Below are positions 1 to 64,000 of a stretch of DNA of 64,000 bases, in pieces. How positions within the stretch are numbered: position 1 is the stretch's first letter; every line of letters begins with the position of its first letter. The translations under genes and the position numbers were made by a program. Location: the NCBI RefSeq assembly GCF_900112245.1, contig NZ_FOYX01000001.1, positions 1,537,856 to 1,601,855 on the forward strand. The letters are read 5' to 3'. A model generated the notes under the pieces. The model searched no databases and was not told where the DNA came from. It saw nothing but the letters and a program-made list of their open reading frames with translations. Origin of the DNA: Maribacter stanieri (GTDB taxonomy: Bacteria; Bacteroidota; Bacteroidia; Flavobacteriales; Flavobacteriaceae).

Positions 1-1
1 C

Positions 2-253
2 GTTGCAAACTTTATCTATAGCATTTTCTATGGTAAGGTTGGTCCTGTTAACCCTTGGAAATCTAATACGTTAGAATGGACTGCTGAACAAAAGCATGTA
101 CATGGTAACTGGGCTGGTGCTATACCTGAGGTTCATAGATGGTCTTATGATTATAGTAAAGTAGATGAGAATGGGGAATATTATATTCCAGGTCAAGATT
201 ACATTCCTCAACATATACCTTTGCAAGAGAATGAAGAAGAAATGAGTCATTAG
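2..253 (+). CDS. ctaD: Cytochrome c oxidase subunit I, C-terminal end (partial)
   Basis: Only the last 83 codons are in the window, open from base 2 to a TAG stop. The tail carries the heme-copper oxidase subunit I signature of a last membrane helix followed by NPW and TLEW (NPWKSNTLEW), then a soluble acidic end with HGNW, typical of bacteroidetal caa3-type subunit I. The protein is the catalytic heme/CuB subunit of the terminal oxidase in the cytoplasmic membrane. It is followed at once by a strong terminator, so it is the last gene of its operon. The other oxidase genes visible here (subunits III and IV, heme O synthase, Sco) lie about 20 kb downstream. The family call is firm; the N-terminal part is not visible. 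Confidence 0.88.
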   Translation, partial: VANFIYSIFYGKVGPVNPWKSNTLEWTAEQKHVHGNWAGAIPEVHRWSYDYSKVDENGEYYIPGQDYIPQHIPLQENEEEMSH

Positions 254-270
254 ACTATATAAATATAAAA

Positions 271-303
271 AAAGCCCAACTAGCAATAGTTGGGCTTTTT
301 TTT
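271..303 (+). terminator. Rho-independent terminator after cytochrome oxidase subunit I
   Basis: A perfect 12-bp inverted repeat (271-282 with 287-298) closes a GCAA tetraloop. It contains a GC-rich core (GCCCAAC) and is followed by an unbroken T run to 303. It lies 17 bases after the subunit I stop codon. Confidence 0.93.
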
Positions 304-384
304 GTTTAGCTCTTAAGATATTGCTAAGTTGTTATAAGATTAAATTATATTAGATATCTTCATTTTATATTAGAAGTTTAGATT

Positions 385-1212
385 ATGAAAAAGTTCACCC
401 TATTAGTAGTTGTATTGTTTATCTCCTTTTCTGGTTATACACAACGTAAGCCCAAGATTAAAGGAAATAAGAATGTTATTGAAGTAAGAGAGGATTTAGC
501 TCCATTTACGGCAATTGAATTGGTAGATGATTTGGATATTGTTATTCAAAAGGCATCACAAGAAGGTTATGCCTTAGAGCTTGATGATAATCTTTTAGAT
601 GTTCTAAAGTTTAAAGTTGATAATGGTGTTTTGAAAATATCTTCTTTTTATAATATTACTTCAAAAAAGAAATTAGAGATTACAATTTTCTTTCAAGAGT
701 TGAGAAGTATTAAAATGCTAAATGGTAAAATTAGTATGAAAGATGTTATTTCGACGGATCGATTAAAAGTGGCTACTTTTGGTACATCTAGGTTAGAACT
801 TAATGCTACTGCTGATATTATGGATATTACTATGGAGGAGATAAGTTCTGGTGATTTTAATTTAGCTAGTGACTCCTTAACTATTACCTTAAAAGACAGA
901 ATAGATGTTAAGTTATATACAACAGGTTCTAGCAACAATATCTATATGTATAAAAATGCTTCTGCTAAGTTGGAGGGTACTGCCGATTTTTTAATGGCAA
1001 AAATGTATGGTAATAGCTCTCTTAAAGCTGCAGACCTTCAGTCTAATGATGTCCTTTTAATTACTGAGGACTCTCCAGATATTGAAATTAGAGCATTAAA
1101 CACCCTACAACTTAGTTCTAAAGGAAGTACTAGAACTAAATTGTATGGCGAGGCTAAAATTACCATCTTAGACTTTCTAGACACTTCTCGACTAGAAAAG
1201 GAAAGGAATTAA
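385..1212 (+). CDS. Secreted DUF2807 (GIN-domain) beta-helix protein
   Basis: This 275-residue protein starts with a clear signal peptide (about 1-19, cleavage near GYTQ). The rest is alternating short beta strands with recurrent Leu/Ile, Ser and Asp, as in the head-GIN or putative auto-transporter adhesin domain (DUF2807) common in Bacteroidota. The early segment around residues 38-50 (FTAIELVDDLDIVIQ) matches the usual start of that domain. No enzymatic residues are apparent and the role is unknown; a periplasmic or surface location is inferred. Its stop codon overlaps by 4 bp the stop of the convergent acyl-CoA oxidase-like gene. No terminator separates the pair and I see no convincing promoter box upstream. 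Confidence 0.8.
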   Translation: MKKFTLLVVVLFISFSGYTQRKPKIKGNKNVIEVREDLAPFTAIELVDDLDIVIQKASQEGYALELDDNLLDVLKFKVDNGVLKISSFYNITSKKKLEITIFFQELRSIKMLNGKISMKDVISTDRLKVATFGTSRLELNATADIMDITMEEISSGDFNLASDSLTITLKDRIDVKLYTTGSSNNIYMYKNASAKLEGTADFLMAKMYGNSSLKAADLQSNDVLLITEDSPDIEIRALNTLQLSSKGSTRTKLYGEAKITILDFLDTSRLEKERN

Positions 1213-3473
1213 TTGGCAATAGGGGCTGTCATAAGATGTTCAGGTATTCCGAAACCATCTACCAGGCTATCTAAATGCGGTCTTAACTCAGTGCATAAAC
1301 GTTCAACTCTTTGGCGTATCGCTTTTGATTTATTTCCGCTAATATAGCCTTGCTCTAGATACCAAGAAGCATCTTTTCTAATTTCATGAAGTGCATATAA
1401 AGTGCCCAATTTTTCAAATAATGCTTTGTATTCTAGGTCTGCAATAGTGCTGTTATGTTCTATAAAGGATTTGTAAGCTAGTTCTGTGCTGTACGCCTTG
1501 CCAAGTGTCATTAGGTGAGTTTGAACCTTTAAAAAGGCTTGATATGACGGAATTCCTTTTTTAATATATCCTCGTATCCTCATGGCAATAGTATAGGTTA
1601 GGCGTCTTGTTCTATGTTCTAGAGCATGCACATGAAATTTAGGATTATATAAATGATCTTTGTCGGTCTTATTGGTGTAAAGAGGGTTAATGGTAGATAG
1701 TTTATCACTTAACTGTGAGCTCAACAATTTCAATACTGTTGAGAAACCTGCACTATTGAATTCTGCTTTAAAATCTGAAAGCACACCTTTAGCCGCAAGT
1801 TGTATTAATACGTTATTATCACCTTCAAAGGTGGTGAAGATATCGACGTCACCTTTTAAATCTGCAATTCGGTTTTCTAATAGATATCCTTTACCTCCAC
1901 AAGCCTCTCTGCATTCTTGTATGGCATCATTTGCATACCAAGTAATTATTGATTTTAAGCCTGCAACTTGCGTTTCAATTTGTCGTTTATCTGGTTGAGA
2001 TTCGTCGCAATATAACTCCATCATTTTGTCTAAAGTGATGTGGTAAACATATGCACTTGCCACTAATGGGGTTAATCGTAATTGGTGAGATGGGTAATCC
2101 ATCAATAGGTCTTCTTGAATTTTTACGCTGTCATTAAACTGTCTTCTTTTTAAAGCATGTTTAATGGCTACCGTTATAGCAAATTTAGCTCCACCTAAAC
2201 CAGCTCTTGCAACGCATATACGCCCACCAACTAAGGTGCCTAACATGGTAAAAAATCGCTTGTTCGGATTTTTAATCTCTGAGTAATAGTCACCGTTGCC
2301 TAGAATAGTACCATACTTATTTAATAGATTTTCTTTTGGCACCTCTACTTGATTAAACCATATTTTGCCATTATCTACTCCGTTTAGTCCTAGTTTGTAT
2401 CCATTATCTTCAACTGTGATTCCCTGTAAAAGTTCATGGTTTTCATTTCTAAGTGGAACTAGAATTGCATGAACTCCTTCATTTTTACCATTAACGATTA
2501 ATTGCGCGAATACCGATGCCATTTTAGAATGTATGGCATTGCCAATATATTCTTTGTTGTCATTTTTGCCTGGGGTATGTATAATAATAGTTTCGGAGTT
2601 TTTGTTATACGTTGCAGTCGTTTTAATGCCACGAACGTTAGAGCCGTGTCCGGTTTCCGTCATGGCAAAACAACCTAATAACTCTGCCGTGCCCGCTGCG
2701 CCTAAATATTTATCATGGTGTTTCTTTGTTCCAAGTTTTTGAATGCTTCCTCCAAACAGTCCAAATTGCACACCAAATTTTATCGTTAAGCTTCCATCTG
2801 CCCACATCATATTTTCAAAAATTGTGGCATAACCTTCCATGTCATTTGCACCACCGTATCCTTCAGGATAAGCCATTGCTCCATAACCTTTATCGGCTAA
2901 AAACTCAACCTGTTTTAAAACATGATTGCGAAATTCCTCTTTATCACGTCTTACTTTCCATGAGAATATGGGGTCACTCAAAACATTTCTAAAAGAATCT
3001 ATGACATCTGCATGGTCTCCTTTTAGGATTTTGTCTATTTGCTTAGCTGAATATTGAGAGGCCTTTTTATCTAGATCAATATGAACATCAAATAAATGGT
3101 TGTAGTGATTGGGTTGTATGCCTAAATTTATTTCAATCTTTTTAATATGCTCATTAAAAGGGATGTTATGATGATAATGTATAGCAACCTTTTGGCTAAA
3201 TGCTGTTAAGGGGTAAGTTTCATGTTCAACCAATTTTACACCGCTATTGGTTATCAATTGCTTCCAAGATTTAAGTAATTGATTTTTTGGTGGATTATTA
3301 ATATTCAACCAAGTTTTCAGATGCTTTTTATCTTCATTTGATAGGGTAATGTCGTTGGAAATAGCATTGGTAACTACATTGATTTCTGATGCAGATAATA
3401 GGTCGTCTGACCATATGATATAAAATACTGGTATATACTGAAGAACAGTTGCGGTGTAATTTTCTTTTGTCAT
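1209..3473 (-). CDS. Acyl-CoA oxidase/dehydrogenase-family flavoprotein
   Basis: This 754-residue protein is far longer than ordinary acyl-CoA dehydrogenases (about 380-400). It resembles the peroxisomal acyl-CoA oxidase architecture: an N-terminal alpha domain, the FAD/substrate segment CFAMTETGHGSN, a central beta domain and two C-terminal helical domains. The late motifs REACGGKGYL and TTFEGDN are those of the acyl-CoA oxidase family, the Glu of FEGDN being the expected catalytic base. It should oxidise acyl-CoA to 2-enoyl-CoA in fatty-acid breakdown. Whether the electron acceptor is oxygen or an electron-transfer flavoprotein cannot be told from sequence. It is alone on its strand and its 3' end meets the DUF2807 gene. 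Start ATG at 3473; no upstream gene on its strand. Confidence 0.85.
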   Translation of the reverse strand: MTKENYTATVLQYIPVFYIIWSDDLLSASEINVVTNAISNDITLSNEDKKHLKTWLNINNPPKNQLLKSWKQLITNSGVKLVEHETYPLTAFSQKVAIHYHHNIPFNEHIKKIEINLGIQPNHYNHLFDVHIDLDKKASQYSAKQIDKILKGDHADVIDSFRNVLSDPIFSWKVRRDKEEFRNHVLKQVEFLADKGYGAMAYPEGYGGANDMEGYATIFENMMWADGSLTIKFGVQFGLFGGSIQKLGTKKHHDKYLGAAGTAELLGCFAMTETGHGSNVRGIKTTATYNKNSETIIIHTPGKNDNKEYIGNAIHSKMASVFAQLIVNGKNEGVHAILVPLRNENHELLQGITVEDNGYKLGLNGVDNGKIWFNQVEVPKENLLNKYGTILGNGDYYSEIKNPNKRFFTMLGTLVGGRICVARAGLGGAKFAITVAIKHALKRRQFNDSVKIQEDLLMDYPSHQLRLTPLVASAYVYHITLDKMMELYCDESQPDKRQIETQVAGLKSIITWYANDAIQECREACGGKGYLLENRIADLKGDVDIFTTFEGDNNVLIQLAAKGVLSDFKAEFNSAGFSTVLKLLSSQLSDKLSTINPLYTNKTDKDHLYNPKFHVHALEHRTRRLTYTIAMRIRGYIKKGIPSYQAFLKVQTHLMTLGKAYSTELAYKSFIEHNSTIADLEYKALFEKLGTLYALHEIRKDASWYLEQGYISGNKSKAIRQRVERLCTELRPHLDSLVDGFGIPEHLMTAPIAN

Positions 3474-3588
3474 GCCATGAAATTACAATTTTTAGTTAGA
3501 ATTGTATAGCCTATTTAACGCTTCATTTAGGTATAAGTTAAAATATAATAAGCTAATTTCTTATAGAATAAGTTATCTAGTGTTTGTC

Positions 3589-3596
3589 TATCTTTG
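3589..3596 (+). promoter_or_regulatory. Minus-7 box (TATCTTTG) upstream of ruvB
   Basis: TATCTTTG is an exact match to the Bacteroidota TAnnTTTG element. It lies only 7 bases before the ruvB ATG, implying a very short or nearly absent leader. No clear minus-33 TTG is present at the usual spacing, so this is a tentative call. Confidence 0.45.
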
Positions 3597-3603
3597 TTAG
3601 TCT

Positions 3604-4626
3604 ATGAACGAGCATTTAGACCCATCTGCGGAAGGTTTCTCTAATGAGGAACTGGATATTGAAAGAGCATTGAGACCCATAAATTTTGACGATTTTACAG
3701 GTCAAGAGCAAGTGCTTGAAAATCTTAAGGTATTTGTTGAGGCAGCAAATAGAAGAGGTGAGGCGTTAGATCATACCTTATTTCATGGTCCTCCGGGTTT
3801 GGGTAAGACCACATTGGCTAATATTTTAGCGAATGAGTTGGGAGTAGGGATTAAAATTACATCTGGTCCTGTTTTGGATAAACCGGGAGATTTAGCCGGA
3901 CTTCTTACCAATTTAGAAGAAAGAGATGTTTTATTTATTGATGAAATACACAGATTAAGTCCTATAGTTGAAGAGTACTTGTATTCTGCCATGGAGGATT
4001 ATAAGATTGATATAATGATTGAGTCTGGACCTAATGCAAGGTCTGTGCAGATTAATTTAAATCCTTTCACTTTAATTGGTGCAACCACAAGATCTGGATT
4101 GTTAACAGCGCCTATGCGTGCGAGATTTGGTATCCAAAGTAGGTTACAATATTATTCTACAGAATTGTTATCTACCATTGTGGAGCGTAGTGCAGAAATT
4201 TTAGGTGTACCCATAACTATAGATGCTGCAATAGAAATTGCTGGTAGAAGTAGAGGAACCCCTAGAATTTGTAATGCCTTATTAAGAAGGGTTAGAGATT
4301 TTGCGGAAATTAAAGGTAATGGCTCTATTGATATGGAAATATCAAGATTCAGCTTAAAGGCCTTAAACGTAGATGCGCATGGTTTAGATGAGATGGACAA
4401 CAAAATTCTTACTACTTTAATAGATAAATTTAAAGGAGGTCCTGTTGGTATAACTACCTTGGCTACTGCCGTTTCTGAAAGTGCAGAAACCATTGAAGAA
4501 GTGTACGAACCTTTTTTGATACAACAAGGCTTTATTATGAGAACTCCACGTGGTCGTGAAGTAACCGAATTGGCTTACAAACACCTTGGAAGGATAAAAG
4601 GAGGAATTCAACCTGGATTGTTTTGA
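3604..4626 (+). CDS. ruvB: Holliday junction branch migration DNA helicase RuvB
   Basis: This 340-residue AAA+ ATPase drives branch migration of Holliday junctions as a hexamer with RuvA and hands junctions to RuvC. Walker A is GPPGLGKT at 62-69, Walker B is LFIDEIHR at 110-117, and the sensor 1 region reads [10 protein letters not shown] (about 156-165). The C-terminal winged-helix DNA-binding domain ends in the usual RGR(E)VT and GL(F) segments. Length and start agree with the family. The downstream queG start codon overlaps its stop by 4 bases (TTGA), so the two genes are probably translationally coupled. Its partner ruvA is separated from it by three genes rather than adjacent. Confidence 0.97.
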
Positions 4627-5549
4627 GTATAGACATAAAATCTAAATGGACAAATAGTATTAAAGCCGAAGCCAAACGCCTCGGTTTTTTATCATGCGGT
4701 ATATCCAAGTCAGATTTTTTGGAAGAAGAGGCTCCGAGATTAGAAAAATGGCTCAATAAGAACATGAATGGCGAAATGAGCTATATGGCGAATCATTTCG
4801 ATAAAAGATTAGACCCTAGGTTACTGGTTGAAGGCTCTAAATCTGTCATTTCATTATTACTAAATTATTATCCCGAAGAAACACAAACAGATGATAGCTA
4901 TAAGATTTCAAAGTATGCTTACGGTCAAGATTATCATCATATCATTAAATCTAAACTTAGGCAGTTACAAGAATTTATAACCGAAGAAATCGGCGAGATA
5001 AACGGGCGTGCTTTTGTAGATTCTGCTCCAGTTTTAGATAAGGCATGGGCAGCAAAGAGTGGTTTAGGTTGGATTGGTAAGAATAGCAATTTACTAACCC
5101 AGCAAGTAGGTTCTTTTTATTTTATAGCAGAGTTGATTGTCGATATAGAATTAGAATATGACCATGCAGTAACTGACCATTGTGGCACATGTACTGCGTG
5201 CTTAGATGCATGTCCTACTCAAGCAATTGTTGAGCCTTATGTGGTAGATGGTAGTAAGTGTATTTCTTATTTTACCATTGAATTAAAGAATGAGCTTCCA
5301 AGTGAAATGAAAGGTTCTTTTGATGATTGGATGTTTGGCTGTGATGTTTGCCAAGACGTTTGTCCATGGAACCGGTTTTCTAAACCACATAATGAACCAT
5401 TATTTAACCCAAACCCAGATTTACTTAGCATGACTAAAAAAGATTGGGAAGAAATTACAGTGGATGTCTTTCAGAAAGTTTTTAAAAAATCTGCTGTAAA
5501 AAGAACGAAGTACGATGGACTCACTAGAAATATCGATTTTTTAAAATAA
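4623..5549 (+). CDS. queG: Epoxyqueuosine reductase QueG
   Basis: QueG performs the last step of queuosine synthesis on tRNA, reducing epoxyqueuosine with a cobalamin cofactor and two [4Fe-4S] clusters. The 308-residue sequence has the catalytic Asp region [10 protein letters not shown] (Asp134) and the two ferredoxin-type cysteine sets, C187/C190/C193/C197 in [12 protein letters not shown] and C240/C243/C247 in [10 protein letters not shown], with C213 between. The start is a TTG at 4623 that overlaps the ruvB stop; no in-frame ATG occurs before residue 48, so TTG is well supported. It lacks the C-terminal HEAT repeat extension of longer QueG proteins. A second queuosine-related gene, a YhhQ-type transporter, is present at 62781. 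Confidence 0.94.
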
Positions 5550-5717
5550 ATTAAATTTCTCAATCGTTTTCGTTGGCTATTTCTGAATAGTTATGTTCAA
5601 GGTCAGCCTTAATTATATTATATTGGTAGTCGCTCTAAATTATGTTTTTCGAAATTATAGCATATATTTTGTGAGAATGTACTAAAGATCACCATCAGAT
5701 AATAATAGCTTTACTAA

Positions 5718-7037
5718 ATGAAAATCAATAAACCAAGTCTAAATTTTTGGCAGATATTTAATATGAATGTTGGGTTTTTAGGAATCCAGTATAGTTTTGG
5801 ACTTCAACAAACAGCTATTAATCCTATATTTTTATACTTAGGTGCACCAGAAGATATGCTGCCAATCTTAAATATAGCCGGTCCGGTAACTGGTTTAATC
5901 GTTCAGCCTATAATAGGAGCGATGTCAGATAAAACTTGGTCTGAAAGATGGGGTAGAAGAAAACCATATTTTTTAATAGGAGCTATATTAGGGAGTTTGT
6001 GTTTATTCGCTTTCCCTACAAGTCCGGTTTTATGGTTTGCAGTAGGTTTACTTTGGATTTTAGATGTAGGTAATAACATGGCAATGGAGCCTTATAGAGC
6101 ATTCGTTGGTGATAAGTTGCCAGAAAAGCAATTGAGCTTAGGGTACCAGATGCAAAGTCTTTTTGTTGGTGCTGGTATTCTTTTGGCAAATGGATCAATT
6201 GTATTGTTTCAGTATTTATTTGGGGGAGAATCTGTAGAAGTTGCGGGTACCATACCAACATGGTTATACTACTCTTTCTATATTGGAGCCATTCTTTCTA
6301 TTACAACCATTCTTTGGTCAGTTTTAAAAACATCTGAAATTCCGCCAACTTCAGAAGAATTGGTAGAAATTAATAAAGTTAAGGCTAAGCCTTTTTCAGA
6401 ACGAATTGCTTTGCCATTTATAGAAATTGCAGAGTCTATAAAGAAGATGCCAAAATTCTTATGGAAACTTGGTGCTGTTTACCTCTTTCAATGGTATGCG
6501 CTGTTTATTTACTGGCAGTATACAACGCCATTATTTAAATTGACAATGGGCTATTCTACCGGCGAAGCGGCATCACAATCGGCACAAATGAGTTTAACTT
6601 ACAACATTGTAACTATGGTGGTAGCTTTAGCATTAGTACCATTGTCTGTTAAGTATGGTGGTAAAAAAATCTACGCACTAAGTTTAGTCGGTACCGCAAT
6701 TTCACTGTTTGCAATCCCTTTTATAGAAGACCCAATACTGGTTTTAGTACCAATGGTTTTGTTTGGAATTGGTTGGGCTGCAATGATGGGTATACCTTAT
6801 ACAATGGTATCTAAAGTTGTTCCGCAAGAAAGACGCGGAGTGTATATGGGTATATTGAATATGATGATTGTTATTCCAATGGGAATAGAGACACTTACAT
6901 TCGGACCTATTTATAAATACTTATTGGGCGGTAATGCTGTAAATGCTATGTTATTTGCAGGGGCATTCTTTGTTATAGCCGCAGTTTTCGCAATGCGTTT
7001 AAATGTAAATGATAAAGAAAGGGTGGTTGAGTTGTAA
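5718..7037 (+). CDS. MFS transporter of the SLC45/GPH type, probable sugar (disaccharide) permease
   Basis: This 439-residue protein has about 12 hydrophobic helices. Near residues 66-83 it has the loop GAMSDKTWSERWGRRKPYF, the SDxxxxxxGRRRP-type motif of the sucrose/maltose (SLC45-like, glycoside-pentoside-hexuronide) branch of the major facilitator superfamily. The opening helix reads GIQYSFGLQQ, also typical of that branch. A second GGKK-type loop follows at mid-protein. It should import a sugar or glycoside with a cation across the inner membrane; the substrate is not predictable here because no glycosidase or sugar regulator is adjacent. Start ATG at 5718. The 168-base gap upstream holds no exact promoter box. 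Confidence 0.85.
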   Translation: MKINKPSLNFWQIFNMNVGFLGIQYSFGLQQTAINPIFLYLGAPEDMLPILNIAGPVTGLIVQPIIGAMSDKTWSERWGRRKPYFLIGAILGSLCLFAFPTSPVLWFAVGLLWILDVGNNMAMEPYRAFVGDKLPEKQLSLGYQMQSLFVGAGILLANGSIVLFQYLFGGESVEVAGTIPTWLYYSFYIGAILSITTILWSVLKTSEIPPTSEELVEINKVKAKPFSERIALPFIEIAESIKKMPKFLWKLGAVYLFQWYALFIYWQYTTPLFKLTMGYSTGEAASQSAQMSLTYNIVTMVVALALVPLSVKYGGKKIYALSLVGTAISLFAIPFIEDPILVLVPMVLFGIGWAAMMGIPYTMVSKVVPQERRGVYMGILNMMIVIPMGIETLTFGPIYKYLLGGNAVNAMLFAGAFFVIAAVFAMRLNVNDKERVVEL

Positions 7038-7128
7038 ATAGTTTGATGACTTTTTATGGTCATTTACCCACTCGTTATTTTATTTATATAAATACAGTTA
7101 GTATTTACGCTTTGTTGTAGAATACCTT

Positions 7129-7136
7129 TAAATTTG
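7129..7136 (+). promoter_or_regulatory. Minus-7 box (TAAATTTG) upstream of maeB
   Basis: TAAATTTG matches TAnnTTTG exactly and ends 20 bases before the maeB ATG. A TTTG at 7111-7114 is only 14 bases away, closer than the usual 17-23, so the minus-33 element is uncertain. Confidence 0.4.
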
Positions 7137-7156
7137 TTTTTTTAAAATAGAAGAGT

Positions 7157-9451
7157 ATGAGCAATGAAAAGCTAAGAAGAGAAGCACTTATTTATCATGC
7201 AAAACCACAGCCTGGTAAGATAAAAATAGTACCCACTAAACCTTATAGTACCCAACGTGATCTTGCTCTGGCTTATTCTCCCGGTGTGGCAGAGCCATGT
7301 TTAGAAATAGCAAAGGATAAAGAGAATGCATATAAATATACTTCTAAAGGTAATTTAGTTGCTATTATTTCTAACGGTACCGCAGTATTAGGGTTAGGAA
7401 ATATTGGTCCTGAAGCGTCAAAACCTGTGATGGAGGGGAAAGGTCTTCTTTTTAAGATTTTTGCTGATATCGATGGTATTGACATTGAGGTGGATACCGA
7501 AGATGTAGATAAATTTATTGAAACTGTAAAAATGATTGCACCAACTTTTGGTGGAATTAATCTTGAAGATATTAAAGCTCCAGAGGCTTTTGAAATAGAA
7601 CGCAGGTTAAAAGAAGAATTGGATATACCTGTAATGCATGATGATCAACATGGTACAGCTATTATTTCTGCTGCTGCGTTGTTAAATGCATTAGAGATTG
7701 CCAACAAGAAAATGGATGAAGTTCGTATCGTAATCAGTGGTGCTGGTGCAGCTGCTGTTTCATGTACGAAGTTATACAAGGCATTTGGCGCTAAGGCAGA
7801 GAATATAGTGATGCTTGATAGTAAAGGTGTAATTAGAAAAGATGCTGAAAACTTATCGCCAGCAAAGAAAGAATTTGCTACCGATAGAACAATAGATACT
7901 CTAGATGAAGCTATGGTAGATGCCGATGTATTCGTTGGTTTATCTATAGCAAATGTAGTAACGCCGAATATGTTACTCTCAATGGCTAAGAACCCTATTG
8001 TTTTTGCAATGGCAAATCCGGATCCAGAGATAGCTTATGATTTAGCAGTTGCCACTAGAAAAGATATTATAATGGCAACGGGAAGATCTGATCATCCTAA
8101 TCAAGTAAATAATGTGCTTGGTTTTCCGTTCATATTTAGAGGTGCTTTAGATGTTAGGGCTACTGCTATAAATGAGGCTATGAAAATGGCAGCAGTAAAA
8201 GCTTTGGCAGATTTAACAAGACAACCTGTACCAGAGCAAGTGAATATTGCATACGGTGAAACAAGATTAACTTTTGGTAAGGAATATATTATACCTAAGC
8301 CTTTTGATCAGCGATTAATATATGAAATACCACCTGCTGTTGCTAAAGCTGCAATGGAGAGTGGTGTAGCCAAAGCTCCGATTGATGATTGGGATAAATA
8401 TAGAGAGGAGCTAATGCTTCGTTCGGGTAACGATAATAAAGTTGTTCGTTTATTGCATGCCAGAGCTCGCAGTCATGCTAAGAAAATAGTATTTGCAGAA
8501 GCAGATCATTTAGATGTGTTGAAAGCTGCACAGATTGTTCATGAAGAAGGTATTGCAATACCTATTCTTTTAGGTAGAAAAGATATTATTCTTGAATTAA
8601 AGAAAGAGTTGGAGTTTGATGCTGATCTTGATATCATTGATCCAATGTCAGAGGAATTCGATGAACGTCATGTTCGTTATGCTACCAAATACTGGGAAAG
8701 CCGTAAGCGTAGTGGAGTAACTTTTTACAGTGCGAAGATAAAAATGCGTGAGCGTAATTATTTTGGTGCTATGATGGTTCTTGAAGGCGATGCTGACGGA
8801 ATGATTTCTGGTTACTCTAGAGCATACCCTACAGTGGTGAAACCAATTTTAGAAGTAATTGGTAGAGCTACAGGAGTTAAGAAAGTTGCAACAGTTAATA
8901 TTATGATAACCGAAAGAGGTCCTTTGTTTTTGGCAGATACCTCTATAAACATTGAACCTAATGCAGAAGAACTTGCGGACATTGCAAAAATGACAGCAAA
9001 AGTTGCTTCTACTTTTGGGTTTGATCCTGTATTGGCTATGTTAAGTTATGCCAACTTTGGCTCTTCGACGCATCCTAATGCAAGAAAGGTTAGAGAAGCT
9101 GTGCGTATTTTGCATGAGACCGCGCCAGATTTGGTGGTAGATGGTGAAATACAAATGGATTTTGCATTAAACAGAGAGTTGCATGAGAGCAAGTTCCCGT
9201 TTTCTAAACTAGCTGGTAGAAAAGTGAATACGTTGATTTTTCCTAATTTAGAATCTGCGAACATTACCTATAAACTTTTAAAAGAATTAAATGGGGCAGA
9301 ATCTATAGGTCCTATTGTAGTTGGGTTAAGAAAAGCAGTTCATATTATGCAATTAGGTGCAAGTGTTGATGAAATTGTGAATATGGCAGCTGTAGCGGTA
9401 ATTGATGCTCAAGAACGTGAAAAGCGAAAGAAAGCAAAAGAAACTAAATAA
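7157..9451 (+). CDS. maeB: NADP-dependent malic enzyme with C-terminal phosphotransacetylase-like domain (MaeB type)
   Basis: This 764-residue protein converts malate to pyruvate and CO2 with NADP+ reduction, linking the citric acid cycle to acetyl-CoA and NADPH supply. The malic enzyme part (about 1-430) shows the N-terminal motif AYSPGVAEPC, the metal-site segment MHDDQHGTA and a Rossmann glycine run ISGAGAAAVS, followed by FAMANPDPE. The C-terminal part (about 430-764) resembles phosphate acetyltransferase and in characterised MaeB proteins serves allosteric control by acetyl-CoA rather than catalysis. Length is standard for MaeB. It stands between the sugar transporter and ruvA, transcribed alone as far as I can tell, with a weak hairpin downstream. 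Confidence 0.95.
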   Translation: MSNEKLRREALIYHAKPQPGKIKIVPTKPYSTQRDLALAYSPGVAEPCLEIAKDKENAYKYTSKGNLVAIISNGTAVLGLGNIGPEASKPVMEGKGLLFKIFADIDGIDIEVDTEDVDKFIETVKMIAPTFGGINLEDIKAPEAFEIERRLKEELDIPVMHDDQHGTAIISAAALLNALEIANKKMDEVRIVISGAGAAAVSCTKLYKAFGAKAENIVMLDSKGVIRKDAENLSPAKKEFATDRTIDTLDEAMVDADVFVGLSIANVVTPNMLLSMAKNPIVFAMANPDPEIAYDLAVATRKDIIMATGRSDHPNQVNNVLGFPFIFRGALDVRATAINEAMKMAAVKALADLTRQPVPEQVNIAYGETRLTFGKEYIIPKPFDQRLIYEIPPAVAKAAMESGVAKAPIDDWDKYREELMLRSGNDNKVVRLLHARARSHAKKIVFAEADHLDVLKAAQIVHEEGIAIPILLGRKDIILELKKELEFDADLDIIDPMSEEFDERHVRYATKYWESRKRSGVTFYSAKIKMRERNYFGAMMVLEGDADGMISGYSRAYPTVVKPILEVIGRATGVKKVATVNIMITERGPLFLADTSINIEPNAEELADIAKMTAKVASTFGFDPVLAMLSYANFGSSTHPNARKVREAVRILHETAPDLVVDGEIQMDFALNRELHESKFPFSKLAGRKVNTLIFPNLESANITYKLLKELNGAESIGPIVVGLRKAVHIMQLGASVDEIVNMAAVAVIDAQEREKRKKAKETK

Positions 9452-9476
9452 GGTTTAATCAAATAATAATACAAAT

Positions 9477-9510
9477 AGGGAAATTGGTAGGCATACTTCT
9501 TTCCCTTTTT
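9477..9510 (+). terminator. Possible weak terminator between maeB and ruvA
   Basis: A 7-bp stem (AGGGAAA at 9477-9483 with TTTCCCT at 9500-9506) encloses a long 16-base loop and runs into TTTT. The long loop and AT-rich stem make it a weak candidate. Confidence 0.3.
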
Positions 9511-9524
9511 AATTTATAAAAATC

Positions 9525-10106
9525 ATGATACATCACTTAAGAGGAAAACTAGTAGAGAAAAACCCCACTCATATTATAATCGAATGTGGCGGAGTCGGGT
9601 ATTTTGTGAATATTTCTTTGAATACATTTTCTAAGCTACCTGAACAGGAAAATATTTCAGTTTATACCCATCTTCAAGTAAAAGAAGATTCTCATACTTT
9701 ATTTGGATTTGTAGAGAAATCTGAACGCGAAATATTCCGTTTATTATTGTCCGTTTCTGGTATTGGTTCAAGTATAGCCAGAACCATGCTTTCTTCAATG
9801 TCTCCATCTCAAGTAAGAGATGCAATTGCCAATGGAGATGTTGCATCTATACAAGCCGTAAAAGGTATAGGAGCTAAAACAGCTCAACGTGTAATTTTAG
9901 ATCTTAGAGATAAGGTATTAAAAGTTTACGATATAGATGAACTTTCGCTAAGTACAAACAATACAAATAAAGATGAAGCGTTATCTGCTTTAGAAGTTCT
10001 AGGCTTCGCACGTAAACAATCAGAGAGGGTTGTCGATAAAGTGCTTAGTCAAGATGCTTCCCTAAGTGTCGAGAATATAATTAAACTCGCGCTCAAAAAT
10101 TTGTAA
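9525..10106 (+). CDS. ruvA: Holliday junction DNA-binding protein RuvA
   Basis: RuvA binds the four-way junction as a tetramer and loads RuvB. The 193-residue sequence has the N-terminal OB fold (MIHHLRGKLVEK, then YTHLQVKEDSHTLFGF), two helix-hairpin-helix motifs (about 71-130, including VSGIGSSIA and VKGIGAKTAQR) and a C-terminal RuvB-contact domain (about 150-193, EALSALEVLGF). Length and domain order are standard. The sprA reading frame begins 5 bases after its stop, so the two are probably cotranscribed. ruvB is 5 kb upstream. Confidence 0.96.
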   Translation: MIHHLRGKLVEKNPTHIIIECGGVGYFVNISLNTFSKLPEQENISVYTHLQVKEDSHTLFGFVEKSEREIFRLLLSVSGIGSSIARTMLSSMSPSQVRDAIANGDVASIQAVKGIGAKTAQRVILDLRDKVLKVYDIDELSLSTNNTNKDEALSALEVLGFARKQSERVVDKVLSQDASLSVENIIKLALKNL

Positions 10107-10111
10107 TAAGT

Positions 10112-13100
10112 TTGAAAAACGGGGTAACTAAATTTCTTAAAATTTCTTTTAAGCACATCTTTCTTTTCTGTATGTTTTTTACTTCTACGGCAATTGTCGT
10201 GGCACAAGAGACAGAAGAACAAGAAATTGATTCTGTGAAAACAGGTTTTGATCTGGGTAGAATTCTAATTGAAAATCCAGACAGTATCGTTTCTAGATAT
10301 ATTTACGATCCAAAACTTGATCGTTATATTTATAATGAGAGCGTGGGCGATTTCAATATTGGCTATCCGATTATACTAACTCCTGATCAGTATTTTAAAC
10401 TAATAGAGGAGGAGGGAATAAAATCTTACTTTAAAGAAAAATCAGATGCCTTTTCTGGTAGAAAAGAAGGAAGTGAAGAAGCTCGTAAAAACTTACTTCC
10501 AAATTTCTATGTCAATAACGATTTCTTTTCCACCATATTTGGAGGTAATACTATAGAAATAATCCCTCAAGGTTCTGTTGCAATGGATTTAGGGGTGATA
10601 TGGCAAAAGAATGATAACCCATCGTTGTCACCAAGAAATAGAACAAACCTATCTTTTGATTTTGATCAACGTATTAGTCTTAGTATGTTGGGAAAAATTG
10701 GAGAGCGTTTACAAGTGACAGCTAATTACGATACAGAAGCTACCTTTGATTTCCAGAATATAGTTAAGCTAGATTATACGCCAACAGAAGATGATATTAT
10801 TCAGTCTATTGAGGTTGGTAACGTAAATATGCCGCTTAATAGCTCTTTAATACAGGGAGCACAAAGTTTATTTGGTGTTAAAACAAAATTACAATTTGGG
10901 AAAACATCTGTTACAGCTGTTTTCTCTGAGCAACGTTCTCAAAATAACACTGTTGTTGCTCAAGGTGGTGGAACTTTAAACGAGTTCTCTTTGACTGCGT
11001 TGGACTATGATGAGAATAGACACTTTTTCTTAGCGCAATATTTCAGGGATAATTACGACGCTGCACTATCTTCTTATCCTTATATACAAAGTCAAGTACA
11101 AATTACCCGTATAGAAGTTTGGATTACGAATAGATCTCAACAGACATTGAATGTGCGTAATGTAGTGGCTATACAAGATTTAGGTGAGGCAGATAGAGAT
11201 AAAACAAGAGTAGGTCAAAATAATGGTAGTGGGGGTGGATTCTTTAATGGTCCTGCAGATTTAAGACCTCGAAACAATGCCAATGATTATGATCCTGCAT
11301 TAATTCTTACGAATAATGGTGCTCTAAATGATAATATTAGAGAAATAGCAACAGTAGAAAGTGGTTTCAATGCTGGTAGTTTTGCTGGTGGATATAGTCC
11401 AAATCAAGGTTTTGATTATGCCTATTTAGAAAATGCTAGAAAATTAGAGCAGGGTAGAGATTTCGATTTTAATTCTCAATTAGGGTATATTTCTTTAAAC
11501 CAACGTTTAAGTAATGATGAAGTTTTAGGGGTTGCTTATCAATATACCTTTCAAGGTCAAGTATACCAAGTTGGTGAATTTGCAAATGGGGGCATTGAAG
11601 CTACTACGGTTACTGAACAAGTTAACACGGTTATTGAAAATAACACGTTGATTCTAAAACTTCTTAAAAGTAATATTACCAATATCACTGACCCAATTTG
11701 GGATTTGATGATGAAGAATATTTATGCTACTGGGGCATATAGTTTAAGCGAAGAGGATTTTAAGATGAATATTTTGTATTCTGATCCTACCTCAAGAAAC
11801 TATATAACACCGGTAGAAGAAGGTCCTGGTTCTGGTTGGCCGGAAGGTTTGGAAGAACGGATTCTTTTAAATGTTTTTAATCTAGATAGGTTAAATGTCT
11901 ATAACGATATTCAGCCTGGCGGTGATGGTTTCTTCGATTTTATAAGTGGTCAGACCATAGATGTTCAAAATGGTAGAATTATTTTCACTAAAATTGAGCC
12001 ATTTGGGGAGTCGTTATATGAGCAGTTAGAGAATGGTAACAGTGGTCAGTATGACGTTACTTCAGGCTATAATGCCAACCAAGAGAAGTATGTTTTTAGA
12101 GATATGTACTCGTTGACAAAAACAGCTGCATTACAAGATCCAGAGAAAAATAAATTCTTATTAAAAGGTACGTACAAATCTGAAGGTAGTAATGGTATTT
12201 CTATAGGTGCCTTTAATGTTCCTCAAGGTTCGGTAACCGTTACTGCAAATGGTAGAACATTGCAAGAGGGTATCGATTATACGGTAAATTATCAATCGGG
12301 TACAGTTCAAATATTAGATCCTAGTTTAGAAGCTTCAAACGTGCCTATTAACATATCCGTAGAAAATAATGCGGTTTTTGGGCAACAAACACGTCGTTTT
12401 ACGGGTGTAAATGTAGAACATCAGTTTAGCGAAAAATTTGTTTTAGGTGGTACGTTATTGAATCTTAATGAGCGTCCTTTAACTCAGAAATCTACTTACG
12501 GAGTAGAATCTGTAAACAATACTATTTTTGGATTAAATGGTAATTTTTCAACTGAAGTTCCTTTCTTAACACGCATGGTAAACAAATTGCCAAATATAGA
12601 TACAGATGTTCCGTCTAATGTTTCTATACGTGCAGAAATGGCTGCTTTAATACCAAGTTCTCCTAAGAATGCAGATTTTGAAGGTGAGACAACTACGTAT
12701 TTAGATGATTTTGAAGGAGCTCAGGCGCTAATAGATATTAGAGCATCCCTTGGGTGGTCACTTGCAAGTATGCCGTTGGAATTTGGTAATGGAGGTCAGC
12801 CTTTTGGCAGTTCCCCTGAAGATCCTGCTAACTTATTGAATGGATATGGTAGAGCTAAATTATCTTGGTATACTATAGATCCGATTTTTTATACGACACA
12901 AAGACCATCTACGGTTAGTGATGATGATATATCAACTAATGCCACTCGTAGAGTTTATATTGATGAGGTTTTTCCAGAGACAGATGTAGCTCAAGGGCAA
13001 ACACAGGTACAAACCACTTTAGATATGGTTTACTACCCAACTACTAAAGGTCCTTATAATAACAATCCAGATTTTGAAACTGAAGCTCCTACTGAAAAAT

Positions 13101-16100
13101 GGGGTGGAATGATGCGTTCTCTAAGTAGTACAGATTTTGAGCAAAGTAATGTTGAATTCGTTCAGTTCTGGGTAATGGATCCTTATGTAGATGGTATTGC
13201 CAATGGTCCAGGTGAGTTGGTTCTTAACTTGGGTAATATTTCTGAAGATATTCTACGCGATGGTAAAAAGCAATATGAAAACGGACTGCCAGGTGTAAAT
13301 AGTAATGATTTTGTTTCACCAACTTCTTGGGGTGAAGTACCTGCTACGCAATCTTTAGTGTATGCATTTGATGCCGATGAAAATAATAGAGGTTTACAAG
13401 ATATTGGTTTTGATGGTTTAAATGATGTTGCTGAAGCTGACGTGTTTACCAATAACGGCGGTGAAGATCCTGCTTTAGATAACTATGCCTACTACTTAAA
13501 TAGAGAAGGGAGTATCTTAAATAGGTATTTAGACTTCAACAACCCAGAAGGGAATTCACCAGTTTCTGTTACCAATACGGATAGAGGTTCTACAACATTA
13601 CCAGATGTGGAAGATGTTGACAGAGATTTAACCATGAATACGGTTAACAGTTATTATGAATATAGAATTGCAATAAAGCCGAATACAACCATAAATGATG
13701 AGTATGTTACCGATATTATTGAAGGTACAGCTACTGGAGATGTTAGAATACCTAATGGTGATAATGTAAATTACCGTTGGATTCAGTATAAAATTCCATT
13801 AAGCGATTTTACTGATGCTATTGGTGGTATTACTGATTTTAGATCTATCAGCTTTATGAGAATGTATATGACTGGTTTTAATAGTCCAACAATTCTTCGT
13901 TTTGCTACATTAGATTTAGTTAGGGGAGATTGGCGTACATATACAAATACATTACAAGATAAAAATATTGATAGTGACCCGTCTGATGATGGTACTACCT
14001 TAGATGTAAATACAGTAAATATTGAGGAAAATAGTAGTAGAACTCCAATACCTTATGTATTGCCACCGGGTGTAATTAGAGAACAATTAAATAATAACAA
14101 TACTATTATTCGTCAAAACGAACAATCACTTTCTTTGACGGTTTCTAATTTAGAGTCTGAAGATTCTAGAGGAGTATTCAAAAATTTAAATGTTGATATT
14201 CGTCAGTATGAGAAATTGAAAATGTTCATTCATGCCGAAAAAATTGTAGATAGTGATTATGCAGATACCTCTACACCTTTAGTTGGTTTCTTGCGTATGG
14301 GTACAGATTTTACTCAAAACTATTATCAAATAGAATTGCCATTAGAGTTCACTCCATTTTCAGCGGTTGCAGATGATGAGATATGGCCAGAGAATAATGA
14401 GATGAATATTGAGCTTAGTGATTTAACAAAGGTTAAATCACAATGGATAGCAGATGGTGATCTTAGTGATGTTCGATATTTTGAAATTGATAACGGAGAA
14501 GTTATACCTGTTGGTGAATTTGATGTTCGTTCTCCAGGTAGAATACGTATAGGTATTAAAGGTAATCCTTCATTAGGTAGTATTCGTACTATGATGGTAG
14601 GTGTAAAGAACCAAGATATATTGCCAGCAAGGGGAGAGGTTTGGTTCAATGAACTTCGTCTTGCAGGTTTAGACAATAATGGGGGCTGGGCAGCAATTGC
14701 TGCGCTTGATGCCAATATCGCAGATTTTGCCAATATAAGTGCAACAGGTAGTAAAAGTACATCTGGTTTTGGTTCTATAGATCAAATGCCAAATGAACGT
14801 GCTCGTGAAGATGCAATTTCTTATGATATTGTTACTAATGTAAACGTTGGGCAATTGCTTCCTAAAAAATGGGGAATTCAATTACCGTTCAATTATGGAG
14901 TATCGGAGCAAATGATTACTCCGGAATTTGACCCTGTTTATGATGATTTAAAATTAGATGATAGAATAGCTGCAGAAAGTACTCAAGAAGGTAAAGATGA
15001 TGTGTTAGAGCAAGCGGAAGATTATACAAAGCGTACGAGTATCAATTTAATTGGTGTTAGAAAAGATCGTGGAGAAGAAGCGGATGCTAATTTTTATGAT
15101 GTTGAGAACTTTACTTTTAACTACAGCTATAATGAAACCGATCACAGAGATTTTGAGATAGCAGAATTAAGAGAGCAAAGTGTAAATACCGGTTTTGTCT
15201 ACAATCACAGTTTTGAGCCTGTAGAAGTTGCTCCGTTTGCTAAAAAAGATTCGCTTTTTAACGGTAAATATTGGAAATGGTTAAAAGACCTTAATCTTAA
15301 TTTGTTGCCATCTAATATTGGTGTTACTTCTAATATTAATAGGCAGTTTAATGCACAAAGATTTAGAGATGTGTATACGGATGGTGAAGATAGAATTGAA
15401 TTGCCAGAGTTGCAGCAACGTAATTATTTATTTAATTGGCAATATGCGGTAAATTATAATCTTACTAAATCATTACGTTTAAACTTAACCGGGTCTAATA
15501 ATAATATTGTTAGAAATTATTTAGACGAGAATGAACCTTTAGAATCTACCGATAGAATTAATAATGAATTGGGAATGTGGGATGGTTTCTTTGATGTTGG
15601 TGAGCCAAACAGGCATTCTCAAGAGCTACAATTAAATTATGAATTGCCTTTTTCTAAAATTCCTGCACTAGACTTTATAAGTACACAATATACTTACACA
15701 AGTAATTTTGATTGGCAAAGAGGTGGAGATGCTTTATTTGAAGTTGCTGGCGAATATATTAATACAGTGCAGAATGCCAATACGCATACTATTACATCAT
15801 CAATGACTTTGCAAAAGTTCTATGACAAAATAGGACTTAAAAAACGAGAAGCTCCAAAAGCAAAAACTTCGGGTCCTATTAGAAGAGATAAATCTGGAGC
15901 ATTGTCAGAAGATCAAGAAAAAATAAAAGGTAAAACAAGCGATTTGTTCAATACCGTTGTTGATATTGTAACTATGGTGAAGAGATTAAATCTTAACTAT
16001 AGTGAAAATAGTGGTACGGTATTACCAGGTTACACACAGTCAGTTGGCTTTGTTGGTACAACAAAGCCAACAATTGGTTTCTTGTTCGGTAGTCAAGCAG

Positions 16101-17290
16101 ATGTTCGTTTTGAAGCTGCTAGAAATGGTTGGCTAACAAGTTTTGAGCAATTTAATGAGCAATTCATCCAAAGAACAAATAAGCAGTTGAATATTACAGC
16201 TACGGCACAACCAACAAAAGACATTACAATTGATTTGGTAGCAGATAGACAGTATTCAGACAGTTATCAAGAAAATTTTAATGTTGTTGACCAAGAGTAT
16301 AATCTACAATTAGGTAACAATTACGGTAGTTTTAGTATTTCTACTATGATGATAGGTACTGCTTTTGGAAAGAGTGATGAGTTTGATTCAAGTACTTTTC
16401 AAGAGTTTAAGGATAACAGAATTACTATTGCGAACAGAATAGCATTAGAACAGGGTATTCCTGTGCAACCAAATGGCGAATTTCCGGTTGGTTATGGAAA
16501 AACACAACAAAGTGTTTTGTTGCCTGCTTTCTTTGCAGCGTATACTGGGCAAGATGCAAGTCGTGTAAACTTAGATACATTTAGAGATATTCCTATTCCT
16601 AACTGGAGTATCAAGTATACCGGTCTAATGAAGAGCAAGTGGTTTAAAAAGAAATTCAAGCGTTTTTCTTTAAGTCATGGGTATCGTGCAGCATATAGTA
16701 TTAACTCGTATCAAACGAACTTAGAGAAGGTACAATTGATTAATGATGGGGCTTCTCCAACTAATGCTGAGAATAATGACCTTTTGCCAGATTTAATTCT
16801 AAATAATGTAGTGCTTACAGATCAGTTCAACCCATTAATACGTGTAGATTTTGAAATGATCAATTCTGTTAGTGTACTGGCTGAGGTAAGAACAGATAGG
16901 GCATTATCATTAAGTTTCGATAATGATTTAATGACAGAAATTAATGGTAAAGAATATACTGTTGGTTTAGGTTATCGTTTTAAAGATGTAAAGTTTGTTA
17001 CTAATATTGGTGGAAATAAGACACGTTTAAAGGGAGATTTAAATTTAAAAGCAGATGTTACGCTACGTGATAATATTACCATTATCAGAAATTTAGATAT
17101 CAATAATAATCAAATTACATCTGGGCAAAATTTAATGTCATTGAAGTTTACTGCCGATTATGCTTTGAGCAAGAACTTAAATGCATTGTTCTTTTATGAT
17201 CATTCATTTTCAAAGTTTGCTGTTTCAACCGCATTTCCACAAACAACTATTAATACAGGATTCACTATTCGTTACAATTTTGGTAATTAA
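10112..17290 (+). CDS. sprA: Type IX secretion system outer-membrane translocon SprA (Sov)
   Basis: At 2392 residues this is the giant 36-strand outer-membrane beta-barrel through which type IX cargo proteins leave the cell; it is needed for gliding and secretion in Flavobacteria. The N-terminus is a signal peptide (about 1-32, ending VVAQ). Long stretches of amphipathic beta strands follow, with the family's characteristic segments TTYLDDFEGAQ (about 870) and the closing barrel strand GFTIRYNFGN, whose end is the barrel C-terminus. The start is TTG at 10112; the first ATG, at residue 22, would cut the signal peptide. It lies 5 bases after ruvA, an arrangement I recall from other Flavobacteria. 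No premature stop or frameshift is seen. Confidence 0.96.
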   Translation: MKNGVTKFLKISFKHIFLFCMFFTSTAIVVAQETEEQEIDSVKTGFDLGRILIENPDSIVSRYIYDPKLDRYIYNESVGDFNIGYPIILTPDQYFKLIEEEGIKSYFKEKSDAFSGRKEGSEEARKNLLPNFYVNNDFFSTIFGGNTIEIIPQGSVAMDLGVIWQKNDNPSLSPRNRTNLSFDFDQRISLSMLGKIGERLQVTANYDTEATFDFQNIVKLDYTPTEDDIIQSIEVGNVNMPLNSSLIQGAQSLFGVKTKLQFGKTSVTAVFSEQRSQNNTVVAQGGGTLNEFSLTALDYDENRHFFLAQYFRDNYDAALSSYPYIQSQVQITRIEVWITNRSQQTLNVRNVVAIQDLGEADRDKTRVGQNNGSGGGFFNGPADLRPRNNANDYDPALILTNNGALNDNIREIATVESGFNAGSFAGGYSPNQGFDYAYLENARKLEQGRDFDFNSQLGYISLNQRLSNDEVLGVAYQYTFQGQVYQVGEFANGGIEATTVTEQVNTVIENNTLILKLLKSNITNITDPIWDLMMKNIYATGAYSLSEEDFKMNILYSDPTSRNYITPVEEGPGSGWPEGLEERILLNVFNLDRLNVYNDIQPGGDGFFDFISGQTIDVQNGRIIFTKIEPFGESLYEQLENGNSGQYDVTSGYNANQEKYVFRDMYSLTKTAALQDPEKNKFLLKGTYKSEGSNGISIGAFNVPQGSVTVTANGRTLQEGIDYTVNYQSGTVQILDPSLEASNVPINISVENNAVFGQQTRRFTGVNVEHQFSEKFVLGGTLLNLNERPLTQKSTYGVESVNNTIFGLNGNFSTEVPFLTRMVNKLPNIDTDVPSNVSIRAEMAALIPSSPKNADFEGETTTYLDDFEGAQALIDIRASLGWSLASMPLEFGNGGQPFGSSPEDPANLLNGYGRAKLSWYTIDPIFYTTQRPSTVSDDDISTNATRRVYIDEVFPETDVAQGQTQVQTTLDMVYYPTTKGPYNNNPDFETEAPTEKWGGMMRSLSSTDFEQSNVEFVQFWVMDPYVDGIANGPGELVLNLGNISEDILRDGKKQYENGLPGVNSNDFVSPTSWGEVPATQSLVYAFDADENNRGLQDIGFDGLNDVAEADVFTNNGGEDPALDNYAYYLNREGSILNRYLDFNNPEGNSPVSVTNTDRGSTTLPDVEDVDRDLTMNTVNSYYEYRIAIKPNTTINDEYVTDIIEGTATGDVRIPNGDNVNYRWIQYKIPLSDFTDAIGGITDFRSISFMRMYMTGFNSPTILRFATLDLVRGDWRTYTNTLQDKNIDSDPSDDGTTLDVNTVNIEENSSRTPIPYVLPPGVIREQLNNNNTIIRQNEQSLSLTVSNLESEDSRGVFKNLNVDIRQYEKLKMFIHAEKIVDSDYADTSTPLVGFLRMGTDFTQNYYQIELPLEFTPFSAVADDEIWPENNEMNIELSDLTKVKSQWIADGDLSDVRYFEIDNGEVIPVGEFDVRSPGRIRIGIKGNPSLGSIRTMMVGVKNQDILPARGEVWFNELRLAGLDNNGGWAAIAALDANIADFANISATGSKSTSGFGSIDQMPNERAREDAISYDIVTNVNVGQLLPKKWGIQLPFNYGVSEQMITPEFDPVYDDLKLDDRIAAESTQEGKDDVLEQAEDYTKRTSINLIGVRKDRGEEADANFYDVENFTFNYSYNETDHRDFEIAELREQSVNTGFVYNHSFEPVEVAPFAKKDSLFNGKYWKWLKDLNLNLLPSNIGVTSNINRQFNAQRFRDVYTDGEDRIELPELQQRNYLFNWQYAVNYNLTKSLRLNLTGSNNNIVRNYLDENEPLESTDRINNELGMWDGFFDVGEPNRHSQELQLNYELPFSKIPALDFISTQYTYTSNFDWQRGGDALFEVAGEYINTVQNANTHTITSSMTLQKFYDKIGLKKREAPKAKTSGPIRRDKSGALSEDQEKIKGKTSDLFNTVVDIVTMVKRLNLNYSENSGTVLPGYTQSVGFVGTTKPTIGFLFGSQADVRFEAARNGWLTSFEQFNEQFIQRTNKQLNITATAQPTKDITIDLVADRQYSDSYQENFNVVDQEYNLQLGNNYGSFSISTMMIGTAFGKSDEFDSSTFQEFKDNRITIANRIALEQGIPVQPNGEFPVGYGKTQQSVLLPAFFAAYTGQDASRVNLDTFRDIPIPNWSIKYTGLMKSKWFKKKFKRFSLSHGYRAAYSINSYQTNLEKVQLINDGASPTNAENNDLLPDLILNNVVLTDQFNPLIRVDFEMINSVSVLAEVRTDRALSLSFDNDLMTEINGKEYTVGLGYRFKDVKFVTNIGGNKTRLKGDLNLKADVTLRDNITIIRNLDINNNQITSGQNLMSLKFTADYALSKNLNALFFYDHSFSKFAVSTAFPQTTINTGFTIRYNFGN

Positions 17291-17363
17291 TAGTTCAATT
17301 GAAATAAATGAAGTGCGAATGAAATTGTGCACTTTTGAACAAATCATAACATCTGTATTTATT

Positions 17364-17394
17364 TTGATAACCTAAGTTGAAAACTTTACATTTG
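17364..17394 (+). promoter_or_regulatory. Full minus-33/minus-7 promoter for gcvH
   Basis: A TTTTG (minus-33 TTG at 17364-17366) is followed after 20 bases by TACATTTG (17387-17394), an exact TAnnTTTG. The gcvH ATG is 28 bases further on. This is one of the best bipartite promoters in the window and fits a fresh start of transcription after sprA. Confidence 0.7.
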
Positions 17395-17422
17395 CCGAAG
17401 TAAAAAATAATAAACGATTATA

Positions 17423-17803
17423 ATGAATATACCAGCTGAATTAAAATATACAAAAGACCACGAGTGGGTTAAGATAGACGGTGATATAGCAACCGTAGGT
17501 ATTACAGATTTCGCACAAGGTGAATTAGGTGATATTGTTTACGTAGAAGTAGATACCTTAGATGAGAGTTTGGATCGTGAAGCAATATTTGGTACGGTAG
17601 AAGCAGTAAAAACTGTTTCTGACTTATTCTCTCCTTTATCTGGTGAGATTATCGAGTTCAACGAAGCTTTAGAAGATGAGCCTGAAAAAGTAAATTCTGA
17701 TCCTTATGGAGCAGGATGGATGGTGAAAATAAAAATTAGTAATGCAAGCGAAGTAGAAGATTTATTGAGCGATGCTGCATATAAAGAGATAATTGGTGGT
17801 TAA
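17423..17803 (+). CDS. gcvH: Glycine cleavage system H protein
   Basis: This 126-residue lipoyl carrier shuttles the methylamine group between the P, T and L proteins of the glycine cleavage system. The opening YTKDHEWV and the [17 protein letters not shown] segment are classic. The lipoyl-lysine is K63 in [12 protein letters not shown]. Length is standard. It has its own good promoter, and its 3' end overlaps the start of the VanZ-like gene by 8 to 11 bases, so the two are likely coupled, although no functional link is known. No gcvP or gcvT is in the window. Confidence 0.97.
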
Positions 17804-18188
17804 AAACACTGTTTATAAAGTACTTTTCATAAGCTGGATGATGTTTGTAACATTTTTCAGCTTATTTTCTTTTTCAGATGTTGGTACCTCAAGCATCAAT
17901 ATTCCCCATATAGATAAGGCGGTTCATTTTACCTTTTATTTTGGTGTTGTAGTGCTAGGGTACATGGCAATATCTAAGAAAAGAGGTGTGGGTGCAGGTG
18001 AGTCTAAGTTATTGTGGTACATTGTTTTATTCGCGGTACTGTACGGCATAATTATTGAAGTGTTACAACATGTGGCAACGTTAGATAGGCACGGAGATCC
18101 TTTGGATGCACTAGCTAATTCTACAGGAGCTATTGTAGGAATGTTGGTCTTACGATTTTTATTTTTTCGCACCTCGTCGTTAAAATGA
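17796..18188 (+). CDS. VanZ-like family membrane protein
   Basis: About 130 residues with four hydrophobic segments and the VanZ-like pattern: an early conserved [10 protein letters not shown] segment (PHIDKAVHF, about 39-47) and, near the C-terminus, a conserved [10 protein letters not shown] followed by D-P-L-D-A-L-A-N (about 87-109). The family is named for a teicoplanin-resistance protein, but most members are of unknown function. I chose GTG at 17796; a TTG one codon earlier (17793) is equally possible. It overlaps the gcvH 3' end, and the tonB gene follows after about 60 bases. Confidence 0.8.
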
Positions 18189-18250
18189 AAATTTTAGTTG
18201 CATTTTTATGGATTAATTAGTTAAATTAGCAATCACTAAATTGAATATAT

Positions 18251-18955
18251 ATGGAACCTAAAAAGAATCCTAAGGCGGATTTAACAAAGAACAGCAGTCT
18301 TTATTTCGTTATCGGTTTATTCGCAGTAATGTTATTTACTTACGTAGCATTTGAGTGGAAAACGTATGATGAGGTAAATGATTATGATATTTCTATGAAT
18401 GTGGATGATCTTTTAGATGAAGAAGTTCCAATGACAGAACAGATTAAAACTCCACCACCTCCACCGCCACCAGCTGCACCTGAAATTATTGAAGTTGTAG
18501 AAGATGAAGAAGAGGTTGAAGAAACTGTAATCGAATCTACTGAAACTAGTCAAGAAGAAGAAATCGTTGAGGTTGAAGACGTTGTTGTTGATGAAATCGA
18601 AGAAGACGTTGATGTTCCTTTTGCTGTTATTGAAGATGTACCTGTATTTCCAGGTTGTGAAAGTGAGAGCGATAAAAGAGCTTGTTTTAACAAAATGATT
18701 CAAAAACACATTGGTAAAAACTTCCGTTACCCAGAAATTGCTCAAGAAATGGGTGTTCAAGGTAGAGTTAGTGTAATGTTCGTAATCCAGAAAGATGGTA
18801 GTATTGGTAACGTTAGAATGCGTGGGCCGGATAAAAACTTAGAAGCTGAAGCTGCTAGAATTATCAGTAAATTACCAAAAATGACTCCTGGTAAGCAGAG
18901 AGGTAGAGCAGTACGTGTTCCTTTTAGTATTCCAATTAATTTTAAATTACAATAG
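18251..18955 (+). CDS. TonB-family energy transducer
   Basis: A 234-residue protein with a short cytoplasmic N-terminus, one membrane helix (about 15-34), then an acidic, proline-rich periplasmic spacer (TPPPPPPPAAPE near 75-86, followed by long Glu/Val runs) and a C-terminal TonB domain (about 145-234) with the YPEIAQEMGVQGRVSVMF segment and ending in PINFKLQ. It should couple the proton gradient, with ExbB/ExbD encoded elsewhere, to TonB-dependent outer-membrane receptors. Two cysteines (in FPGCESESDKRACF) flank a conserved loop typical of Bacteroidota TonB proteins. It ends at a strong two-way terminator. Confidence 0.93.
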   Translation: MEPKKNPKADLTKNSSLYFVIGLFAVMLFTYVAFEWKTYDEVNDYDISMNVDDLLDEEVPMTEQIKTPPPPPPPAAPEIIEVVEDEEEVEETVIESTETSQEEEIVEVEDVVVDEIEEDVDVPFAVIEDVPVFPGCESESDKRACFNKMIQKHIGKNFRYPEIAQEMGVQGRVSVMFVIQKDGSIGNVRMRGPDKNLEAEAARIISKLPKMTPGKQRGRAVRVPFSIPINFKLQ

Positions 18956-18981
18956 TATTTTATTACTATTTTAAATGATAT

Positions 18982-19018
18982 AAAAAAAATCCCGAGCAGT
19001 TTGCTCGGGATTTTTTTT
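18982..19018. terminator. Bidirectional terminator between tonB and the beta-lactamase-fold gene
   Basis: A perfect 17-bp inverted repeat (18982-18998 with 19002-19018) has a CCCGAGCA core and an A/T run on both sides, so it can stop transcription from either direction between two convergent genes. Confidence 0.92.
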
Positions 19019-19041
19019 GGTATTAATTTTTTAATAGAAAT

Positions 19042-19911
19042 CTATTTTTTTAAACTGGTATAAAAAATGTTTCTCATTCGTTCAGGGCTAATAAATCCGG
19101 TTCCGAATTCAGCATCATATTTAGAAGAGATTGATGTATTCTTTTCTACCTGTTCTAGGGTGTCACCAGAGGCTATAGCCTTAATTATGCTTGCTTCTAT
19201 GGTTTTTAGCATTTCAAGGTAGGTTATTAATTTTTGCTTGTTTGAGGGTCTGCCATGACCAGGTATGATTATAGTATCATCATCAATAACCATAATCGCT
19301 TTTTCTATAGCTGCTATATAACCTTCAACACTACCGCCATTCTTTAAGTCCATATAAGGATATCGACCAGAAAAATAAGTGTCACCCATATGAAGTACAT
19401 TGTTTTTGACAAAATAAATCATTGCATCACTATTTGTATGGGCATTATGTACGTGAAATGCCATTATGGTTTCATCGTTTTCAAACAATTGTAATTCTTC
19501 TGAAAAGGTAATTTCTGGTAAAATTTCTTCACCTAGTTCTGGTTGCTCTTCTAGCTTTTTCTCGAGACTTTTTCTAACATTATTTTGGGCGATTAGTATT
19601 GTGGATTCAGAATTAAACTCTGCATTACCACCTGTGTGGTCACCATGTAAATGTGTATTTATTAAATATTTTAATGGTTTGTCGGTAATGCTTGAGATAG
19701 CTTGTTTTATTTTAGGACTTAATCTGGCAAATTGATCGTCTATCATAAAACTGTGGTTACCGTTAACATAGAGACCAATATTTCCTCCTTGACCAGTAAG
19801 CATATATACTTCGCTAGTAAGCGTGTCAATTGTAATGGTAACTTCTTTCTCTTGACTCCAGCAAATAGAGTGAATTAGAAGAAGTGTAATAAGTAAGTTT
19901 AAATGTTTCAT
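19042..19911 (-). CDS. Secreted metallo-beta-lactamase-fold hydrolase
   Basis: This 289-residue protein has a signal peptide (about 1-19) and a complete metallo-beta-lactamase fold. The zinc ligands are visible as HLHGDH (H87, H89, D91, H92), H158 in HNAHTN, D177 in HMGDTYF and H219 in IPGHGRP. The arrangement resembles class B-like periplasmic hydrolases and quinoprotein relay (SoxH-like) proteins. True beta-lactamase activity cannot be claimed from sequence. It is transcribed alone, divergent from the heme O synthase gene and convergent with tonB. Confidence 0.85.
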   Translation of the reverse strand: MKHLNLLITLLLIHSICWSQEKEVTITIDTLTSEVYMLTGQGGNIGLYVNGNHSFMIDDQFARLSPKIKQAISSITDKPLKYLINTHLHGDHTGGNAEFNSESTILIAQNNVRKSLEKKLEEQPELGEEILPEITFSEELQLFENDETIMAFHVHNAHTNSDAMIYFVKNNVLHMGDTYFSGRYPYMDLKNGGSVEGYIAAIEKAIMVIDDDTIIIPGHGRPSNKQKLITYLEMLKTIEASIIKAIASGDTLEQVEKNTSISSKYDAEFGTGFISPERMRNIFYTSLKK

Positions 19912-19944
19912 TTTTAAGTGTTAAAGTGTTAATTTCTTGGCTTT

Positions 19945-19952
19945 CAAATATA
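19945..19952 (-). promoter_or_regulatory. Minus-7 box (TATATTTG, minus strand) for the beta-lactamase-fold gene
   Basis: Read on the minus strand this is TATATTTG, an exact TAnnTTTG, placed 33 bases before the ATG at 19911. No minus-33 TTG is seen at the right distance. Confidence 0.35.
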
Positions 19953-19972
19953 CTAGAAATAAAGGTTTAAGG

Positions 19973-20003
19973 TTGCAGAAATATAGTAGGGGGGTTATCT
20001 TTG
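19973..20003 (+). promoter_or_regulatory. Full promoter for the heme O synthase / oxidase operon
   Basis: TTG at 19973-19975, a 20-base spacer, then TATCTTTG at 19996-20003 fit the Bacteroidota consensus exactly. Transcription should begin near 20008. An in-frame TTG codon at 20001 sits inside the minus-7 box and so cannot be the translation start; ATG at 20022 is the first usable start. Confidence 0.7.
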
Positions 20004-20021
20004 CAGACCTATTTAAAAAAT

Positions 20022-20924
20022 ATGAAAACGGCTATTGGTTCGATGAAAAATAATGCACTTGCATTGTTATTTACCGATTTTAAGGAAATTACCAAGGCTA
20101 GATTGGCTATTAGTGTCGTTTTTTCATCCATTGCAGGCTATTTCTTAGGAGCCTACGAAATTCAATGGTTTCAAGTTTTCTTATTGGCATTTGGCGGTTA
20201 TTGTATGGTAGGGGCTAGCAATGCCTATAACCAGGTTATTGAGAAAGATTTAGATGCTTTAATGAAGCGTACTAAAAATAGACCTATACCCGCTGGTCGT
20301 ATGACGGTTAATTTCGCCATGACTATTGCGGTTGTATTGACCTTGCTTGGTATTTTATCGTTATATCTGTTAAACCCTAAAACAGCAATGTTTGGGGCTA
20401 TTTCTATATTTCTTTATACCAGCGTGTATACCCCGTTAAAAACCATTACTCCTTTGGCGGTATTTGTTGGAGCCATACCAGGAGCAATTCCTTTTATGTT
20501 GGGTTGGGTAGCAGCCACCGATGATTTTGGTATTGAGCCGGGTACCTTGTTTATGATTCAATTCTTTTGGCAATTCCCACATTTTTGGGCACTGGGGTGG
20601 ATGTTAGATGATGATTATAGAAGTGGTGGTTTTAAAATGTTGCCAACAGGTAAAAAAGATGCGGCTACTGTGCTTCAAATTATAATGTACACTATTTGGA
20701 TGATGGCGGTTTCCGTAATTCCTGTTTTTGGAATTACGGGTAGATTACAGTTGTCTGTAGTAGCAGCGGTAATAATCTTTTTAATGGGTGCGGTAATGTT
20801 AGGATTCGCTTTTCAACTTTACAGAAAAAAGGACAATGTTTCAGCAAGAAAATTAATGTTAGCAAGCGTTAGTTATATAACATTGATGCAAATTGTTTAC
20901 GTAATAGATAAATTTTTAGCTTAA
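20022..20924 (+). CDS. ctaB: Heme O synthase (protoheme IX farnesyltransferase)
   Basis: This polytopic UbiA-family prenyltransferase (300 residues from the chosen start) adds a farnesyl group to heme B to give heme O, the precursor of heme A for the terminal oxidase. It has about eight to nine membrane helices. The polyprenyl-binding motif is NAYNQVIEKDLDALMKRT, followed by NRPIPAGR. The ATG at 20022 is preferred because the upstream TTG lies inside the minus-7 box. The subunit III gene starts 2 bases after its stop, so it heads the oxidase assembly operon. Confidence 0.95.
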   Translation: MKTAIGSMKNNALALLFTDFKEITKARLAISVVFSSIAGYFLGAYEIQWFQVFLLAFGGYCMVGASNAYNQVIEKDLDALMKRTKNRPIPAGRMTVNFAMTIAVVLTLLGILSLYLLNPKTAMFGAISIFLYTSVYTPLKTITPLAVFVGAIPGAIPFMLGWVAATDDFGIEPGTLFMIQFFWQFPHFWALGWMLDDDYRSGGFKMLPTGKKDAATVLQIIMYTIWMMAVSVIPVFGITGRLQLSVVAAVIIFLMGAVMLGFAFQLYRKKDNVSARKLMLASVSYITLMQIVYVIDKFLA

Positions 20925-20926
20925 TT

Positions 20927-21508
20927 ATGGATTTAACACAGGGAACTGAGGTAGAGAAGAATGCTAGGGCAAAGAAAATGATGCTATGGTTTGGTATCGT
21001 TAGCCTACTAATGGGTTTTGCAGGATGGACAAGTGCGTATATTGTAAGTAGCTCTAGAGAAGATTGGTCTAGTGATATTCTACTGCCTAATTCATTTTTG
21101 TATAGTACGTTAGCTATTATTGTAAGTAGCTTCTGCTATATGTTGGCTAAAAATGCCATTAAAAATGGGGAAAATGCTAAGGGTACTAAATGGTTGTGGA
21201 TTACGTTAGGTTTAGGAGTTCTATTTGTGGTTCTTCAGTTTTCTGGTTTTTCTCAGATGGTGGCAGATGGGTATTACTTTACAGGACCGACCAGTAGTAT
21301 AAAAGTTTCGTATATCTTTTTAATTGCTATGGTGCATGTTGTGCATGTTGTAGCAGGAATGATATCGCTATTGGTTGTATTATATAATCAAAACAAAGGA
21401 AAATATAGCACTGAAAACTATTTAGGTGTTACCTTAGGGGCAACATTTTGGCATTTTTTAGATTTATTATGGATCTATTTAGTGTTATTTATGTTCTTTG
21501 TAAAATAA
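20927..21508 (+). CDS. Cytochrome c oxidase subunit III, short form
   Basis: A 193-residue heme-copper oxidase subunit III protein with five membrane helices (roughly 20-40, 57-77, 88-108, 126-147, 167-190). The family motifs HVVHVVAG and FWHFLDLLWIYLV are near the C-terminus. Subunit III stabilises the oxidase and its proton uptake path. Its length is that of the five-helix quinol/caa3 type. A second, longer subunit III gene follows, so the organism may assemble both together, as is common in Bacteroidota, or use them in different oxidases. Confidence 0.92.
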   Translation: MDLTQGTEVEKNARAKKMMLWFGIVSLLMGFAGWTSAYIVSSSREDWSSDILLPNSFLYSTLAIIVSSFCYMLAKNAIKNGENAKGTKWLWITLGLGVLFVVLQFSGFSQMVADGYYFTGPTSSIKVSYIFLIAMVHVVHVVAGMISLLVVLYNQNKGKYSTENYLGVTLGATFWHFLDLLWIYLVLFMFFVK

Positions 21509-21566
21509 AATGTGAATCAAAATAAGTTTTGGGTCGAATTGCGTTTTTAAATAGTTCAAAAAAATG

Positions 21567-21574
21567 TAAATTTG
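21567..21574 (+). promoter_or_regulatory. Minus-7 box (TAAATTTG) before the long subunit III gene
   Basis: TAAATTTG is an exact TAnnTTTG, ending 30 bases before the ATG at 21605. The nearest TTG upstream (21539-21541) is 25 bases away, longer than usual, so an internal operon promoter is only a suggestion. Confidence 0.4.
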
Positions 21575-21604
21575 CTAAAGTTTTATTAAAACGATAACTA
21601 GTAT

Positions 21605-22579
21605 ATGAATTCTACGGTGACTACGGGAACGGAAACAAGCGTATGGGGTGGAGGTAATCAACCCTTAGGAGCAAGCTACGGTAAATTAATGATGTGGTTT
21701 TTCCTTGTGTCGGATGCGTTAACTTTCTCTGGATTTTTAGCGGCTTACGGCTTTTCAAGATTTAAATTTATAGAAACATGGCCAATTGCGGACGAGGTGT
21801 TTACACACGTTCCTTTCTTTCATGGAAATTATCCCATGATCTATGTTGCTTTTATGACCTTTATATTGATTATGTCATCGGTAACGATGGTGTTGGCAGT
21901 AGACGCTGGTCATAAAATGAAGCAAAATGCTGTTACATGGTATATGTTCGCTACTATCATTGGTGGTATTATTTTCGTAGGCTCACAAGCTTGGGAATGG
22001 GGTACTTTTATTAAAGGTGACCATGGTGCATTAGAAACTAAAGGTGGTAGAATATTGCAATTTGTAAAAGCAGATACAGGAGAAAGAGCTTCATTATCTG
22101 ATTTTGCAGCATCATTGCCTGGAGATAGGGTTATTCACGAAAGAAAAAATGGACTTTGGTTTTTTCAAGAGTCTGCTTTACCATCTGTTTCTTTAGAAGA
22201 AGTAGTTGAGGGTTTCAAGGCTGATTCTAATATTTTGATTAGAACGGAATTGATTAATGAGGAAGGTGAGAAAACGTTATTAGATAGAAAAGCATCATTG
22301 GCTAAATTGGCAGAGGCAACACAAGTTGTAGAAGGTGCTAATTTGATACATAATGAATACGGAAGCAGGTTATTCGCAGATTTCTTTTTCTTTATTACAG
22401 GTTTTCACGGTTTCCACGTATTCTCTGGTGTAGTTATCAATATTATAATTTTCTTTAATGTTATTATTGGTACATACGAAAGAAGAGGTCATTATGAAAT
22501 GGTTGAGAAAATCGGACTGTACTGGCACTTTGTAGATTTAGTTTGGGTATTTGTATTTACCTTCTTCTACTTGGTATAA
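21605..22579 (+). CDS. Cytochrome c oxidase subunit III, long form with soluble insert
   Basis: A 324-residue subunit III protein. Helices and motifs of the family are clear: LMMWFFLVSDALTFSGF near the start, GSQAWEW in the middle, and FITGFHGFHVFSG plus YWHFVDLVWVFVF at the end. Between the third helix and the fourth it carries about 110 mostly polar residues (about 135-245, from KGDHGALET to IHNEYGSR), not present in the short form encoded next door. This insert should face one side of the membrane; its role is unknown. The gene follows the short subunit III after 96 bases and precedes subunit IV. Confidence 0.92.
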   Translation: MNSTVTTGTETSVWGGGNQPLGASYGKLMMWFFLVSDALTFSGFLAAYGFSRFKFIETWPIADEVFTHVPFFHGNYPMIYVAFMTFILIMSSVTMVLAVDAGHKMKQNAVTWYMFATIIGGIIFVGSQAWEWGTFIKGDHGALETKGGRILQFVKADTGERASLSDFAASLPGDRVIHERKNGLWFFQESALPSVSLEEVVEGFKADSNILIRTELINEEGEKTLLDRKASLAKLAEATQVVEGANLIHNEYGSRLFADFFFFITGFHGFHVFSGVVINIIIFFNVIIGTYERRGHYEMVEKIGLYWHFVDLVWVFVFTFFYLV

Positions 22580-22632
22580 TCCTTTTTAAGAAAAACAGTA
22601 TTACGGTATATAGAATTTTAGATTAAAGTAAA

Positions 22633-23016
22633 ATGGCAGACGGACATAAATTAGAAATTTTTAGAGGACTTGTAAAGTTCAAATCTAACACACAGAAAAT
22701 CTGGGGAGTATTAGCTTTTTTAACCTTAATAACTGCAGTAGAAGTGGTGTTAGGTATTATAAAGCCAGAGTCTTTGACTGATACTTACGTATTGGGGATG
22801 AAAACGATCAACTGGATCTTTATCATTTTAACCTTGGTTAAGGCTTATTATATTGCTTGGGACTTTATGCACTTACGTGATGAGAAGTCTTCGTTAAGAA
22901 GAGCTATAGTTTGGACACCTATATTCTTGGTTATCTATTTAGTATTTATTCTTCTTGTAGAAGCAGATTATATCTATAACGTATATAAGGACGGCTTTGT
23001 AAGTTGGAATTTCTAA
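22633..23016 (+). CDS. Cytochrome c oxidase subunit IV family protein (caa3 type)
   Basis: A 127-residue protein with three hydrophobic helices (about 22-42, 58-78 and 95-115) and the family segment WIFIILTLVKAYYIAWDFMHL. It is the small prokaryotic subunit IV of caa3/bo-type oxidases and aids assembly of the CuB site. It ends just before a good terminator at 23035, so the subunit III-III-IV group forms one transcription unit. Confidence 0.9.
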   Translation: MADGHKLEIFRGLVKFKSNTQKIWGVLAFLTLITAVEVVLGIIKPESLTDTYVLGMKTINWIFIILTLVKAYYIAWDFMHLRDEKSSLRRAIVWTPIFLVIYLVFILLVEADYIYNVYKDGFVSWNF

Positions 23017-23034
23017 GTTATAATTAACAGAATT

Positions 23035-23062
23035 AAAAGACGGTTTTATAACCGTCTTTTTT
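23035..23062 (+). terminator. Rho-independent terminator after cytochrome oxidase subunit IV
   Basis: A perfect 11-bp stem (23035-23045 with 23050-23060) with GACGG core and a TTAT loop runs into a T-rich tract. Confidence 0.9.
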
Positions 23063-23141
23063 ATTTTTGTAAAGTTTGTATTTTAATACTTATTCTTTGG
23101 GTTGCTTTCTAAATTGCAGCCGTAACTTGTCTTCTTGATAT

Positions 23142-23771
23142 ATGAAAAAGACCTTTGTTCTTGTTGTCTTATTTGTGCTTCCTATAGTAGCATATTTATT
23201 CTTTGCTTCTGGGGTTACAAATTTTGGTAAACTAGCACAGCTAACAAAAGATGTGCATGAAATAGATTTTTCTGATCAAGCTCAGTTGAAGGGTAAAATA
23301 ACCGTTCTAGGTTTTTTAGGTTCAGATGTGGAAGGTAGAAAGGGTAATGCCTTTAACTTGAATCAAAAAATATACAAAAGGTTTTACGAGTTTGGGGATT
23401 TTCAATTTGTAATGTTAATTTCTAAAGATCAAGAAAGTGAAGTAGAAGCTCTCAAAACTGAACTAGCTACTTTAGCTGATAATGACAAATGGAATTTTGT
23501 TTATGCAAGTGATGAGCAAATAAATTCTATTTTCAAAAGCCTCAAAACTGATATTGAGCTGGATGCTAAATATAGTACGCCCTATGTTTTTATCGTAGAT
23601 AAAGATTTAACTCTTAGAGGAAGGTCTAATGATGAGGATGATGGAACAAAATATGGTTTTAATTCAAATTCTGTTGCAGATTTGAACAATAAAATGGTAG
23701 ACGATGTTAAAATTATTTTAGCAGAATACCGACTTGCTTTAAAAAAGAATAATCCTGATAGCGCTAAATAA
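23142..23771 (+). CDS. Membrane-anchored, Sco-like thioredoxin-fold protein lacking cysteines
   Basis: A 209-residue protein with one N-terminal membrane anchor (about 4-24). The rest has the layout of a Sco/thioredoxin fold: strand GKITVLGFLG (about 51-60), a helix and strand FQFVMLIS, and a late STPYVFIVDKD followed by LRGRS, which mirrors the VDKDGYLRSR end of the adjacent Sco protein. There is no cysteine anywhere in it, so it cannot bind copper or do disulfide exchange the way Sco does. Its stop overlaps the Sco ATG by one base (TAATG), implying coupled expression and a role in oxidase assembly. I infer a degenerate Sco paralogue; no function is established. Confidence 0.7.
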   Translation: MKKTFVLVVLFVLPIVAYLFFASGVTNFGKLAQLTKDVHEIDFSDQAQLKGKITVLGFLGSDVEGRKGNAFNLNQKIYKRFYEFGDFQFVMLISKDQESEVEALKTELATLADNDKWNFVYASDEQINSIFKSLKTDIELDAKYSTPYVFIVDKDLTLRGRSNDEDDGTKYGFNSNSVADLNNKMVDDVKIILAEYRLALKKNNPDSAK

Positions 23772-24502
23772 TGAATAAGAAATATACATACGTTTGGGTT
23801 TCTTTGATTGTTCTAATTTTTGGAATTATTGTAGTACCAAGAATAGTAGATACGGTATCATCTGGTTCTATAGTTGAAAATGATCGTTTAAATAATTCTA
23901 ACGCTACCAGTAGTCAGAAATTAGCTTATATTTTATTAGATGGTAAGCGACGAAAAGTACCTTCATTTGAATTTATTAATCAAGATAGTGTGTTGGTTTC
24001 TGATAAAGACTATCTAGGAAAAGTCTATGTGGTAGATTTCTTTTTTACAAGATGTCCTAGTATTTGTCCTGTAATGACTACCAATTTGGTAAGTGTGCAA
24101 AATCATTTTATAGGTGAAAAGGATTTTGCAATTGCTTCTTTTAGTATTACTCCTGATTTTGATACACCTGCAGTTCTAAGGGTGTATGTTGAAAAGTATG
24201 AAGTTAATAATGAAAATTGGAATCTAATGACGGGTGATCATGATTCTATTTATCAATTAGCAAATGCGGGTTTCAATATTTTCGCAGCGGAAATGCCAGA
24301 TGTACCTGGCGGATTTGAACACTCAGGGTTGTTTGCCTTAGTAGATAAAGATGGTTATTTACGTTCAAGAATAGATGAGTTTGGAAACCCTATCGTTTAT
24401 TATCGTGGAGCTATTTTAGAAGAAAAAGGAGCAAATGATCAAGGGGAAACCGAAGAGATAGGTATTTTAAAAGAGGATATTAAAAAATTGTTGGAAGAAT
24501 AA
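23771..24502 (+). CDS. SCO1/SenC copper chaperone for cytochrome oxidase
   Basis: A 243-residue membrane-anchored thioredoxin-fold protein (anchor about 7-25) that delivers copper to the CuA site of the oxidase. The metal-binding CxxxC is in FFFTRCPSICPVM (C95, C99), and the third ligand is H184 in GGFEHSGLF. ITPDFDTP and VDKDGYLRS are further family motifs. It is coupled to the cysteine-free paralogue upstream and lies 10 bases before the DUF420 gene, all inside the oxidase assembly cluster. Confidence 0.93.
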   Translation: MNKKYTYVWVSLIVLIFGIIVVPRIVDTVSSGSIVENDRLNNSNATSSQKLAYILLDGKRRKVPSFEFINQDSVLVSDKDYLGKVYVVDFFFTRCPSICPVMTTNLVSVQNHFIGEKDFAIASFSITPDFDTPAVLRVYVEKYEVNNENWNLMTGDHDSIYQLANAGFNIFAAEMPDVPGGFEHSGLFALVDKDGYLRSRIDEFGNPIVYYRGAILEEKGANDQGETEEIGILKEDIKKLLEE

Positions 24503-24512
24503 GAGTTTAGGT

Positions 24513-25046
24513 ATGCAAGGGAATGTAAAGGACGAGCGGAAATTTAATAAGTTAATAGCGGTGGTATCTATAATCATCCCTATTGTTGTGGCAATTCTCT
24601 TTGGAGTAAAATTACCTAATGTAGAACCTTTGTCGTTTTTACCTCCTATTTATGCTGCTATAAATGGGCTTACAGCTGTGTTGTTATTAGTTGCGGTTTG
24701 GGCTATAAAAAATGGAAAAGAAAAACTACATCAGAATTTAATGACCACCAATATAGTATTGTCTTTATTGTTTCTAGTGATGTATATCGCTTATCATATG
24801 ACTTCTGATTCTACGAGTTATGGTGGTGAAGGTGTAGTACGGTATGTTTACTTCTTTATTCTAATTACTCATATTGTCTTATCAATAGCATTAATTCCTT
24901 TAGTGCTAAGAACTTATGCAATGGCATATTTAAAGAAATTTGAAGATCACAGGGCGTTGGCTAAATATACTTTTCCTGTTTGGCTTTATGTTGCGGTAAC
25001 CGGTGTTGTAGTTTATTTAATGATATCTCCCTATTATGTATACTAA
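24513..25046 (+). CDS. DUF420 membrane protein, likely oxidase assembly factor (CtaM-like)
   Basis: A 177-residue protein with five hydrophobic helices. It has the DUF420 pattern of early PxxxAxxNGxxA (LPPIYAAINGLTAVLL) and conserved HQNLMTTN, HMTSDSTSYGG, ILITHIVLSI and HRALAKYTFPVWLYVAVTGVVVY segments; several histidines lie in or near the helices. DUF420 proteins accompany heme-copper oxidase genes, and in Bacillus and Staphylococcus CtaM is needed for heme A oxidase assembly. It overlaps the following small gene by 11 bases. Confidence 0.87.
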   Translation: MQGNVKDERKFNKLIAVVSIIIPIVVAILFGVKLPNVEPLSFLPPIYAAINGLTAVLLLVAVWAIKNGKEKLHQNLMTTNIVLSLLFLVMYIAYHMTSDSTSYGGEGVVRYVYFFILITHIVLSIALIPLVLRTYAMAYLKKFEDHRALAKYTFPVWLYVAVTGVVVYLMISPYYVY

Positions 25047-25254
25047 ACGAACATTATTAATTTTATTGATTTTGATATTATTGATTCCTTTTGATGCTGA
25101 TGCACAATGCGCTATGTGTAGAGCTGTATTAGAAAGTGAATCTTCTGGTAAAGCAGCAGAAGGTATTAATAATGGTATAGTTTATTTAATGGCGGTACCT
25201 TATATTTTGGTAGCTGGTCTTTTCTATTTTATCTATAGAAAAATGAGGGCTTAA
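25036..25254 (+). CDS. Small secreted/membrane CxxC protein of the oxidase cluster
   Basis: A 72-residue protein with an N-terminal signal or membrane segment (about 5-22), then CAMC at 25-28 directly after the likely cleavage point (DADAQ), a short polar stretch and a second helix (about 49-68) ending in a basic tail (YRKMRA). The CxxC would face the periplasm if the N-terminus is cleaved or inserts in the usual way. It overlaps the DUF420 gene by 11 bases and is the last gene of the oxidase block. I do not recognise a named family; a redox or metal (heme/copper) handling role is inference from the motif and context. Confidence 0.75.
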   Translation: MYTKRTLLILLILILLIPFDADAQCAMCRAVLESESSGKAAEGINNGIVYLMAVPYILVAGLFYFIYRKMRA

Positions 25255-25344
25255 TTCTCTTTCTATTATTTTTTTCTTCAAATAGTGTAACATTCTTCCG
25301 TTTGGTTAGTCTTATGATTGTGTAGTACTTGTATTGCATTCATC

Positions 25345-25369
25345 AATCAATCAATCTAATCAATCAATC
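25345..25369 (+). repeat. AATC tandem repeat in the leader of the exporter cluster
   Basis: Three copies of AATC, a single T, then three more copies of AATC occupy 25345-25369, ending two bases before the ATG of the first permease at 25372. The repeat lies where the 5' leader and ribosome landing site should be. Confidence 0.9.
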
Positions 25370-25371
25370 TT

Positions 25372-26619
25372 ATGTTCGACTTAGAACGTTGGCAAGAAAT
25401 ATTCGATACTATTCGCAAGAATAAGTTACGAACGTTTTTGACTGGACTATCAGTCGCTTCAGGAATTTTCATTCTAGTCATTTTATTAGGTTTTGGTCAA
25501 GGCATGCAAAATGGTATAGCCAAAGAATTTGAACAAGATGCAGCTACGAGTGTTTGGGTTTGGCCGGGAGTAACAACTAAAGAGTTTAAGGGTATGAACC
25601 CTGGTAGACCTATTCAATTCAGAAATGAAAACTTTGAAATTGCCAATGTATTATTTGAAGACCAAATAGAAAACAAATCCCCTCGGTTATTCGTAAGAGA
25701 TGTTTTTGTTAATTACGGTAGTGAATCTTTGGCTTATAATGTTCAAGGAGTATCTGGCGATTTTCAGTTTATTGAAAATGAGTTTATGACCGAAGGTAGA
25801 TTCTTAAATCTACAAGACATAGATTCTAAGGCTAAGGTGGCTATTATCAGTAATAAGATAAATAGAGAAGTATTTCAAGAACTAGATAGCCCTATTGGGG
25901 AGTTTTTAGACCTATCTGGCATTCCTTTTAAAATTGTTGGTATATATGGCGATATAGGAGGAGAACGTGAAGAAGATCGTATCTATATTCCTGTTACTAC
26001 CGCACAACAAGTTTTTAACGGTGCAGATCATTTAAATAATCTTTCCTACACATTACCTCCTGTAGAAGATTTTGAAACTGCAGTTGCGCAATCCATTAAA
26101 TTTAAAAATGACCTAAAGTCGTACTTGCAGAAAGTGCATACGGTTGCACCAGATGATACAAGTGCCATACAAGTATATAACCCTTTGGAAGAGGCTAAAC
26201 GTTTTTATGCCTTAATGGGTGGTATTAAGTTCTTCTTTTGGTTTGTAGGTGTGTGTACCATAATTGCCGGTATTGTAGGGGTAAGTAATATAATGCTCAT
26301 TGTGGTTAAAGAACGTACAAGAGAAATAGGTATTCGTAAAGCTTTAGGGGCAAAGCCATGGTCTATTGTTGGTATGATTTTGCACGAAGCCATTTTTATA
26401 ACTGCCATTGCAGGTTTTTCAGGTCTTATTTTAAGTATGGGGCTGTTGGAAATTGTAGGTCCACATGTAGAAGTGGATTATGTGTTGAATCCTTCTGTAA
26501 ACTTTAATGTAGCAATAACAACGGTATTCGTATTAATTTTTGCTGGAGCCATAGCAGGATTTTTCCCAGCTTGGCGAGCAGCAAAAATTCATGTTATAGA
26601 AGCGCTTAAAGACGAATAA
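25372..26619 (+). CDS. MacB/FtsX-type ABC exporter permease, copy 1
   Basis: A 415-residue permease with the MacB topology but no fused ATPase: one N-terminal helix (about 20-42, SVASGIFILVILLGFG), a periplasmic domain of about 220 residues, and three C-terminal helices (about 288-408) with the FtsX signature ISNIMLIVVKERTREIGIRKALGA (positions about 300-325). It opens with RWQEIFDTIRKNKLRTFLTG, the usual start of this family. Together with a partner permease and the ATPase at 29143, it should power export of a substrate through the membrane-fusion protein and TolC. It closely resembles the copy at 29837 (WQEI, NKLRTFLTG and GMQNG in the same places), so the two arose by duplication. Confidence 0.9.
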   Translation: MFDLERWQEIFDTIRKNKLRTFLTGLSVASGIFILVILLGFGQGMQNGIAKEFEQDAATSVWVWPGVTTKEFKGMNPGRPIQFRNENFEIANVLFEDQIENKSPRLFVRDVFVNYGSESLAYNVQGVSGDFQFIENEFMTEGRFLNLQDIDSKAKVAIISNKINREVFQELDSPIGEFLDLSGIPFKIVGIYGDIGGEREEDRIYIPVTTAQQVFNGADHLNNLSYTLPPVEDFETAVAQSIKFKNDLKSYLQKVHTVAPDDTSAIQVYNPLEEAKRFYALMGGIKFFFWFVGVCTIIAGIVGVSNIMLIVVKERTREIGIRKALGAKPWSIVGMILHEAIFITAIAGFSGLILSMGLLEIVGPHVEVDYVLNPSVNFNVAITTVFVLIFAGAIAGFFPAWRAAKIHVIEALKDE

Positions 26620-26645
26620 ATTTAAAGAATAATTAATAAATAGCC

Positions 26646-27902
26646 ATGTTCAATAGAGACCGTTGGAAAGAAATATTAGAAGTTTTGTCTAGTAATGTTT
26701 TTAGGACATTGGCTACTTCTTTTGGGGTGGGTTGGGGCATATTTATTCTAATTATACTTCTTGCTGCGGGTAAAGGTTTGGAGAATGGAATTCGTGCAGA
26801 TTTTGGTGACATAGCTACGAATACCATGTTCATGTGGTCAAGAAATACAACAATATCATACAAGGGGTTGCCTAAGGGAAGACGTTTTAGTTTCAAGCTT
26901 GAAGATGTACAGGCTATCAATGATAAGGTTCCTAACCTACGTTTTATTTCCCCAAGAAATCAGCTAGGTGGTTTTGGGAGTGGTAATAATGTGGTACGTG
27001 GTCTAAAAACAGGTGCGTTTAATGTTTATGGCGATTATCCTGAAATAATAAGGCAAGAACCAATGACCATTACTTCTGGCAGGTTTGTTAATCAAAATGA
27101 TATTGAAGACAAAAGAAAAATAGCAGTCATTGGAGATGGTGTGCAAAATGAATTGTACGACCAGGGTGAAACAGTAATAGGGACTTATATAAAAATTCAA
27201 GGTGTGAATTTTATGGTGGTTGGTACGTATCAGAAAAAAGATAGTGGCGGCGGGGAAGAGGGTCAAAAAGAAATCTATGTTCCGTTTACAGCTTTTTCTC
27301 AGGCTTTTAATATGGGTAACGATGTTGGTTGGATGGCAATTACTGCCAATGATGGTAGTTCTATTTCTGAGCTAAAAGAGAAAATTGTTGGGGTGGTCAA
27401 AGAGAATAGAAAAATTCATCCAGACGATAAACGTGCCGTTGGGTATTTTGATTTGTATGAACAGTTTAATCGTGTAGAGAGTTTGTTCGGTGCACTAAGA
27501 TGGGTAGCTTATTTTGTAGGTGTACTCGTTTTGTTATCCGGTATTATTGGGGTGAGCAACATTATGCTAATTGTCATTAAAGAACGGACTAAAGAAATTG
27601 GTATTCGAAGGGCTTTAGGTGAAGCGCCTTGGTCAATTAAAAAGCAAATATTGATGGAGTCTATTTTTCTAACCATTATTTCAGGAATGATCGGGATAAT
27701 TTTTGGAGCGGCATTTATTTACGGCGTAAATGCAGTACTTGATTCCGTAGGTCCGGTAGATATGTTTATAAACCCAAGTGTAAGCTTAGGTGTGGTAGTG
27801 AGTGCGTTGGTCATTTTAATATTCTCTGGATTGTTAGCGGGGTTTATACCTGCCCAGAGTGCCATCAAAATAAGACCAATTGAAGCTTTAAGAACAGAAT
27901 AA
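26646..27902 (+). CDS. MacB/FtsX-type ABC exporter permease, copy 2
   Basis: A 418-residue permease with the same topology as its neighbour: an N-terminal helix (about 23-45), a periplasmic domain, and three C-terminal helices with SNIMLIVIKERTKEIGIRRALGE. It starts FNRDRWKEILEVLSSNVFRTLATS. It lies 26 bases after the first permease and 30 before the membrane-fusion protein. Sequence blocks such as YKGLPKGRRFSFKLED are matched by YKGFERGRRIQFKLED in the permease at 31068, marking the second pair as a duplicate of the first pair. Confidence 0.9.
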   Translation: MFNRDRWKEILEVLSSNVFRTLATSFGVGWGIFILIILLAAGKGLENGIRADFGDIATNTMFMWSRNTTISYKGLPKGRRFSFKLEDVQAINDKVPNLRFISPRNQLGGFGSGNNVVRGLKTGAFNVYGDYPEIIRQEPMTITSGRFVNQNDIEDKRKIAVIGDGVQNELYDQGETVIGTYIKIQGVNFMVVGTYQKKDSGGGEEGQKEIYVPFTAFSQAFNMGNDVGWMAITANDGSSISELKEKIVGVVKENRKIHPDDKRAVGYFDLYEQFNRVESLFGALRWVAYFVGVLVLLSGIIGVSNIMLIVIKERTKEIGIRRALGEAPWSIKKQILMESIFLTIISGMIGIIFGAAFIYGVNAVLDSVGPVDMFINPSVSLGVVVSALVILIFSGLLAGFIPAQSAIKIRPIEALRTE

Positions 27903-27932
27903 AATTATCATCAAAATATAACCAATCAAAAA

Positions 27933-29051
27933 ATGAAAAAGTCAACAACAATTATTATCCTGCTTATTATAGTGCTTGCCTTTGGCGGCTCTATGTTTTA
28001 TTTGTATTCAAAAAATGCAGAAGACCCAGTGGTGTATCAAACAGAAGAACCTTCTAAGCAGACCATTATTAAAAAAACCATGGCTACGGGTAGTATTCTA
28101 CCATTAGAAGAAGTGCTTATAAAACCAAATATATCTGGAGTTATAGAGAAAATTTTTGTGGAAGGCGGCGACTATGTAAAATCTGGCGATTTGCTTTGTA
28201 CCATTAAAGTAGTTCCAAATCTAAGCTCTTTAAATGATGCCAGGAATAATATTAATGAAGCTAAAATAAACCTAGATGATCAATTACGTAATTTAGATCG
28301 TCAAAAAGGATTGTTTACCAAAGGGGTAATTTCTAAAGTAGATTTAGAGCGTGCACAATTAAGCTATGACCAGTCTAAGCAATCTTATGCAGCCGCCAAT
28401 AAAAGATATGATATTGTAAAAACGGGTACTACCTCTGGTTTTGGTAATGCTGCAAATACACAAATTAGAGCTACTGTTAGTGGTATGGTCTTAGAAGTCC
28501 CTGTTGAAGTAGGTAATCAGGTCATAGAAAGTAACAATTTTAATGAAGGCACAACCATTGCAGCTATAGCCGATGTTGATAAAATGATTTTTGAAGGTAA
28601 GGTTGATGAATCTGAAGTTGGAAAAATCAAAGAAAATCTTCCGCTAGAAATTACCGTTGGTGCCATTGAAGATAAAGTGTTCGATGCTGTATTAGATTAT
28701 ATAGCGCCTAAAGGAAATGAAGAAAATGGAGCTATACAGTTTGAAATAAAAGGGACGCTTAAGAAACAAGACTCCGTATTCATTAGAGCAGGTTTAAGTG
28801 CAAATGCATCTATAATTTTAGCTCGTGCAGATAGCGTTTTAGCTGTGAAAGAAGCTTTGGTGCAATTCGATGATAAAACTAAAAAACCATTCGTAGAAAT
28901 TGCAACTGGTGATCAAGAATTTGAAAGAAGGGATATTGAGTTGGGGATAAGTGACGGTATTCATGTACAGATAAAATCTGGAGTAACAGAGGGGGATAGA
29001 ATAAAGGTATGGAATGAGGTAAAGCCCGATGAGCTTGCTGAGAATGAATAA
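27933..29051 (+). CDS. Membrane-fusion (HlyD/MacA-type) periplasmic adaptor, copy 1
   Basis: A 372-residue adaptor with an N-terminal membrane anchor (about 5-26), a barrel-sandwich hybrid domain (about 45-90 and 165-200), a helical hairpin (about 95-150, LNDARNNINEAK to QSKQSYAAANKRYD) and a beta-barrel plus proximal domain to the end. It links the inner-membrane permeases to TolC. The copy encoded at 32368 shares long identical blocks, including PVEVG(N/D)QVIESNNFN and KMIFEG. No lipobox is present. Confidence 0.9.
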   Translation: MKKSTTIIILLIIVLAFGGSMFYLYSKNAEDPVVYQTEEPSKQTIIKKTMATGSILPLEEVLIKPNISGVIEKIFVEGGDYVKSGDLLCTIKVVPNLSSLNDARNNINEAKINLDDQLRNLDRQKGLFTKGVISKVDLERAQLSYDQSKQSYAAANKRYDIVKTGTTSGFGNAANTQIRATVSGMVLEVPVEVGNQVIESNNFNEGTTIAAIADVDKMIFEGKVDESEVGKIKENLPLEITVGAIEDKVFDAVLDYIAPKGNEENGAIQFEIKGTLKKQDSVFIRAGLSANASIILARADSVLAVKEALVQFDDKTKKPFVEIATGDQEFERRDIELGISDGIHVQIKSGVTEGDRIKVWNEVKPDELAENE

Positions 29052-29142
29052 AGTAAAAAAATAAATCAATTGATGTAACAAATAATACACTAGGTAGTCT
29101 AATGAATAGGCAGTGTAAAAATTGTTCAAAACAACAACCAAC

Positions 29143-29844
29143 ATGATTCAAATCAAAGATCTTCACAAGTCCTATAAAATGGGCAAGAATTCACTTCACG
29201 TTCTTAAAGGAATAAATTTTAATGTTGAGGAGGGCGAATTAGTAGCTATTATGGGCTCTTCTGGTTCTGGTAAATCTACCTTACTAAATATTTTAGGAAT
29301 GTTGGATAGTTCTGATTCTGGAGAGTATATTTTAGATAATGTGCCTATTAAGGATTTAAATGAAACAAAAGCCGCGCGATATAGAAATAAGTTCTTAGGT
29401 TTTGTTTTTCAATCATTCAACCTTATCAATTATAAAAGTGCAGCCGAAAATGTTGCATTACCGCTGTACTACCAAAAAGTACCAAGAAAGGAACGTCAAG
29501 AAAAAGCACTTAAATATTTAGAACAAGTAGGTCTTAAAGAATGGGCAGGTCATTTACCTAGCGAGCTTTCTGGTGGTCAAAAACAACGTGTCGCAATAGC
29601 AAGAGCATTGGCGGCAGAGCCTAAAGTTTTATTGGCAGATGAACCAACAGGTGCTTTAGACAGTAAAACTTCTTATGAGGTTATGGACTTGATTCAGAAA
29701 ATCAATGATGCTGGTAATACTATTTTGATAGTTACTCACGAACCTGATATTGCCGATATGTGTAAGCGTATTGTTCATTTAAAGGATGGGGTAATTATAG
29801 AGGATAAGAAAATAGAACAAGTAAGAGCCGAACAATATGTTTGA
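29143..29844 (+). CDS. MacB/LolD-type ABC exporter ATPase
   Basis: A 233-residue ATP-binding protein with Walker A GSSGSGKST, Q-loop GFVFQSFNLI, signature LSGGQKQRVAIARAL, Walker B VLLADEPTGALDS and the H-loop VTHEPD. These are features of the macrolide/lipoprotein exporter branch. I take the ATG at 29143 (MIQIKDLHKSY); a TTG seven codons earlier would add an unlikely leader. It is the only ATPase for four permeases in this cluster, sitting between the two halves, and overlaps the next permease by 8 bases. Confidence 0.94.
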   Translation: MIQIKDLHKSYKMGKNSLHVLKGINFNVEEGELVAIMGSSGSGKSTLLNILGMLDSSDSGEYILDNVPIKDLNETKAARYRNKFLGFVFQSFNLINYKSAAENVALPLYYQKVPRKERQEKALKYLEQVGLKEWAGHLPSELSGGQKQRVAIARALAAEPKVLLADEPTGALDSKTSYEVMDLIQKINDAGNTILIVTHEPDIADMCKRIVHLKDGVIIEDKKIEQVRAEQYV

Positions 29845-31066
29845 TAGAGACATTTGGCAAGAAATATATCACAGTATAAGCAATAATAAGCTTAGAACTT
29901 TTCTTACCGGGTTTTCGGTAGGTTGGGGTATATTTATTTTAGTATTGCTGTTGGCATCTGTAAAAGGAATGCAGAATGGTTTTACACTACAATTTAGCGA
30001 TGATGCTACGAACTCTATTTTCGTAAGAACTGGAACTACATCATTAGCCTATGGTGGATTTGAAGCTGGACGGAGAATTCAAATGACGAATGATGATATT
30101 GAATACATCAAAAGAAGTTTTCCAAATGATGTAGAATATATAAGTCCTAGGGTATACCAAAATACATCTGCACGTTATAAGAGCGAAACAGGTAGTTATA
30201 ACATTCAAGCTGTATATCCTGATCACCAGGCAATTGAAAAGACTATTGTAAATAAAGGGCGTTTCATTAATACCAACGATCTTTTAAATGCCTCTAAAGT
30301 TGCCGTTATAGGTAGAAAAGTAGAAGAGGATTTGTTTAAGAATGAGGACGCCATTGGCAAATTCGTTGAATTCAATGGATTGCCTTTTAGGGTCATTGGT
30401 GTTTTTACAGATGATGGGGATGATAACGCGGAGCGCAATATCTATGCGCCAACAAGTACGTATCAAAAGATGTACGGTCAAACAAATCATATTGATCAAA
30501 TTGCATTGACCTATAATCCTAATTATGACTTAACAGAAGCACTTGCTTTTTCAGATAGATTAGAAAATGTTTTTAGAAGGCGTTTTAAAATTGCTCCTAA
30601 GGATCAATCAGGAATTAGAATCTTTAACTACGCAGAGGTTTTTGAAGATATCAGCAACTTTACAGGTGGTTTAGATATCGCAGTAATTATAGTGGGACTT
30701 TTAATATTACTATCTGGTATTGTCGGTATCGGTAATATTATGGTGTTTATCATTAAAGAGCGTACTAAAGAAATAGGAGTTCGTAAAGCTTTGGGTGCTG
30801 AGCCATGGTCCATTATTAAATTGGTTTTGTTTGAATCGGTTTTTATTACGGCTTTATCCGGATTTATAGGGTTGGGCATTGCAACGGGATTACTGGCAAT
30901 TGTTGGACCTAATATTAAAACTGGTGCATTTGCAAATCCTTCGGTAAGTATGTCAATTGTGGTAACGGCTACAATTATATTAATAGTGGCTGGTGTATTG
31001 GCAGGATTAATTCCTGCAATGAAAGCGGCAAGAGTGAAACCAATTGTAGCATTAAGCGATAAATAA
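29837..31066 (+). CDS. MacB/FtsX-type ABC exporter permease, copy 3
   Basis: A 409-residue permease with the family layout: opening FDRDIWQEIYHSISNNKLRTFLTG, a first helix at about 22-44, a periplasmic domain, and three C-terminal helices carrying GNIMVFIIKERTKEIGVRKALGA. It overlaps the ATPase by 8 bases and is followed after a single base by the fourth permease. It is the counterpart of the copy at 25372. No catalytic residues are expected because the ATPase is a separate protein. Confidence 0.9.
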   Translation: MFDRDIWQEIYHSISNNKLRTFLTGFSVGWGIFILVLLLASVKGMQNGFTLQFSDDATNSIFVRTGTTSLAYGGFEAGRRIQMTNDDIEYIKRSFPNDVEYISPRVYQNTSARYKSETGSYNIQAVYPDHQAIEKTIVNKGRFINTNDLLNASKVAVIGRKVEEDLFKNEDAIGKFVEFNGLPFRVIGVFTDDGDDNAERNIYAPTSTYQKMYGQTNHIDQIALTYNPNYDLTEALAFSDRLENVFRRRFKIAPKDQSGIRIFNYAEVFEDISNFTGGLDIAVIIVGLLILLSGIVGIGNIMVFIIKERTKEIGVRKALGAEPWSIIKLVLFESVFITALSGFIGLGIATGLLAIVGPNIKTGAFANPSVSMSIVVTATIILIVAGVLAGLIPAMKAARVKPIVALSDK

Positions 31067-31067
31067 T

Positions 31068-32324
31068 ATGTGGATATTAGATAGGGATTTATGGTCTGAG
31101 ATTTTTGCCACATTGGGTAAGAACTTGTTTCGAACGTTTTTAACAATGTTAGGGGTTATCATTGCTATGATAATTTTAGTATTGCTATTAGGTGGTGCAA
31201 ACGGAATGAGTAATGGTTTTCAAAAGATATTTGCGGGTACAGCTTCTAATAGTTTATTTGTGTGGAGCCAAAGCACATCAGAACCATATAAGGGCTTTGA
31301 AAGAGGGCGTAGAATTCAATTTAAATTAGAAGACGCAACTATACTTAAAGAACAGATACCTGAAATTGAAGTGCTAGCGCCAAGAATAGAACTTGGTAGT
31401 CATAGGGGCGTGGTTACTGTTTATAGAAATGGTTTAACTAGTGGTTCTGCGGTATATGGAGATTATCCCAATATAGATGAAATCATGAAAAAGAAACTGG
31501 TAGAAGGTCGGTTTCTTAATGAAAATGATATGACCGAGTCTAAGAAGGTTTGTGTTATTGGGGAAGAGACGTATAAGCTACTATTTGAAAAAGGGGAAAA
31601 GGCAATAGGTGAAGATGTTCGTATAAACGGTGTATTCTTTAATATTGTTGGTATTTATAAGCCTAATCAAAACATTAACATTGATGGTGAAAATTCCGTC
31701 TATATTCCTTTTTCAACATTTCAAAAAGCATTTGGGTCAGGTGATAGAATGGGGTGGATGGCAATTTCGGTAAAATCAGATGCAAAAGTGCCAGTCGTTG
31801 AAAGTCAAATAAAACGCTTATTGAAGAATAAGTACGATATCAACCCAATAGACGAACGCGCTATTGGTAGTTTCGATATGTCTGAAGTGTTTAATAATGT
31901 CAAAGCTTTTACGGGAGTACTGCAAGGTGTTTCATTTTTTGTAGGCATACTTACGTTATTGGCAGGTGTAATTGCCATTAGTAATATTCTATTGATTACA
32001 GTAAAAGAACGTACAAAAGAAATAGGCATAAGACGTGCCTTGGGGGCAACTCCAAAAGTGGTAAAAAGACAAATAGTTTTAGAATCTATAGTAATTACTG
32101 TGTTTGCCGGTTTTGTCGGTTTTGCAATCGCAGTAGGGTTTTTGGCAATAGCAAATAACTTAATAGGTGATAATAGCGATATGCCATTTTATAATTTAAT
32201 GATAAGCATACCACAATTTTTAGTGTCTTTTATTCTAATGGTAGGTCTTAGTGTATTAATAGGATTAATACCGGCAAATAGGGCTATTAGAATAAAACCA
32301 ATTGACGCATTAAGAGAAGAGTAA
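31068..32324 (+). CDS. MacB/FtsX-type ABC exporter permease, copy 4
   Basis: A 418-residue permease, counterpart of the copy at 26646. It opens WILDRDLWSEIFATLGKNLFRTFLT, has a first helix (about 24-46) and three C-terminal helices with SNILLITVKERTKEIGIRRALGA. The ATG at 31068 starts one base after the stop of copy 3. The periplasmic domain (about 50-280) is the part that differs most among the four and would carry any substrate or partner specificity. Confidence 0.9.
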   Translation: MWILDRDLWSEIFATLGKNLFRTFLTMLGVIIAMIILVLLLGGANGMSNGFQKIFAGTASNSLFVWSQSTSEPYKGFERGRRIQFKLEDATILKEQIPEIEVLAPRIELGSHRGVVTVYRNGLTSGSAVYGDYPNIDEIMKKKLVEGRFLNENDMTESKKVCVIGEETYKLLFEKGEKAIGEDVRINGVFFNIVGIYKPNQNINIDGENSVYIPFSTFQKAFGSGDRMGWMAISVKSDAKVPVVESQIKRLLKNKYDINPIDERAIGSFDMSEVFNNVKAFTGVLQGVSFFVGILTLLAGVIAISNILLITVKERTKEIGIRRALGATPKVVKRQIVLESIVITVFAGFVGFAIAVGFLAIANNLIGDNSDMPFYNLMISIPQFLVSFILMVGLSVLIGLIPANRAIRIKPIDALREE

Positions 32325-32367
32325 CAGACCAAACAACAAAGAATAAATAACAATCAAATAGTTGAGC

Positions 32368-33492
32368 ATGAACAAGTATGTAAAGTACGTATTAATAGGA
32401 ATAGCAGTTTTAGGAATACTGGCTGCAGTAGTCTATTTTTTAAAGAAGAATAGCACTCCTTTAAAAACATATGAAACTGAAACAGTTGTAAAAAGAGATA
32501 TTACCAATAAGGTAGTTGTTACCGGAAAGGTAATTCCGCAAGACGAAATTGAAATTAAACCTCAAATTTCAGGTATCATCCAAAAAGTATATTTAGAAGA
32601 GGGTGTTCAAGTAAAAGCTGGGGATTTAATAGCAACTATTAAAGTAGTACCTAATGAGCAATCTCTAAATCAGGCTAGAGGTAGGGTTAACAATGCTAAA
32701 ATCTCTTTAAGCAATACTAAAATTGAATATGACCGTAACAAAACACTTTTTGATAAGGGTGTAATATCCAGTCAAGATTTCAATGCCTTGCAACTAAGAT
32801 TTGACCAGGCAACGCAAGAATTGCAAAATGCTCAAGCAGACTATCAAATTATTAGAGTAGGTTCTGCTGGTGGTTCTTCTAGTGCCAATACAAATATTAG
32901 GGCTACGGTGACTGGTACGTTGTTAGAAATTCCTGTAGAAGTCGGTGATCAGGTTATTGAAAGTAACAACTTTAACGATGGTACTACAATCGCCTTTATT
33001 GCTGATATGTCTAAAATGATTTTTGAAGGCGAAGTTGATGAGGCTGAAGTTGGTAAATTAAAAGTAGGGATGCCTTTGGAAATTAGCATGGGTGCTTTAC
33101 AAGATGAAAAATTCAATGCTAAATTAAAATTCATTGCTCCTAAAGGTGTTGAAGAAGAAGGCGCTGTACAATTCAAAATTGAAGGTGATATGGTAGTTTC
33201 TGATAGTACTAATATTAGAGCTGGTTATAGTGCGAATGCATCTATTGTATTAGAAGAAAAGAAAGATGTGCTTTCAATTAAAGAAGCCTTATTGCAGTTT
33301 GATAAAGAAACCAATAAACCTTACGTTGAAGTAGAAACTGGTGAAAACGAGTTTGAAAAGAGAGAGCTTGTTCTTGGTGTAAGTGATGGTATAGATGTTG
33401 AAATTGTTTCAGGAATTGATGAGAATTCCAAAATAAAAATATGGAACAAGTTAGAGGCCAAAAGTGAAGATAACGGTCCAAACGAAGATTAA
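32368..33492 (+). CDS. Membrane-fusion (HlyD/MacA-type) periplasmic adaptor, copy 2
   Basis: A 374-residue adaptor with a membrane anchor (about 6-25) and the same domain order as copy 1: hybrid domain halves, helical hairpin (about 95-150) and beta-barrel. The ATG at 32368 is preferred over a TTG two codons earlier. It precedes the TolC gene by 66 bases. The C-terminal tail is acidic (KSEDNGPNED). Lying directly before TolC it is likely the adaptor expressed in step with the outer-membrane channel. Confidence 0.9.
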   Translation: MNKYVKYVLIGIAVLGILAAVVYFLKKNSTPLKTYETETVVKRDITNKVVVTGKVIPQDEIEIKPQISGIIQKVYLEEGVQVKAGDLIATIKVVPNEQSLNQARGRVNNAKISLSNTKIEYDRNKTLFDKGVISSQDFNALQLRFDQATQELQNAQADYQIIRVGSAGGSSSANTNIRATVTGTLLEIPVEVGDQVIESNNFNDGTTIAFIADMSKMIFEGEVDEAEVGKLKVGMPLEISMGALQDEKFNAKLKFIAPKGVEEEGAVQFKIEGDMVVSDSTNIRAGYSANASIVLEEKKDVLSIKEALLQFDKETNKPYVEVETGENEFEKRELVLGVSDGIDVEIVSGIDENSKIKIWNKLEAKSEDNGPNED

Positions 33493-33558
33493 GAAAATCA
33501 ATCAAATCAAAAAACGAATCGATCAACCTTTAGTTGGGTTGGTTTAAAAAAGAATAAA

Positions 33559-34899
33559 ATGAAAGTAAAAATCACAGGATTACTACTGATATTTTCTGTT
33601 GTAGTAGGTATGGCACAACAAAAGAAATGGACACTAGAAGAGTGTGTATATTATGCTGTAGAGAACAACCTTACCGTTAAGCAGTTTGAGTTGGATTTAG
33701 AAAATGCTGCATTAGATAAATCTGATGCAATAGGAGCATTGTTGCCAAGTTTAAATAGTTCATTAAGTGCATCTGCAAATACGGGACTTGCATTGGATCC
33801 TACCACCAACAATTTGGTTTCGGCAACTATTTTTTCTGCATCAGGAAGTATGACGTCATCTGTTACTCTTTTTGATGGTCTTCAAAATTATAATAGAATT
33901 GAAAGGGCTAAATTAACTGCAATTAGTAGTCAGTATAGATTAGATGATAGTAAAGATGATATTAAGTTAAGTGTAGCAAATGCATACTTAAACGTATTAG
34001 CAAATAAAGAATCTTTAAAAGTTTTTAAAGCGCAATTAGCTATTACAGAACAAGATTTAAAGCGTACTCAAGACTTGGTAGATTCTGGTGTTTTACCTAG
34101 CGGAGATTTATTACAGATAGAAGCTACAGCTGCAACTCAAGAACAGCAAATGATAAATGCCCAGAATTTAATCTTGATTTCAAAAATTAGTTTAGCACAA
34201 TTACTGAGTATAACGGACTATGAAAATTTTGATATCGCAGAAGAAGAGTTCGATATTCCTCCATCGGATATATTGAATAATTCTGCCAAGGTTATTTTTG
34301 ATAAAGCGTTGACTTTTAGAAATGATATACAATTTGCCTTGACAGGGGTAGAATTGGCTCAAAAGGACTTAGAAATTGCAAAAGGTGCCAAGTACCCATC
34401 TGTAGGTGCGTTTATTAATTATAATACTCGATATTCTGATCAAAACAATGATCCATTTACAGGAGAAGCAATTCCATTTAAAGATCAATTATATATCAAT
34501 GATGGTATATCTTACGGGGCACAAATGAGTATTCCGATTTTTAACGGATGGAGTGTTAGAAATAATATAAAACGGTCGCAAATTAGTATTGACATAGCGC
34601 AGATCGAGTATGAAAGAACAAAGTTGCAGTTAGAGACGGATGTTAACCAAGCCTATGTGAATGTGACCAATTTTTTCAAGGCATTTCAGGCCGCGGAAAA
34701 AACATTGGAAGCCAGAACGCTTGCTTATCAGTATTCAAAAGAACGTTACGATGTAGGATTAATGAATGCATTTGAATTCAGCCAATCACAATCACTTGTA
34801 GATAATGCTGAAGCAGATTTAATTCGTGCTAAGTATGATTATATCTTTAGACTAAAAATATTGGAATTTTATTTTGGGATTCCTATTTCATTAGAATAG
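33559..34899 (+). CDS. TolC-family outer-membrane efflux protein
   Basis: A 446-residue protein with a signal peptide (about 1-19, ending VGMAQ) and the two long coiled-coil OEP repeats of TolC. It begins WTLEECVYYAVENNLTVKQ, the standard opening of bacteroidetal TolC proteins, and has the second-half equivalent PIFNGWSVRNNIKRSQ. It should form the outer-membrane trimer through which the cluster exports its substrate. It is the only outer-membrane component for the two adaptors and is followed by a strong terminator, closing the cluster. Confidence 0.93.
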   Translation: MKVKITGLLLIFSVVVGMAQQKKWTLEECVYYAVENNLTVKQFELDLENAALDKSDAIGALLPSLNSSLSASANTGLALDPTTNNLVSATIFSASGSMTSSVTLFDGLQNYNRIERAKLTAISSQYRLDDSKDDIKLSVANAYLNVLANKESLKVFKAQLAITEQDLKRTQDLVDSGVLPSGDLLQIEATAATQEQQMINAQNLILISKISLAQLLSITDYENFDIAEEEFDIPPSDILNNSAKVIFDKALTFRNDIQFALTGVELAQKDLEIAKGAKYPSVGAFINYNTRYSDQNNDPFTGEAIPFKDQLYINDGISYGAQMSIPIFNGWSVRNNIKRSQISIDIAQIEYERTKLQLETDVNQAYVNVTNFFKAFQAAEKTLEARTLAYQYSKERYDVGLMNAFEFSQSQSLVDNAEADLIRAKYDYIFRLKILEFYFGIPISLE

Positions 34900-34916
34900 A
34901 TTAAATATAGAAATAT

Positions 34917-34951
34917 AAAAGCCTGTAACATTTTATCGTTACAGGCTTTTT
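34917..34951 (+). terminator. Rho-independent terminator after the TolC gene
   Basis: A perfect 13-bp stem (34917-34929 with 34938-34950) with GCCTGTAAC core and an 8-base loop, followed by T residues, closes the exporter operon. Confidence 0.9.
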
Positions 34952-34968
34952 CATTTTGTAGTAAGTAA

Positions 34969-34976
34969 TACCTTTG
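34969..34976 (+). promoter_or_regulatory. Minus-7 box (TACCTTTG) upstream of tsaB
   Basis: TACCTTTG is an exact TAnnTTTG ending 4 bases before the tsaB ATG, which would give a leaderless or nearly leaderless transcript. No TTG at the normal minus-33 position is evident. Confidence 0.45.
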
Positions 34977-34980
34977 CACT

Positions 34981-35658
34981 ATGGGCTTAATATTGAATTT
35001 AGAAACATCATCTACAAATTGTTCGGTTTGCGTCGCTAAGGACGGAGAAATTCTTGCGATTAGGGAATTAAATTCAGCGAACTATTCGCATGCAGAAAAA
35101 CTTCATATTTTTATAGAAGAAGTAATGCAGGAGGCATCTGTTCAAATGCAAGATTTAGAAGCCGTAGCGGTTAGTAAAGGTCCGGGTTCTTATACTGGGT
35201 TAAGAATTGGAGTTTCAGCGGCTAAGGGCTTATGTTACGCTTTAGGCATTCCATTGATTTCTGTTGCTACATTAAAAAGCATGGCATCTCAAATTCAGAT
35301 TAAAGAAAATGAAGTTTTGATTCCGGTGTTGGATGCTAGACGTATGGAGGTGTATTCTGCAGTGTTCGATGCTGAATTAAGTGAGATTAGAGAAACAAAG
35401 GCAGAGATAATAGAAGAGAGCTCTTTTCAAGAATATATAAATGCTAAGCACGTTCATTTTTTAGGAAGTGGAGCGGAGAAGATAAAAGAGCTTTTTCCGG
35501 ATGATACAATAACATATCATTGCGAGATTGTACCTTCTGCAAAAGAAATGGCTTTCATTTCTTCAAATAAGTATCAACTAAATGATTTTGAAGATGTAGC
35601 TTATTTTGAGCCTTATTATTTGAAAGACTTTGTGCTTCAAACTAAGAAATCTAAATAA
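34981..35658 (+). CDS. tsaB: tRNA threonylcarbamoyladenosine biosynthesis protein TsaB
   Basis: TsaB is the partner of TsaD in forming t6A37 on ANN-decoding tRNAs. The 225-residue sequence has the ASKHA-fold opening LNLETSSTNCSVCVA and the conserved block VAVSKGPGSYTGLRIGVSAAKGL (about 61-83), with DARRMEVYSA near 119-128. Length is normal for the family. It lies between two terminators, so it is a single-gene unit. Confidence 0.94.
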   Translation: MGLILNLETSSTNCSVCVAKDGEILAIRELNSANYSHAEKLHIFIEEVMQEASVQMQDLEAVAVSKGPGSYTGLRIGVSAAKGLCYALGIPLISVATLKSMASQIQIKENEVLIPVLDARRMEVYSAVFDAELSEIRETKAEIIEESSFQEYINAKHVHFLGSGAEKIKELFPDDTITYHCEIVPSAKEMAFISSNKYQLNDFEDVAYFEPYYLKDFVLQTKKSK

Positions 35659-35664
35659 TAAATA

Positions 35665-35700
35665 TTAAAAAAGCCCTTGAGTAATCAAGGGCTTTTTTAA
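35665..35700. terminator. Bidirectional terminator between tsaB and mscS
   Basis: A perfect 16-bp inverted repeat (35665-35680 with 35685-35700) around a GTAA loop, core GCCCTTGA, with A and T runs on either side. It serves tsaB on the plus strand and the MscS gene on the minus strand. Confidence 0.92.
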
Positions 35701-35714
35701 TTCAGTAAGATGAT

Positions 35715-36545
35715 TTAATTGACTTTCATTTGTGTAATTACTCGTTGTGGGAATGGTATTTCAATTCCTGCAGCATCAAATCTGTACTTAATTTCTTCCA
35801 TCACATAGAAATGTGCAGCCCAAAAATCGGGATTGTTCGCCCAAAAACGAAGGGTTAGATTTACTGAACTATCTCCTAATTCACCTACATATACTTCTGG
35901 TTCAGGAGCCTTTAAAATTGTTTCGCGTTCAGCGCAAATAGCTAATAATATTTCTTTGGCTTGTTTTATGTTAGAACCGTAACCTATACCAACATCAATT
36001 TTATCTCTTCTTGTATCTAATGCGTTATAATTAGTTATAGTGTTATTGGATAGTTGACCATTTGGTATAATAGCTATTTGATTTCCAAAGGTGCTTACTT
36101 TAGTAGTGAAAATAGATATTTCCCTTACCGTTCCATCTACACCCTGTGCAGATATAAAATCCCCTATTTTAAAAGGCTTAAATAAAAGGATAAGTACACC
36201 ACCGGCAAAATTAGCCAATGAACCTTGTAGTGCTAAACCTATAGCTAAACCTGCAGATGCAAGTATAGCGACTAAAGAAGTTGTTTGAACTCCCAATTGG
36301 GTAATAACCAATACAAATAATATAATTTTTAAAGCAATACTAATAAAGCTTTGTAAAAATGTCTCTAGTGCTAAATCATAGTCTTTTTTAGCAAAAAACT
36401 TGCGAATCATTTTATTGATGAATCGTATTAAATACGTTCCGGCAATTAAAAGAAATATTGCCCATAACACACTGGGTAAAACAGCCCATAACCAGGCAAT
36501 TGCATTATCTGCATGTTCTTGCAGATTTGTTATTTTATCTAACAT
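35715..36545 (-). CDS. Small-conductance mechanosensitive channel (MscS family)
   Basis: A 276-residue MscS-type channel protein that opens under membrane tension to release solutes during osmotic downshock. It has three N-terminal helices, the third being the Gly/Ala-rich pore helix (ILASAGLAIGLALQGSLANF, about 89-108), then the beta-domain segment GDFISAQGVDGTVREI and a mixed alpha-beta C-terminus (NDxR-type FWANNPDFW). The length is that of the simple E. coli MscS (286 residues). It shares a terminator with the convergent tsaB and is followed upstream on its strand by the DUF255 gene after a 65-base gap. Confidence 0.9.
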   Translation of the reverse strand: MLDKITNLQEHADNAIAWLWAVLPSVLWAIFLLIAGTYLIRFINKMIRKFFAKKDYDLALETFLQSFISIALKIILFVLVITQLGVQTTSLVAILASAGLAIGLALQGSLANFAGGVLILLFKPFKIGDFISAQGVDGTVREISIFTTKVSTFGNQIAIIPNGQLSNNTITNYNALDTRRDKIDVGIGYGSNIKQAKEILLAICAERETILKAPEPEVYVGELGDSSVNLTLRFWANNPDFWAAHFYVMEEIKYRFDAAGIEIPFPQRVITQMKVN

Positions 36546-36610
36546 ATAATTTTTTCTTTCGGCTTAACCTCTAACTACTTACTTGATAATAATAGGATTT
36601 TAAACAATGA

Positions 36611-38662
36611 TTAAATCACTGTTTCAACAAGGTTTAATACTTTGCTTGGTTCTTCCACGGGCATTTGACAGCTACCGTGATTACAAACGTAAATTAGTGT
36701 CTTGTTCATTACATACCTATTCATTAAAAGAGGTAGGTTGCTGGTTTTAGCATTTGAAGCAGCAAATATAACGTTTGGAAGATAGTTCTTCATAAGGGTT
36801 TTGCATATGGGTTCATAATTTTCACCGATAGAGACCACTTCAAAGAATTTTTGATTCATAAGTAACGCAAGGTGAAGCCAATTAGCATGATTTTGAGGAT
36901 TTTCAATGACTGAAGGTTTCATTGTTTTCATCATTTTGTCCAACCTAATATCAAGATTATCTTCGGGGAAATATTTAGAAAGTTTATGAAGATTGTGAGC
37001 CATCATTGAATTGGAAGAAGGAATTACATTATCGGCTACCTCTAAAGTTCTTCTAATAAGATCGTCTTCCTTATTTGACGTGAAATAGAAGAGTCCCGTT
37101 GTATCATCAGAAAAATTATCAATAGCATACTTAGTCAATTGTAAACTCTGCTCAAGCCATTGTTCATCGAAAGATATTTCATAGAGCCCTAAAAAAGCAT
37201 CAATGGTAGAGGAGTAATCTTCTAAGAATCCGTTTATAGTACTTTTTCCATTTTTAAAATTTCTGTAAAGACCACCATCTTCGGTCATCATATTTTTGAT
37301 AATGAAGTGTGCGTTTTTTAACGCTAATTCTAAATAAGTTTCATTTTCTAAATATTTGTAGGCATCTGTAAGTCCCTTTAATGCTAATCCGTTCCAAGAG
37401 GTTAAAATCTTATCATCTAATCTAGGTTTATTTCTTTTCTCTCTTTCACTCTTCAATAAACTTAGACAATTAGCTATAGTTTGCTGTAATTCTATTTTAG
37501 TAATAGAGTGGTTCATTGCAATGTCTAAAGCTTCTGAATCTCTAATAAGAACATAGTTTTCTTCTTCCCAATACCCATAAGAATTTATGCTGAAGTATTC
37601 ACTAAAGACAGGGTAATCTTCTTTTAATAATTCTTTAAGTTCATTTTCTTTCCAAACATAAAAAGCCCCTTCTACTAATTTATTATGCTCGTTAAGACTG
37701 TCTGCATCTAAAGAAGAATAGAACCCGTTACTTTTATCTAAAAGTTCCTCTTTTAAGAAATCAATACTTTTTTCTACAACACCTTTATAAAGTTCATTTT
37801 TAGTATCGGCAAATGCTTTGGAATACAGACTTATAAGCAATCCGTTGTCATATAACATTTTTTCAAAGTGGGGAACATGCCACTTTGTATCTACGGAATA
37901 CCTTGAAAAACCCCCACCGACATGATCAAATATACCTCCCCATGCCATTCGTTTTAAAGTTGTATTCACATATTCTGCAACACCTTCATCTTGTTTTGAA
38001 TGCGAATAGTGTAATAAGAAATTAAGGTTTGTTGGCATCATAAACTTAGGAGCTCGCTTGTAGCCTCCTAAAAAAGTATCAAAATAGTTAGACCAGTCTT
38101 TCACCAATTCATCTATTTCCGATGTTATGATTAAATCATGACTATCATCAAAAGTAATTGCGTTTATTTCTTTAAGCCCATTGGCCATATTCTCGGCGTA
38201 GCCAATAATTTTGTTTGGGTCTTCTATATAAAGCTGCTGAAGTTGATTTAATACCTGTATCCATTCTTGTTTTTTTACAAATGTGGCACCCCAAAAAGGC
38301 CTACCGTCAGGTAGAGCTAATATATTTAATGGCCATCCTCCACTACCAGTCATCATTTGCAAAGCGTCCATGTAGATATGGTCAATATCTGGTCTCTCTT
38401 CTCTATCTACCTTAATATTTATGAAATGAGAATTCATAGTCTCTGCAACTTCCTCATCTTCAAAACATTCGTGTTCCATAACATGGCACCAATGGCAGGC
38501 AGCATATCCTATACTAATTAATATTAGCTTTTGCTCCTCTTTGGCTTGTTGAAGTGCTTCTGTGTTCCAAGCTTCCCAATTAACTGGGTTGTGAGCATGT
38601 TGTAATAAATACGGACTACTTTCTTTAATTAAACTGTTGGTATGTTTATGTGGGGTTGACAT
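36611..38662 (-). CDS. DUF255 thioredoxin-domain protein (YyaL/SPATA20-like)
   Basis: A 683-residue protein with an N-terminal thioredoxin-like DUF255 domain (about 1-165) and a C-terminal six-hairpin (alpha/alpha) glycosidase-like region (about 200-683). The redox motif [12 protein letters not shown] (Cys56 and Cys59) and [15 protein letters not shown] at the start are hallmarks. The family is broadly conserved but poorly characterised. I take the ATG at 38662 ([10 protein letters not shown]); a longer frame from 38701 would begin inside the dodecin terminator hairpin, so it is unlikely to be translated. Confidence 0.9.
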
Positions 38663-38685
38663 AGAATAGTTATTAGTATTAGGAC

Positions 38686-38711
38686 AAAAAAAAGCGCCCA
38701 AAGGCGCTTTT
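38686..38711 (-). terminator. Terminator after the dodecin gene (minus strand)
   Basis: A 9-bp perfect stem (38690-38698 with 38703-38711, core GCGCC) with a CAAA loop. On the minus strand it is followed by a run of eight T, spanning 38693-38686. It follows the dodecin stop by about 20 bases. Confidence 0.85.
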
Positions 38712-38729
38712 AATATTTGTGAATAATTG

Positions 38730-38930
38730 TTATTTCACTTCAAAAGTGATTTTAACATTTACTCTGTAATTTTTGATTTTTCCATCTTCAACGGTAGCAC
38801 TTTGCTCGTTGATGTAAACCGATTTAATATTTTTTACTGATTTAGATGCTTCTGAAACTGCTTTTTTAGCTGCGTCTTCCCATCCATTATCAGAATTTGC
38901 TAATATTTCGATTACTTTTAAAACTGCCAT
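38730..38930 (-). CDS. Dodecin family protein
   Basis: A 66-residue protein that binds flavin or coenzyme A as a dodecamer and acts as a small storage and buffering protein. The sequence opens [32 protein letters not shown] and has the ribbon strand [28 protein letters not shown], matching the dodecin fold in order and length. The tryptophan that stacks on the flavin is W17. It is transcribed from the minus strand, upstream of the DUF255 gene but separated by a terminator. Confidence 0.94.
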
Positions 38931-39001
38931 AATTAATGATTTTTAGATTTACTACAAGTTACAAAAATTGAAGGCAATGTTTAATTCATTTCAATTTTTA
39001 A

Positions 39002-39913
39002 TTAGCCGTTAATAGCAACAACCTCATTTACTTTGTCTCCCATCATATTTTTAAGCATGGTTTCTATACCATTCTTTAAGGTAAATGTGGAAGATGGACA
39101 ACCGCTACATGCACCTTGTAAAATTACATTTACAGTTTTGCTTTCGGCATCATATGATTTAAACATAATGTTACCACCATCACTTGCAACCGCTGGTTTT
39201 ACATATTCTTCTAATATATCAACAATTTCTTGTGAAGTTTCGTCAAGCTCAACAGTACTTTCTGCGGTAACGGTTTCAGATACTTGTGCTTCGGCACCAA
39301 TAGATTTTGCGTTATCTGCAACAATCTCTTTACCGGCAGCAATGAAGTTTCTGATTACTTCACGTATTTCAATATTAATATCATCCCACTCTGCTACTTC
39401 ATATTTAGATACTGAAACATAATTTTCATCTATAAACACTTGCTTTACAAATGGAAACTGAAACAACTCCATAGCTAATTTAGAATCTCTTGCTTCATCA
39501 ATATTCTTAAACTCGAACGCAGATCCAACAATTTTTTTACTGGCAACAAATTTCATTGTAGAAGGGTTAGGTGTAACCTCGGCATATACTGTTACTGGAA
39601 TTGGTTTATCCATATCTTGTTCAATAACAATGGTTTCTCCAGAATTTAGATATTCTACCAATTGTTGTGCAACCTCGTCTTTTACATCTTCCCATTGAAC
39701 GATATCGTAACGTTCTAAACCAATAAAATCACCAGAAATGTATACTGTTTTAATAAATGGCAAATAGAATAATTGCTGTGCTAAAGGAGAGTTATGGGCT
39801 TCATCAATATTCTTGAATTCGTAATTCTTACGTTGAACTAATAGATGATTAGTTTCGAACTTTAATATATTGGGGTTATTGGTCTTAACGACCGTAATTG
39901 AATACTCTTTCAT
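39002..39913 (-). CDS. NifU-like Fe-S scaffold protein with two Nfu N-terminal domains
   Basis: A 303-residue Fe-S carrier. Residues about 3-95 and 108-200 are two copies of the Nfu N-terminal domain: the first has NPNILKF and FKNIDEAHNSPLAQQLF, the second NPSTMKF and FKNIDEARDSKLAMELF. A variable acidic linker follows (about 201-225). The C-terminal NifU domain (about 228-303) carries the CxxC cluster ligands in GACSGCPSST (Cys269 and Cys272). The protein should deliver [4Fe-4S] clusters to apo-proteins. Most Nfu proteins have one N-terminal domain or none. It is divergent from the PorP-like gene. Confidence 0.92.
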   Translation of the reverse strand: MKEYSITVVKTNNPNILKFETNHLLVQRKNYEFKNIDEAHNSPLAQQLFYLPFIKTVYISGDFIGLERYDIVQWEDVKDEVAQQLVEYLNSGETIVIEQDMDKPIPVTVYAEVTPNPSTMKFVASKKIVGSAFEFKNIDEARDSKLAMELFQFPFVKQVFIDENYVSVSKYEVAEWDDINIEIREVIRNFIAAGKEIVADNAKSIGAEAQVSETVTAESTVELDETSQEIVDILEEYVKPAVASDGGNIMFKSYDAESKTVNVILQGACSGCPSSTFTLKNGIETMLKNMMGDKVNEVVAING

Positions 39914-40036
39914 TTCTCAAAAATTTTGTGTAAAAATACAAAGGAAATCTTAGTTTGCACCTACATAATAATGTTGAGGTTAACTCGTTATACACTTTAT
40001 ATTAGTGAAACTAAACCTTAGTTTTAAAGTCCCAAG

Positions 40037-41059
40037 ATGAAATACCATATACTTCTATTGTTTACAGTGCTTATGATTGGTTTAAAATCTAATGCGCAAG
40101 AGGGTATTCCTGTTTATTTTGATTATTTGTCAGATAACTACTATTTAGTTTTTCCATCTATGGCCGGTATTGGCGAAGGAGGAAAAGTTAGGGCTACGGC
40201 TAGAAAGCAATGGTTTGGTGTTGATGATGCCCCAAGTTTGCAAACTATTAATGCTCATTTTAGATTAGGTGATTCTCCAAGTGGTATTGGTGCAATTCTT
40301 TTTAATGATGCAAATGGTTACCATTCACAAACCGGATTAAAGCTTACTTATGCCCATCATTTAAGAATGGGAGGCGATGATATTAGACAATTGAATCAGC
40401 TGTCATTTGGTTTAAGTGGAACAATACTACAAAGTAGTTTAGATGAAACTGAATTTAGGTCTGTAACACCTGACCCTGCAGTTTCCGGTATTAAATTAAG
40501 TTCATCTTATACTAATGTCGATATAGGTGTATCTTATAATTATCAAGAGTTTTATACTCATTTTGCTGTTACTAATGCGTTAACAGGTAGTAAGAGAAAC
40601 TTATATTATAGAGATAGACAAGATAATCCAGATGAGTTGGTTATAGATAATATTAGAAGATTTTTGGTTTCCGCAGGTTATGTTTTTGGAAGGAGTGAAT
40701 GGCAATTTGAGCCTTCTGTACTTTTTCAATTAACAGAATTTACCAAAGAGAAAAGTTTGGACATCAATGCGAAAGTGTATAAAGATGTTGATTTTGGTCG
40801 TATTTGGGGTGGATTATCTTACAGAAGAAGTTTTGATGGAGCCCAATTTCAAGACAATGCATCTTTTGGAGAACAACGTTTGCAATTAGTAACACCTATT
40901 GTAGGTGCTAATATTAATAATTTTATGGTGTCTTATAATTACTCTTATCAGATGGGAGATATTCGTTTTGATAATGGTGGTTTTCATCAAATTACCCTTG
41001 GGTATGATTTTGGACAAAAAGAACGTAAATATGATTGTTATTGCCCAGCGGCAAATTAA
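40037..41059 (+). CDS. PorP/SprF family type IX secretion membrane protein (stand-alone)
   Basis: A 340-residue predicted outer-membrane beta-barrel of the PorP/SprF family. It has a signal peptide (about 1-20, ending SNAQ) and the usual early segment LVFPSMAGI with KVRATARKQWFGV. The beta-barrel ends at LGYDFGQ, followed by a short tail ERKYDCYCPAAN with two cysteines. PorP proteins work with the T9SS, either as part of its core or as partners of type B cargo. No cargo gene is adjacent, which suggests a general T9SS role, unlike the cassette at 51148. It stands alone between two minus-strand genes. Confidence 0.88.
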   Translation: MKYHILLLFTVLMIGLKSNAQEGIPVYFDYLSDNYYLVFPSMAGIGEGGKVRATARKQWFGVDDAPSLQTINAHFRLGDSPSGIGAILFNDANGYHSQTGLKLTYAHHLRMGGDDIRQLNQLSFGLSGTILQSSLDETEFRSVTPDPAVSGIKLSSSYTNVDIGVSYNYQEFYTHFAVTNALTGSKRNLYYRDRQDNPDELVIDNIRRFLVSAGYVFGRSEWQFEPSVLFQLTEFTKEKSLDINAKVYKDVDFGRIWGGLSYRRSFDGAQFQDNASFGEQRLQLVTPIVGANINNFMVSYNYSYQMGDIRFDNGGFHQITLGYDFGQKERKYDCYCPAAN

Positions 41060-41060
41060 T

Positions 41061-41088
41061 AAGGCCTGTTCGAAATTGAACAGACCTT
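41061..41088. terminator. Possible terminator hairpin between PorP-like and VWA genes
   Basis: An imperfect 11-bp stem (41061-41071 with 41078-41088, one mismatch that becomes a G-U pair on the minus strand). There is no strong T run, so this is uncertain. Confidence 0.35.
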
Positions 41089-41099
41089 GTTCATGATTA

Positions 41100-42275
41100 T
41101 TATTCCCAACTATAATTTTTAGAAGCAGCTTGCTTTTTTATCGCTTTAATCATAGCATTTTCTAATTCGCCAGATTTATCATTGGTTTTGTTTTTAGAAA
41201 TATAGGCTAATCTCTTTGTATTGTATTCTCGTATCTCTTTTTGAATCTGCTCTCTTTCAATTTTCTTTGTATCTACAAAGGTCTTTATTTCCTTTTCACT
41301 TTTGCCTTGTAACTCTGCTGGCAGTTCTTCATTTTGTATAGAACTTATTTCGAATTCTTCATCTTCATAGGCATCAACTAAATCCCATTTTTTGTTATTG
41401 TAAAGCCTAGAACTTTTACTTACTGCTCTTTTAACTGCAACAGCCTCTTGCATTTCTAATGCATTCTCATCTTGTGTCGCTTGAGCCATATATTTCGCTT
41501 TACCCATAGATCCATATGATATGTAGGTTTTATTCAATTTTGAATTTAGTTTTATAATAATATCGTCATAGGGTGTGGTAATATGCACAACCTCTTTGTT
41601 ATGATCAATAGCCATATACTCACCACCTGTTAGTGCTGCGCCATTTTTCCAATCTGAACTAATTCCTAATTCATAATTTCCGCAGAAAATAGTATTAACA
41701 ACCACATCTTTTTCATTGGCATTTGCAAGCGCTGTTCTATAATTGTATCTGCCTTGGTCAAAAGGTTCATTACCGGCAATAAAAATCATTCGAAGTAAGT
41801 CTGGATCTTTGTTCCACGGTAATTGATGTAGAGAAGTCTGTAGAACCTTTCCACAATATTCTTCACCACCATTGGTTGTCAAAGAGAATAATTTTTCGGA
41901 AATCTCATCTAAATCACTGCTGAAACCTAACACTTGCTGAATATAACCCTCACCGGCAGAAAGATAGTCATTACCATATTGGTATAACGCAATTTGTAAT
42001 TTTGGTCTTGTATCATTTCCACACTTGGCTAAACTAAATTCGTTTACAATTTCCCATAATTGAGTTTTTGCTTGGTTAAGTAGCCCGTCCATACTATTAC
42101 TAGTGTCTAACAACAGCGCTATTTGAACAATATTTTCCTTAATCGGTACTGTTGTTTCCGTAGCGTGTGCAATTAGTTCAATAGGCTTTTTTTTATCACT
42201 TATATTGCATGCAGATATTGTAGATAAGGTTAGCATCGCTAAGCCTAATGATCCAAATTGTTTAATAGTTTTCAT
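41100..42275 (-). CDS. von Willebrand factor A domain lipoprotein
   Basis: A 391-residue protein with a lipoprotein signal: a hydrophobic stretch ending TISAC, with Cys23 the lipidated residue. A VWA domain (about 50-235) holds the metal-ion-dependent adhesion site start LLLDTSNSMDG (D57, S59, S61). The remaining C-terminus is charged and helical (about 250-391). VWA lipoproteins usually bind partner proteins through a divalent cation. No moxR or other VWA-operon gene is next to it, so its job is unknown. It is divergent from the histidine kinase gene, 202 bases apart. Confidence 0.85.
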   Translation of the reverse strand: MKTIKQFGSLGLAMLTLSTISACNISDKKKPIELIAHATETTVPIKENIVQIALLLDTSNSMDGLLNQAKTQLWEIVNEFSLAKCGNDTRPKLQIALYQYGNDYLSAGEGYIQQVLGFSSDLDEISEKLFSLTTNGGEEYCGKVLQTSLHQLPWNKDPDLLRMIFIAGNEPFDQGRYNYRTALANANEKDVVVNTIFCGNYELGISSDWKNGAALTGGEYMAIDHNKEVVHITTPYDDIIIKLNSKLNKTYISYGSMGKAKYMAQATQDENALEMQEAVAVKRAVSKSSRLYNNKKWDLVDAYEDEEFEISSIQNEELPAELQGKSEKEIKTFVDTKKIEREQIQKEIREYNTKRLAYISKNKTNDKSGELENAMIKAIKKQAASKNYSWE

Positions 42276-42477
42276 ACTTTTCGTTTTAAATTCAATGCTA
42301 AACTAAATGCAAAGAATTTCTAGAAATAACTAAAATGAGTGAAGAGGTCTTTTCACTTAGTAAAGTAATACGGAGAGTTTGTGAAGCAATGAAATTCCCA
42401 ATTAAAAGTGCAATTTTCGGTTATTCTGTATTTTTTTGTACCATTATAATCAGCTAAGTTTACAGTAATCATAACTG

Positions 42478-44682
42478 ATGAAAACTTATTTAAACTACAT
42501 ATTGTTTTTTTTGCTTCTGGGTACGTTAACCGTAAAATCCCAATCGCAAAATGATGCCCTAAAGTTTAATTTAAAGGGCAGAGTAGAGGTTAGAAATAGC
42601 GGGAGACCTATATCTGGTGTATCTATATCTAATGATATGGGGAATTTCGTAATAACCAACGGGCTTGGGGAATTTGAAATTAAAACTAGAATTGGAGATC
42701 AACTTATTATAGAACATGATGACATTGAGACGTTAAGGTATGATGTAGAGAAAAATGATGATGTTTTAATTCTAGTTGAAGATTTTGAATCATCTGCTAT
42801 AAGTAGCAGGTCTAAATCATTGCCAGATATATCTATTAAACATCAACAATTGCTCGATTCGGCAGAAGAATATAAAGCAGATGATATTGAAAGAAGTATT
42901 GATTTAGTAGCTCAGTCCATATCTATTTTAGGTAAAAGAGGAAGGAAAAAAGAACTGGCACGTTCTCTCTCTAAATTAGGGGAGATATACCAATACCATA
43001 AGCAGCTAGATTTAGCGATTGATAATTATGAGGATGCTTTAGAAAATAATAAGACCATTGCTACTTCTTTACTATTGGCCAGGGCGTATAATCTAACCTC
43101 AAGGTATAGTGAGACTATATACTTATTGAATCCGTTATTGGAAATCAAATCTATGCCACCATACCAAAGTGCATTACTTTATGAATTATTGGGAGATGCC
43201 AATAAAGGGGAAGGTAAAGATCTTGTTGCTATAGAATTGTATAATAGAGGTTTGTTAATTGCAGATAAGAATCAGTTGACTCCAAAAATGATTGATCTTA
43301 ATTCGAAAATTGCGGATACGTATTCTTTAGGTAATCAACCAATGGAAGCAGAAGCCTATTATGATAACTCACTTGACCTAGCTACTCAATCAGCACCTAA
43401 ACGAGCATTACAGGAAAAAGAAAAAGTTGCGGATTTTTATAATACAAAAAGTAGGTTCAATGAAGAGATTACGATGCGTAAAAGTAGTCTTGAAGAGCTG
43501 AAGAAATTGAAGTCACCTAATACGGGCGTAAAAAAATTAGAGCTTGGGGATACCATAACATCACAACGTATAAATTATAAAATCGCAAACGCATATATTT
43601 CTCAAGATAAGTATAACGAAGCCATTCCTTTTTTAGAAAAAAGTATTGTTGAAGCAGGTTCAGATGATGATTTAGTAGTACAAAAAGATGCTACAAGAAA
43701 ATTATCTGAAGTATATAAGGTAAAGGGAGATTTTACTAAAGCACTAGATACGTATCAGAACTATGTAGCATTAGTAGATTCCCTATATGTACGTAAAGAA
43801 CAGGAGATTTCTAGGGCAACTCGTTTTAATAGGGAAATTGCAAATGCACAAAATAGACTTACAGGTTTAGAGAAGGAGAGAGAACTATCGCAGAGTAAGT
43901 ACGACTTAGCTTTAACTGAGCAAGAATTAGTGCAAGAAAGCAACAAAAGACAGCAGTTGGTCATTTACTCTTTAATATTTGGACTGTTACTTACTTTATT
44001 GGCGGCATTTTTCTTTTATCGTAGTAATCAACAACAGAAATTAGCTAATAACTTATTGGCGCTAAAATCGTTGAGGTCACAAATGAATCCGCATTTTATT
44101 TTCAATGCTCTAAATTCTGTAAATAATTTTATTTCTAAAAGCGATGAACGAAGTGCTAATAGATACTTAAGTGATTTTTCAACCTTAATGCGTTCGGTGC
44201 TCGAGAATTCAGAAGAAGATTTTATTCCGTTAGAAAAAGAATTGCAACAGCTAGAGCTATATATAAAACTAGAACATTCAAGATTTGAAGATAAATTCGA
44301 TTATCGCATAGATGTTGATGAAAATGTACAGGTTTCTAAATTTCAAATACCACCAATGCTATTGCAACCTTATATTGAAAATGCTATTTGGCACGGACTA
44401 AGGTATAGAGATGAAAAGGGAGAATTGTTGGTGACGGTAAAAGAGAACAGTGTAGATTCTATAATTATTAGTATTACAGATAATGGAATAGGGAGAAAGA
44501 AATCGGCAGAAATAAAAACTCAAAATCAAAGGAAGCAGAAATCTAAAGGAATGGGTATTATTAAAAAACGTGTCGCTATTTTAAATGATATGTATACAGA
44601 TAAAGTAGATATTAAAATTTCAGATTTGCAAGCTGATGGTATCGGCACAAAAGTGCTTTTCATATTAAAAAGAGAAAAATGA
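42478..44682 (+). CDS. TPR-containing LytS-type sensor histidine kinase
   Basis: A 734-residue kinase. Order: signal peptide (about 1-22), carboxypeptidase-regulatory-like beta domain (about 28-100, RVEVRNSGRPISGVSIS), a periplasmic TPR array (about 120-440), a coiled coil (about 440-490), one membrane helix (about 494-515), then a His_kinase domain with the phospho-acceptor motif MNPHFIFNALNS (His539) and an ATPase end with DNGIGRK. It should sense a periplasmic signal and phosphorylate the LytTR regulator encoded next, whose ATG overlaps its stop by 4 bases. Confidence 0.92.
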   Translation: MKTYLNYILFFLLLGTLTVKSQSQNDALKFNLKGRVEVRNSGRPISGVSISNDMGNFVITNGLGEFEIKTRIGDQLIIEHDDIETLRYDVEKNDDVLILVEDFESSAISSRSKSLPDISIKHQQLLDSAEEYKADDIERSIDLVAQSISILGKRGRKKELARSLSKLGEIYQYHKQLDLAIDNYEDALENNKTIATSLLLARAYNLTSRYSETIYLLNPLLEIKSMPPYQSALLYELLGDANKGEGKDLVAIELYNRGLLIADKNQLTPKMIDLNSKIADTYSLGNQPMEAEAYYDNSLDLATQSAPKRALQEKEKVADFYNTKSRFNEEITMRKSSLEELKKLKSPNTGVKKLELGDTITSQRINYKIANAYISQDKYNEAIPFLEKSIVEAGSDDDLVVQKDATRKLSEVYKVKGDFTKALDTYQNYVALVDSLYVRKEQEISRATRFNREIANAQNRLTGLEKERELSQSKYDLALTEQELVQESNKRQQLVIYSLIFGLLLTLLAAFFFYRSNQQQKLANNLLALKSLRSQMNPHFIFNALNSVNNFISKSDERSANRYLSDFSTLMRSVLENSEEDFIPLEKELQQLELYIKLEHSRFEDKFDYRIDVDENVQVSKFQIPPMLLQPYIENAIWHGLRYRDEKGELLVTVKENSVDSIIISITDNGIGRKKSAEIKTQNQRKQKSKGMGIIKKRVAILNDMYTDKVDIKISDLQADGIGTKVLFILKREK

Positions 44683-45410
44683 GTTTAAGAGCAATTTTAG
44701 TAGAAGATGAAGCTAATAGTAGAGAGATTTTAAGAAATTATATATCTAAATATTGCCCTAATGTCAATTTATTAGGTGAAGCGGCATCTATTAAAGAAGC
44801 TTTGGCGCTTATAGAGAATAATGAATTGGACCTTGTGTTTCTTGATGTTGAAATGCCTTTTGGAAATGCTTTTGATTTACTTGATCAATTACCAGATAGA
44901 ACTTTTGAAACTGTATTTGTAACAGCATATGATCACTACGCTAAAGATGCTCTAAATAACCATGCGGCTTATTACTTAACAAAGCCAATAAATATAGATG
45001 AGCTAATAAATGCAGTGGACTATGTAGAAGGGGTACGTGAAAAAGAAGCTAGTTTAGAAGGTGAGGTGCTTAGTACGAAAGCAAACGGAGTAGAAGGTAA
45101 GCTGACATTACCACAGCAAGACGGATTTCAAATATTGAATATAAGTGAAATTCTTTATTGTAAGGCAGATGATAATTATACTGAAATCTATTTATTGAAT
45201 AAGAAGATTTTGGTGAGTAAAACGTTAAAGTATTTTGAAGATGCTTTAACCGAATATCCTTTTGCACGGGTACACAAATCTTTTCTGGTAAATGTAAATG
45301 AAGTTGTAAAATACAGAAAAGGAAAAGGAGGGAGCGTTGTAATGTCCAACGGAAAAGAAGTAATGGTTTCAGCATCAAAAAAGAAAGATTTCCTATCATA
45401 TTTTAATTAA
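44679..45410 (+). CDS. LytTR-family response regulator
   Basis: A 243-residue regulator. The receiver domain (about 3-120) has the acidic pair E9/D10 with E11, the phosphorylated Asp D56 in LVFLDVEMP and the conserved Lys in YYLTKPINID. The C-terminal LytTR DNA-binding domain (about 145-243) reads ILYCKADDNYTEIYL, KSFLVN and SNGKEVMVS. It forms a two-component pair with the kinase just upstream. Target genes are not evident; LytTR sites were not searched for. Confidence 0.94.
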   Translation: MSLRAILVEDEANSREILRNYISKYCPNVNLLGEAASIKEALALIENNELDLVFLDVEMPFGNAFDLLDQLPDRTFETVFVTAYDHYAKDALNNHAAYYLTKPINIDELINAVDYVEGVREKEASLEGEVLSTKANGVEGKLTLPQQDGFQILNISEILYCKADDNYTEIYLLNKKILVSKTLKYFEDALTEYPFARVHKSFLVNVNEVVKYRKGKGGSVVMSNGKEVMVSASKKKDFLSYFN

Positions 45411-45419
45411 TGACTATAA

Positions 45420-45935
45420 ATGATAAAAGCTGTTAGAGGTAAAGAGCCCATTATTGGGGAAGATTGTTTTATTGCTGAAAATGCTACAATTGTTGGTGAA
45501 GTAAGCATGGGAAAACAATGCAGTGTGTGGTTTAATGCTGTATTACGTGGAGATGTTCATTATATTAAAATGGGAGATAAAGTTAACGTGCAAGATGGAG
45601 CTGTAATTCACTGTACGTACTTAAAATCACCAACAACGATAGGGAATAATGTTTCTATTGGACATAATGCGCTTGTGCACGGGTGTACTATTCATGATAA
45701 TGTGCTGGTTGGTATGGGTAGTATTATAATGGATGATTGTATTGTAGAAAGTAACAGCATTATTGCAGCTGGTGCGGTATTGACAAAAGGAACACATGTG
45801 CCATCTGGAAGTATATTTGCCGGTATGCCCGCTAAGAAAATAAAAGATATTAGTCCTGAGTTAAGTTCTGGTGAAATCAACAGAATTGCCGAAGCGTATA
45901 CCATGTATTCTGGCTGGTTTAAAGATTCAGAATAA
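45420..45935 (+). CDS. Gamma carbonic anhydrase family protein (hexapeptide repeat)
   Basis: A 171-residue left-handed beta-helix protein made of hexapeptide repeats (V-x-x-G-x-x-V-like pattern over about 10-150). It has the gamma carbonic anhydrase His ligands in VIHCTYL, SIGHNALVHGC (His near 63, 81 and 86) and the C-terminal helix SGEINRIAEAY. The catalytic glutamates of Cam are not evident, so carbonic anhydrase activity is uncertain; YrdA/CaiE-like enzymes look the same. It follows the regulator after 9 bases, which may be chance cotranscription. Confidence 0.88.
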   Translation: MIKAVRGKEPIIGEDCFIAENATIVGEVSMGKQCSVWFNAVLRGDVHYIKMGDKVNVQDGAVIHCTYLKSPTTIGNNVSIGHNALVHGCTIHDNVLVGMGSIIMDDCIVESNSIIAAGAVLTKGTHVPSGSIFAGMPAKKIKDISPELSSGEINRIAEAYTMYSGWFKDSE

Positions 45936-45977
45936 ATTCAAATAGTCAATTACTTATGGCAATCTAGCTAAAATACG

Positions 45978-45985
45978 TACTTTTG
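45978..45985 (+). promoter_or_regulatory. Minus-7 box (TACTTTTG) upstream of fabD
   Basis: TACTTTTG is an exact TAnnTTTG that ends 20 bases before the fabD ATG at 46006. A minus-33 TTG is not clear. Confidence 0.45.
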
Positions 45986-46005
45986 ATCCACCAAAACTAA
46001 AAGTT

Positions 46006-46893
46006 ATGAACGCGTATGTTTTTCCTGGGCAAGGTGCTCAATTTGTTGGAATGGGGTTAGATTTATATGAGAAATACCCTATTGCTAAGGAGTTATTTTT
46101 AAAGGCAAATGATATTTTAGGATTTAATATTACCGAGGTAATGTTCAATGGTACTGCTGAAGGTTTAAAAGAAACTAAAGTAACCCAACCTGCTATATTC
46201 CTACATTCTGTTATTTTGAGTAAAGTAATGGGAGATTTATTTAAGCCAGATATGGTTGCAGGTCACTCTTTAGGAGAATTTTCTGCACTGGTAGCAAATA
46301 ATACTTTAAGTTTTGAAGACGGACTAAAGCTTGTTTCGCAACGAGCATTGGCTATGCAGAAAGCCTGTGAGATTAAACCATCTACAATGGCTGCTGTTTT
46401 AGGATTAGAAGATGACATAGTTGAAAAAATATGTGCAGAAACTGAAGGAGTTGTGGTTGCTGCAAATTATAACTGTCCTGGTCAATTAGTGATCTCTGGA
46501 AAGGTAGCTTCAGTAGAACAAGCTTGTGAAAAATTAAAAGAAGCGGGAGCAAGACGTGCATTAATGTTGCCTGTAGGTGGCGCTTTTCACTCTCCTTTAA
46601 TGGAGCCTGCAAGAGAAGAATTAGCTGCAGCCATAGCAAATACAACATTTTCTACGCCTAGCTGCCCTATTTATCAAAATGTACCTACCACTGCGGTAAA
46701 TAGTGCAGATGAGATTAAAAAGAATTTAATGCTGCAATTAACAGCTCCAGTTAAATGGACCCAAAGTGTACAGCAAATGGTAAAAGATGGTGCTACAATT
46801 TTTACGGAAATTGGGCCTGGTAAAGTATTACAAGGTTTGGTAAGAAAAATTGAACCATCAGTTACAACACAATCCCCAGAGCTTACGGACTAG
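46006..46893 (+). CDS. fabD: Malonyl-CoA:ACP transacylase
   Basis: FabD moves malonyl groups from CoA to acyl carrier protein for fatty-acid synthesis. The 295-residue sequence has FPGQGAQ (about 6-12), the active-site block GHSLGEFSALV with Ser88, and GGAFHSPLM with the catalytic His195; QPAIFLHS and the glutamine-rich start are also typical. The length is standard. It has its own promoter box and is not in a fab cluster here. The adhesin gene begins about 150 bases later. Confidence 0.96.
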   Translation: MNAYVFPGQGAQFVGMGLDLYEKYPIAKELFLKANDILGFNITEVMFNGTAEGLKETKVTQPAIFLHSVILSKVMGDLFKPDMVAGHSLGEFSALVANNTLSFEDGLKLVSQRALAMQKACEIKPSTMAAVLGLEDDIVEKICAETEGVVVAANYNCPGQLVISGKVASVEQACEKLKEAGARRALMLPVGGAFHSPLMEPAREELAAAIANTTFSTPSCPIYQNVPTTAVNSADEIKKNLMLQLTAPVKWTQSVQQMVKDGATIFTEIGPGKVLQGLVRKIEPSVTTQSPELTD

Positions 46894-47050
46894 GCGTTGT
46901 TTCCTTAATAGTACCATTTAACCCATAAATCCTTTTTTCAACTGTTTCTGAGAGGTTTACCTTGATTTTTTTGTAATATTGAGGCCCTCGTTTTTGGTTG
47001 TGGATTTAGAACATCCTGCAGCCTTATTCTTGGGAATGATAAAGAATGCT

Positions 47051-50000
47051 ATGAAAATAAGAGAATATAACAGTTTGTTTAATACTATTTCTAATAGTGC
47101 TTTCAAGAAATTTCTACTCGTTTTTGGATTTCTTTTTTTAGGGGTTTTTTCGCAGAGTGCGAATGCTCAAAACGTAACTATTGAGAAAATAGGCGATGCT
47201 TTTGAAGAAGATGAGGTATCTGGTAGTTTTAGAATTAATGTTGTTAATCCTGGATTTGGGAATGGTAACGTAACCGTTAAATATAATGTGTTAGTTGGTA
47301 GTACGGCTATATCCAATATCGATTATGTAGAGTTAGATGAAGAAATTGATATAAATTATAATTTTGCCGGGGTTGGTAGTGCAACTGTATTTATTGTGGT
47401 TGATGATGATAATCTCGTTGAAGGTGAAGAAACTATTACTATTGAGTTAGTTGAAGATGAACCTAATTATTTTATAGGTGTAAATAACGAGATTACAATT
47501 AATATAGAAGATAATGATTTTGGTGAAGTTTCAGTTATTGCCAACCGCCCAGAAACAAATGAAGATGGTACAGGTAATAATGGTCGTTTTAGAATAGAGT
47601 TAAGTGAGATAAACAATACAGGTGGCGATATAATTGTAGATTATACCTTATCTGGTACGGCAATTCTAGGAGCCGCACAAGATTATACAATCTCAGGTAG
47701 TGCGATTATTGAAGACGGTGAAAGCTTTTCAAATATCAATATTATACCTAATGTCGATTTATTGATAGAGGGAGATGAAACAGTAATTATAGAGCTTGTA
47801 AATGTAAATAGTAATGCTTTTACAATAGGTACCCTTGATACTGCAACGGTTACCATAATAGATGATAATGTTGCTGAAGTTTCCATTGCATCAACAGATG
47901 CAACAGCAAATGAGAGCCCGTTAGGCACAGGTTCTTTTACTGTAGATTTAGGTGCGACTAATAATACAGGGTCTGCAATTATTGTTAATTATATTACGAG
48001 TGGAACAGCAACTTCAGATACGGATTTTAATGCATTAAATGGTTCTGTTTCTATTAATAATAATCAGAGTACAGGAATTGTAGTTGTAACACCTATTAAT
48101 GATACTGATATAGAGAGTAATGAAACAGTAGTTTTAACACTTGCCGCGGGTGCTGGTTACACTGTTGGTACACCAGATAGCGCAACTGTAATTATTGTAA
48201 GTGAGGATAGTTATGTTGCACGAATTACGGCATCAGATGCTACTGCTGCAGAAAGTAATGGGTCTGTTTCTCCTGGAGAATTTACTGTTAGTTTAAGTGC
48301 TCCAAATAATACTGGTAGTCCAATTATTGTTAATTATGCTATTACCGGTACTGCTGCCAATAGTACAGATTATACTACTATAAATATTAATGCCGTAAGT
48401 ATTGCTCCCGGAGAGCAAGAGGCTGAAATCGATATCTTGCCAATAGATGATCAAATTCAAGAAGGAACTGAAACCGTAATTCTGACACTTTCCGCTGGCA
48501 CCGGTTATGAACTGGGTGCGACAAGTACACGTACCGCTACAGTTCAAATTAATGATAATGATCAGGCAACATTAACAATTTCTAATGAGTCTATAAATGA
48601 AGATGATGCTTCTGGTGAGCTTGTTTTTGATGTAGTTTTAGACCTGGCGGTTGTTGGAGGTACTACGGTACCTTATTCATTTTTCGATGATACGGCTATA
48701 GGAGGTGGTATAGATTATACAGGAACAAATGGTTCGTTAACTTTTACTGGTACAGCCAACGAAACAAGAACTATAACTGTGCCTGTTATTAACGATGCTA
48801 TTTTAGAAAATACAGAAACATTTACCATTCAATTAGGCTTACCTACAAATAATGTACAACGTGTAAATGGCGGAACGGCAACAGGTACTATCCAAGATGA
48901 TGACAACTGTGTTGCGGCGCCAATTTTAGATGTGTCAGTTTCAAATATTTATTGTGTAGAAGCTGCGGGTGATGATTTTTCAGCCAACTTATTTGATTTT
49001 ACGAGTAGTGCGGCTCCTGCAGGAACGGTTTTAACTTGGAGTAGAGTTTCTAATCCATTGAATACTAATTCACATTTAACTGTAGCGGAAGCCCAAGATG
49101 TAAGTTTGCCAGCCTCTTATTATGGCTTTTTCTACGATGCAGCTAATGATTGTGCAAGTGGTACTATTGAGGTTCAAATTGTGCGTAACGTACTTCCACA
49201 ATTGGTTACCATTAATGATAATGAACGTTGTGGACCAGGAACGTTATTGTTAAGTGTAGAACCAAGCGATGGTGCTTCTGTTAATTGGTACGATTCAATT
49301 GAAGCAGTTACACCAATAGCCACTGGCGAAACATATACAACTCCTTCTTTAAATGCAACTGCTACTTATTACGTGGAGGCAACGGAAAATGAATGTACTA
49401 CTGATCGACAACCTGTAATTGCTAGAATAGGCTCTCAAGCTTCCACTGGAACTGCACAGAATGGTTCTATCTGTAATGTTGCGGTAAACGGACTTACGTC
49501 TATTGATTTAGATACTAGACTCAACGGGGCTGATCCTGGGGTTTGGGTATTTGTATCTGGTCCTGAGACTAGTGTGGATTTAAGTTCTACCAATGTTGTA
49601 GATTTTGAAGGACTTACTTCTGGTGCCTATATTTTCAGATTTACAACCACAAATTCTACAGCACCTTGTTTGAACCCTACAGTTGATGTTACAATTAATG
49701 TAAGTGATTGCGAGACTGATGATGATAATGATGGACTTTTAGGAGGTCAAGAAGTGGTTCTGGGAACTGATTCTAATGACCCAGATACAGACGGTGATGG
49801 TATTGAAGATGGTGTAGAAGTTGGTGATGATATTGATAATCCGTTAGATGAAGATGGTGACGGAATCATTGATGCTTTAGATTCTAATACTGCAGATGCT
49901 GATAATGATGGTGTAAATGACCAACAAGACCCTGCAAATAATAATCCATGTATTCCTAACCGCTTTAACGGTAGTTGTGATACTGATGGTGATGGTATTT

Positions 50001-51139
50001 CAGATTTGGACGAACAAACAAATGGATCTGATCCAGATGATCCTTGTGATCCTGTGGCAACTCCAAATTGTGATGATCCAATAGATTTGGAAGTATTGAA
50101 ATCGGTTGACAATGTAGATGCATTAGTTGGTGATACAATAATATTTAAAATTTTGGTTACCAACTTGTCAGATAGAACGGCAAGAGCAATTGTAGTAGGG
50201 GATCTTTTAGAACTAGGTTTTGATTTTGTTTCTGCAGATTCTGCAGATTACGATGAGATTTCTGGAAATTGGAATATAGCCGAACTTAATCCAGGTCTGT
50301 CTCTAGAACTATCAATTACTGTAATTGTAGCCGAACAAGGACCGTATACAAACACTGCTACTTTGCTGGAGTCTATTCCTACTGATAATAACCCTGCAAA
50401 CGACGAAGCTACTGTGTCGCTAAATACGGAGGCGCCAGAAGGCGTTGATCTTAGAATAGAAAAAGAAGCTAGACCAGATAAAGTGTTGATTGGAGATGAA
50501 GTTGAGTTTGTAATTAGAGTAACCAATATTTCTGAATCGGATGTGGTTACGGATATTGTTGTGAATGATTTGATACTTATTGAAAACGGATTTGAATTCG
50601 TCTCAGCCGAATCTGATTTTAATGGAACTTATGATGAAGCTACAGGAGAATGGAACATTCCTACTTTAAGCAAGGATGAGACTGCAACTTTGAGAATTAG
50701 GGCTAGAGTACCTGGGGTAGGTACTTATACCAATACAGCAAATATTGTAAGGTCAACCCCAAGAGATAGTAATGCACTTAACAATGAGGCAACTGTTGAA
50801 GTTGAGGTAATTCCAAAGAGTATTGCTGATCCTGGATTCCTTTTCAATCAATTCTCACCGAATGGAAATAATCAAAATGAGGTACTTCGCATTAATCGAA
50901 CGTTAACAGATTCAGAAACAGGCGCGCAAGTAGAAGTTAACTTGCAGTATAAGATAAAAATATACGATCGCTACGGTAATCTTGTTTATGAAACCGAAAA
51001 AGTAAACGATAGCGATGTTTGGGACGGAACTTATAAAGGAAAAGAAGTGCCTAAGGGAACTTATTTTTATATTATGAATTATAGTGTTAATAATCAGCCC
51101 GCAATTCTTGACAAAGGGTGGATACAGCTTATTAGATAA
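47051..51139 (+). CDS. Large T9SS-secreted adhesin with Calx-beta, DUF11 and gliding-motility C-terminal domains
   Basis: A 1362-residue surface protein from the ATG at 47051, which begins a signal peptide (about 1-40, ending SANAQ); an ATG at 47036 and a TTG at 46979 are alternatives. Order: five Calx-beta repeats (about 41-618, each closing on a DDN-type turn), an Ig-like region with cysteines (about 619-885), calcium-binding type-3 repeats rich in DxDxDG (about 886-1000), two DUF11 modules (about 1012-1253), and a C-terminal T9SS type B sorting domain (about 1260-1362) of the gliding-associated CHU_C type, with NLVYET, DVWDGTYKGKEVPKGTY and a final KGWIQLIR. It is likely a calcium-stabilised adhesin secreted through SprA; it heads a cassette with PorP and OmpA partners. 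Confidence 0.9.
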   Translation: MKIREYNSLFNTISNSAFKKFLLVFGFLFLGVFSQSANAQNVTIEKIGDAFEEDEVSGSFRINVVNPGFGNGNVTVKYNVLVGSTAISNIDYVELDEEIDINYNFAGVGSATVFIVVDDDNLVEGEETITIELVEDEPNYFIGVNNEITINIEDNDFGEVSVIANRPETNEDGTGNNGRFRIELSEINNTGGDIIVDYTLSGTAILGAAQDYTISGSAIIEDGESFSNINIIPNVDLLIEGDETVIIELVNVNSNAFTIGTLDTATVTIIDDNVAEVSIASTDATANESPLGTGSFTVDLGATNNTGSAIIVNYITSGTATSDTDFNALNGSVSINNNQSTGIVVVTPINDTDIESNETVVLTLAAGAGYTVGTPDSATVIIVSEDSYVARITASDATAAESNGSVSPGEFTVSLSAPNNTGSPIIVNYAITGTAANSTDYTTININAVSIAPGEQEAEIDILPIDDQIQEGTETVILTLSAGTGYELGATSTRTATVQINDNDQATLTISNESINEDDASGELVFDVVLDLAVVGGTTVPYSFFDDTAIGGGIDYTGTNGSLTFTGTANETRTITVPVINDAILENTETFTIQLGLPTNNVQRVNGGTATGTIQDDDNCVAAPILDVSVSNIYCVEAAGDDFSANLFDFTSSAAPAGTVLTWSRVSNPLNTNSHLTVAEAQDVSLPASYYGFFYDAANDCASGTIEVQIVRNVLPQLVTINDNERCGPGTLLLSVEPSDGASVNWYDSIEAVTPIATGETYTTPSLNATATYYVEATENECTTDRQPVIARIGSQASTGTAQNGSICNVAVNGLTSIDLDTRLNGADPGVWVFVSGPETSVDLSSTNVVDFEGLTSGAYIFRFTTTNSTAPCLNPTVDVTINVSDCETDDDNDGLLGGQEVVLGTDSNDPDTDGDGIEDGVEVGDDIDNPLDEDGDGIIDALDSNTADADNDGVNDQQDPANNNPCIPNRFNGSCDTDGDGISDLDEQTNGSDPDDPCDPVATPNCDDPIDLEVLKSVDNVDALVGDTIIFKILVTNLSDRTARAIVVGDLLELGFDFVSADSADYDEISGNWNIAELNPGLSLELSITVIVAEQGPYTNTATLLESIPTDNNPANDEATVSLNTEAPEGVDLRIEKEARPDKVLIGDEVEFVIRVTNISESDVVTDIVVNDLILIENGFEFVSAESDFNGTYDEATGEWNIPTLSKDETATLRIRARVPGVGTYTNTANIVRSTPRDSNALNNEATVEVEVIPKSIADPGFLFNQFSPNGNNQNEVLRINRTLTDSETGAQVEVNLQYKIKIYDRYGNLVYETEKVNDSDVWDGTYKGKEVPKGTYFYIMNYSVNNQPAILDKGWIQLIR

Positions 51140-51147
51140 AATAAATT

Positions 51148-52128
51148 ATGGATTATAACTTTAATAAATCGAGTTATACTATTGCTCTTGTACTATTTTC
51201 TCTGGTAAGCTTTAATGCATTTGCACAGAAAGAACCGCAGTACACGCAATACATGTATAATATTGGTAGTTTTAACCCAGCTTACGTAGGTACTGTAGAA
51301 ACGCCTGAGTTATCTGGATTGTATAGAGCTCAGTGGATAGATATTCCTGGTGCGCCAAGAACTTTTCGTTTTGGAGCCAACTTACCTTTTAAAAATGAAA
51401 AAGTAGGTTTAGGACTAAATATAGTCAATGATGAATTGGGTCCGGCAACCCAAACCTATGCAGATATATCTTATTCTTATCAAATAATGGTAACTGATGA
51501 GACAAAATTGTCTTTTGGTATTGATGCCGGTGGTTCTTTTCTTAATGTAGATTTTTCGAAAGGAACTTTTGAAAACCCTGGTGAAAATCTTAATGAAGAA
51601 ATGTTAAGTAAATTCTATCCGACTGTTGGTGCCGGTGCTTTTTTATATTCAGAAGATTGGTATTTAGGAGCTTCTGTACCTAATTTTTTAACCGAAGGTG
51701 TATATAATGATGAAGTTGCATCTATAATAGAAGATAAACTTCAGTTTAACTTCATTGGGGGTTATGTTTTTGAGCTTTCGGAAAATCTTAAATTTAAACC
51801 TGCATTTTTGGTGAATACCATATCGGGTTCACCGGTCAATGTAAACTTATCGGGTAATTTTTTAATTTCTGATGTAGTTACTGCGGGTGTTTCCTATCGT
51901 TTAGAAAATGCGTTTAGTGGGTTAGCGGGCTTTCAAATATCCAATCAATTGTTTGCAGGGTATTCTTATGATTATAATACAAATTTGCTTGGTGAATTTA
52001 ATAATGGATCACATGAAATTATTCTTAAATTCTATCTAGGAAGAAAAGGACCATCAAAATCTAAAGGAAATAGTGATAAGAATGCAAAAGGTAAACCAAA
52101 GCAAATTGATTCGCCTCGATTCTTTTAA
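51148..52128 (+). CDS. PorP/SprF family protein, partner of the adhesin
   Basis: A 326-residue outer-membrane barrel with a signal peptide (about 1-26, ending AFAQ) and the typical start KEPQYTQYMYNIGSFNPAYVGT, then SGLYRAQWIDIPGAPRTF, the signature of the SprF subfamily. SprF in Flavobacterium johnsoniae is required for secretion of the adhesin SprB, a T9SS type B cargo. Here the gene starts 8 bases after the adhesin stop, the same order as sprB-sprF. The C-terminus is a basic tail (RKGPSKSKGNSDK). The OmpA-like gene follows after 11 bases. Confidence 0.92.
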   Translation: MDYNFNKSSYTIALVLFSLVSFNAFAQKEPQYTQYMYNIGSFNPAYVGTVETPELSGLYRAQWIDIPGAPRTFRFGANLPFKNEKVGLGLNIVNDELGPATQTYADISYSYQIMVTDETKLSFGIDAGGSFLNVDFSKGTFENPGENLNEEMLSKFYPTVGAGAFLYSEDWYLGASVPNFLTEGVYNDEVASIIEDKLQFNFIGGYVFELSENLKFKPAFLVNTISGSPVNVNLSGNFLISDVVTAGVSYRLENAFSGLAGFQISNQLFAGYSYDYNTNLLGEFNNGSHEIILKFYLGRKGPSKSKGNSDKNAKGKPKQIDSPRFF

Positions 52129-52139
52129 AGTGAACTAAA

Positions 52140-54050
52140 ATGAGATTTAAAATAATCATAGTATTTCTAGTTTTTATACCATTTCTAAGTACGGCTCAAG
52201 ACAAAAAATCGAAAGCCGATAATCTTTTTTATGGTTATCAATATGAAAAGGCAATAGCAGCTTATAAAAGTGAAATGCAAAAAGATTCATTAACTAATAA
52301 TCAGTTATTAAATCTTGCAGATTCTTATTTCAGCACCGGTAACTATGACAGTGCATCTGAGCTTTATTTAAAGGTAAATAAGAATGATACGATCATGTCT
52401 GTCAATAGATTTAATAAAATGTTGCAAAGTCTTTCTAAGAACTCAGAGAAAGATCGGGTAAAAACTTTTCTTAGGTCAAAAGCTGACAAGTTATCTCCTG
52501 AACTTCTAGAGAATGCAGAGTTTAACTATAGTCTTTTAGAAATTCCTTCTAACAATGACAATAGTACTATACGAGATTTGGCTGTTAATAGTCCGCAAGG
52601 AGATTTTTCACCTGCATTTTACAAGAATGGAGTATTGTTTAGCAGTAGTAGAGGTAGAAATACAAAAAATGTATATGAACCTACTGGAGAATCATATTTA
52701 GATATTTATTTTGCTAGATTAAGTTCTAATAATCAGTTGGTAGATGTTGAAACTTTCAGTGAAATACCTGCTACTGATTTTCATAAATCTACGCCATACT
52801 ATTCAGATAAACTTTCTACCTTTTTTTACATCCTTTCAAATACTGAGGAAGGGGAACTTCGTTATGATGAAAATGGAAAAAATTCATTGGCAATAGGTAC
52901 ATTATCTGATACTGGAAGATTTAGATTTATACTAAAGGACTTAAGTACATCATTTTATTATCCTTACTATGATGATAATACGGACCGCCTATTTTTTGCA
53001 GCAAACTTTGATGATAGCTATGGTGGTACAGATTTATATTATGTATACACCAATAATGGACAAATAATGTCTGCTCCAATTAATTTGGGTCCAAGAATAA
53101 ATTCACCGGGTAACGAAATTGCTCCTTATATTTTCAATGGAAGCTTATATTTTTCGTCTGATATTTTCTACGGTTTTGGTGGTATGGATGTTTATAAGGC
53201 TAATATGTTGCTTAATGATTCTTTTACAATTCCTGTCAATTTAGGAGAGGGGATTAATTCTACGTCAGATGACTTTGGTTTTATTATTAAAAATGATGAA
53301 ATATCAGGATTGTCTGGGTTCTTTGCGTCCAACAGAAAAGGTGGTAAAGGTGGAGATGATTTATATGCTTTTAACTTTAAGAATGATCCTGGACTAAAAA
53401 CTTTTGCTCTTGGAGGAAAGGTAGTTAACTTAAAAAATAAAGCAGGAATAAAAGGTGCTCAGGTAAGGTTATTGAATCAACAAGGTGATGTTATAAAAGA
53501 AGTAGCGTCTACTGCAGATGGTAGTTTTAGGGTTGAAGTACCTTGGATGTCACAAATTACTATTCAAGCTATGAGTGACGGTTATTCCATTTTTTCAACT
53601 ACATATTCTGAGGAGGGTATGGAAGAGATTCAAAATGCTTCTTATAATATGGGACTCTCGAAAATGGAAGATTTAGTTACTGAGATTGAAGAGAAAACTG
53701 TGTTAAAATTAAACAAGTTTTATTTTGATAAAGGTAAATCGACATTAAACCCACAAGTTGAAGCTGAATTAAATAAGGTAGTAGATGCAGTGGTTCGTTT
53801 TCCACAAATGAGATTGAGAATACAATCTCATACAGATAGTAGAGGTAGTAATTCTTACAATAAAAAACTATCTCAGCAACGTGCAGATACTATAAAAGAT
53901 TTTCTATTGAAAAACGGTCTTAATTCAAGCAATATTATCGAAGCAACAGGATACGGTGAAGAAATGATTGTAAACAATTGTAAAAATGGGGCCTATTGTT
54001 TAGATTTTCTTCATAAACAAAATGAACGCACATTGTTTGTCGTAGAATAA
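52140..54050 (+). CDS. OmpA-family protein with TPR, beta-propeller (PD40) and peptidoglycan-binding domains
   Basis: A 636-residue protein: signal peptide (about 1-19), TPR helices (about 25-105), a WD40/PD40-like propeller with repeats such as PAFYKNGVLFSSSRG and RLFFAANFDDSYGGTDLYYV (about 150-405), a carboxypeptidase-regulatory-like domain (about 425-500), and an OmpA C-terminal domain (about 525-636) with FYFDKGKSTLN and the peptidoglycan-binding QSHTDSRG. It resembles T9SS-associated PorE/OmpA-like proteins and would anchor the PorP-adhesin assembly to peptidoglycan. It is the last gene of the cassette. Confidence 0.9.
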   Translation: MRFKIIIVFLVFIPFLSTAQDKKSKADNLFYGYQYEKAIAAYKSEMQKDSLTNNQLLNLADSYFSTGNYDSASELYLKVNKNDTIMSVNRFNKMLQSLSKNSEKDRVKTFLRSKADKLSPELLENAEFNYSLLEIPSNNDNSTIRDLAVNSPQGDFSPAFYKNGVLFSSSRGRNTKNVYEPTGESYLDIYFARLSSNNQLVDVETFSEIPATDFHKSTPYYSDKLSTFFYILSNTEEGELRYDENGKNSLAIGTLSDTGRFRFILKDLSTSFYYPYYDDNTDRLFFAANFDDSYGGTDLYYVYTNNGQIMSAPINLGPRINSPGNEIAPYIFNGSLYFSSDIFYGFGGMDVYKANMLLNDSFTIPVNLGEGINSTSDDFGFIIKNDEISGLSGFFASNRKGGKGGDDLYAFNFKNDPGLKTFALGGKVVNLKNKAGIKGAQVRLLNQQGDVIKEVASTADGSFRVEVPWMSQITIQAMSDGYSIFSTTYSEEGMEEIQNASYNMGLSKMEDLVTEIEEKTVLKLNKFYFDKGKSTLNPQVEAELNKVVDAVVRFPQMRLRIQSHTDSRGSNSYNKKLSQQRADTIKDFLLKNGLNSSNIIEATGYGEEMIVNNCKNGAYCLDFLHKQNERTLFVVE

Positions 54051-54068
54051 TAGATTTAAATATCTTGC

Positions 54069-55319
54069 TTAAAAGATTATTATATAGAAATAATACAGCG
54101 CAAAACAAGTTAAGAATAGAATACCTGCATAGGTCAATAACTTTAACTTTTTACCGGGCCAAAATTTAGGGGCAAGGTCATTACTGGTAACATTCTTTAA
54201 ATTCATGTAGCCCACAATTGGTGCTACTATGAATGATACAAAAGTTGCTAAAGCAACTAGATTTCCCATATTAGCACTGAATGAAGCAATAACTATAAAA
54301 TTAATAATAGTTAATATAAGCACAGCTATTGCAAATGCAGCCTTGGTAGTGAACCATTTTTGTTGTGGCTTTAATAGACCTATTATATCTAAACTAACCC
54401 TGGCTAAGGCATCATGTGCAGTCATACACGTACTGAACATTGTAGCAAAGGCAGATACGGCGATAAGAATATACGCCCATGAGCCTATATGCTCTGTGAA
54501 TAAGCGAACTACTTGGTCGGCAAAACTGACTGCATTATTACTTAGTTGAATATTCGTGCCGTATAAGGTGTACCAACCTATTACCATGAAAAATATGGCT
54601 AAAACTGCTGTTATAGTGTAACCTATATTAAACTCTTGTAACGAATCTTTTAAACTTGGCTTTTCTTGACTTTTCCATTTCTCAATACTCCATAGGCTAA
54701 TCCAGCTAGATGCCTCAACACTTGTTGGCATCCAACCTATTAATCCTATTAAGAAAAGTATGCCTACTTCATTGAATATTGGTGAAGGCTTAAAATTTGC
54801 TACATGGTCAACTGGACCTTTTAGCAAGACTAGTACAGTAGTAGCCAATAAAGCAATGAAAAGAACACTGACTACAAATTTCAAGCTTATTTCTAAAAAT
54901 TTATATTTTCCAAAAATCAGAAGAACACTGATGATTAAAAATAAAGTCAAAGCTACAGTGGCTATAGAACTGTGTCCGATGCTAAAAAGATTAATAAATA
55001 AACCAGCGGTTACCGTGTATAGTGCGGCAAGTATTGTAAAAGTTGTAATAAAGGTAATTATAGCGTAAAAATATAGATATCCCTTACCTCGGTTAAGATA
55101 GCCTTCTATCAATGTTTTATTAGTTACGTTGGTATAGCGAACGCCAAATTCAAAAAAAGGGTATTTTAGAATATTTGCTAAAATTATAGGAATGACCATT
55201 AACCAGCCATATTGGGCACCGGCTTTGGTAGATAACACAAGATGAGAAGTGCCTATGGCCATACTTGCAAACAAAAGACCAGGACCTAAGTTTTTAAGTA
55301 TCTTCTTAATATTCGGCAT
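54069..55319 (-). CDS. Nramp-related divalent metal transporter-like protein
   Basis: A 416-residue protein with about 11 membrane helices and the Nramp layout: GPGLLFASMAIG at the start, GWMPTS in the middle. The canonical first-helix metal motif DPGN is replaced: the text reads IGTSH where IDPGN is expected, and the sixth-helix MPHN is read as MPTS. Those Asp, Asn and His residues bind metal in Mn/Fe importers, so this member belongs to a divergent branch whose substrate cannot be named. It runs convergent with the OmpA gene and is followed on its own strand by the SanA-like gene upstream. Confidence 0.8.
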   Translation of the reverse strand: MPNIKKILKNLGPGLLFASMAIGTSHLVLSTKAGAQYGWLMVIPIILANILKYPFFEFGVRYTNVTNKTLIEGYLNRGKGYLYFYAIITFITTFTILAALYTVTAGLFINLFSIGHSSIATVALTLFLIISVLLIFGKYKFLEISLKFVVSVLFIALLATTVLVLLKGPVDHVANFKPSPIFNEVGILFLIGLIGWMPTSVEASSWISLWSIEKWKSQEKPSLKDSLQEFNIGYTITAVLAIFFMVIGWYTLYGTNIQLSNNAVSFADQVVRLFTEHIGSWAYILIAVSAFATMFSTCMTAHDALARVSLDIIGLLKPQQKWFTTKAAFAIAVLILTIINFIVIASFSANMGNLVALATFVSFIVAPIVGYMNLKNVTSNDLAPKFWPGKKLKLLTYAGILFLTCFALYYFYIIIF

Positions 55320-55367
55320 TATAGTTTGGTTTGGTTGGTGCCTTTAAATGTAATCTATTTAATTCTA

Positions 55368-56003
55368 TTACTTTATTTCAATGGTTGCGCCATAAAATTT
55401 GGGTTGCGTATTTAGTACCATATCAATAAAGACCTTAACTCTAGCTAGATACTCTCTTATTTGCACCTTAAGTCCTTGACTGGTAGAAATATCTTGGGCG
55501 TTAAAACCAATAGCTTTTAGGCCTTTTTGTTTAGCAATATAAATTGCTCTTTCATTATGAAATTTTTGGGATATCACAGTAACTTTATCTAATCCAAAAA
55601 CAAATTTGGCTCTAAACATTGAATCCAAAGTTCTAAAGCCGGCATAGTCTAAGAAAATTACATGCTCTGGAATTCCACCTTTGATTAAATCTTTTTTTAT
55701 GGTATTAGGTTCATTGTAATAAATACTTCCATTATCACCACTTACAAGAACAAATTCAATTTTCCTTGCTTTATAAAGAGCTATTGTAGCATTTATTCTG
55801 TAAGTGTAATATGGATTTGGAGAACCGTTGGTTAAACGATTAGAAGTGCCTAAAACAAGTCCAACTCGGTTGGCGGGTACAGTATCTGTATTAGTGTAAG
55901 TTTGTCCTTCAGCAGTGCTTGAAATAATTATGTTACAAACAAATATGACGAGAATTAATGCTATTAATAGTAAGCCGGATATTTTGAGTAAAGTTTTCAG
56001 CAT
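55368..56003 (-). CDS. SanA-like DUF218 membrane protein
   Basis: A 211-residue protein with an N-terminal membrane helix (about 6-28) and a periplasmic DUF218 domain. It has the SanA pattern: GLVLGTSNRLTNGSPNPYYTYRI, VLVSGDNGS, AGFRTLDS and VTVISQKFHNERAIYIA. E. coli SanA affects vancomycin exclusion and envelope integrity at high temperature; the biochemical activity is unknown. It lies downstream of the tRNA pair on the same strand, after their terminator. The start ATG at 56003 gives a normal anchor. Confidence 0.88.
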   Translation of the reverse strand: MLKTLLKISGLLLIALILVIFVCNIIISSTAEGQTYTNTDTVPANRVGLVLGTSNRLTNGSPNPYYTYRINATIALYKARKIEFVLVSGDNGSIYYNEPNTIKKDLIKGGIPEHVIFLDYAGFRTLDSMFRAKFVFGLDKVTVISQKFHNERAIYIAKQKGLKAIGFNAQDISTSQGLKVQIREYLARVKVFIDMVLNTQPKFYGATIEIK

Positions 56004-56065
56004 GCATTTGTAATGATAACTAAAGTTAATGAATAACTAAGAACTTCAATTTGAAAATAAATAAA

Positions 56066-56105
56066 ATAAAAAACCCTTGAAAATCTTACGATTAACAAGG
56101 GTTTT
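56066..56105 (-). terminator. Terminator after the tRNA-Leu gene (minus strand)
   Basis: A 10-bp stem (56070-56079 with 56096-56105, core CCCTTG) encloses an inner 4-bp helix (AATC with GATT) and, on the minus strand, runs into T residues. It closes the tRNA-Gly to tRNA-Leu transcript. Confidence 0.85.
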
Positions 56106-56191
56106 GGTACTCGAGGCGGGACTTGAACCCGCACGCCCCAAAGAGCACAGGATTTTAAGTCCGGCGTGTCTACCAATTCCACCACTCGAGC
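56105..56191 (-). tRNA. tRNA-Leu (anticodon UAA)
   Basis: Minus-strand cloverleaf of 87 bases with encoded CCA: acceptor GCTCGAG pairs with CTCGAGT, D arm TGGTGGAATTGGTAGACA, anticodon stem GGACT-loop with TAA, a long type II variable arm (TGTGCTCTTTGGGGCGT), T arm GCGGGTTCAAGTCCCGC. Discriminator A then CCA. It reads UUA codons, frequent in this AT-rich genome. Confidence 0.96.
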
Positions 56192-56234
56192 ATACTTGGC
56201 TTTAAATAAAAAATGCTGATGAACAACATTTCAG

Positions 56235-56307
56235 AGCGAAAAACGGGATTCGAACCCGCGACCTCCACCTTGGCAAGGTGGCGCTCTACCAGCTGAGCTA
56301 TTTTCGC
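56235..56307 (-). tRNA. tRNA-Gly (anticodon GCC)
   Basis: Minus-strand cloverleaf of 73 bases: acceptor GCGAAAA with TTTTCGC, anticodon arm CCACC-TTGCCAA-GGTGG (anticodon GCC), T arm GCGGGTTCGAATCCCGT. The discriminator is T. The three bases that follow are CTG, so CCA is not encoded and must be added after transcription, unlike the neighbouring tRNA-Leu. Confidence 0.96.
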
Positions 56308-56344
56308 AAATCTATGAACGTGCATCTCTTAAAAGATGCGGGTG

Positions 56345-56374
56345 CAAATTTAATACAATTCTGTAAAGAGCAAA
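56345..56374 (-). promoter_or_regulatory. Promoter for the tRNA-Gly/tRNA-Leu operon (minus strand)
   Basis: On the minus strand, TTTG at 56374-56371 is followed after 18 bases by TAAATTTG at 56352-56345, an exact minus-7 box. The tRNA-Gly 5' end is about 38 bases further on, so both elements fit a stable-RNA promoter. Confidence 0.6.
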
Positions 56375-56402
56375 GTAAAAATGAACAAAAAAAATAAAAA
56401 TT

Positions 56403-59024
56403 TTATGATGTTGCCTTTTTGTCCTTGGTTAACAGTCTTTTAATCTCATTTAATTTCATCAATGCCTCTACCGGAGTTAGGGTGTCAATGTCCATATTTG
56501 TGATTTCTTCCTTAATTTCTTCTAATAAAGGGTCGTCTAAATTGAAAAAACTTAGTTGCATTTCGTCAGAATCATCTTTGAGTTTGTCTCCGACTTCTTC
56601 GCTTACATGCTTATTTTCTAATTTTTTTAAAATTTTGTTGGCTTTTTGAATTACCTGTTGTGGCATACCGGCCATTTTAGCTACATGTATTCCAAAACTA
56701 TGTTCACTTCCTCCTGGAACTAACTTTCTTAGAAATAGAACGGTGTCTTTCAATTCTTTAATGGCAACATTGAAATTCTTAATACGGTTAAAAGTATTTG
56801 TCATTTCATTTAGCTCATGGTAATGTGTAGCGAACATTGTTTTTGCTCTTGCTGGGTGCTCATGTAAATACTCTGAAATTGCCCATGCAATAGAAATACC
56901 GTCATATGTACTTGTACCTCTTCCTATTTCGTCCAACAAAACCAAACTACGCTCAGATAGGTTGTTTAGGATAGATGCGGTCTCATTCATTTCAACCATG
57001 AATGTTGATTCGCCCATCGAAATATTGTCACTTGCGCCAACACGGGTAAATATTTTGTCTATTACACCAATTTTTGTAGTTTCAGCAGGTACAAAGCTTC
57101 CCATTTGAGCAAGAAGCACAATTAAAGCTGTTTGCCTTAATAAGGCCGACTTACCACTCATGTTTGGACCTGTGATCATTATAAATTGTTGATTGGACCT
57201 ATCTAGTTGTAAATCGTTCGCAATATATTGTTCACCTAAAGGCAATTGTTTTTCAATAACCGGATGTCTACCATTGGTTATTTCCAGATCTGTAGTTTCG
57301 TTTAAAGTAGGACAGTTGTAGTTATTTTCTTTTGCCAATTGAGCAAATCCACACAAACAGTCTAACTGAGCAATCAAGTATGCGTTATTTTGAACAGGAG
57401 CAATATATTCTTGCATCCAAACGACTAATTGAGAGAACAACTGTTGCTCTAAAGTTGATATGCGGTCTTCTGCACCTAGAATTTTAGCTTCATATTCCTT
57501 AAGTTCTTCAGTAATATAGCGTTCTGCGTTTACAAGCGTTTGTTTACGTGTCCAGCTATCAGGAACTTTATCTTTATGTGTATTTCTAACTTCTATATAA
57601 TATCCAAATACATTGTTAGAGGCTATTTTAAGGGATGTAATACCAGTTGCAGCAGTTTCCCGCTCTAACATGCTATTCAAATAATTTTTACCCGAAGTAG
57701 CTAATCCTCTAAGTTCATCTAATTCTTCAGAAAAACCTTTTGCAATGGTGCTACCTTTTAAAATATTAACGGGAGCTTCCTCGCTTAGCATTTCCTTTAT
57801 TTTAGCCCTCAATAAATCGCAAGATTGAATTTGGTCGCCAGTTAACGCTAAAGATTCGTTTTTAGAAGAGGTTGCCAGCTGTTTAATAGGAATTAAAGCT
57901 TCTAAAGAATTCTTTAATTGTACAACTTCTTTAGGATTTACCTTGCCGGTAGCAACTTTAGATATTAGGCGCTCTAAATCTCCCATCTGCTTAATATGAT
58001 GCTGAAATTTTTCTAGAACAACTTCTTCTTTATATAGAAAAGATACAATTTGCTGTCTCCTTTTTATTTTCTCTAGATTTTTAAGGGGTAATGCCAACCA
58101 TCTTTTTATCATTCTACCGCCCATAGGAGAGATAGTCTTGTCGATAACATCTAAAAGTGTAACGGCATTTACGTTTGTAGAATGATATAGTTCAAGGTTT
58201 TTTATAGTAAACCTATCCATCCATATATAATCATCTTCTGCAATACGTTGCAGTTTTGATATATGCTGTAATTGACGGTGCTGTGTTTCGCCTAAATAGT
58301 GTAAAACGACACCAGAGGCAATGACGCCACAAGTTAAATGGTCTACACCAAATCCTTTTAAAGTGTTGGTGTTAAAATGAGAGGTAAGGTTTTCTAGCGC
58401 GTAATCCTCTTGAAATACCCAGTCTTCTAAATAGAAAAGGTGATGGTTCTTGCCGAAAACGTCTGTAAATTCTTTTTTATGTGCTTTAGAAATTAGTACT
58501 TCATTTGGAGAAAAATTCTGTAATAATTTGTCAATTTGTTCTTCGTTACCTTCTGAAGTTAAAAACTCACCGGTAGAAATATCTACAAATGCAATTCCTA
58601 TTTTCTTTCTTCCAAAATGAACTGCGCAAAGAAAATTATTCGTTTTAGAATTTAATATATCATCGTTCATTGCCACCCCAGGCGTTACCAATTCGGTAAC
58701 ACCTCTTTTGACAATGGTTTTAGTTTGTTTAGGGTCTTCTAGCTGATCACATATGGCTACACGCTGGCCAGCTTTTACCAATTTAGGTAAATAGGTATTT
58801 AATGAGTGATGAGGGAAACCGGCTAATTCGGTTCTTTCGCCACCATTATTTCTATTGGTTAATATAATGCCTAATATGCGCGATGCTTTTACTGCATCTT
58901 CACCAAAAGTTTCGTAGAAATCACCTACTCTAAAAAGAAGTAACGCATCAGGATACTTGTTCTTGATGGTGTTATACTGCTTCATTAAAGGGGTTACCTT
59001 TTTTGTCTTGCTTTTATCCGCCAC
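56403..59024 (-). CDS. mutS: DNA mismatch repair protein MutS
   Basis: An 873-residue MutS that recognises mismatches and starts repair with MutL. The N-terminal mismatch motif is GDFYETF (Phe36 and Glu38 of FxE), followed by the connector, lever and clamp regions, then the ATPase with TGPNMSGKSALLRQ (Walker A about 617-624) and LLDEIGRGTSTYDG (Walker B). The end has the helix-turn-helix dimer region and a short acidic tail. Length is standard for MutS1. It reads toward the tRNA pair, which is followed by no clear mutS terminator. Confidence 0.97.
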   Translation of the reverse strand: MADKSKTKKVTPLMKQYNTIKNKYPDALLLFRVGDFYETFGEDAVKASRILGIILTNRNNGGERTELAGFPHHSLNTYLPKLVKAGQRVAICDQLEDPKQTKTIVKRGVTELVTPGVAMNDDILNSKTNNFLCAVHFGRKKIGIAFVDISTGEFLTSEGNEEQIDKLLQNFSPNEVLISKAHKKEFTDVFGKNHHLFYLEDWVFQEDYALENLTSHFNTNTLKGFGVDHLTCGVIASGVVLHYLGETQHRQLQHISKLQRIAEDDYIWMDRFTIKNLELYHSTNVNAVTLLDVIDKTISPMGGRMIKRWLALPLKNLEKIKRRQQIVSFLYKEEVVLEKFQHHIKQMGDLERLISKVATGKVNPKEVVQLKNSLEALIPIKQLATSSKNESLALTGDQIQSCDLLRAKIKEMLSEEAPVNILKGSTIAKGFSEELDELRGLATSGKNYLNSMLERETAATGITSLKIASNNVFGYYIEVRNTHKDKVPDSWTRKQTLVNAERYITEELKEYEAKILGAEDRISTLEQQLFSQLVVWMQEYIAPVQNNAYLIAQLDCLCGFAQLAKENNYNCPTLNETTDLEITNGRHPVIEKQLPLGEQYIANDLQLDRSNQQFIMITGPNMSGKSALLRQTALIVLLAQMGSFVPAETTKIGVIDKIFTRVGASDNISMGESTFMVEMNETASILNNLSERSLVLLDEIGRGTSTYDGISIAWAISEYLHEHPARAKTMFATHYHELNEMTNTFNRIKNFNVAIKELKDTVLFLRKLVPGGSEHSFGIHVAKMAGMPQQVIQKANKILKKLENKHVSEEVGDKLKDDSDEMQLSFFNLDDPLLEEIKEEITNMDIDTLTPVEALMKLNEIKRLLTKDKKATS

Positions 59025-59151
59025 TTTATCTTTATCTCATTAATTTTGCACCTTCACGAAAGTATGGTTTTATCCCTAAAATTTACATTATTGTTGATAT
59101 TTGAGGATAAGTTTATCACCATTAATTACTAATGAAATTGAATAGTAAAGT

Positions 59152-59682
59152 ATGCGAAAGTTAAGAAATGAGGAGCTGGACAGGAAAGATGTAGAAGGTT
59201 ATAAACTTGCTGATAAATCTCCGATAATAATTGTTCTTGATAATATAAGAAGTTTGAACAATATTGGATCGGTTTTTAGAACGGCCGATGCTTTTTTAAT
59301 AGAAAAAATATACTTGTGCGGTATTACTGCTACACCGCCCCATAAAGATATTCATAAAACGGCCTTAGGTTCTACTGATAGTGTAGCGTGGGAACATGTT
59401 CAAGATACATTAACGCTGGTTGAACGATTAAAAAACGAAGGCAATCACGTTATTTCCGTAGAGCAGGCGGAAAACGCAACAATGTTAAATGAGTATTTGC
59501 CATCTAAAACTAAGAAGCAGGTTTTGATTTTTGGAAATGAAGTTAAGGGTGTTTCACAGAATGTAGTTTCTGCAAGTGATGAAGTGCTTGAAATTCCACA
59601 ATTTGGAACAAAGCATTCTTTGAATATTTCTGTGAGTGTAGGTGTTGTCGTTTGGGATTGCTGGAGTAAATTAAATGCATAA
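59152..59682 (+). CDS. TrmH/SpoU-family RNA 2'-O-methyltransferase
   Basis: A 176-residue SPOUT-class methyltransferase acting on tRNA or rRNA ribose. Motifs: LDNIRSLNNIGSVFRTADAF (motif 1), LIFGNEVKGVSQNVV (motif 2) and LEIPQFGTKHSLNISVSVGVVVW (motif 3, knot). It lacks the N-terminal substrate-binding extension of RlmB, so the exact RNA target is not predictable. It is divergent from mutS and ends in a strong terminator. Confidence 0.9.
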   Translation: MRKLRNEELDRKDVEGYKLADKSPIIIVLDNIRSLNNIGSVFRTADAFLIEKIYLCGITATPPHKDIHKTALGSTDSVAWEHVQDTLTLVERLKNEGNHVISVEQAENATMLNEYLPSKTKKQVLIFGNEVKGVSQNVVSASDEVLEIPQFGTKHSLNISVSVGVVVWDCWSKLNA

Positions 59683-59710
59683 AAAAACCTGGTCGTAGAC
59701 CAGGTTTTTT
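59682..59710. terminator. Bidirectional terminator between the RNA methyltransferase and folK
   Basis: A perfect 13-bp inverted repeat (59682-59694 with 59698-59710, core CCTGGTC) around a GTA loop, with A and T runs on both sides. The stem overlaps the last base of the methyltransferase stop codon. Confidence 0.92.
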
Positions 59711-59799
59711 AGTATAGTTTGAGTTAGTTAGTTGCACATATGCCCGTACAATAAAAGAAATCCTTTTCATTTACGCAAGAAATTGCGTGTTTTATATTA

Positions 59800-60942
59800 C
59801 TATAGGTTAGATAAGGCAAAATCTTCAATTGTTGCTAAAATGGTTTCATAATCACGTTCGTGACTAACAAAATCTAATTCGCTAACATCTATAATGAGTT
59901 GATTTTCTTTAGGATAAGTCCTTAAAAAGTCAAAATAACCCCTGTTAATCTTTTCAAGATAAGAGAGTTCAATATTCTGCTCATAATCTCTACCACGTTG
60001 CTTAATTTGCTGTAACAACCTTTCTGTTGTTTGGTACAGATAAACGTAAACTTTAGGCTTTTTAACCTCTTTGTACATGAAGTTGAAAACTTTTCTATAC
60101 AAATCAAATTCGTTTTGTTGAAGTGTAATTTTGGCGAAAATTAAAGATTTGTAGATGTCGTAATCACTTACCATAAAACTTTTAAATAAATCTAGCTGAT
60201 TAGTATCTTCTGTGAATTGCTGGTATCGGTCAGCTAAAAACGACATTTCTAAAGGGAAAGCATATCTGTCTTGATCTTTGTAAAAATTTGGCAAAAACGG
60301 ATTTTCGGCAAATCTCTCCAATATTAATTTAGCATTAAAGTCTTCAGAAATTTTAGTAGCCAAAGTGGTTTTTCCTGCTCCAATGTTTCCTTCAATAGCA
60401 AGGTATTCTAAGCTAGCAAAGAAATTATGCCTGTTCTTGAACAGCCTTCTTATTTGCTTGGTAATTGTACTTTTATCTTTGCATTCTTGTAATAAGTTTC
60501 TGGTGTCTTTATTGAATATGGGGTGGTAAAATTGTGGTGTAATGTCTGCAAGTGGTTTTAAAATAAACTTCCTTTCTTGCATTTTTGGATGTGGTACGGT
60601 TAAATTTTCCGTATCAATTATTTCTTTCTCATAATAAATGATATCAATATCCAATGTTCTGCTTTGGTACCCATCGCCATCTTTTCTTTCTCTTCCGAAA
60701 TTAGTTTCAATTGTAAGAAGCTGGCTTAGTAGATCTTCAGGAGAGAGCAGGGTTTGCAATTCCAGGCAAGCATTAAAGAAATCTTCACCTTCAAATCCCC
60801 ATGATGGTGTTTCATAAATAGCAGAAACCTGTCTAATTTCGCCGGCTACCTTGCCAATTTCGAAAATAGCTTTTTGTAAAAGAAGTAGGCGGTCACCTAA
60901 ATTACTGCCAATGGATAAAAATGCTGTTTTGTATACTCCCAT
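59800..60942 (-). CDS. folK: Fused HPPK (FolK) and deoxynucleoside kinase
   Basis: A 380-residue two-domain protein. Residues about 1-165 are 6-hydroxymethyl-7,8-dihydropterin pyrophosphokinase of folate synthesis, with the motifs FLSIGSNLGDR and SRTLDIDII (Asp98 and Asp100 are metal ligands). Residues about 178-380 are a deoxynucleoside kinase-like domain with P-loop EGNIGAGKTT (about 184-193), FLADRYQQF and a C-terminal lid segment RGRDYEQNIELSYLEKIN. It would make deoxynucleoside monophosphates from salvage. The fusion is intact in one frame. The same fusion is known in other Bacteroidota. It converges with the methyltransferase gene. Confidence 0.9.
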   Translation of the reverse strand: MGVYKTAFLSIGSNLGDRLLLLQKAIFEIGKVAGEIRQVSAIYETPSWGFEGEDFFNACLELQTLLSPEDLLSQLLTIETNFGRERKDGDGYQSRTLDIDIIYYEKEIIDTENLTVPHPKMQERKFILKPLADITPQFYHPIFNKDTRNLLQECKDKSTITKQIRRLFKNRHNFFASLEYLAIEGNIGAGKTTLATKISEDFNAKLILERFAENPFLPNFYKDQDRYAFPLEMSFLADRYQQFTEDTNQLDLFKSFMVSDYDIYKSLIFAKITLQQNEFDLYRKVFNFMYKEVKKPKVYVYLYQTTERLLQQIKQRGRDYEQNIELSYLEKINRGYFDFLRTYPKENQLIIDVSELDFVSHERDYETILATIEDFALSNL

Positions 60943-60981
60943 AATATTAGGACAAAATAACTAAAACATATTCACATTAGT

Positions 60982-60989
60982 TATCTTTG
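60982..60989 (+). promoter_or_regulatory. Minus-7 box (TATCTTTG) upstream of sppA
   Basis: TATCTTTG, an exact TAnnTTTG, ends 26 bases before the sppA ATG at 61016. A minus-33 TTG is not clear. Confidence 0.5.
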
Positions 60990-61015
60990 TTCACTATTTA
61001 AAAATAAAGATTTAA

Positions 61016-62776
61016 ATGAATTTTTTAAGAAATTTTCTTGCTTCTATTTTGGGTTCCTTGTTTGCTTTTGGAATCTTATTTGTAATGTTTTTAATTTTTG
61101 TTAGCCTAGTAAGTAGTAGTGAGGATACTGTTGCTGTAAAAGATAATTCAATACTGGAACTGCAATTGCAAAGACCAATTTCAGATTACACAGGTAGTAA
61201 TGAGTTGGACCCGTTTGCAGGTATTTTTGAAGAGTCTCAAGGGTTAGATGAAATAATACAAGCTATTGAAGTAGCTAAGAATGATGATCGTATTAAGGGG
61301 ATAAGTATAAATAATAATTTCATAATTGCTGGTTTGGCTCAAACTCAAGCTATTAGAAAATCTTTAGGAGATTTTAAAGCTGAAGGTAAATTTATATATG
61401 CATACGCAGATTTCTTTATGCAACGGGATTATTACCTGGCAAGTGTAGCAGATTCAATTTTTATTAATCCGGTAGGAGTTTTGGATTTTAAAGGGTTATC
61501 TACAGAAGTGCTTTATTATAAAGAGCTTCAAGAAAAATCTGGAATAAAGATGGAAGTTATACGTCATGGAAAATATAAGAGTGCTGTAGAACCTTATTTG
61601 GAAAATAACATGAGTGATGCAAACAGAACTCAGCTTACTTTGTTATTACAATCTCTTTGGAATTCTATGATTTTTGATATATCAAAGACAAGATCAATTT
61701 CTGAATCTGATTTAAATATCATTGCCGACACCTTAGGGGGGAGGACACCAAAGTTTGCTAAACTATCTGGATTGATAGATGACGTTGTTTTTTACGATGA
61801 GTATGAAAATAAATTGGCAAGCGCCCTGCAATTAAAGAAAGATGAGGATATTAACTATAGCACCCTAAATGACTATGTTAAATATTCGAACAAGAAAATA
61901 TTGAAATCTGGGGATGATAAAATTGCTGTTGTATTTGCGCAAGGAGAAATATTTTACGGTGAGGGCGGTCCAAATATTATAGGTCAAGGAATCATCAATG
62001 AAGCGTTAATAAAAGCTCGCGAAGATGAAAATGTTAAAGCTATAGTTTTACGCGTAAATTCACCTGGTGGTAGCGCTTTAACCTCAGATATTATATGGAG
62101 AGAAGTAGCTCTTGCTAAAAAAGTGAAGCCTGTTATAGTATCTATGGGTAACGTTGCTGCATCTGGTGGTTATTATATTGCTGCTGGTGCAGATAAGATT
62201 TTTGCTGAGCCAACCACCATAACTGGCTCTATAGGAGTTTTTGGGACCGTACCTAATATGACCGAATTAGCAGATAATATTGGTATAAATGCGGAGCAGG
62301 TAGGTACCAATAAAAATGCTGTAGAGTATTCATTGTTTGAGCCTATGCAAGATAGTTTTAAGAATCAAATACAGGAGAGTATAGAAGAAACATATCAAAC
62401 ATTTCTTCAACGTGTGTCCGAGGGTAGAAATATGACTATGGCACAAGTAGATAGTGTTGCACAAGGTAGAGTTTGGAGTGGAACAGAAGCTTTAGAAGTC
62501 GGTTTGGTAGATGAATTGGGTAATTTAGATGATGCTATTGCTGCAGCTGCTGAAATTGCGTCATTAGGTTCTTACGGAGTCAAAAAATTTCCAAAGTACA
62601 AAAGTGGATTTGAACGAATTATGGAAGATTTGGAAGGAGCAAGTCTTCAGCTTAAAGAGAATTTGTTGAAAGATGAAATAGGTGACGAGGCATACAAAGT
62701 GCTTAAAGAATTACAGTCTTTTAAAAAACAACAAGGTATACAGGCTAGAATGCCGTTTGCCTTAGATATTAAATAA
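61016..62776 (+). CDS. sppA: Signal peptide peptidase SppA (67 kDa type)
   Basis: A 586-residue membrane-bound serine protease that degrades cleaved signal peptides. One N-terminal helix (about 8-33). It has the tandem S49 layout of long SppA: the catalytic Lys lies in GKYKSAVEPY (Lys188), and the Ser in VAASGGYYIAAGADK (Ser383), the two halves being combined in one active site as in E. coli SppA. The core segment LRVNSPGGSALTSD is standard. It precedes the queuosine-precursor transporter by 4 bases, so they are probably one operon. Confidence 0.95.
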   Translation: MNFLRNFLASILGSLFAFGILFVMFLIFVSLVSSSEDTVAVKDNSILELQLQRPISDYTGSNELDPFAGIFEESQGLDEIIQAIEVAKNDDRIKGISINNNFIIAGLAQTQAIRKSLGDFKAEGKFIYAYADFFMQRDYYLASVADSIFINPVGVLDFKGLSTEVLYYKELQEKSGIKMEVIRHGKYKSAVEPYLENNMSDANRTQLTLLLQSLWNSMIFDISKTRSISESDLNIIADTLGGRTPKFAKLSGLIDDVVFYDEYENKLASALQLKKDEDINYSTLNDYVKYSNKKILKSGDDKIAVVFAQGEIFYGEGGPNIIGQGIINEALIKAREDENVKAIVLRVNSPGGSALTSDIIWREVALAKKVKPVIVSMGNVAASGGYYIAAGADKIFAEPTTITGSIGVFGTVPNMTELADNIGINAEQVGTNKNAVEYSLFEPMQDSFKNQIQESIEETYQTFLQRVSEGRNMTMAQVDSVAQGRVWSGTEALEVGLVDELGNLDDAIAAAAEIASLGSYGVKKFPKYKSGFERIMEDLEGASLQLKENLLKDEIGDEAYKVLKELQSFKKQQGIQARMPFALDIK

Positions 62777-62780
62777 TTTT

Positions 62781-63494
62781 ATGACCTTAAAGGACAGAAA
62801 ACTTGCCCAGCGTATTTATCTGTATTTGGGAGCTTTGTTTATCACTTCTTTAGTGGTTTCTAACCTCATATTTCAAAAGTTTTTTTATTGGAATCCCTTC
62901 GGGGATTTCACTGTTTTTGGGGTTTCACTTTTTGTGGTTTCCGTAGGTATCTTACCTTACCCAATAACTTTTTTGATCACGGATCTTATTTCAGAAATCT
63001 ATGGAAGAAAAATGGCAAATCAGATAGTGACTGCTGGTATTTTTGCGTCATTCTTTTCCATGGGTATTATATTATTGGCGGAAACGGTACCCGCAATATC
63101 TTCATCACCAATAAATGACGAGACTTTTACTCAGGTTTTTGCGCTTTCACCAATTGCGGTTTTAGCTTCTATGATAGCCTATTTACTTGCGCAATACGTT
63201 GATGTTGCCATTTATCATTTTTGGAAAAAATTGACCAATGGAAAATATTTATGGCTACGAAATAATTTTTCGACATTTTTATCACAATTTCTAGATACGT
63301 TTACCGTTGTGGGACTGTTATGTGTCTTTAAAGTTCTGCCGTGGGACCTATTTTTTGGTCTCGTAGTAAGCGGATTTATTTTTAAGATTTTTATAGCATT
63401 TATCGACACCCCTTTTCTCTATTTCTTCGTATATATTATGAGAAAACGTTTTAATCTAAAGCCAAATGAAGAATTGGACTTAGATACATTATAA
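62781..63494 (+). CDS. Queuosine precursor transporter (YhhQ/QPTR family)
   Basis: A 237-residue membrane protein with about six helices and the YhhQ family core: early SNLIFQKFF, GILPYPITFLITDLISEIYGR, QYVDVAIYHFWK, LWLRNNFSTFLSQFLDTF and FKIFIAFIDTPFLYF. Members import queuosine precursors such as preQ0 or preQ1. QueG at 4623 is the other queuosine gene in the window. It starts 4 bases after the sppA stop, but no functional link with SppA is known. Confidence 0.92.
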   Translation: MTLKDRKLAQRIYLYLGALFITSLVVSNLIFQKFFYWNPFGDFTVFGVSLFVVSVGILPYPITFLITDLISEIYGRKMANQIVTAGIFASFFSMGIILLAETVPAISSSPINDETFTQVFALSPIAVLASMIAYLLAQYVDVAIYHFWKKLTNGKYLWLRNNFSTFLSQFLDTFTVVGLLCVFKVLPWDLFFGLVVSGFIFKIFIAFIDTPFLYFFVYIMRKRFNLKPNEELDLDTL

Positions 63495-63529
63495 TTAGAG
63501 CATTAAACAAAACAGTATAAAAATATACT

Positions 63530-64000
63530 ATGGGTAAGAAAATTTTGAAAATTGTAGGAGTTCTATTAATACTAATAATAGTAGTGTTAATTGCCGCTCC
63601 TTTTTTCTTGGAGGCAAAGATTGGGGATATTATTAAGAACAATGTCAATAAAAATGTAAATGCAACGCTAGACTTTTCTGAAGCTAATCTAAGTTTGGTT
63701 AGTAGTTTTCCAAATGCTGAGGTTGCTTTTAAAGATGTTGTGTTGATTAACAAAGCTCCGTTTGAAGGAGATACCTTGTTCAAGGCGACCAATTTAGAAT
63801 TGACCATGGGTATTATGCAGCTGTTTAAAGGTACGGGAGAATCAATAGCGATTAACAATATTTATCTAGACGATGCCTTGGTAAACGTTGTTGTCGATAA
63901 AGAAGAAAATGCAAATTATGATATTGCCATTGCTTCGGAAACGACTACAACAGTGGAGGAGCCAAGTACTACTGACGGATTTTCATTTGACTTACAGTCT
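63530..64000 (+). CDS. AsmA family protein, N-terminal part (partial)
   Basis: The reading frame opens at an ATG at 63530 and runs past the window end (157 codons visible). The start is a membrane anchor (about 4-27, KIVGVLLILIIVVLIAAPFF) followed by FLEAKIGDIIKNNVNKNVNATLDFSEANLSLVSSFPNAEVAFKDV, the AsmA N-terminal pattern in which the protein projects into the periplasm as a lipid-transfer or assembly factor. It follows the queuosine transporter after 35 bases. The C-terminal part is missing only because of the window edge. Confidence 0.85.
   Translation, partial: MGKKILKIVGVLLILIIVVLIAAPFFLEAKIGDIIKNNVNKNVNATLDFSEANLSLVSSFPNAEVAFKDVVLINKAPFEGDTLFKATNLELTMGIMQLFKGTGESIAINNIYLDDALVNVVVDKEENANYDIAIASETTTTVEEPSTTDGFSFDLQS

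Follow-up and report, generated by a model that had tools for sequence, protein, structure and literature searches.

One ATPase and two permease pairs in a MacB-like exporter cluster of Maribacter stanieri

VarACDEF of Vibrio cholerae, according to the available part of its description, consists of two MacB-like permeases, a separate ATPase, a membrane-fusion protein and an outer-membrane channel (PMC5595328). LolCDE, according to two reviews, joins two different 4-TM permeases in a heterodimer, and its ATPase is a separate protein (PMC5985334, PMC8277102). A cluster without an ATPase gene is reported for HgdB-HgdC of Anabaena, an adaptor with a MacB-like permease, and the authors suggest in the accessible text that DevA or another ATPase is used (PMC6161253). 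Among importers, MsmX of Bacillus subtilis is described as a multitask ATPase serving several permease pairs (PMC7658222). Shared motors are established for sugar importers, and the only suggestion that we found in print for MacB-type exporters is that for HgdBC (PMC6161253). A literature search covering mostly papers outside subscription listed no title or abstract describing the arrangement reported here or of shared exporter ATPases.

Composition and family membership of the cluster

The window (the whole analysed stretch of 64,000 nucleotides from M. stanieri) contains eight same-strand open reading frames at 25372-34899 (+), in the order P1, P2, A1, N, P3, P4, A2, T. They comprise a complete operon, N-P3-P4-A2-T (B operon), with a half that has neither ATPase nor TolC upstream of it (P1-P2-A1, A half). 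The genes and flanks are as follows.

23771..25046 (+): SCO1/SenC and DUF420 genes, left flank, marking a conserved locus (Pfam)
25372..26619 (+): P1, 'a'-type MacB-like permease of the A pair, 415 aa (MacB_PCD and FtsX; permease tree; AlphaFold2/Foldseek)
26646..27902 (+): P2, 'b'-type MacB-like permease of the A pair, 418 aa (MacB_PCD and FtsX; tree; predicted MacB fold)
27933..29051 (+): A1, MacA/HlyD-type periplasmic adaptor of the A half, 372 aa (TIGR01730 above cut-off; Pfam HlyD_D23, HlyD_3)
29143..29844 (+): N, stand-alone single ABC ATPase, 233 aa (PF00005, ABC_tran; ATPase trees)
29837..31066 (+): P3, 'a'-type permease of the B pair, 409 aa (MacB_PCD and FtsX, Pfam; tree)
31068..32324 (+): P4, 'b'-type permease of the B pair, 418 aa (MacB_PCD and FtsX, Pfam; tree)
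32368..33492 (+): A2, MacA/HlyD-type adaptor of the B half, 374 aa (TIGR01730 above cut-off; HlyD_D23/HlyD_3)
33559..34899 (+): T, TolC-family outer-membrane channel, 446 aa (PF02321, OEP)
34981..35658 (+): TsaB-like gene (Pfam TsaD), right flank, marking the conserved locus

The likely start of N is the ATG at 29143 (the longest frame would begin at TTG 29122), and its 3' end overlaps the start of P3 by 8 bases. The likely start of A2 is the ATG at 32368 (longest frame, TTG 32362). Reading frames and Pfam domains confirmed the order permease, permease, adaptor, ATPase, permease, permease, adaptor, TolC given in the preliminary description, and the frames together with a genome ATPase search confirmed that the ATPase is separate, present once and located between the halves. 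The Bacteroidota promoter pattern gave 0 matches in the intergenic gaps, even with one mismatch, and its sole strict match lies inside the TolC gene. Because the gaps contain no such match, co-expression of the cluster genes was assumed.

Type VII (MacB/LolCE/FtsX) permeases are recognised by four TM helices, of which the first two are separated by a periplasmic core domain, and by an FtsX domain at the C-terminus; the permeases of the cluster fit this class. MacB_PCD and FtsX were found in each of P1-P4, and the predicted models, which cover P1 and P2 (mean pLDDT 80-81, pTM 0.58-0.60), appear MacB-like, with MacB chains as the top Foldseek matches. The P2 model runs from a predicted helix (H18-54) through a periplasmic domain to three long helices. 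The coupling motif KERT.EIG.R.ALG is present in P1, P2, P3 and P4. Against PRK10535 (MacB) the permeases scored 110-126 and N scored 245, below the cut-off of 966, and the ATPase, which in MacB is fused N-terminally to the permease, is a separate frame here. Scores against TIGR02212 (LolC/LolE) were 18.8-40.9 bits versus a cut-off of 362, and the organisation is LolCDE-like, with a separate ATPase and two permeases that split into a and b types on the tree. N-P3-P4-A2-T and most single-pair relatives have the same parts as VarACDEF, as far as the latter's available description goes; this is a likeness of parts apart from any sequence relation, not of descent.

The four permeases are homologous (identity to P1: P3 41%, P2 36%, P4 34%). 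BLAST second-best matches joined P1 with P3, P2 with P4 and A1 with A2, as the preliminary description had proposed, and for the permeases the tree agreed. On this tree (154 rows), P1 and P3 group together (98) and the opposite side holds the clades of P2 (100) and P4 (96), and the split of a and b permeases is shown, by tree topology, to be older than that of the A and B versions. The a/b split and joint inheritance also support the proposed matched pairs, and each pair (P1-P2, P3-P4) probably forms a heterodimer.

Occurrence of the halves and of N among relatives

The usual form in the family is a five-gene operon, N-Pa-Pb-A-T. It comes as an A version, carrying P1/P2/A1, and a B version, carrying P3/P4/A2, both of them old. 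In a first sample of 55 family genomes with a pair, 46 carry just a single pair, which is complete A in 17 and B in 29. With this five-gene form so common, and VarACDEF and LolCDE known, the earlier description was too strong in so far as two MacB-like permeases with a separate ATPase are not unusual in themselves. The whole eight-gene order was found in 70 of 80 named relatives, so the arrangement is not due to chance, and within the genus 32 of 36 species, M. stanieri among them, have four permease matches.

The A pair is present in 138 of the 349 family genomes searched. N lies directly before the pair in 78 of them and directly after A1, as in the window, in 48; it is non-adjacent in 9 (8 real, 1 at a contig end) and was below the cut-off in 3, where it was later recovered in pieces. 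The halves lie apart in 8 genomes, and the A half still has no adjoining N. Altogether the A half is without its own N in 58 of the 138 genomes, and N is present in all 58 (as pieces in two), directly 3' of A1 in 48.

In this genome, two permease pairs and one N-clade ATPase were found; a search for a second member of the clade found none. The next-best ATPase is 54% identical to N and adjoins its own permease, adaptor and TolC; it is one of six other ATPases in the genome with 41-54% identity (E 6e-75 to 5e-44). A second N-clade ATPase was likewise absent from 137 of the 138 A-pair genomes among the matches listed, the others listed being at most 56% identical. The family search scored the best 35 of up to 62 candidates per genome and listed E 1e-70 or better; a further search listed E 1e-80 or better. 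One poor genome (G195) has two overlapping N fragments and is therefore ambiguous for a second N, and in G180 and G184 N reads as broken pieces. In G026, where the halves are on different contigs, only two ATPases reached 1e-45, N (91%) and one of 41%. Permease pairs thus outnumber ATPases of the matching clade, as expected of a shared-ATPase system, here and, for the matches listed (E 1e-70 or 1e-80 or better), in relatives with an N-less A half. No same-subfamily ATPase pairing with one half was found in the genome, which leaves the proposed sharing in place.

Loss of N from the A half and the chromosomal locus

A tree of 46 chosen loci places the N-less A halves, 27 of its rows, in a single clade (100/100) that arises within complete A, and the 154-row permease tree nests them in complete A as well (88). 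The A half is shown, at the level of these trees, to descend from a complete N-P1-P2-A1-T operon that lost N once; the present-day A half is also without T. N of the eight-gene clusters groups with most B-type N (support 87 on one tree, 83/88 on another), and the AU test gave p 0.003 against a topology that unites it with complete-A N and leaves B out. The B-type N sequences do not make up a single clade, as six B rows branch outside. By tree placement, the remaining N is shown to be of B descent. This history points to a single, ancient loss of the first exporter's own motor, after which it may have come to borrow that of its neighbour. A vertical N with only the permeases being swapped was unsupported for the whole family, since N of five B-only genomes groups with B. 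On an RpoB tree of 30 chosen genomes these five are placed among complete-A genomes. At family depth, either N moves with its own operon, or both operons are ancestral and one was lost.

Most of the fetched A, B and eight-gene forms are housed in a single chromosomal place. The SCO1 and DUF420 flank was found at 30/30 eight-gene loci and both genes at 22/29 B-only loci, and at the 20 complete-A loci SCO1 is beside 20 and DUF420 beside 19. The TsaB-like flank was found at 30/30, 19/20 and 22/29 eight-gene, complete-A and B-only loci, respectively. The ancestral flanks are missing from both halves in G025, G287, G347 and G363, and N of these four and of G180 is only 56-70% identical to that of the window. 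Four close congeners have a P1-P2-A1 that is 90-96% identical but carry another version of P3-P4-A2-T (identities of 42-46% for the permeases, 70-72% for A2 and 60-65% for T). Since the P3-P4 version varies while P1-P2 stays, P1-P2 is not tied to any single version of P3-P4. We consider it possible, at slightly less than even odds, that the DUF420-tsaB interval in Flavobacteriaceae is a cassette exchange site, where permease-adaptor cassettes are gained, lost and swapped between lineages and one conserved ATPase serves whichever one or two are present.

dN/dS for P1, P2 and A1 was 0.015-0.047 against eight congeners (two more were not estimable), and selection on them is nearly as strong as on P3, P4 and A2. 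No frame damage was found in the cluster of the window, whereas P2 has six stops in one congener (G072, 81% complete). As judged from substitution rates, purifying selection is shown to maintain N-less A halves, whether the one N found in the genome lies beside them or elsewhere. Complete and N-less A differ at 11 columns conserved at >=80% on each side, 2 in P1 and 9 in P2; of those in P2, A326E falls where the coupling region ends, and positions 36 and 412 (Val to Ile) match P4. As adaptations to a new ATPase, these changes are leads only. No convergence toward P3/P4 was observed in the P1/P2 coupling region after the partner switch.

Models of ATPase sharing and comparison with known systems

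The best explanation, to which we give a probability of about 0.68, is that one type VII ABC motor (N) drives two heterodimeric permease-adaptor cassettes, P1-P2 with A1 and P3-P4 with A2, which would act as MacB/LolCDE-like exporters. ATPase sharing between the halves, as first proposed, is well supported by genome comparison, with an N-less A half in 58/138 genomes after one loss. An N dimer would dock on either pair, ATP binding and hydrolysis would move the periplasmic domains (mechanotransmission), and a periplasmic or outer-leaflet substrate would be pushed via an adaptor hexamer into the TolC channel. We infer that N physically drives P1-P2, and also the stoichiometry of the complexes; A1 presumably works with T or another TolC. 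One TolC common to both halves, as previously suggested, is at best weakly supported and was not upheld, because the genome encodes 11 TolC-family proteins, T included, and the B operon has no adjoining TolC in four separated-half genomes.

Another ATPase of the cell (LolD, an FtsE-like one, or the 54% one of a MacAB-TolC operon) could drive P1-P2-A1, leaving N to P3-P4 only. The six ATPases of 41-54% identity could in principle do so, and in five genomes the N-less A cassette is off the ancestral flanks with an N of only 56-70% identity. However, of the 58 genomes whose A half is N-less, only 9 had the 54-56% ATPase among the matches listed, in this genome the 54% ATPase has its own permease, adaptor and TolC, and N was found in all 58, directly after A1 in 48; we regard this alternative as unlikely. 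The C7-operon ATPase was rejected as a constant partner of the A half because it was listed in only 9/58 of these genomes. Mixing of the four permeases in one exporter, through a single larger complex or through dimers that swap partners (P1-P4, P3-P2), is harder still to accept: a and b types are homologous across the halves and share the coupling motif, but 46 of 55 genomes do with one pair, P3-P4 varies among congeners while P1-P2 is constant, and P1-P2-A1 also occurs apart from B.

That P1-P2-A1 needs no ATPase and is a regulatory or structural remnant modulating the B pump would fit the fact that the A operon has lost N and T. We consider it very improbable, as the coupling motif of P1/P2 is intact, selection nearly equals that on P3, P4 and A2, and the A half persists apart from B. 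A first half that is a recent, decaying duplicate of the second was rejected. The halves do have sequence blocks in common and P2 has stops in G072, but A and B form distinct versions throughout the family, the frames in the window are intact with the dN/dS given above, and four permease matches occur in 32/36 species. The check for a silent or decaying half thus gave nothing against a shared ATPase.

The motor loss was one event kept in 58/138 genomes, and the eight genomes with non-adjacent halves are a natural experiment, so the specificity of type VII ATPases for their permeases is directly testable. The conserved locus with its differing B block offers a system for finding determinants of substrate choice. 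Annotation that presumes one ATPase per exporter could label such halves incomplete.

VarACDEF has one permease pair and one ATPase, and the available part of its description mentions no second, ATPase-less half, whereas the cluster here has one (PMC5595328). HgdB-HgdC resembles the A half, being an adaptor and MacB-like permease without its own ATPase gene, but in the accessible account it is cyanobacterial, has a single permease and has a partner ATPase that is only suggested (PMC6161253). With MacAB-TolC, the cluster shares the adaptor and TolC families and, by the predicted models, the fold of P1 and P2; in contrast, MacAB-TolC has one permease gene, its ATPase is fused to the permease and it works as a homodimer, while here the ATPase is separate and the permeases are paired. 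LolCDE and the cluster both have permeases of two types and a separate ATPase, and the cluster also encodes adaptors and TolC. To our knowledge, the LolCDE complex has no adaptor or TolC. The systems served by MsmX are importers, opposite in direction to the exporter cluster. These type I sugar importers have a fold other than type VII. If the DUF420-tsaB interval is indeed an exchange site, N would do for type VII exporters what MsmX does for importers, acting as a multitask motor.

Composition of the cluster and its ordinary operon form

The eight-gene order claimed in the preliminary description was borne out, with all eight ORFs on the plus strand.

25372-34899, plus strand, eight genes in this order:
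P1, P2 and A1: a-type permease, b-type permease and MacA/HlyD-like adaptor of the first (A) half
N: stand-alone ABC ATPase, the motor
P3, P4 and A2: permeases and MacA/HlyD-like adaptor of the second (B) half
T: TolC-like channel

Each of the four permeases contains MacB_PCD and FtsX domains, and P2, P3 and P4 are 34-41% identical to P1. The structure models of P1 (mean pLDDT 81, pTM 0.60) and P2 (mean pLDDT 80, pTM 0.58) match MacB best, followed by other type VII transporters including LolE.

A first sample of 60 family genomes was searched with P4 (57 match, G023 and G024 distantly only). The permease pair is present in 55, where the usual unit is a five-gene operon, N-Pa-Pb-A-T, of type A (17/55) or type B (29/55, T not adjacent in some). 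The eight-gene order occurs in 6/55 and separated halves in 3/55, and none of the 55 carries a complete A together with a complete B. From these five-gene forms, the window cluster is read as a complete B operon with an A half upstream that has neither N nor T. An 8-base overlap between N and the following permease is seen at 19/20 complete-A, 26/31 eight-gene and 22/37 B loci. In 16/17 complete-A loci of this sample (e.g. L022, L024, L029), T is followed by an extra adaptor-like gene that shares 25-29% identity with A1 or A2 and is missing from the window's cluster. Beyond the family, a P2 relative was found in 12 of 34 matching genomes (phylum sample, n=296), with pair and adaptor seen in all eight whose surroundings were returned, as short loci.

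Four permease matches were obtained in 32/36 species of the genus. The assemblies of the other four are 64-82% complete and include G072, whose P2 has six stops; assembly error and real damage are indistinguishable there. The whole cluster is present in 70/80 named relatives (Maribacter, Muricauda/Allomuricauda/Flagellimonas, Zobellia, Euzebyella, Eudoraea, Croceivirga, Saonia and others), is cut by a contig end in 6/80 and is reduced to P1-P2-A1 in 4/80 (one 3.3-kb contig, and G026, G136 and G154 again). The family, genus and named-relative sets overlap, and their counts are not independent.

Motors available to each A half

The ATPase had been described as present once, and a search of the M. 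stanieri genome for a second member of its clade returned N alone among 42 ATPase match rows. The next-closest ATPase, 54% identical to N, belongs to a separate T-A-N-P operon (L001). The same genome has a second many-permease, few-motor cluster at C9:362-396 kb (L002, L003), where ten consecutive MacB_PCD/FtsX permeases of ~780-880 aa on the minus strand are accompanied by just two ATPases and by a single adaptor and a single TolC.

Type A P2 was found in 138/349 family genomes (threshold 1e-150). N was searched in all 138 and then located by coordinates, using matches of E 1e-70 or better in one set (35 of up to 62 candidates per genome scored) and 1e-80 or better in the other. N lies immediately upstream of P1 in 78 genomes, 1.2-1.5 kb downstream of P2 in 48 (eight-gene order read as sequence in 12, from coordinates only in 36), on a different contig in five, and on the same contig 21 kb to 1.7 Mb away in four. 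In three genomes (G195, G184, G180) no N passed the cut-off, and it was then recovered in pieces. Fetched sequence confirms eight of the nine non-adjacent cases as real; G364 is a complete A interrupted by a contig end and hence falsely non-adjacent, and in G037 a contig end makes the A-half-to-N distance a lower bound of ~2.7 kb. G195 was grouped with complete A, G184 carries N and P3-P4 ~7 kb past A1, and the A half of G180 is separate from N. In total, 58 A halves are N-less and 80 are N-bearing. Among the matches listed, no second clade N was found in 137/138 genomes; G195 (76% complete), with two overlapping N fragments, is the one ambiguous genome. N of G184 (L109) and G180 is in overlapping or broken pieces, assembly error and real damage being indistinguishable.

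Descent, site and selection

In the permease tree (154 rows, genus thinned, long outgroup branch), P1 and P3 share one side (98) and the P2 (100) and P4 (96) clades the opposite side, which places the a/b divergence before the A/B divergence; window-type P3 and other P3s form no single supported clade in it. A joined P1-P2-A1 tree of 46 author-chosen loci, with nine complete-A loci as the root, places all 27 N-less rows in a single clade within complete A (100/100), a nesting also seen in the differently rooted permease tree (88); separated halves are scattered at several positions. No regain of N was seen among these 46 loci. These topologies indicate that the A half lost N once and that the halves separated several times later. 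N of eight-gene clusters falls with most B-type N (87 in one tree, 83/88 in another), and the AU test rejects its grouping with complete-A N without B (p 0.003); six B-type N rows branch outside both groups.

The left flank is SCO1/DUF420 and the right flank a TsaB-like gene (both assigned by Pfam). Both flanks were found at 30/30 fetched eight-gene and 19-20 of 20 complete-A loci, and B-only loci have the left in 22/29 and the right in 22/29. P1-P2-A1 retains the left flank in five split genomes (G026, G037, G136, G154, G184), and N-P3-P4-A2-T retains the right in G026, G136 and G154 (3/3 read that far), so the later breaks fall between A1 and N. Flanks are missing from both halves in G025 (N-less A cassette at L014), G287 (L093), G347 (L091) and G363 (L095), and the A half of G180 (L097) lacks the ancestral flanks; the N-less A cassettes of all five sit at a different site. 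These five form one clade inside the N-less A halves (100/99), and G025, the one tested, falls outside in an RpoB tree, with G002 and G033 (100). Their A cassette probably moved between distant lineages without N.

The dN/dS values, rough because many dS values exceed 1, are 0.015-0.047 for P1, P2 and A1 (eight congeners; two more not estimable) and slightly lower, 0.009-0.026, for P3, P4 and A2 (five congeners with the same B block and estimable dS). P3-P4 identity to the window in 20 fetched congeners is 93-99% in six and 42-48% in fourteen. Four of the fourteen (L067-L069, L082) are close congeners carrying a diverged P3-P4-A2-T block: P1, P2 and A1 stay 90-96% identical, A2 is 70-72% and T 60-65%. 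Strong DNA similarity to the diverged congeners ends ~100 bases inside P3. N is 92-94% identical in these four versus 98-100% in the six same-block congeners, so the exchanged block may start within N. P2 residue 326, at the end of the coupling region, is Ala in 19/19 complete-A P2 and 62/62 P4 and Glu in 82% of 34 N-less P2. The difference is a lead only and may be a trace of P2 adapting to a borrowed motor.

Proposed mechanism and known systems

What the comparison shows is gene content, descent and selection. Binding of N to both pairs, and transport by them, are inferred by analogy with type VII transporters. One N dimer would serve each permease pair, N would pass between, or be divided among, P1-P2 and P3-P4, and each pair with its own adaptor would export through a TolC. 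Whether both halves use one common TolC is uncertain: the genome encodes 11 TolC-family proteins (one part of a 1454-aa frame), and no TolC adjoins the B operon in G025, G287, G347 and G363.

VarACDEF has the same parts as the five-gene unit (PMC5595328). Anabaena HgdBC is an adaptor-permease pair without an ATPase, suggested to borrow that of another operon (PMC6161253), and ATPase sharing is established among importers (PMC7658222). As far as the literature searched shows, two cassettes on one motor are new, as are the arrangement's single origin and its persistence once the halves separate.
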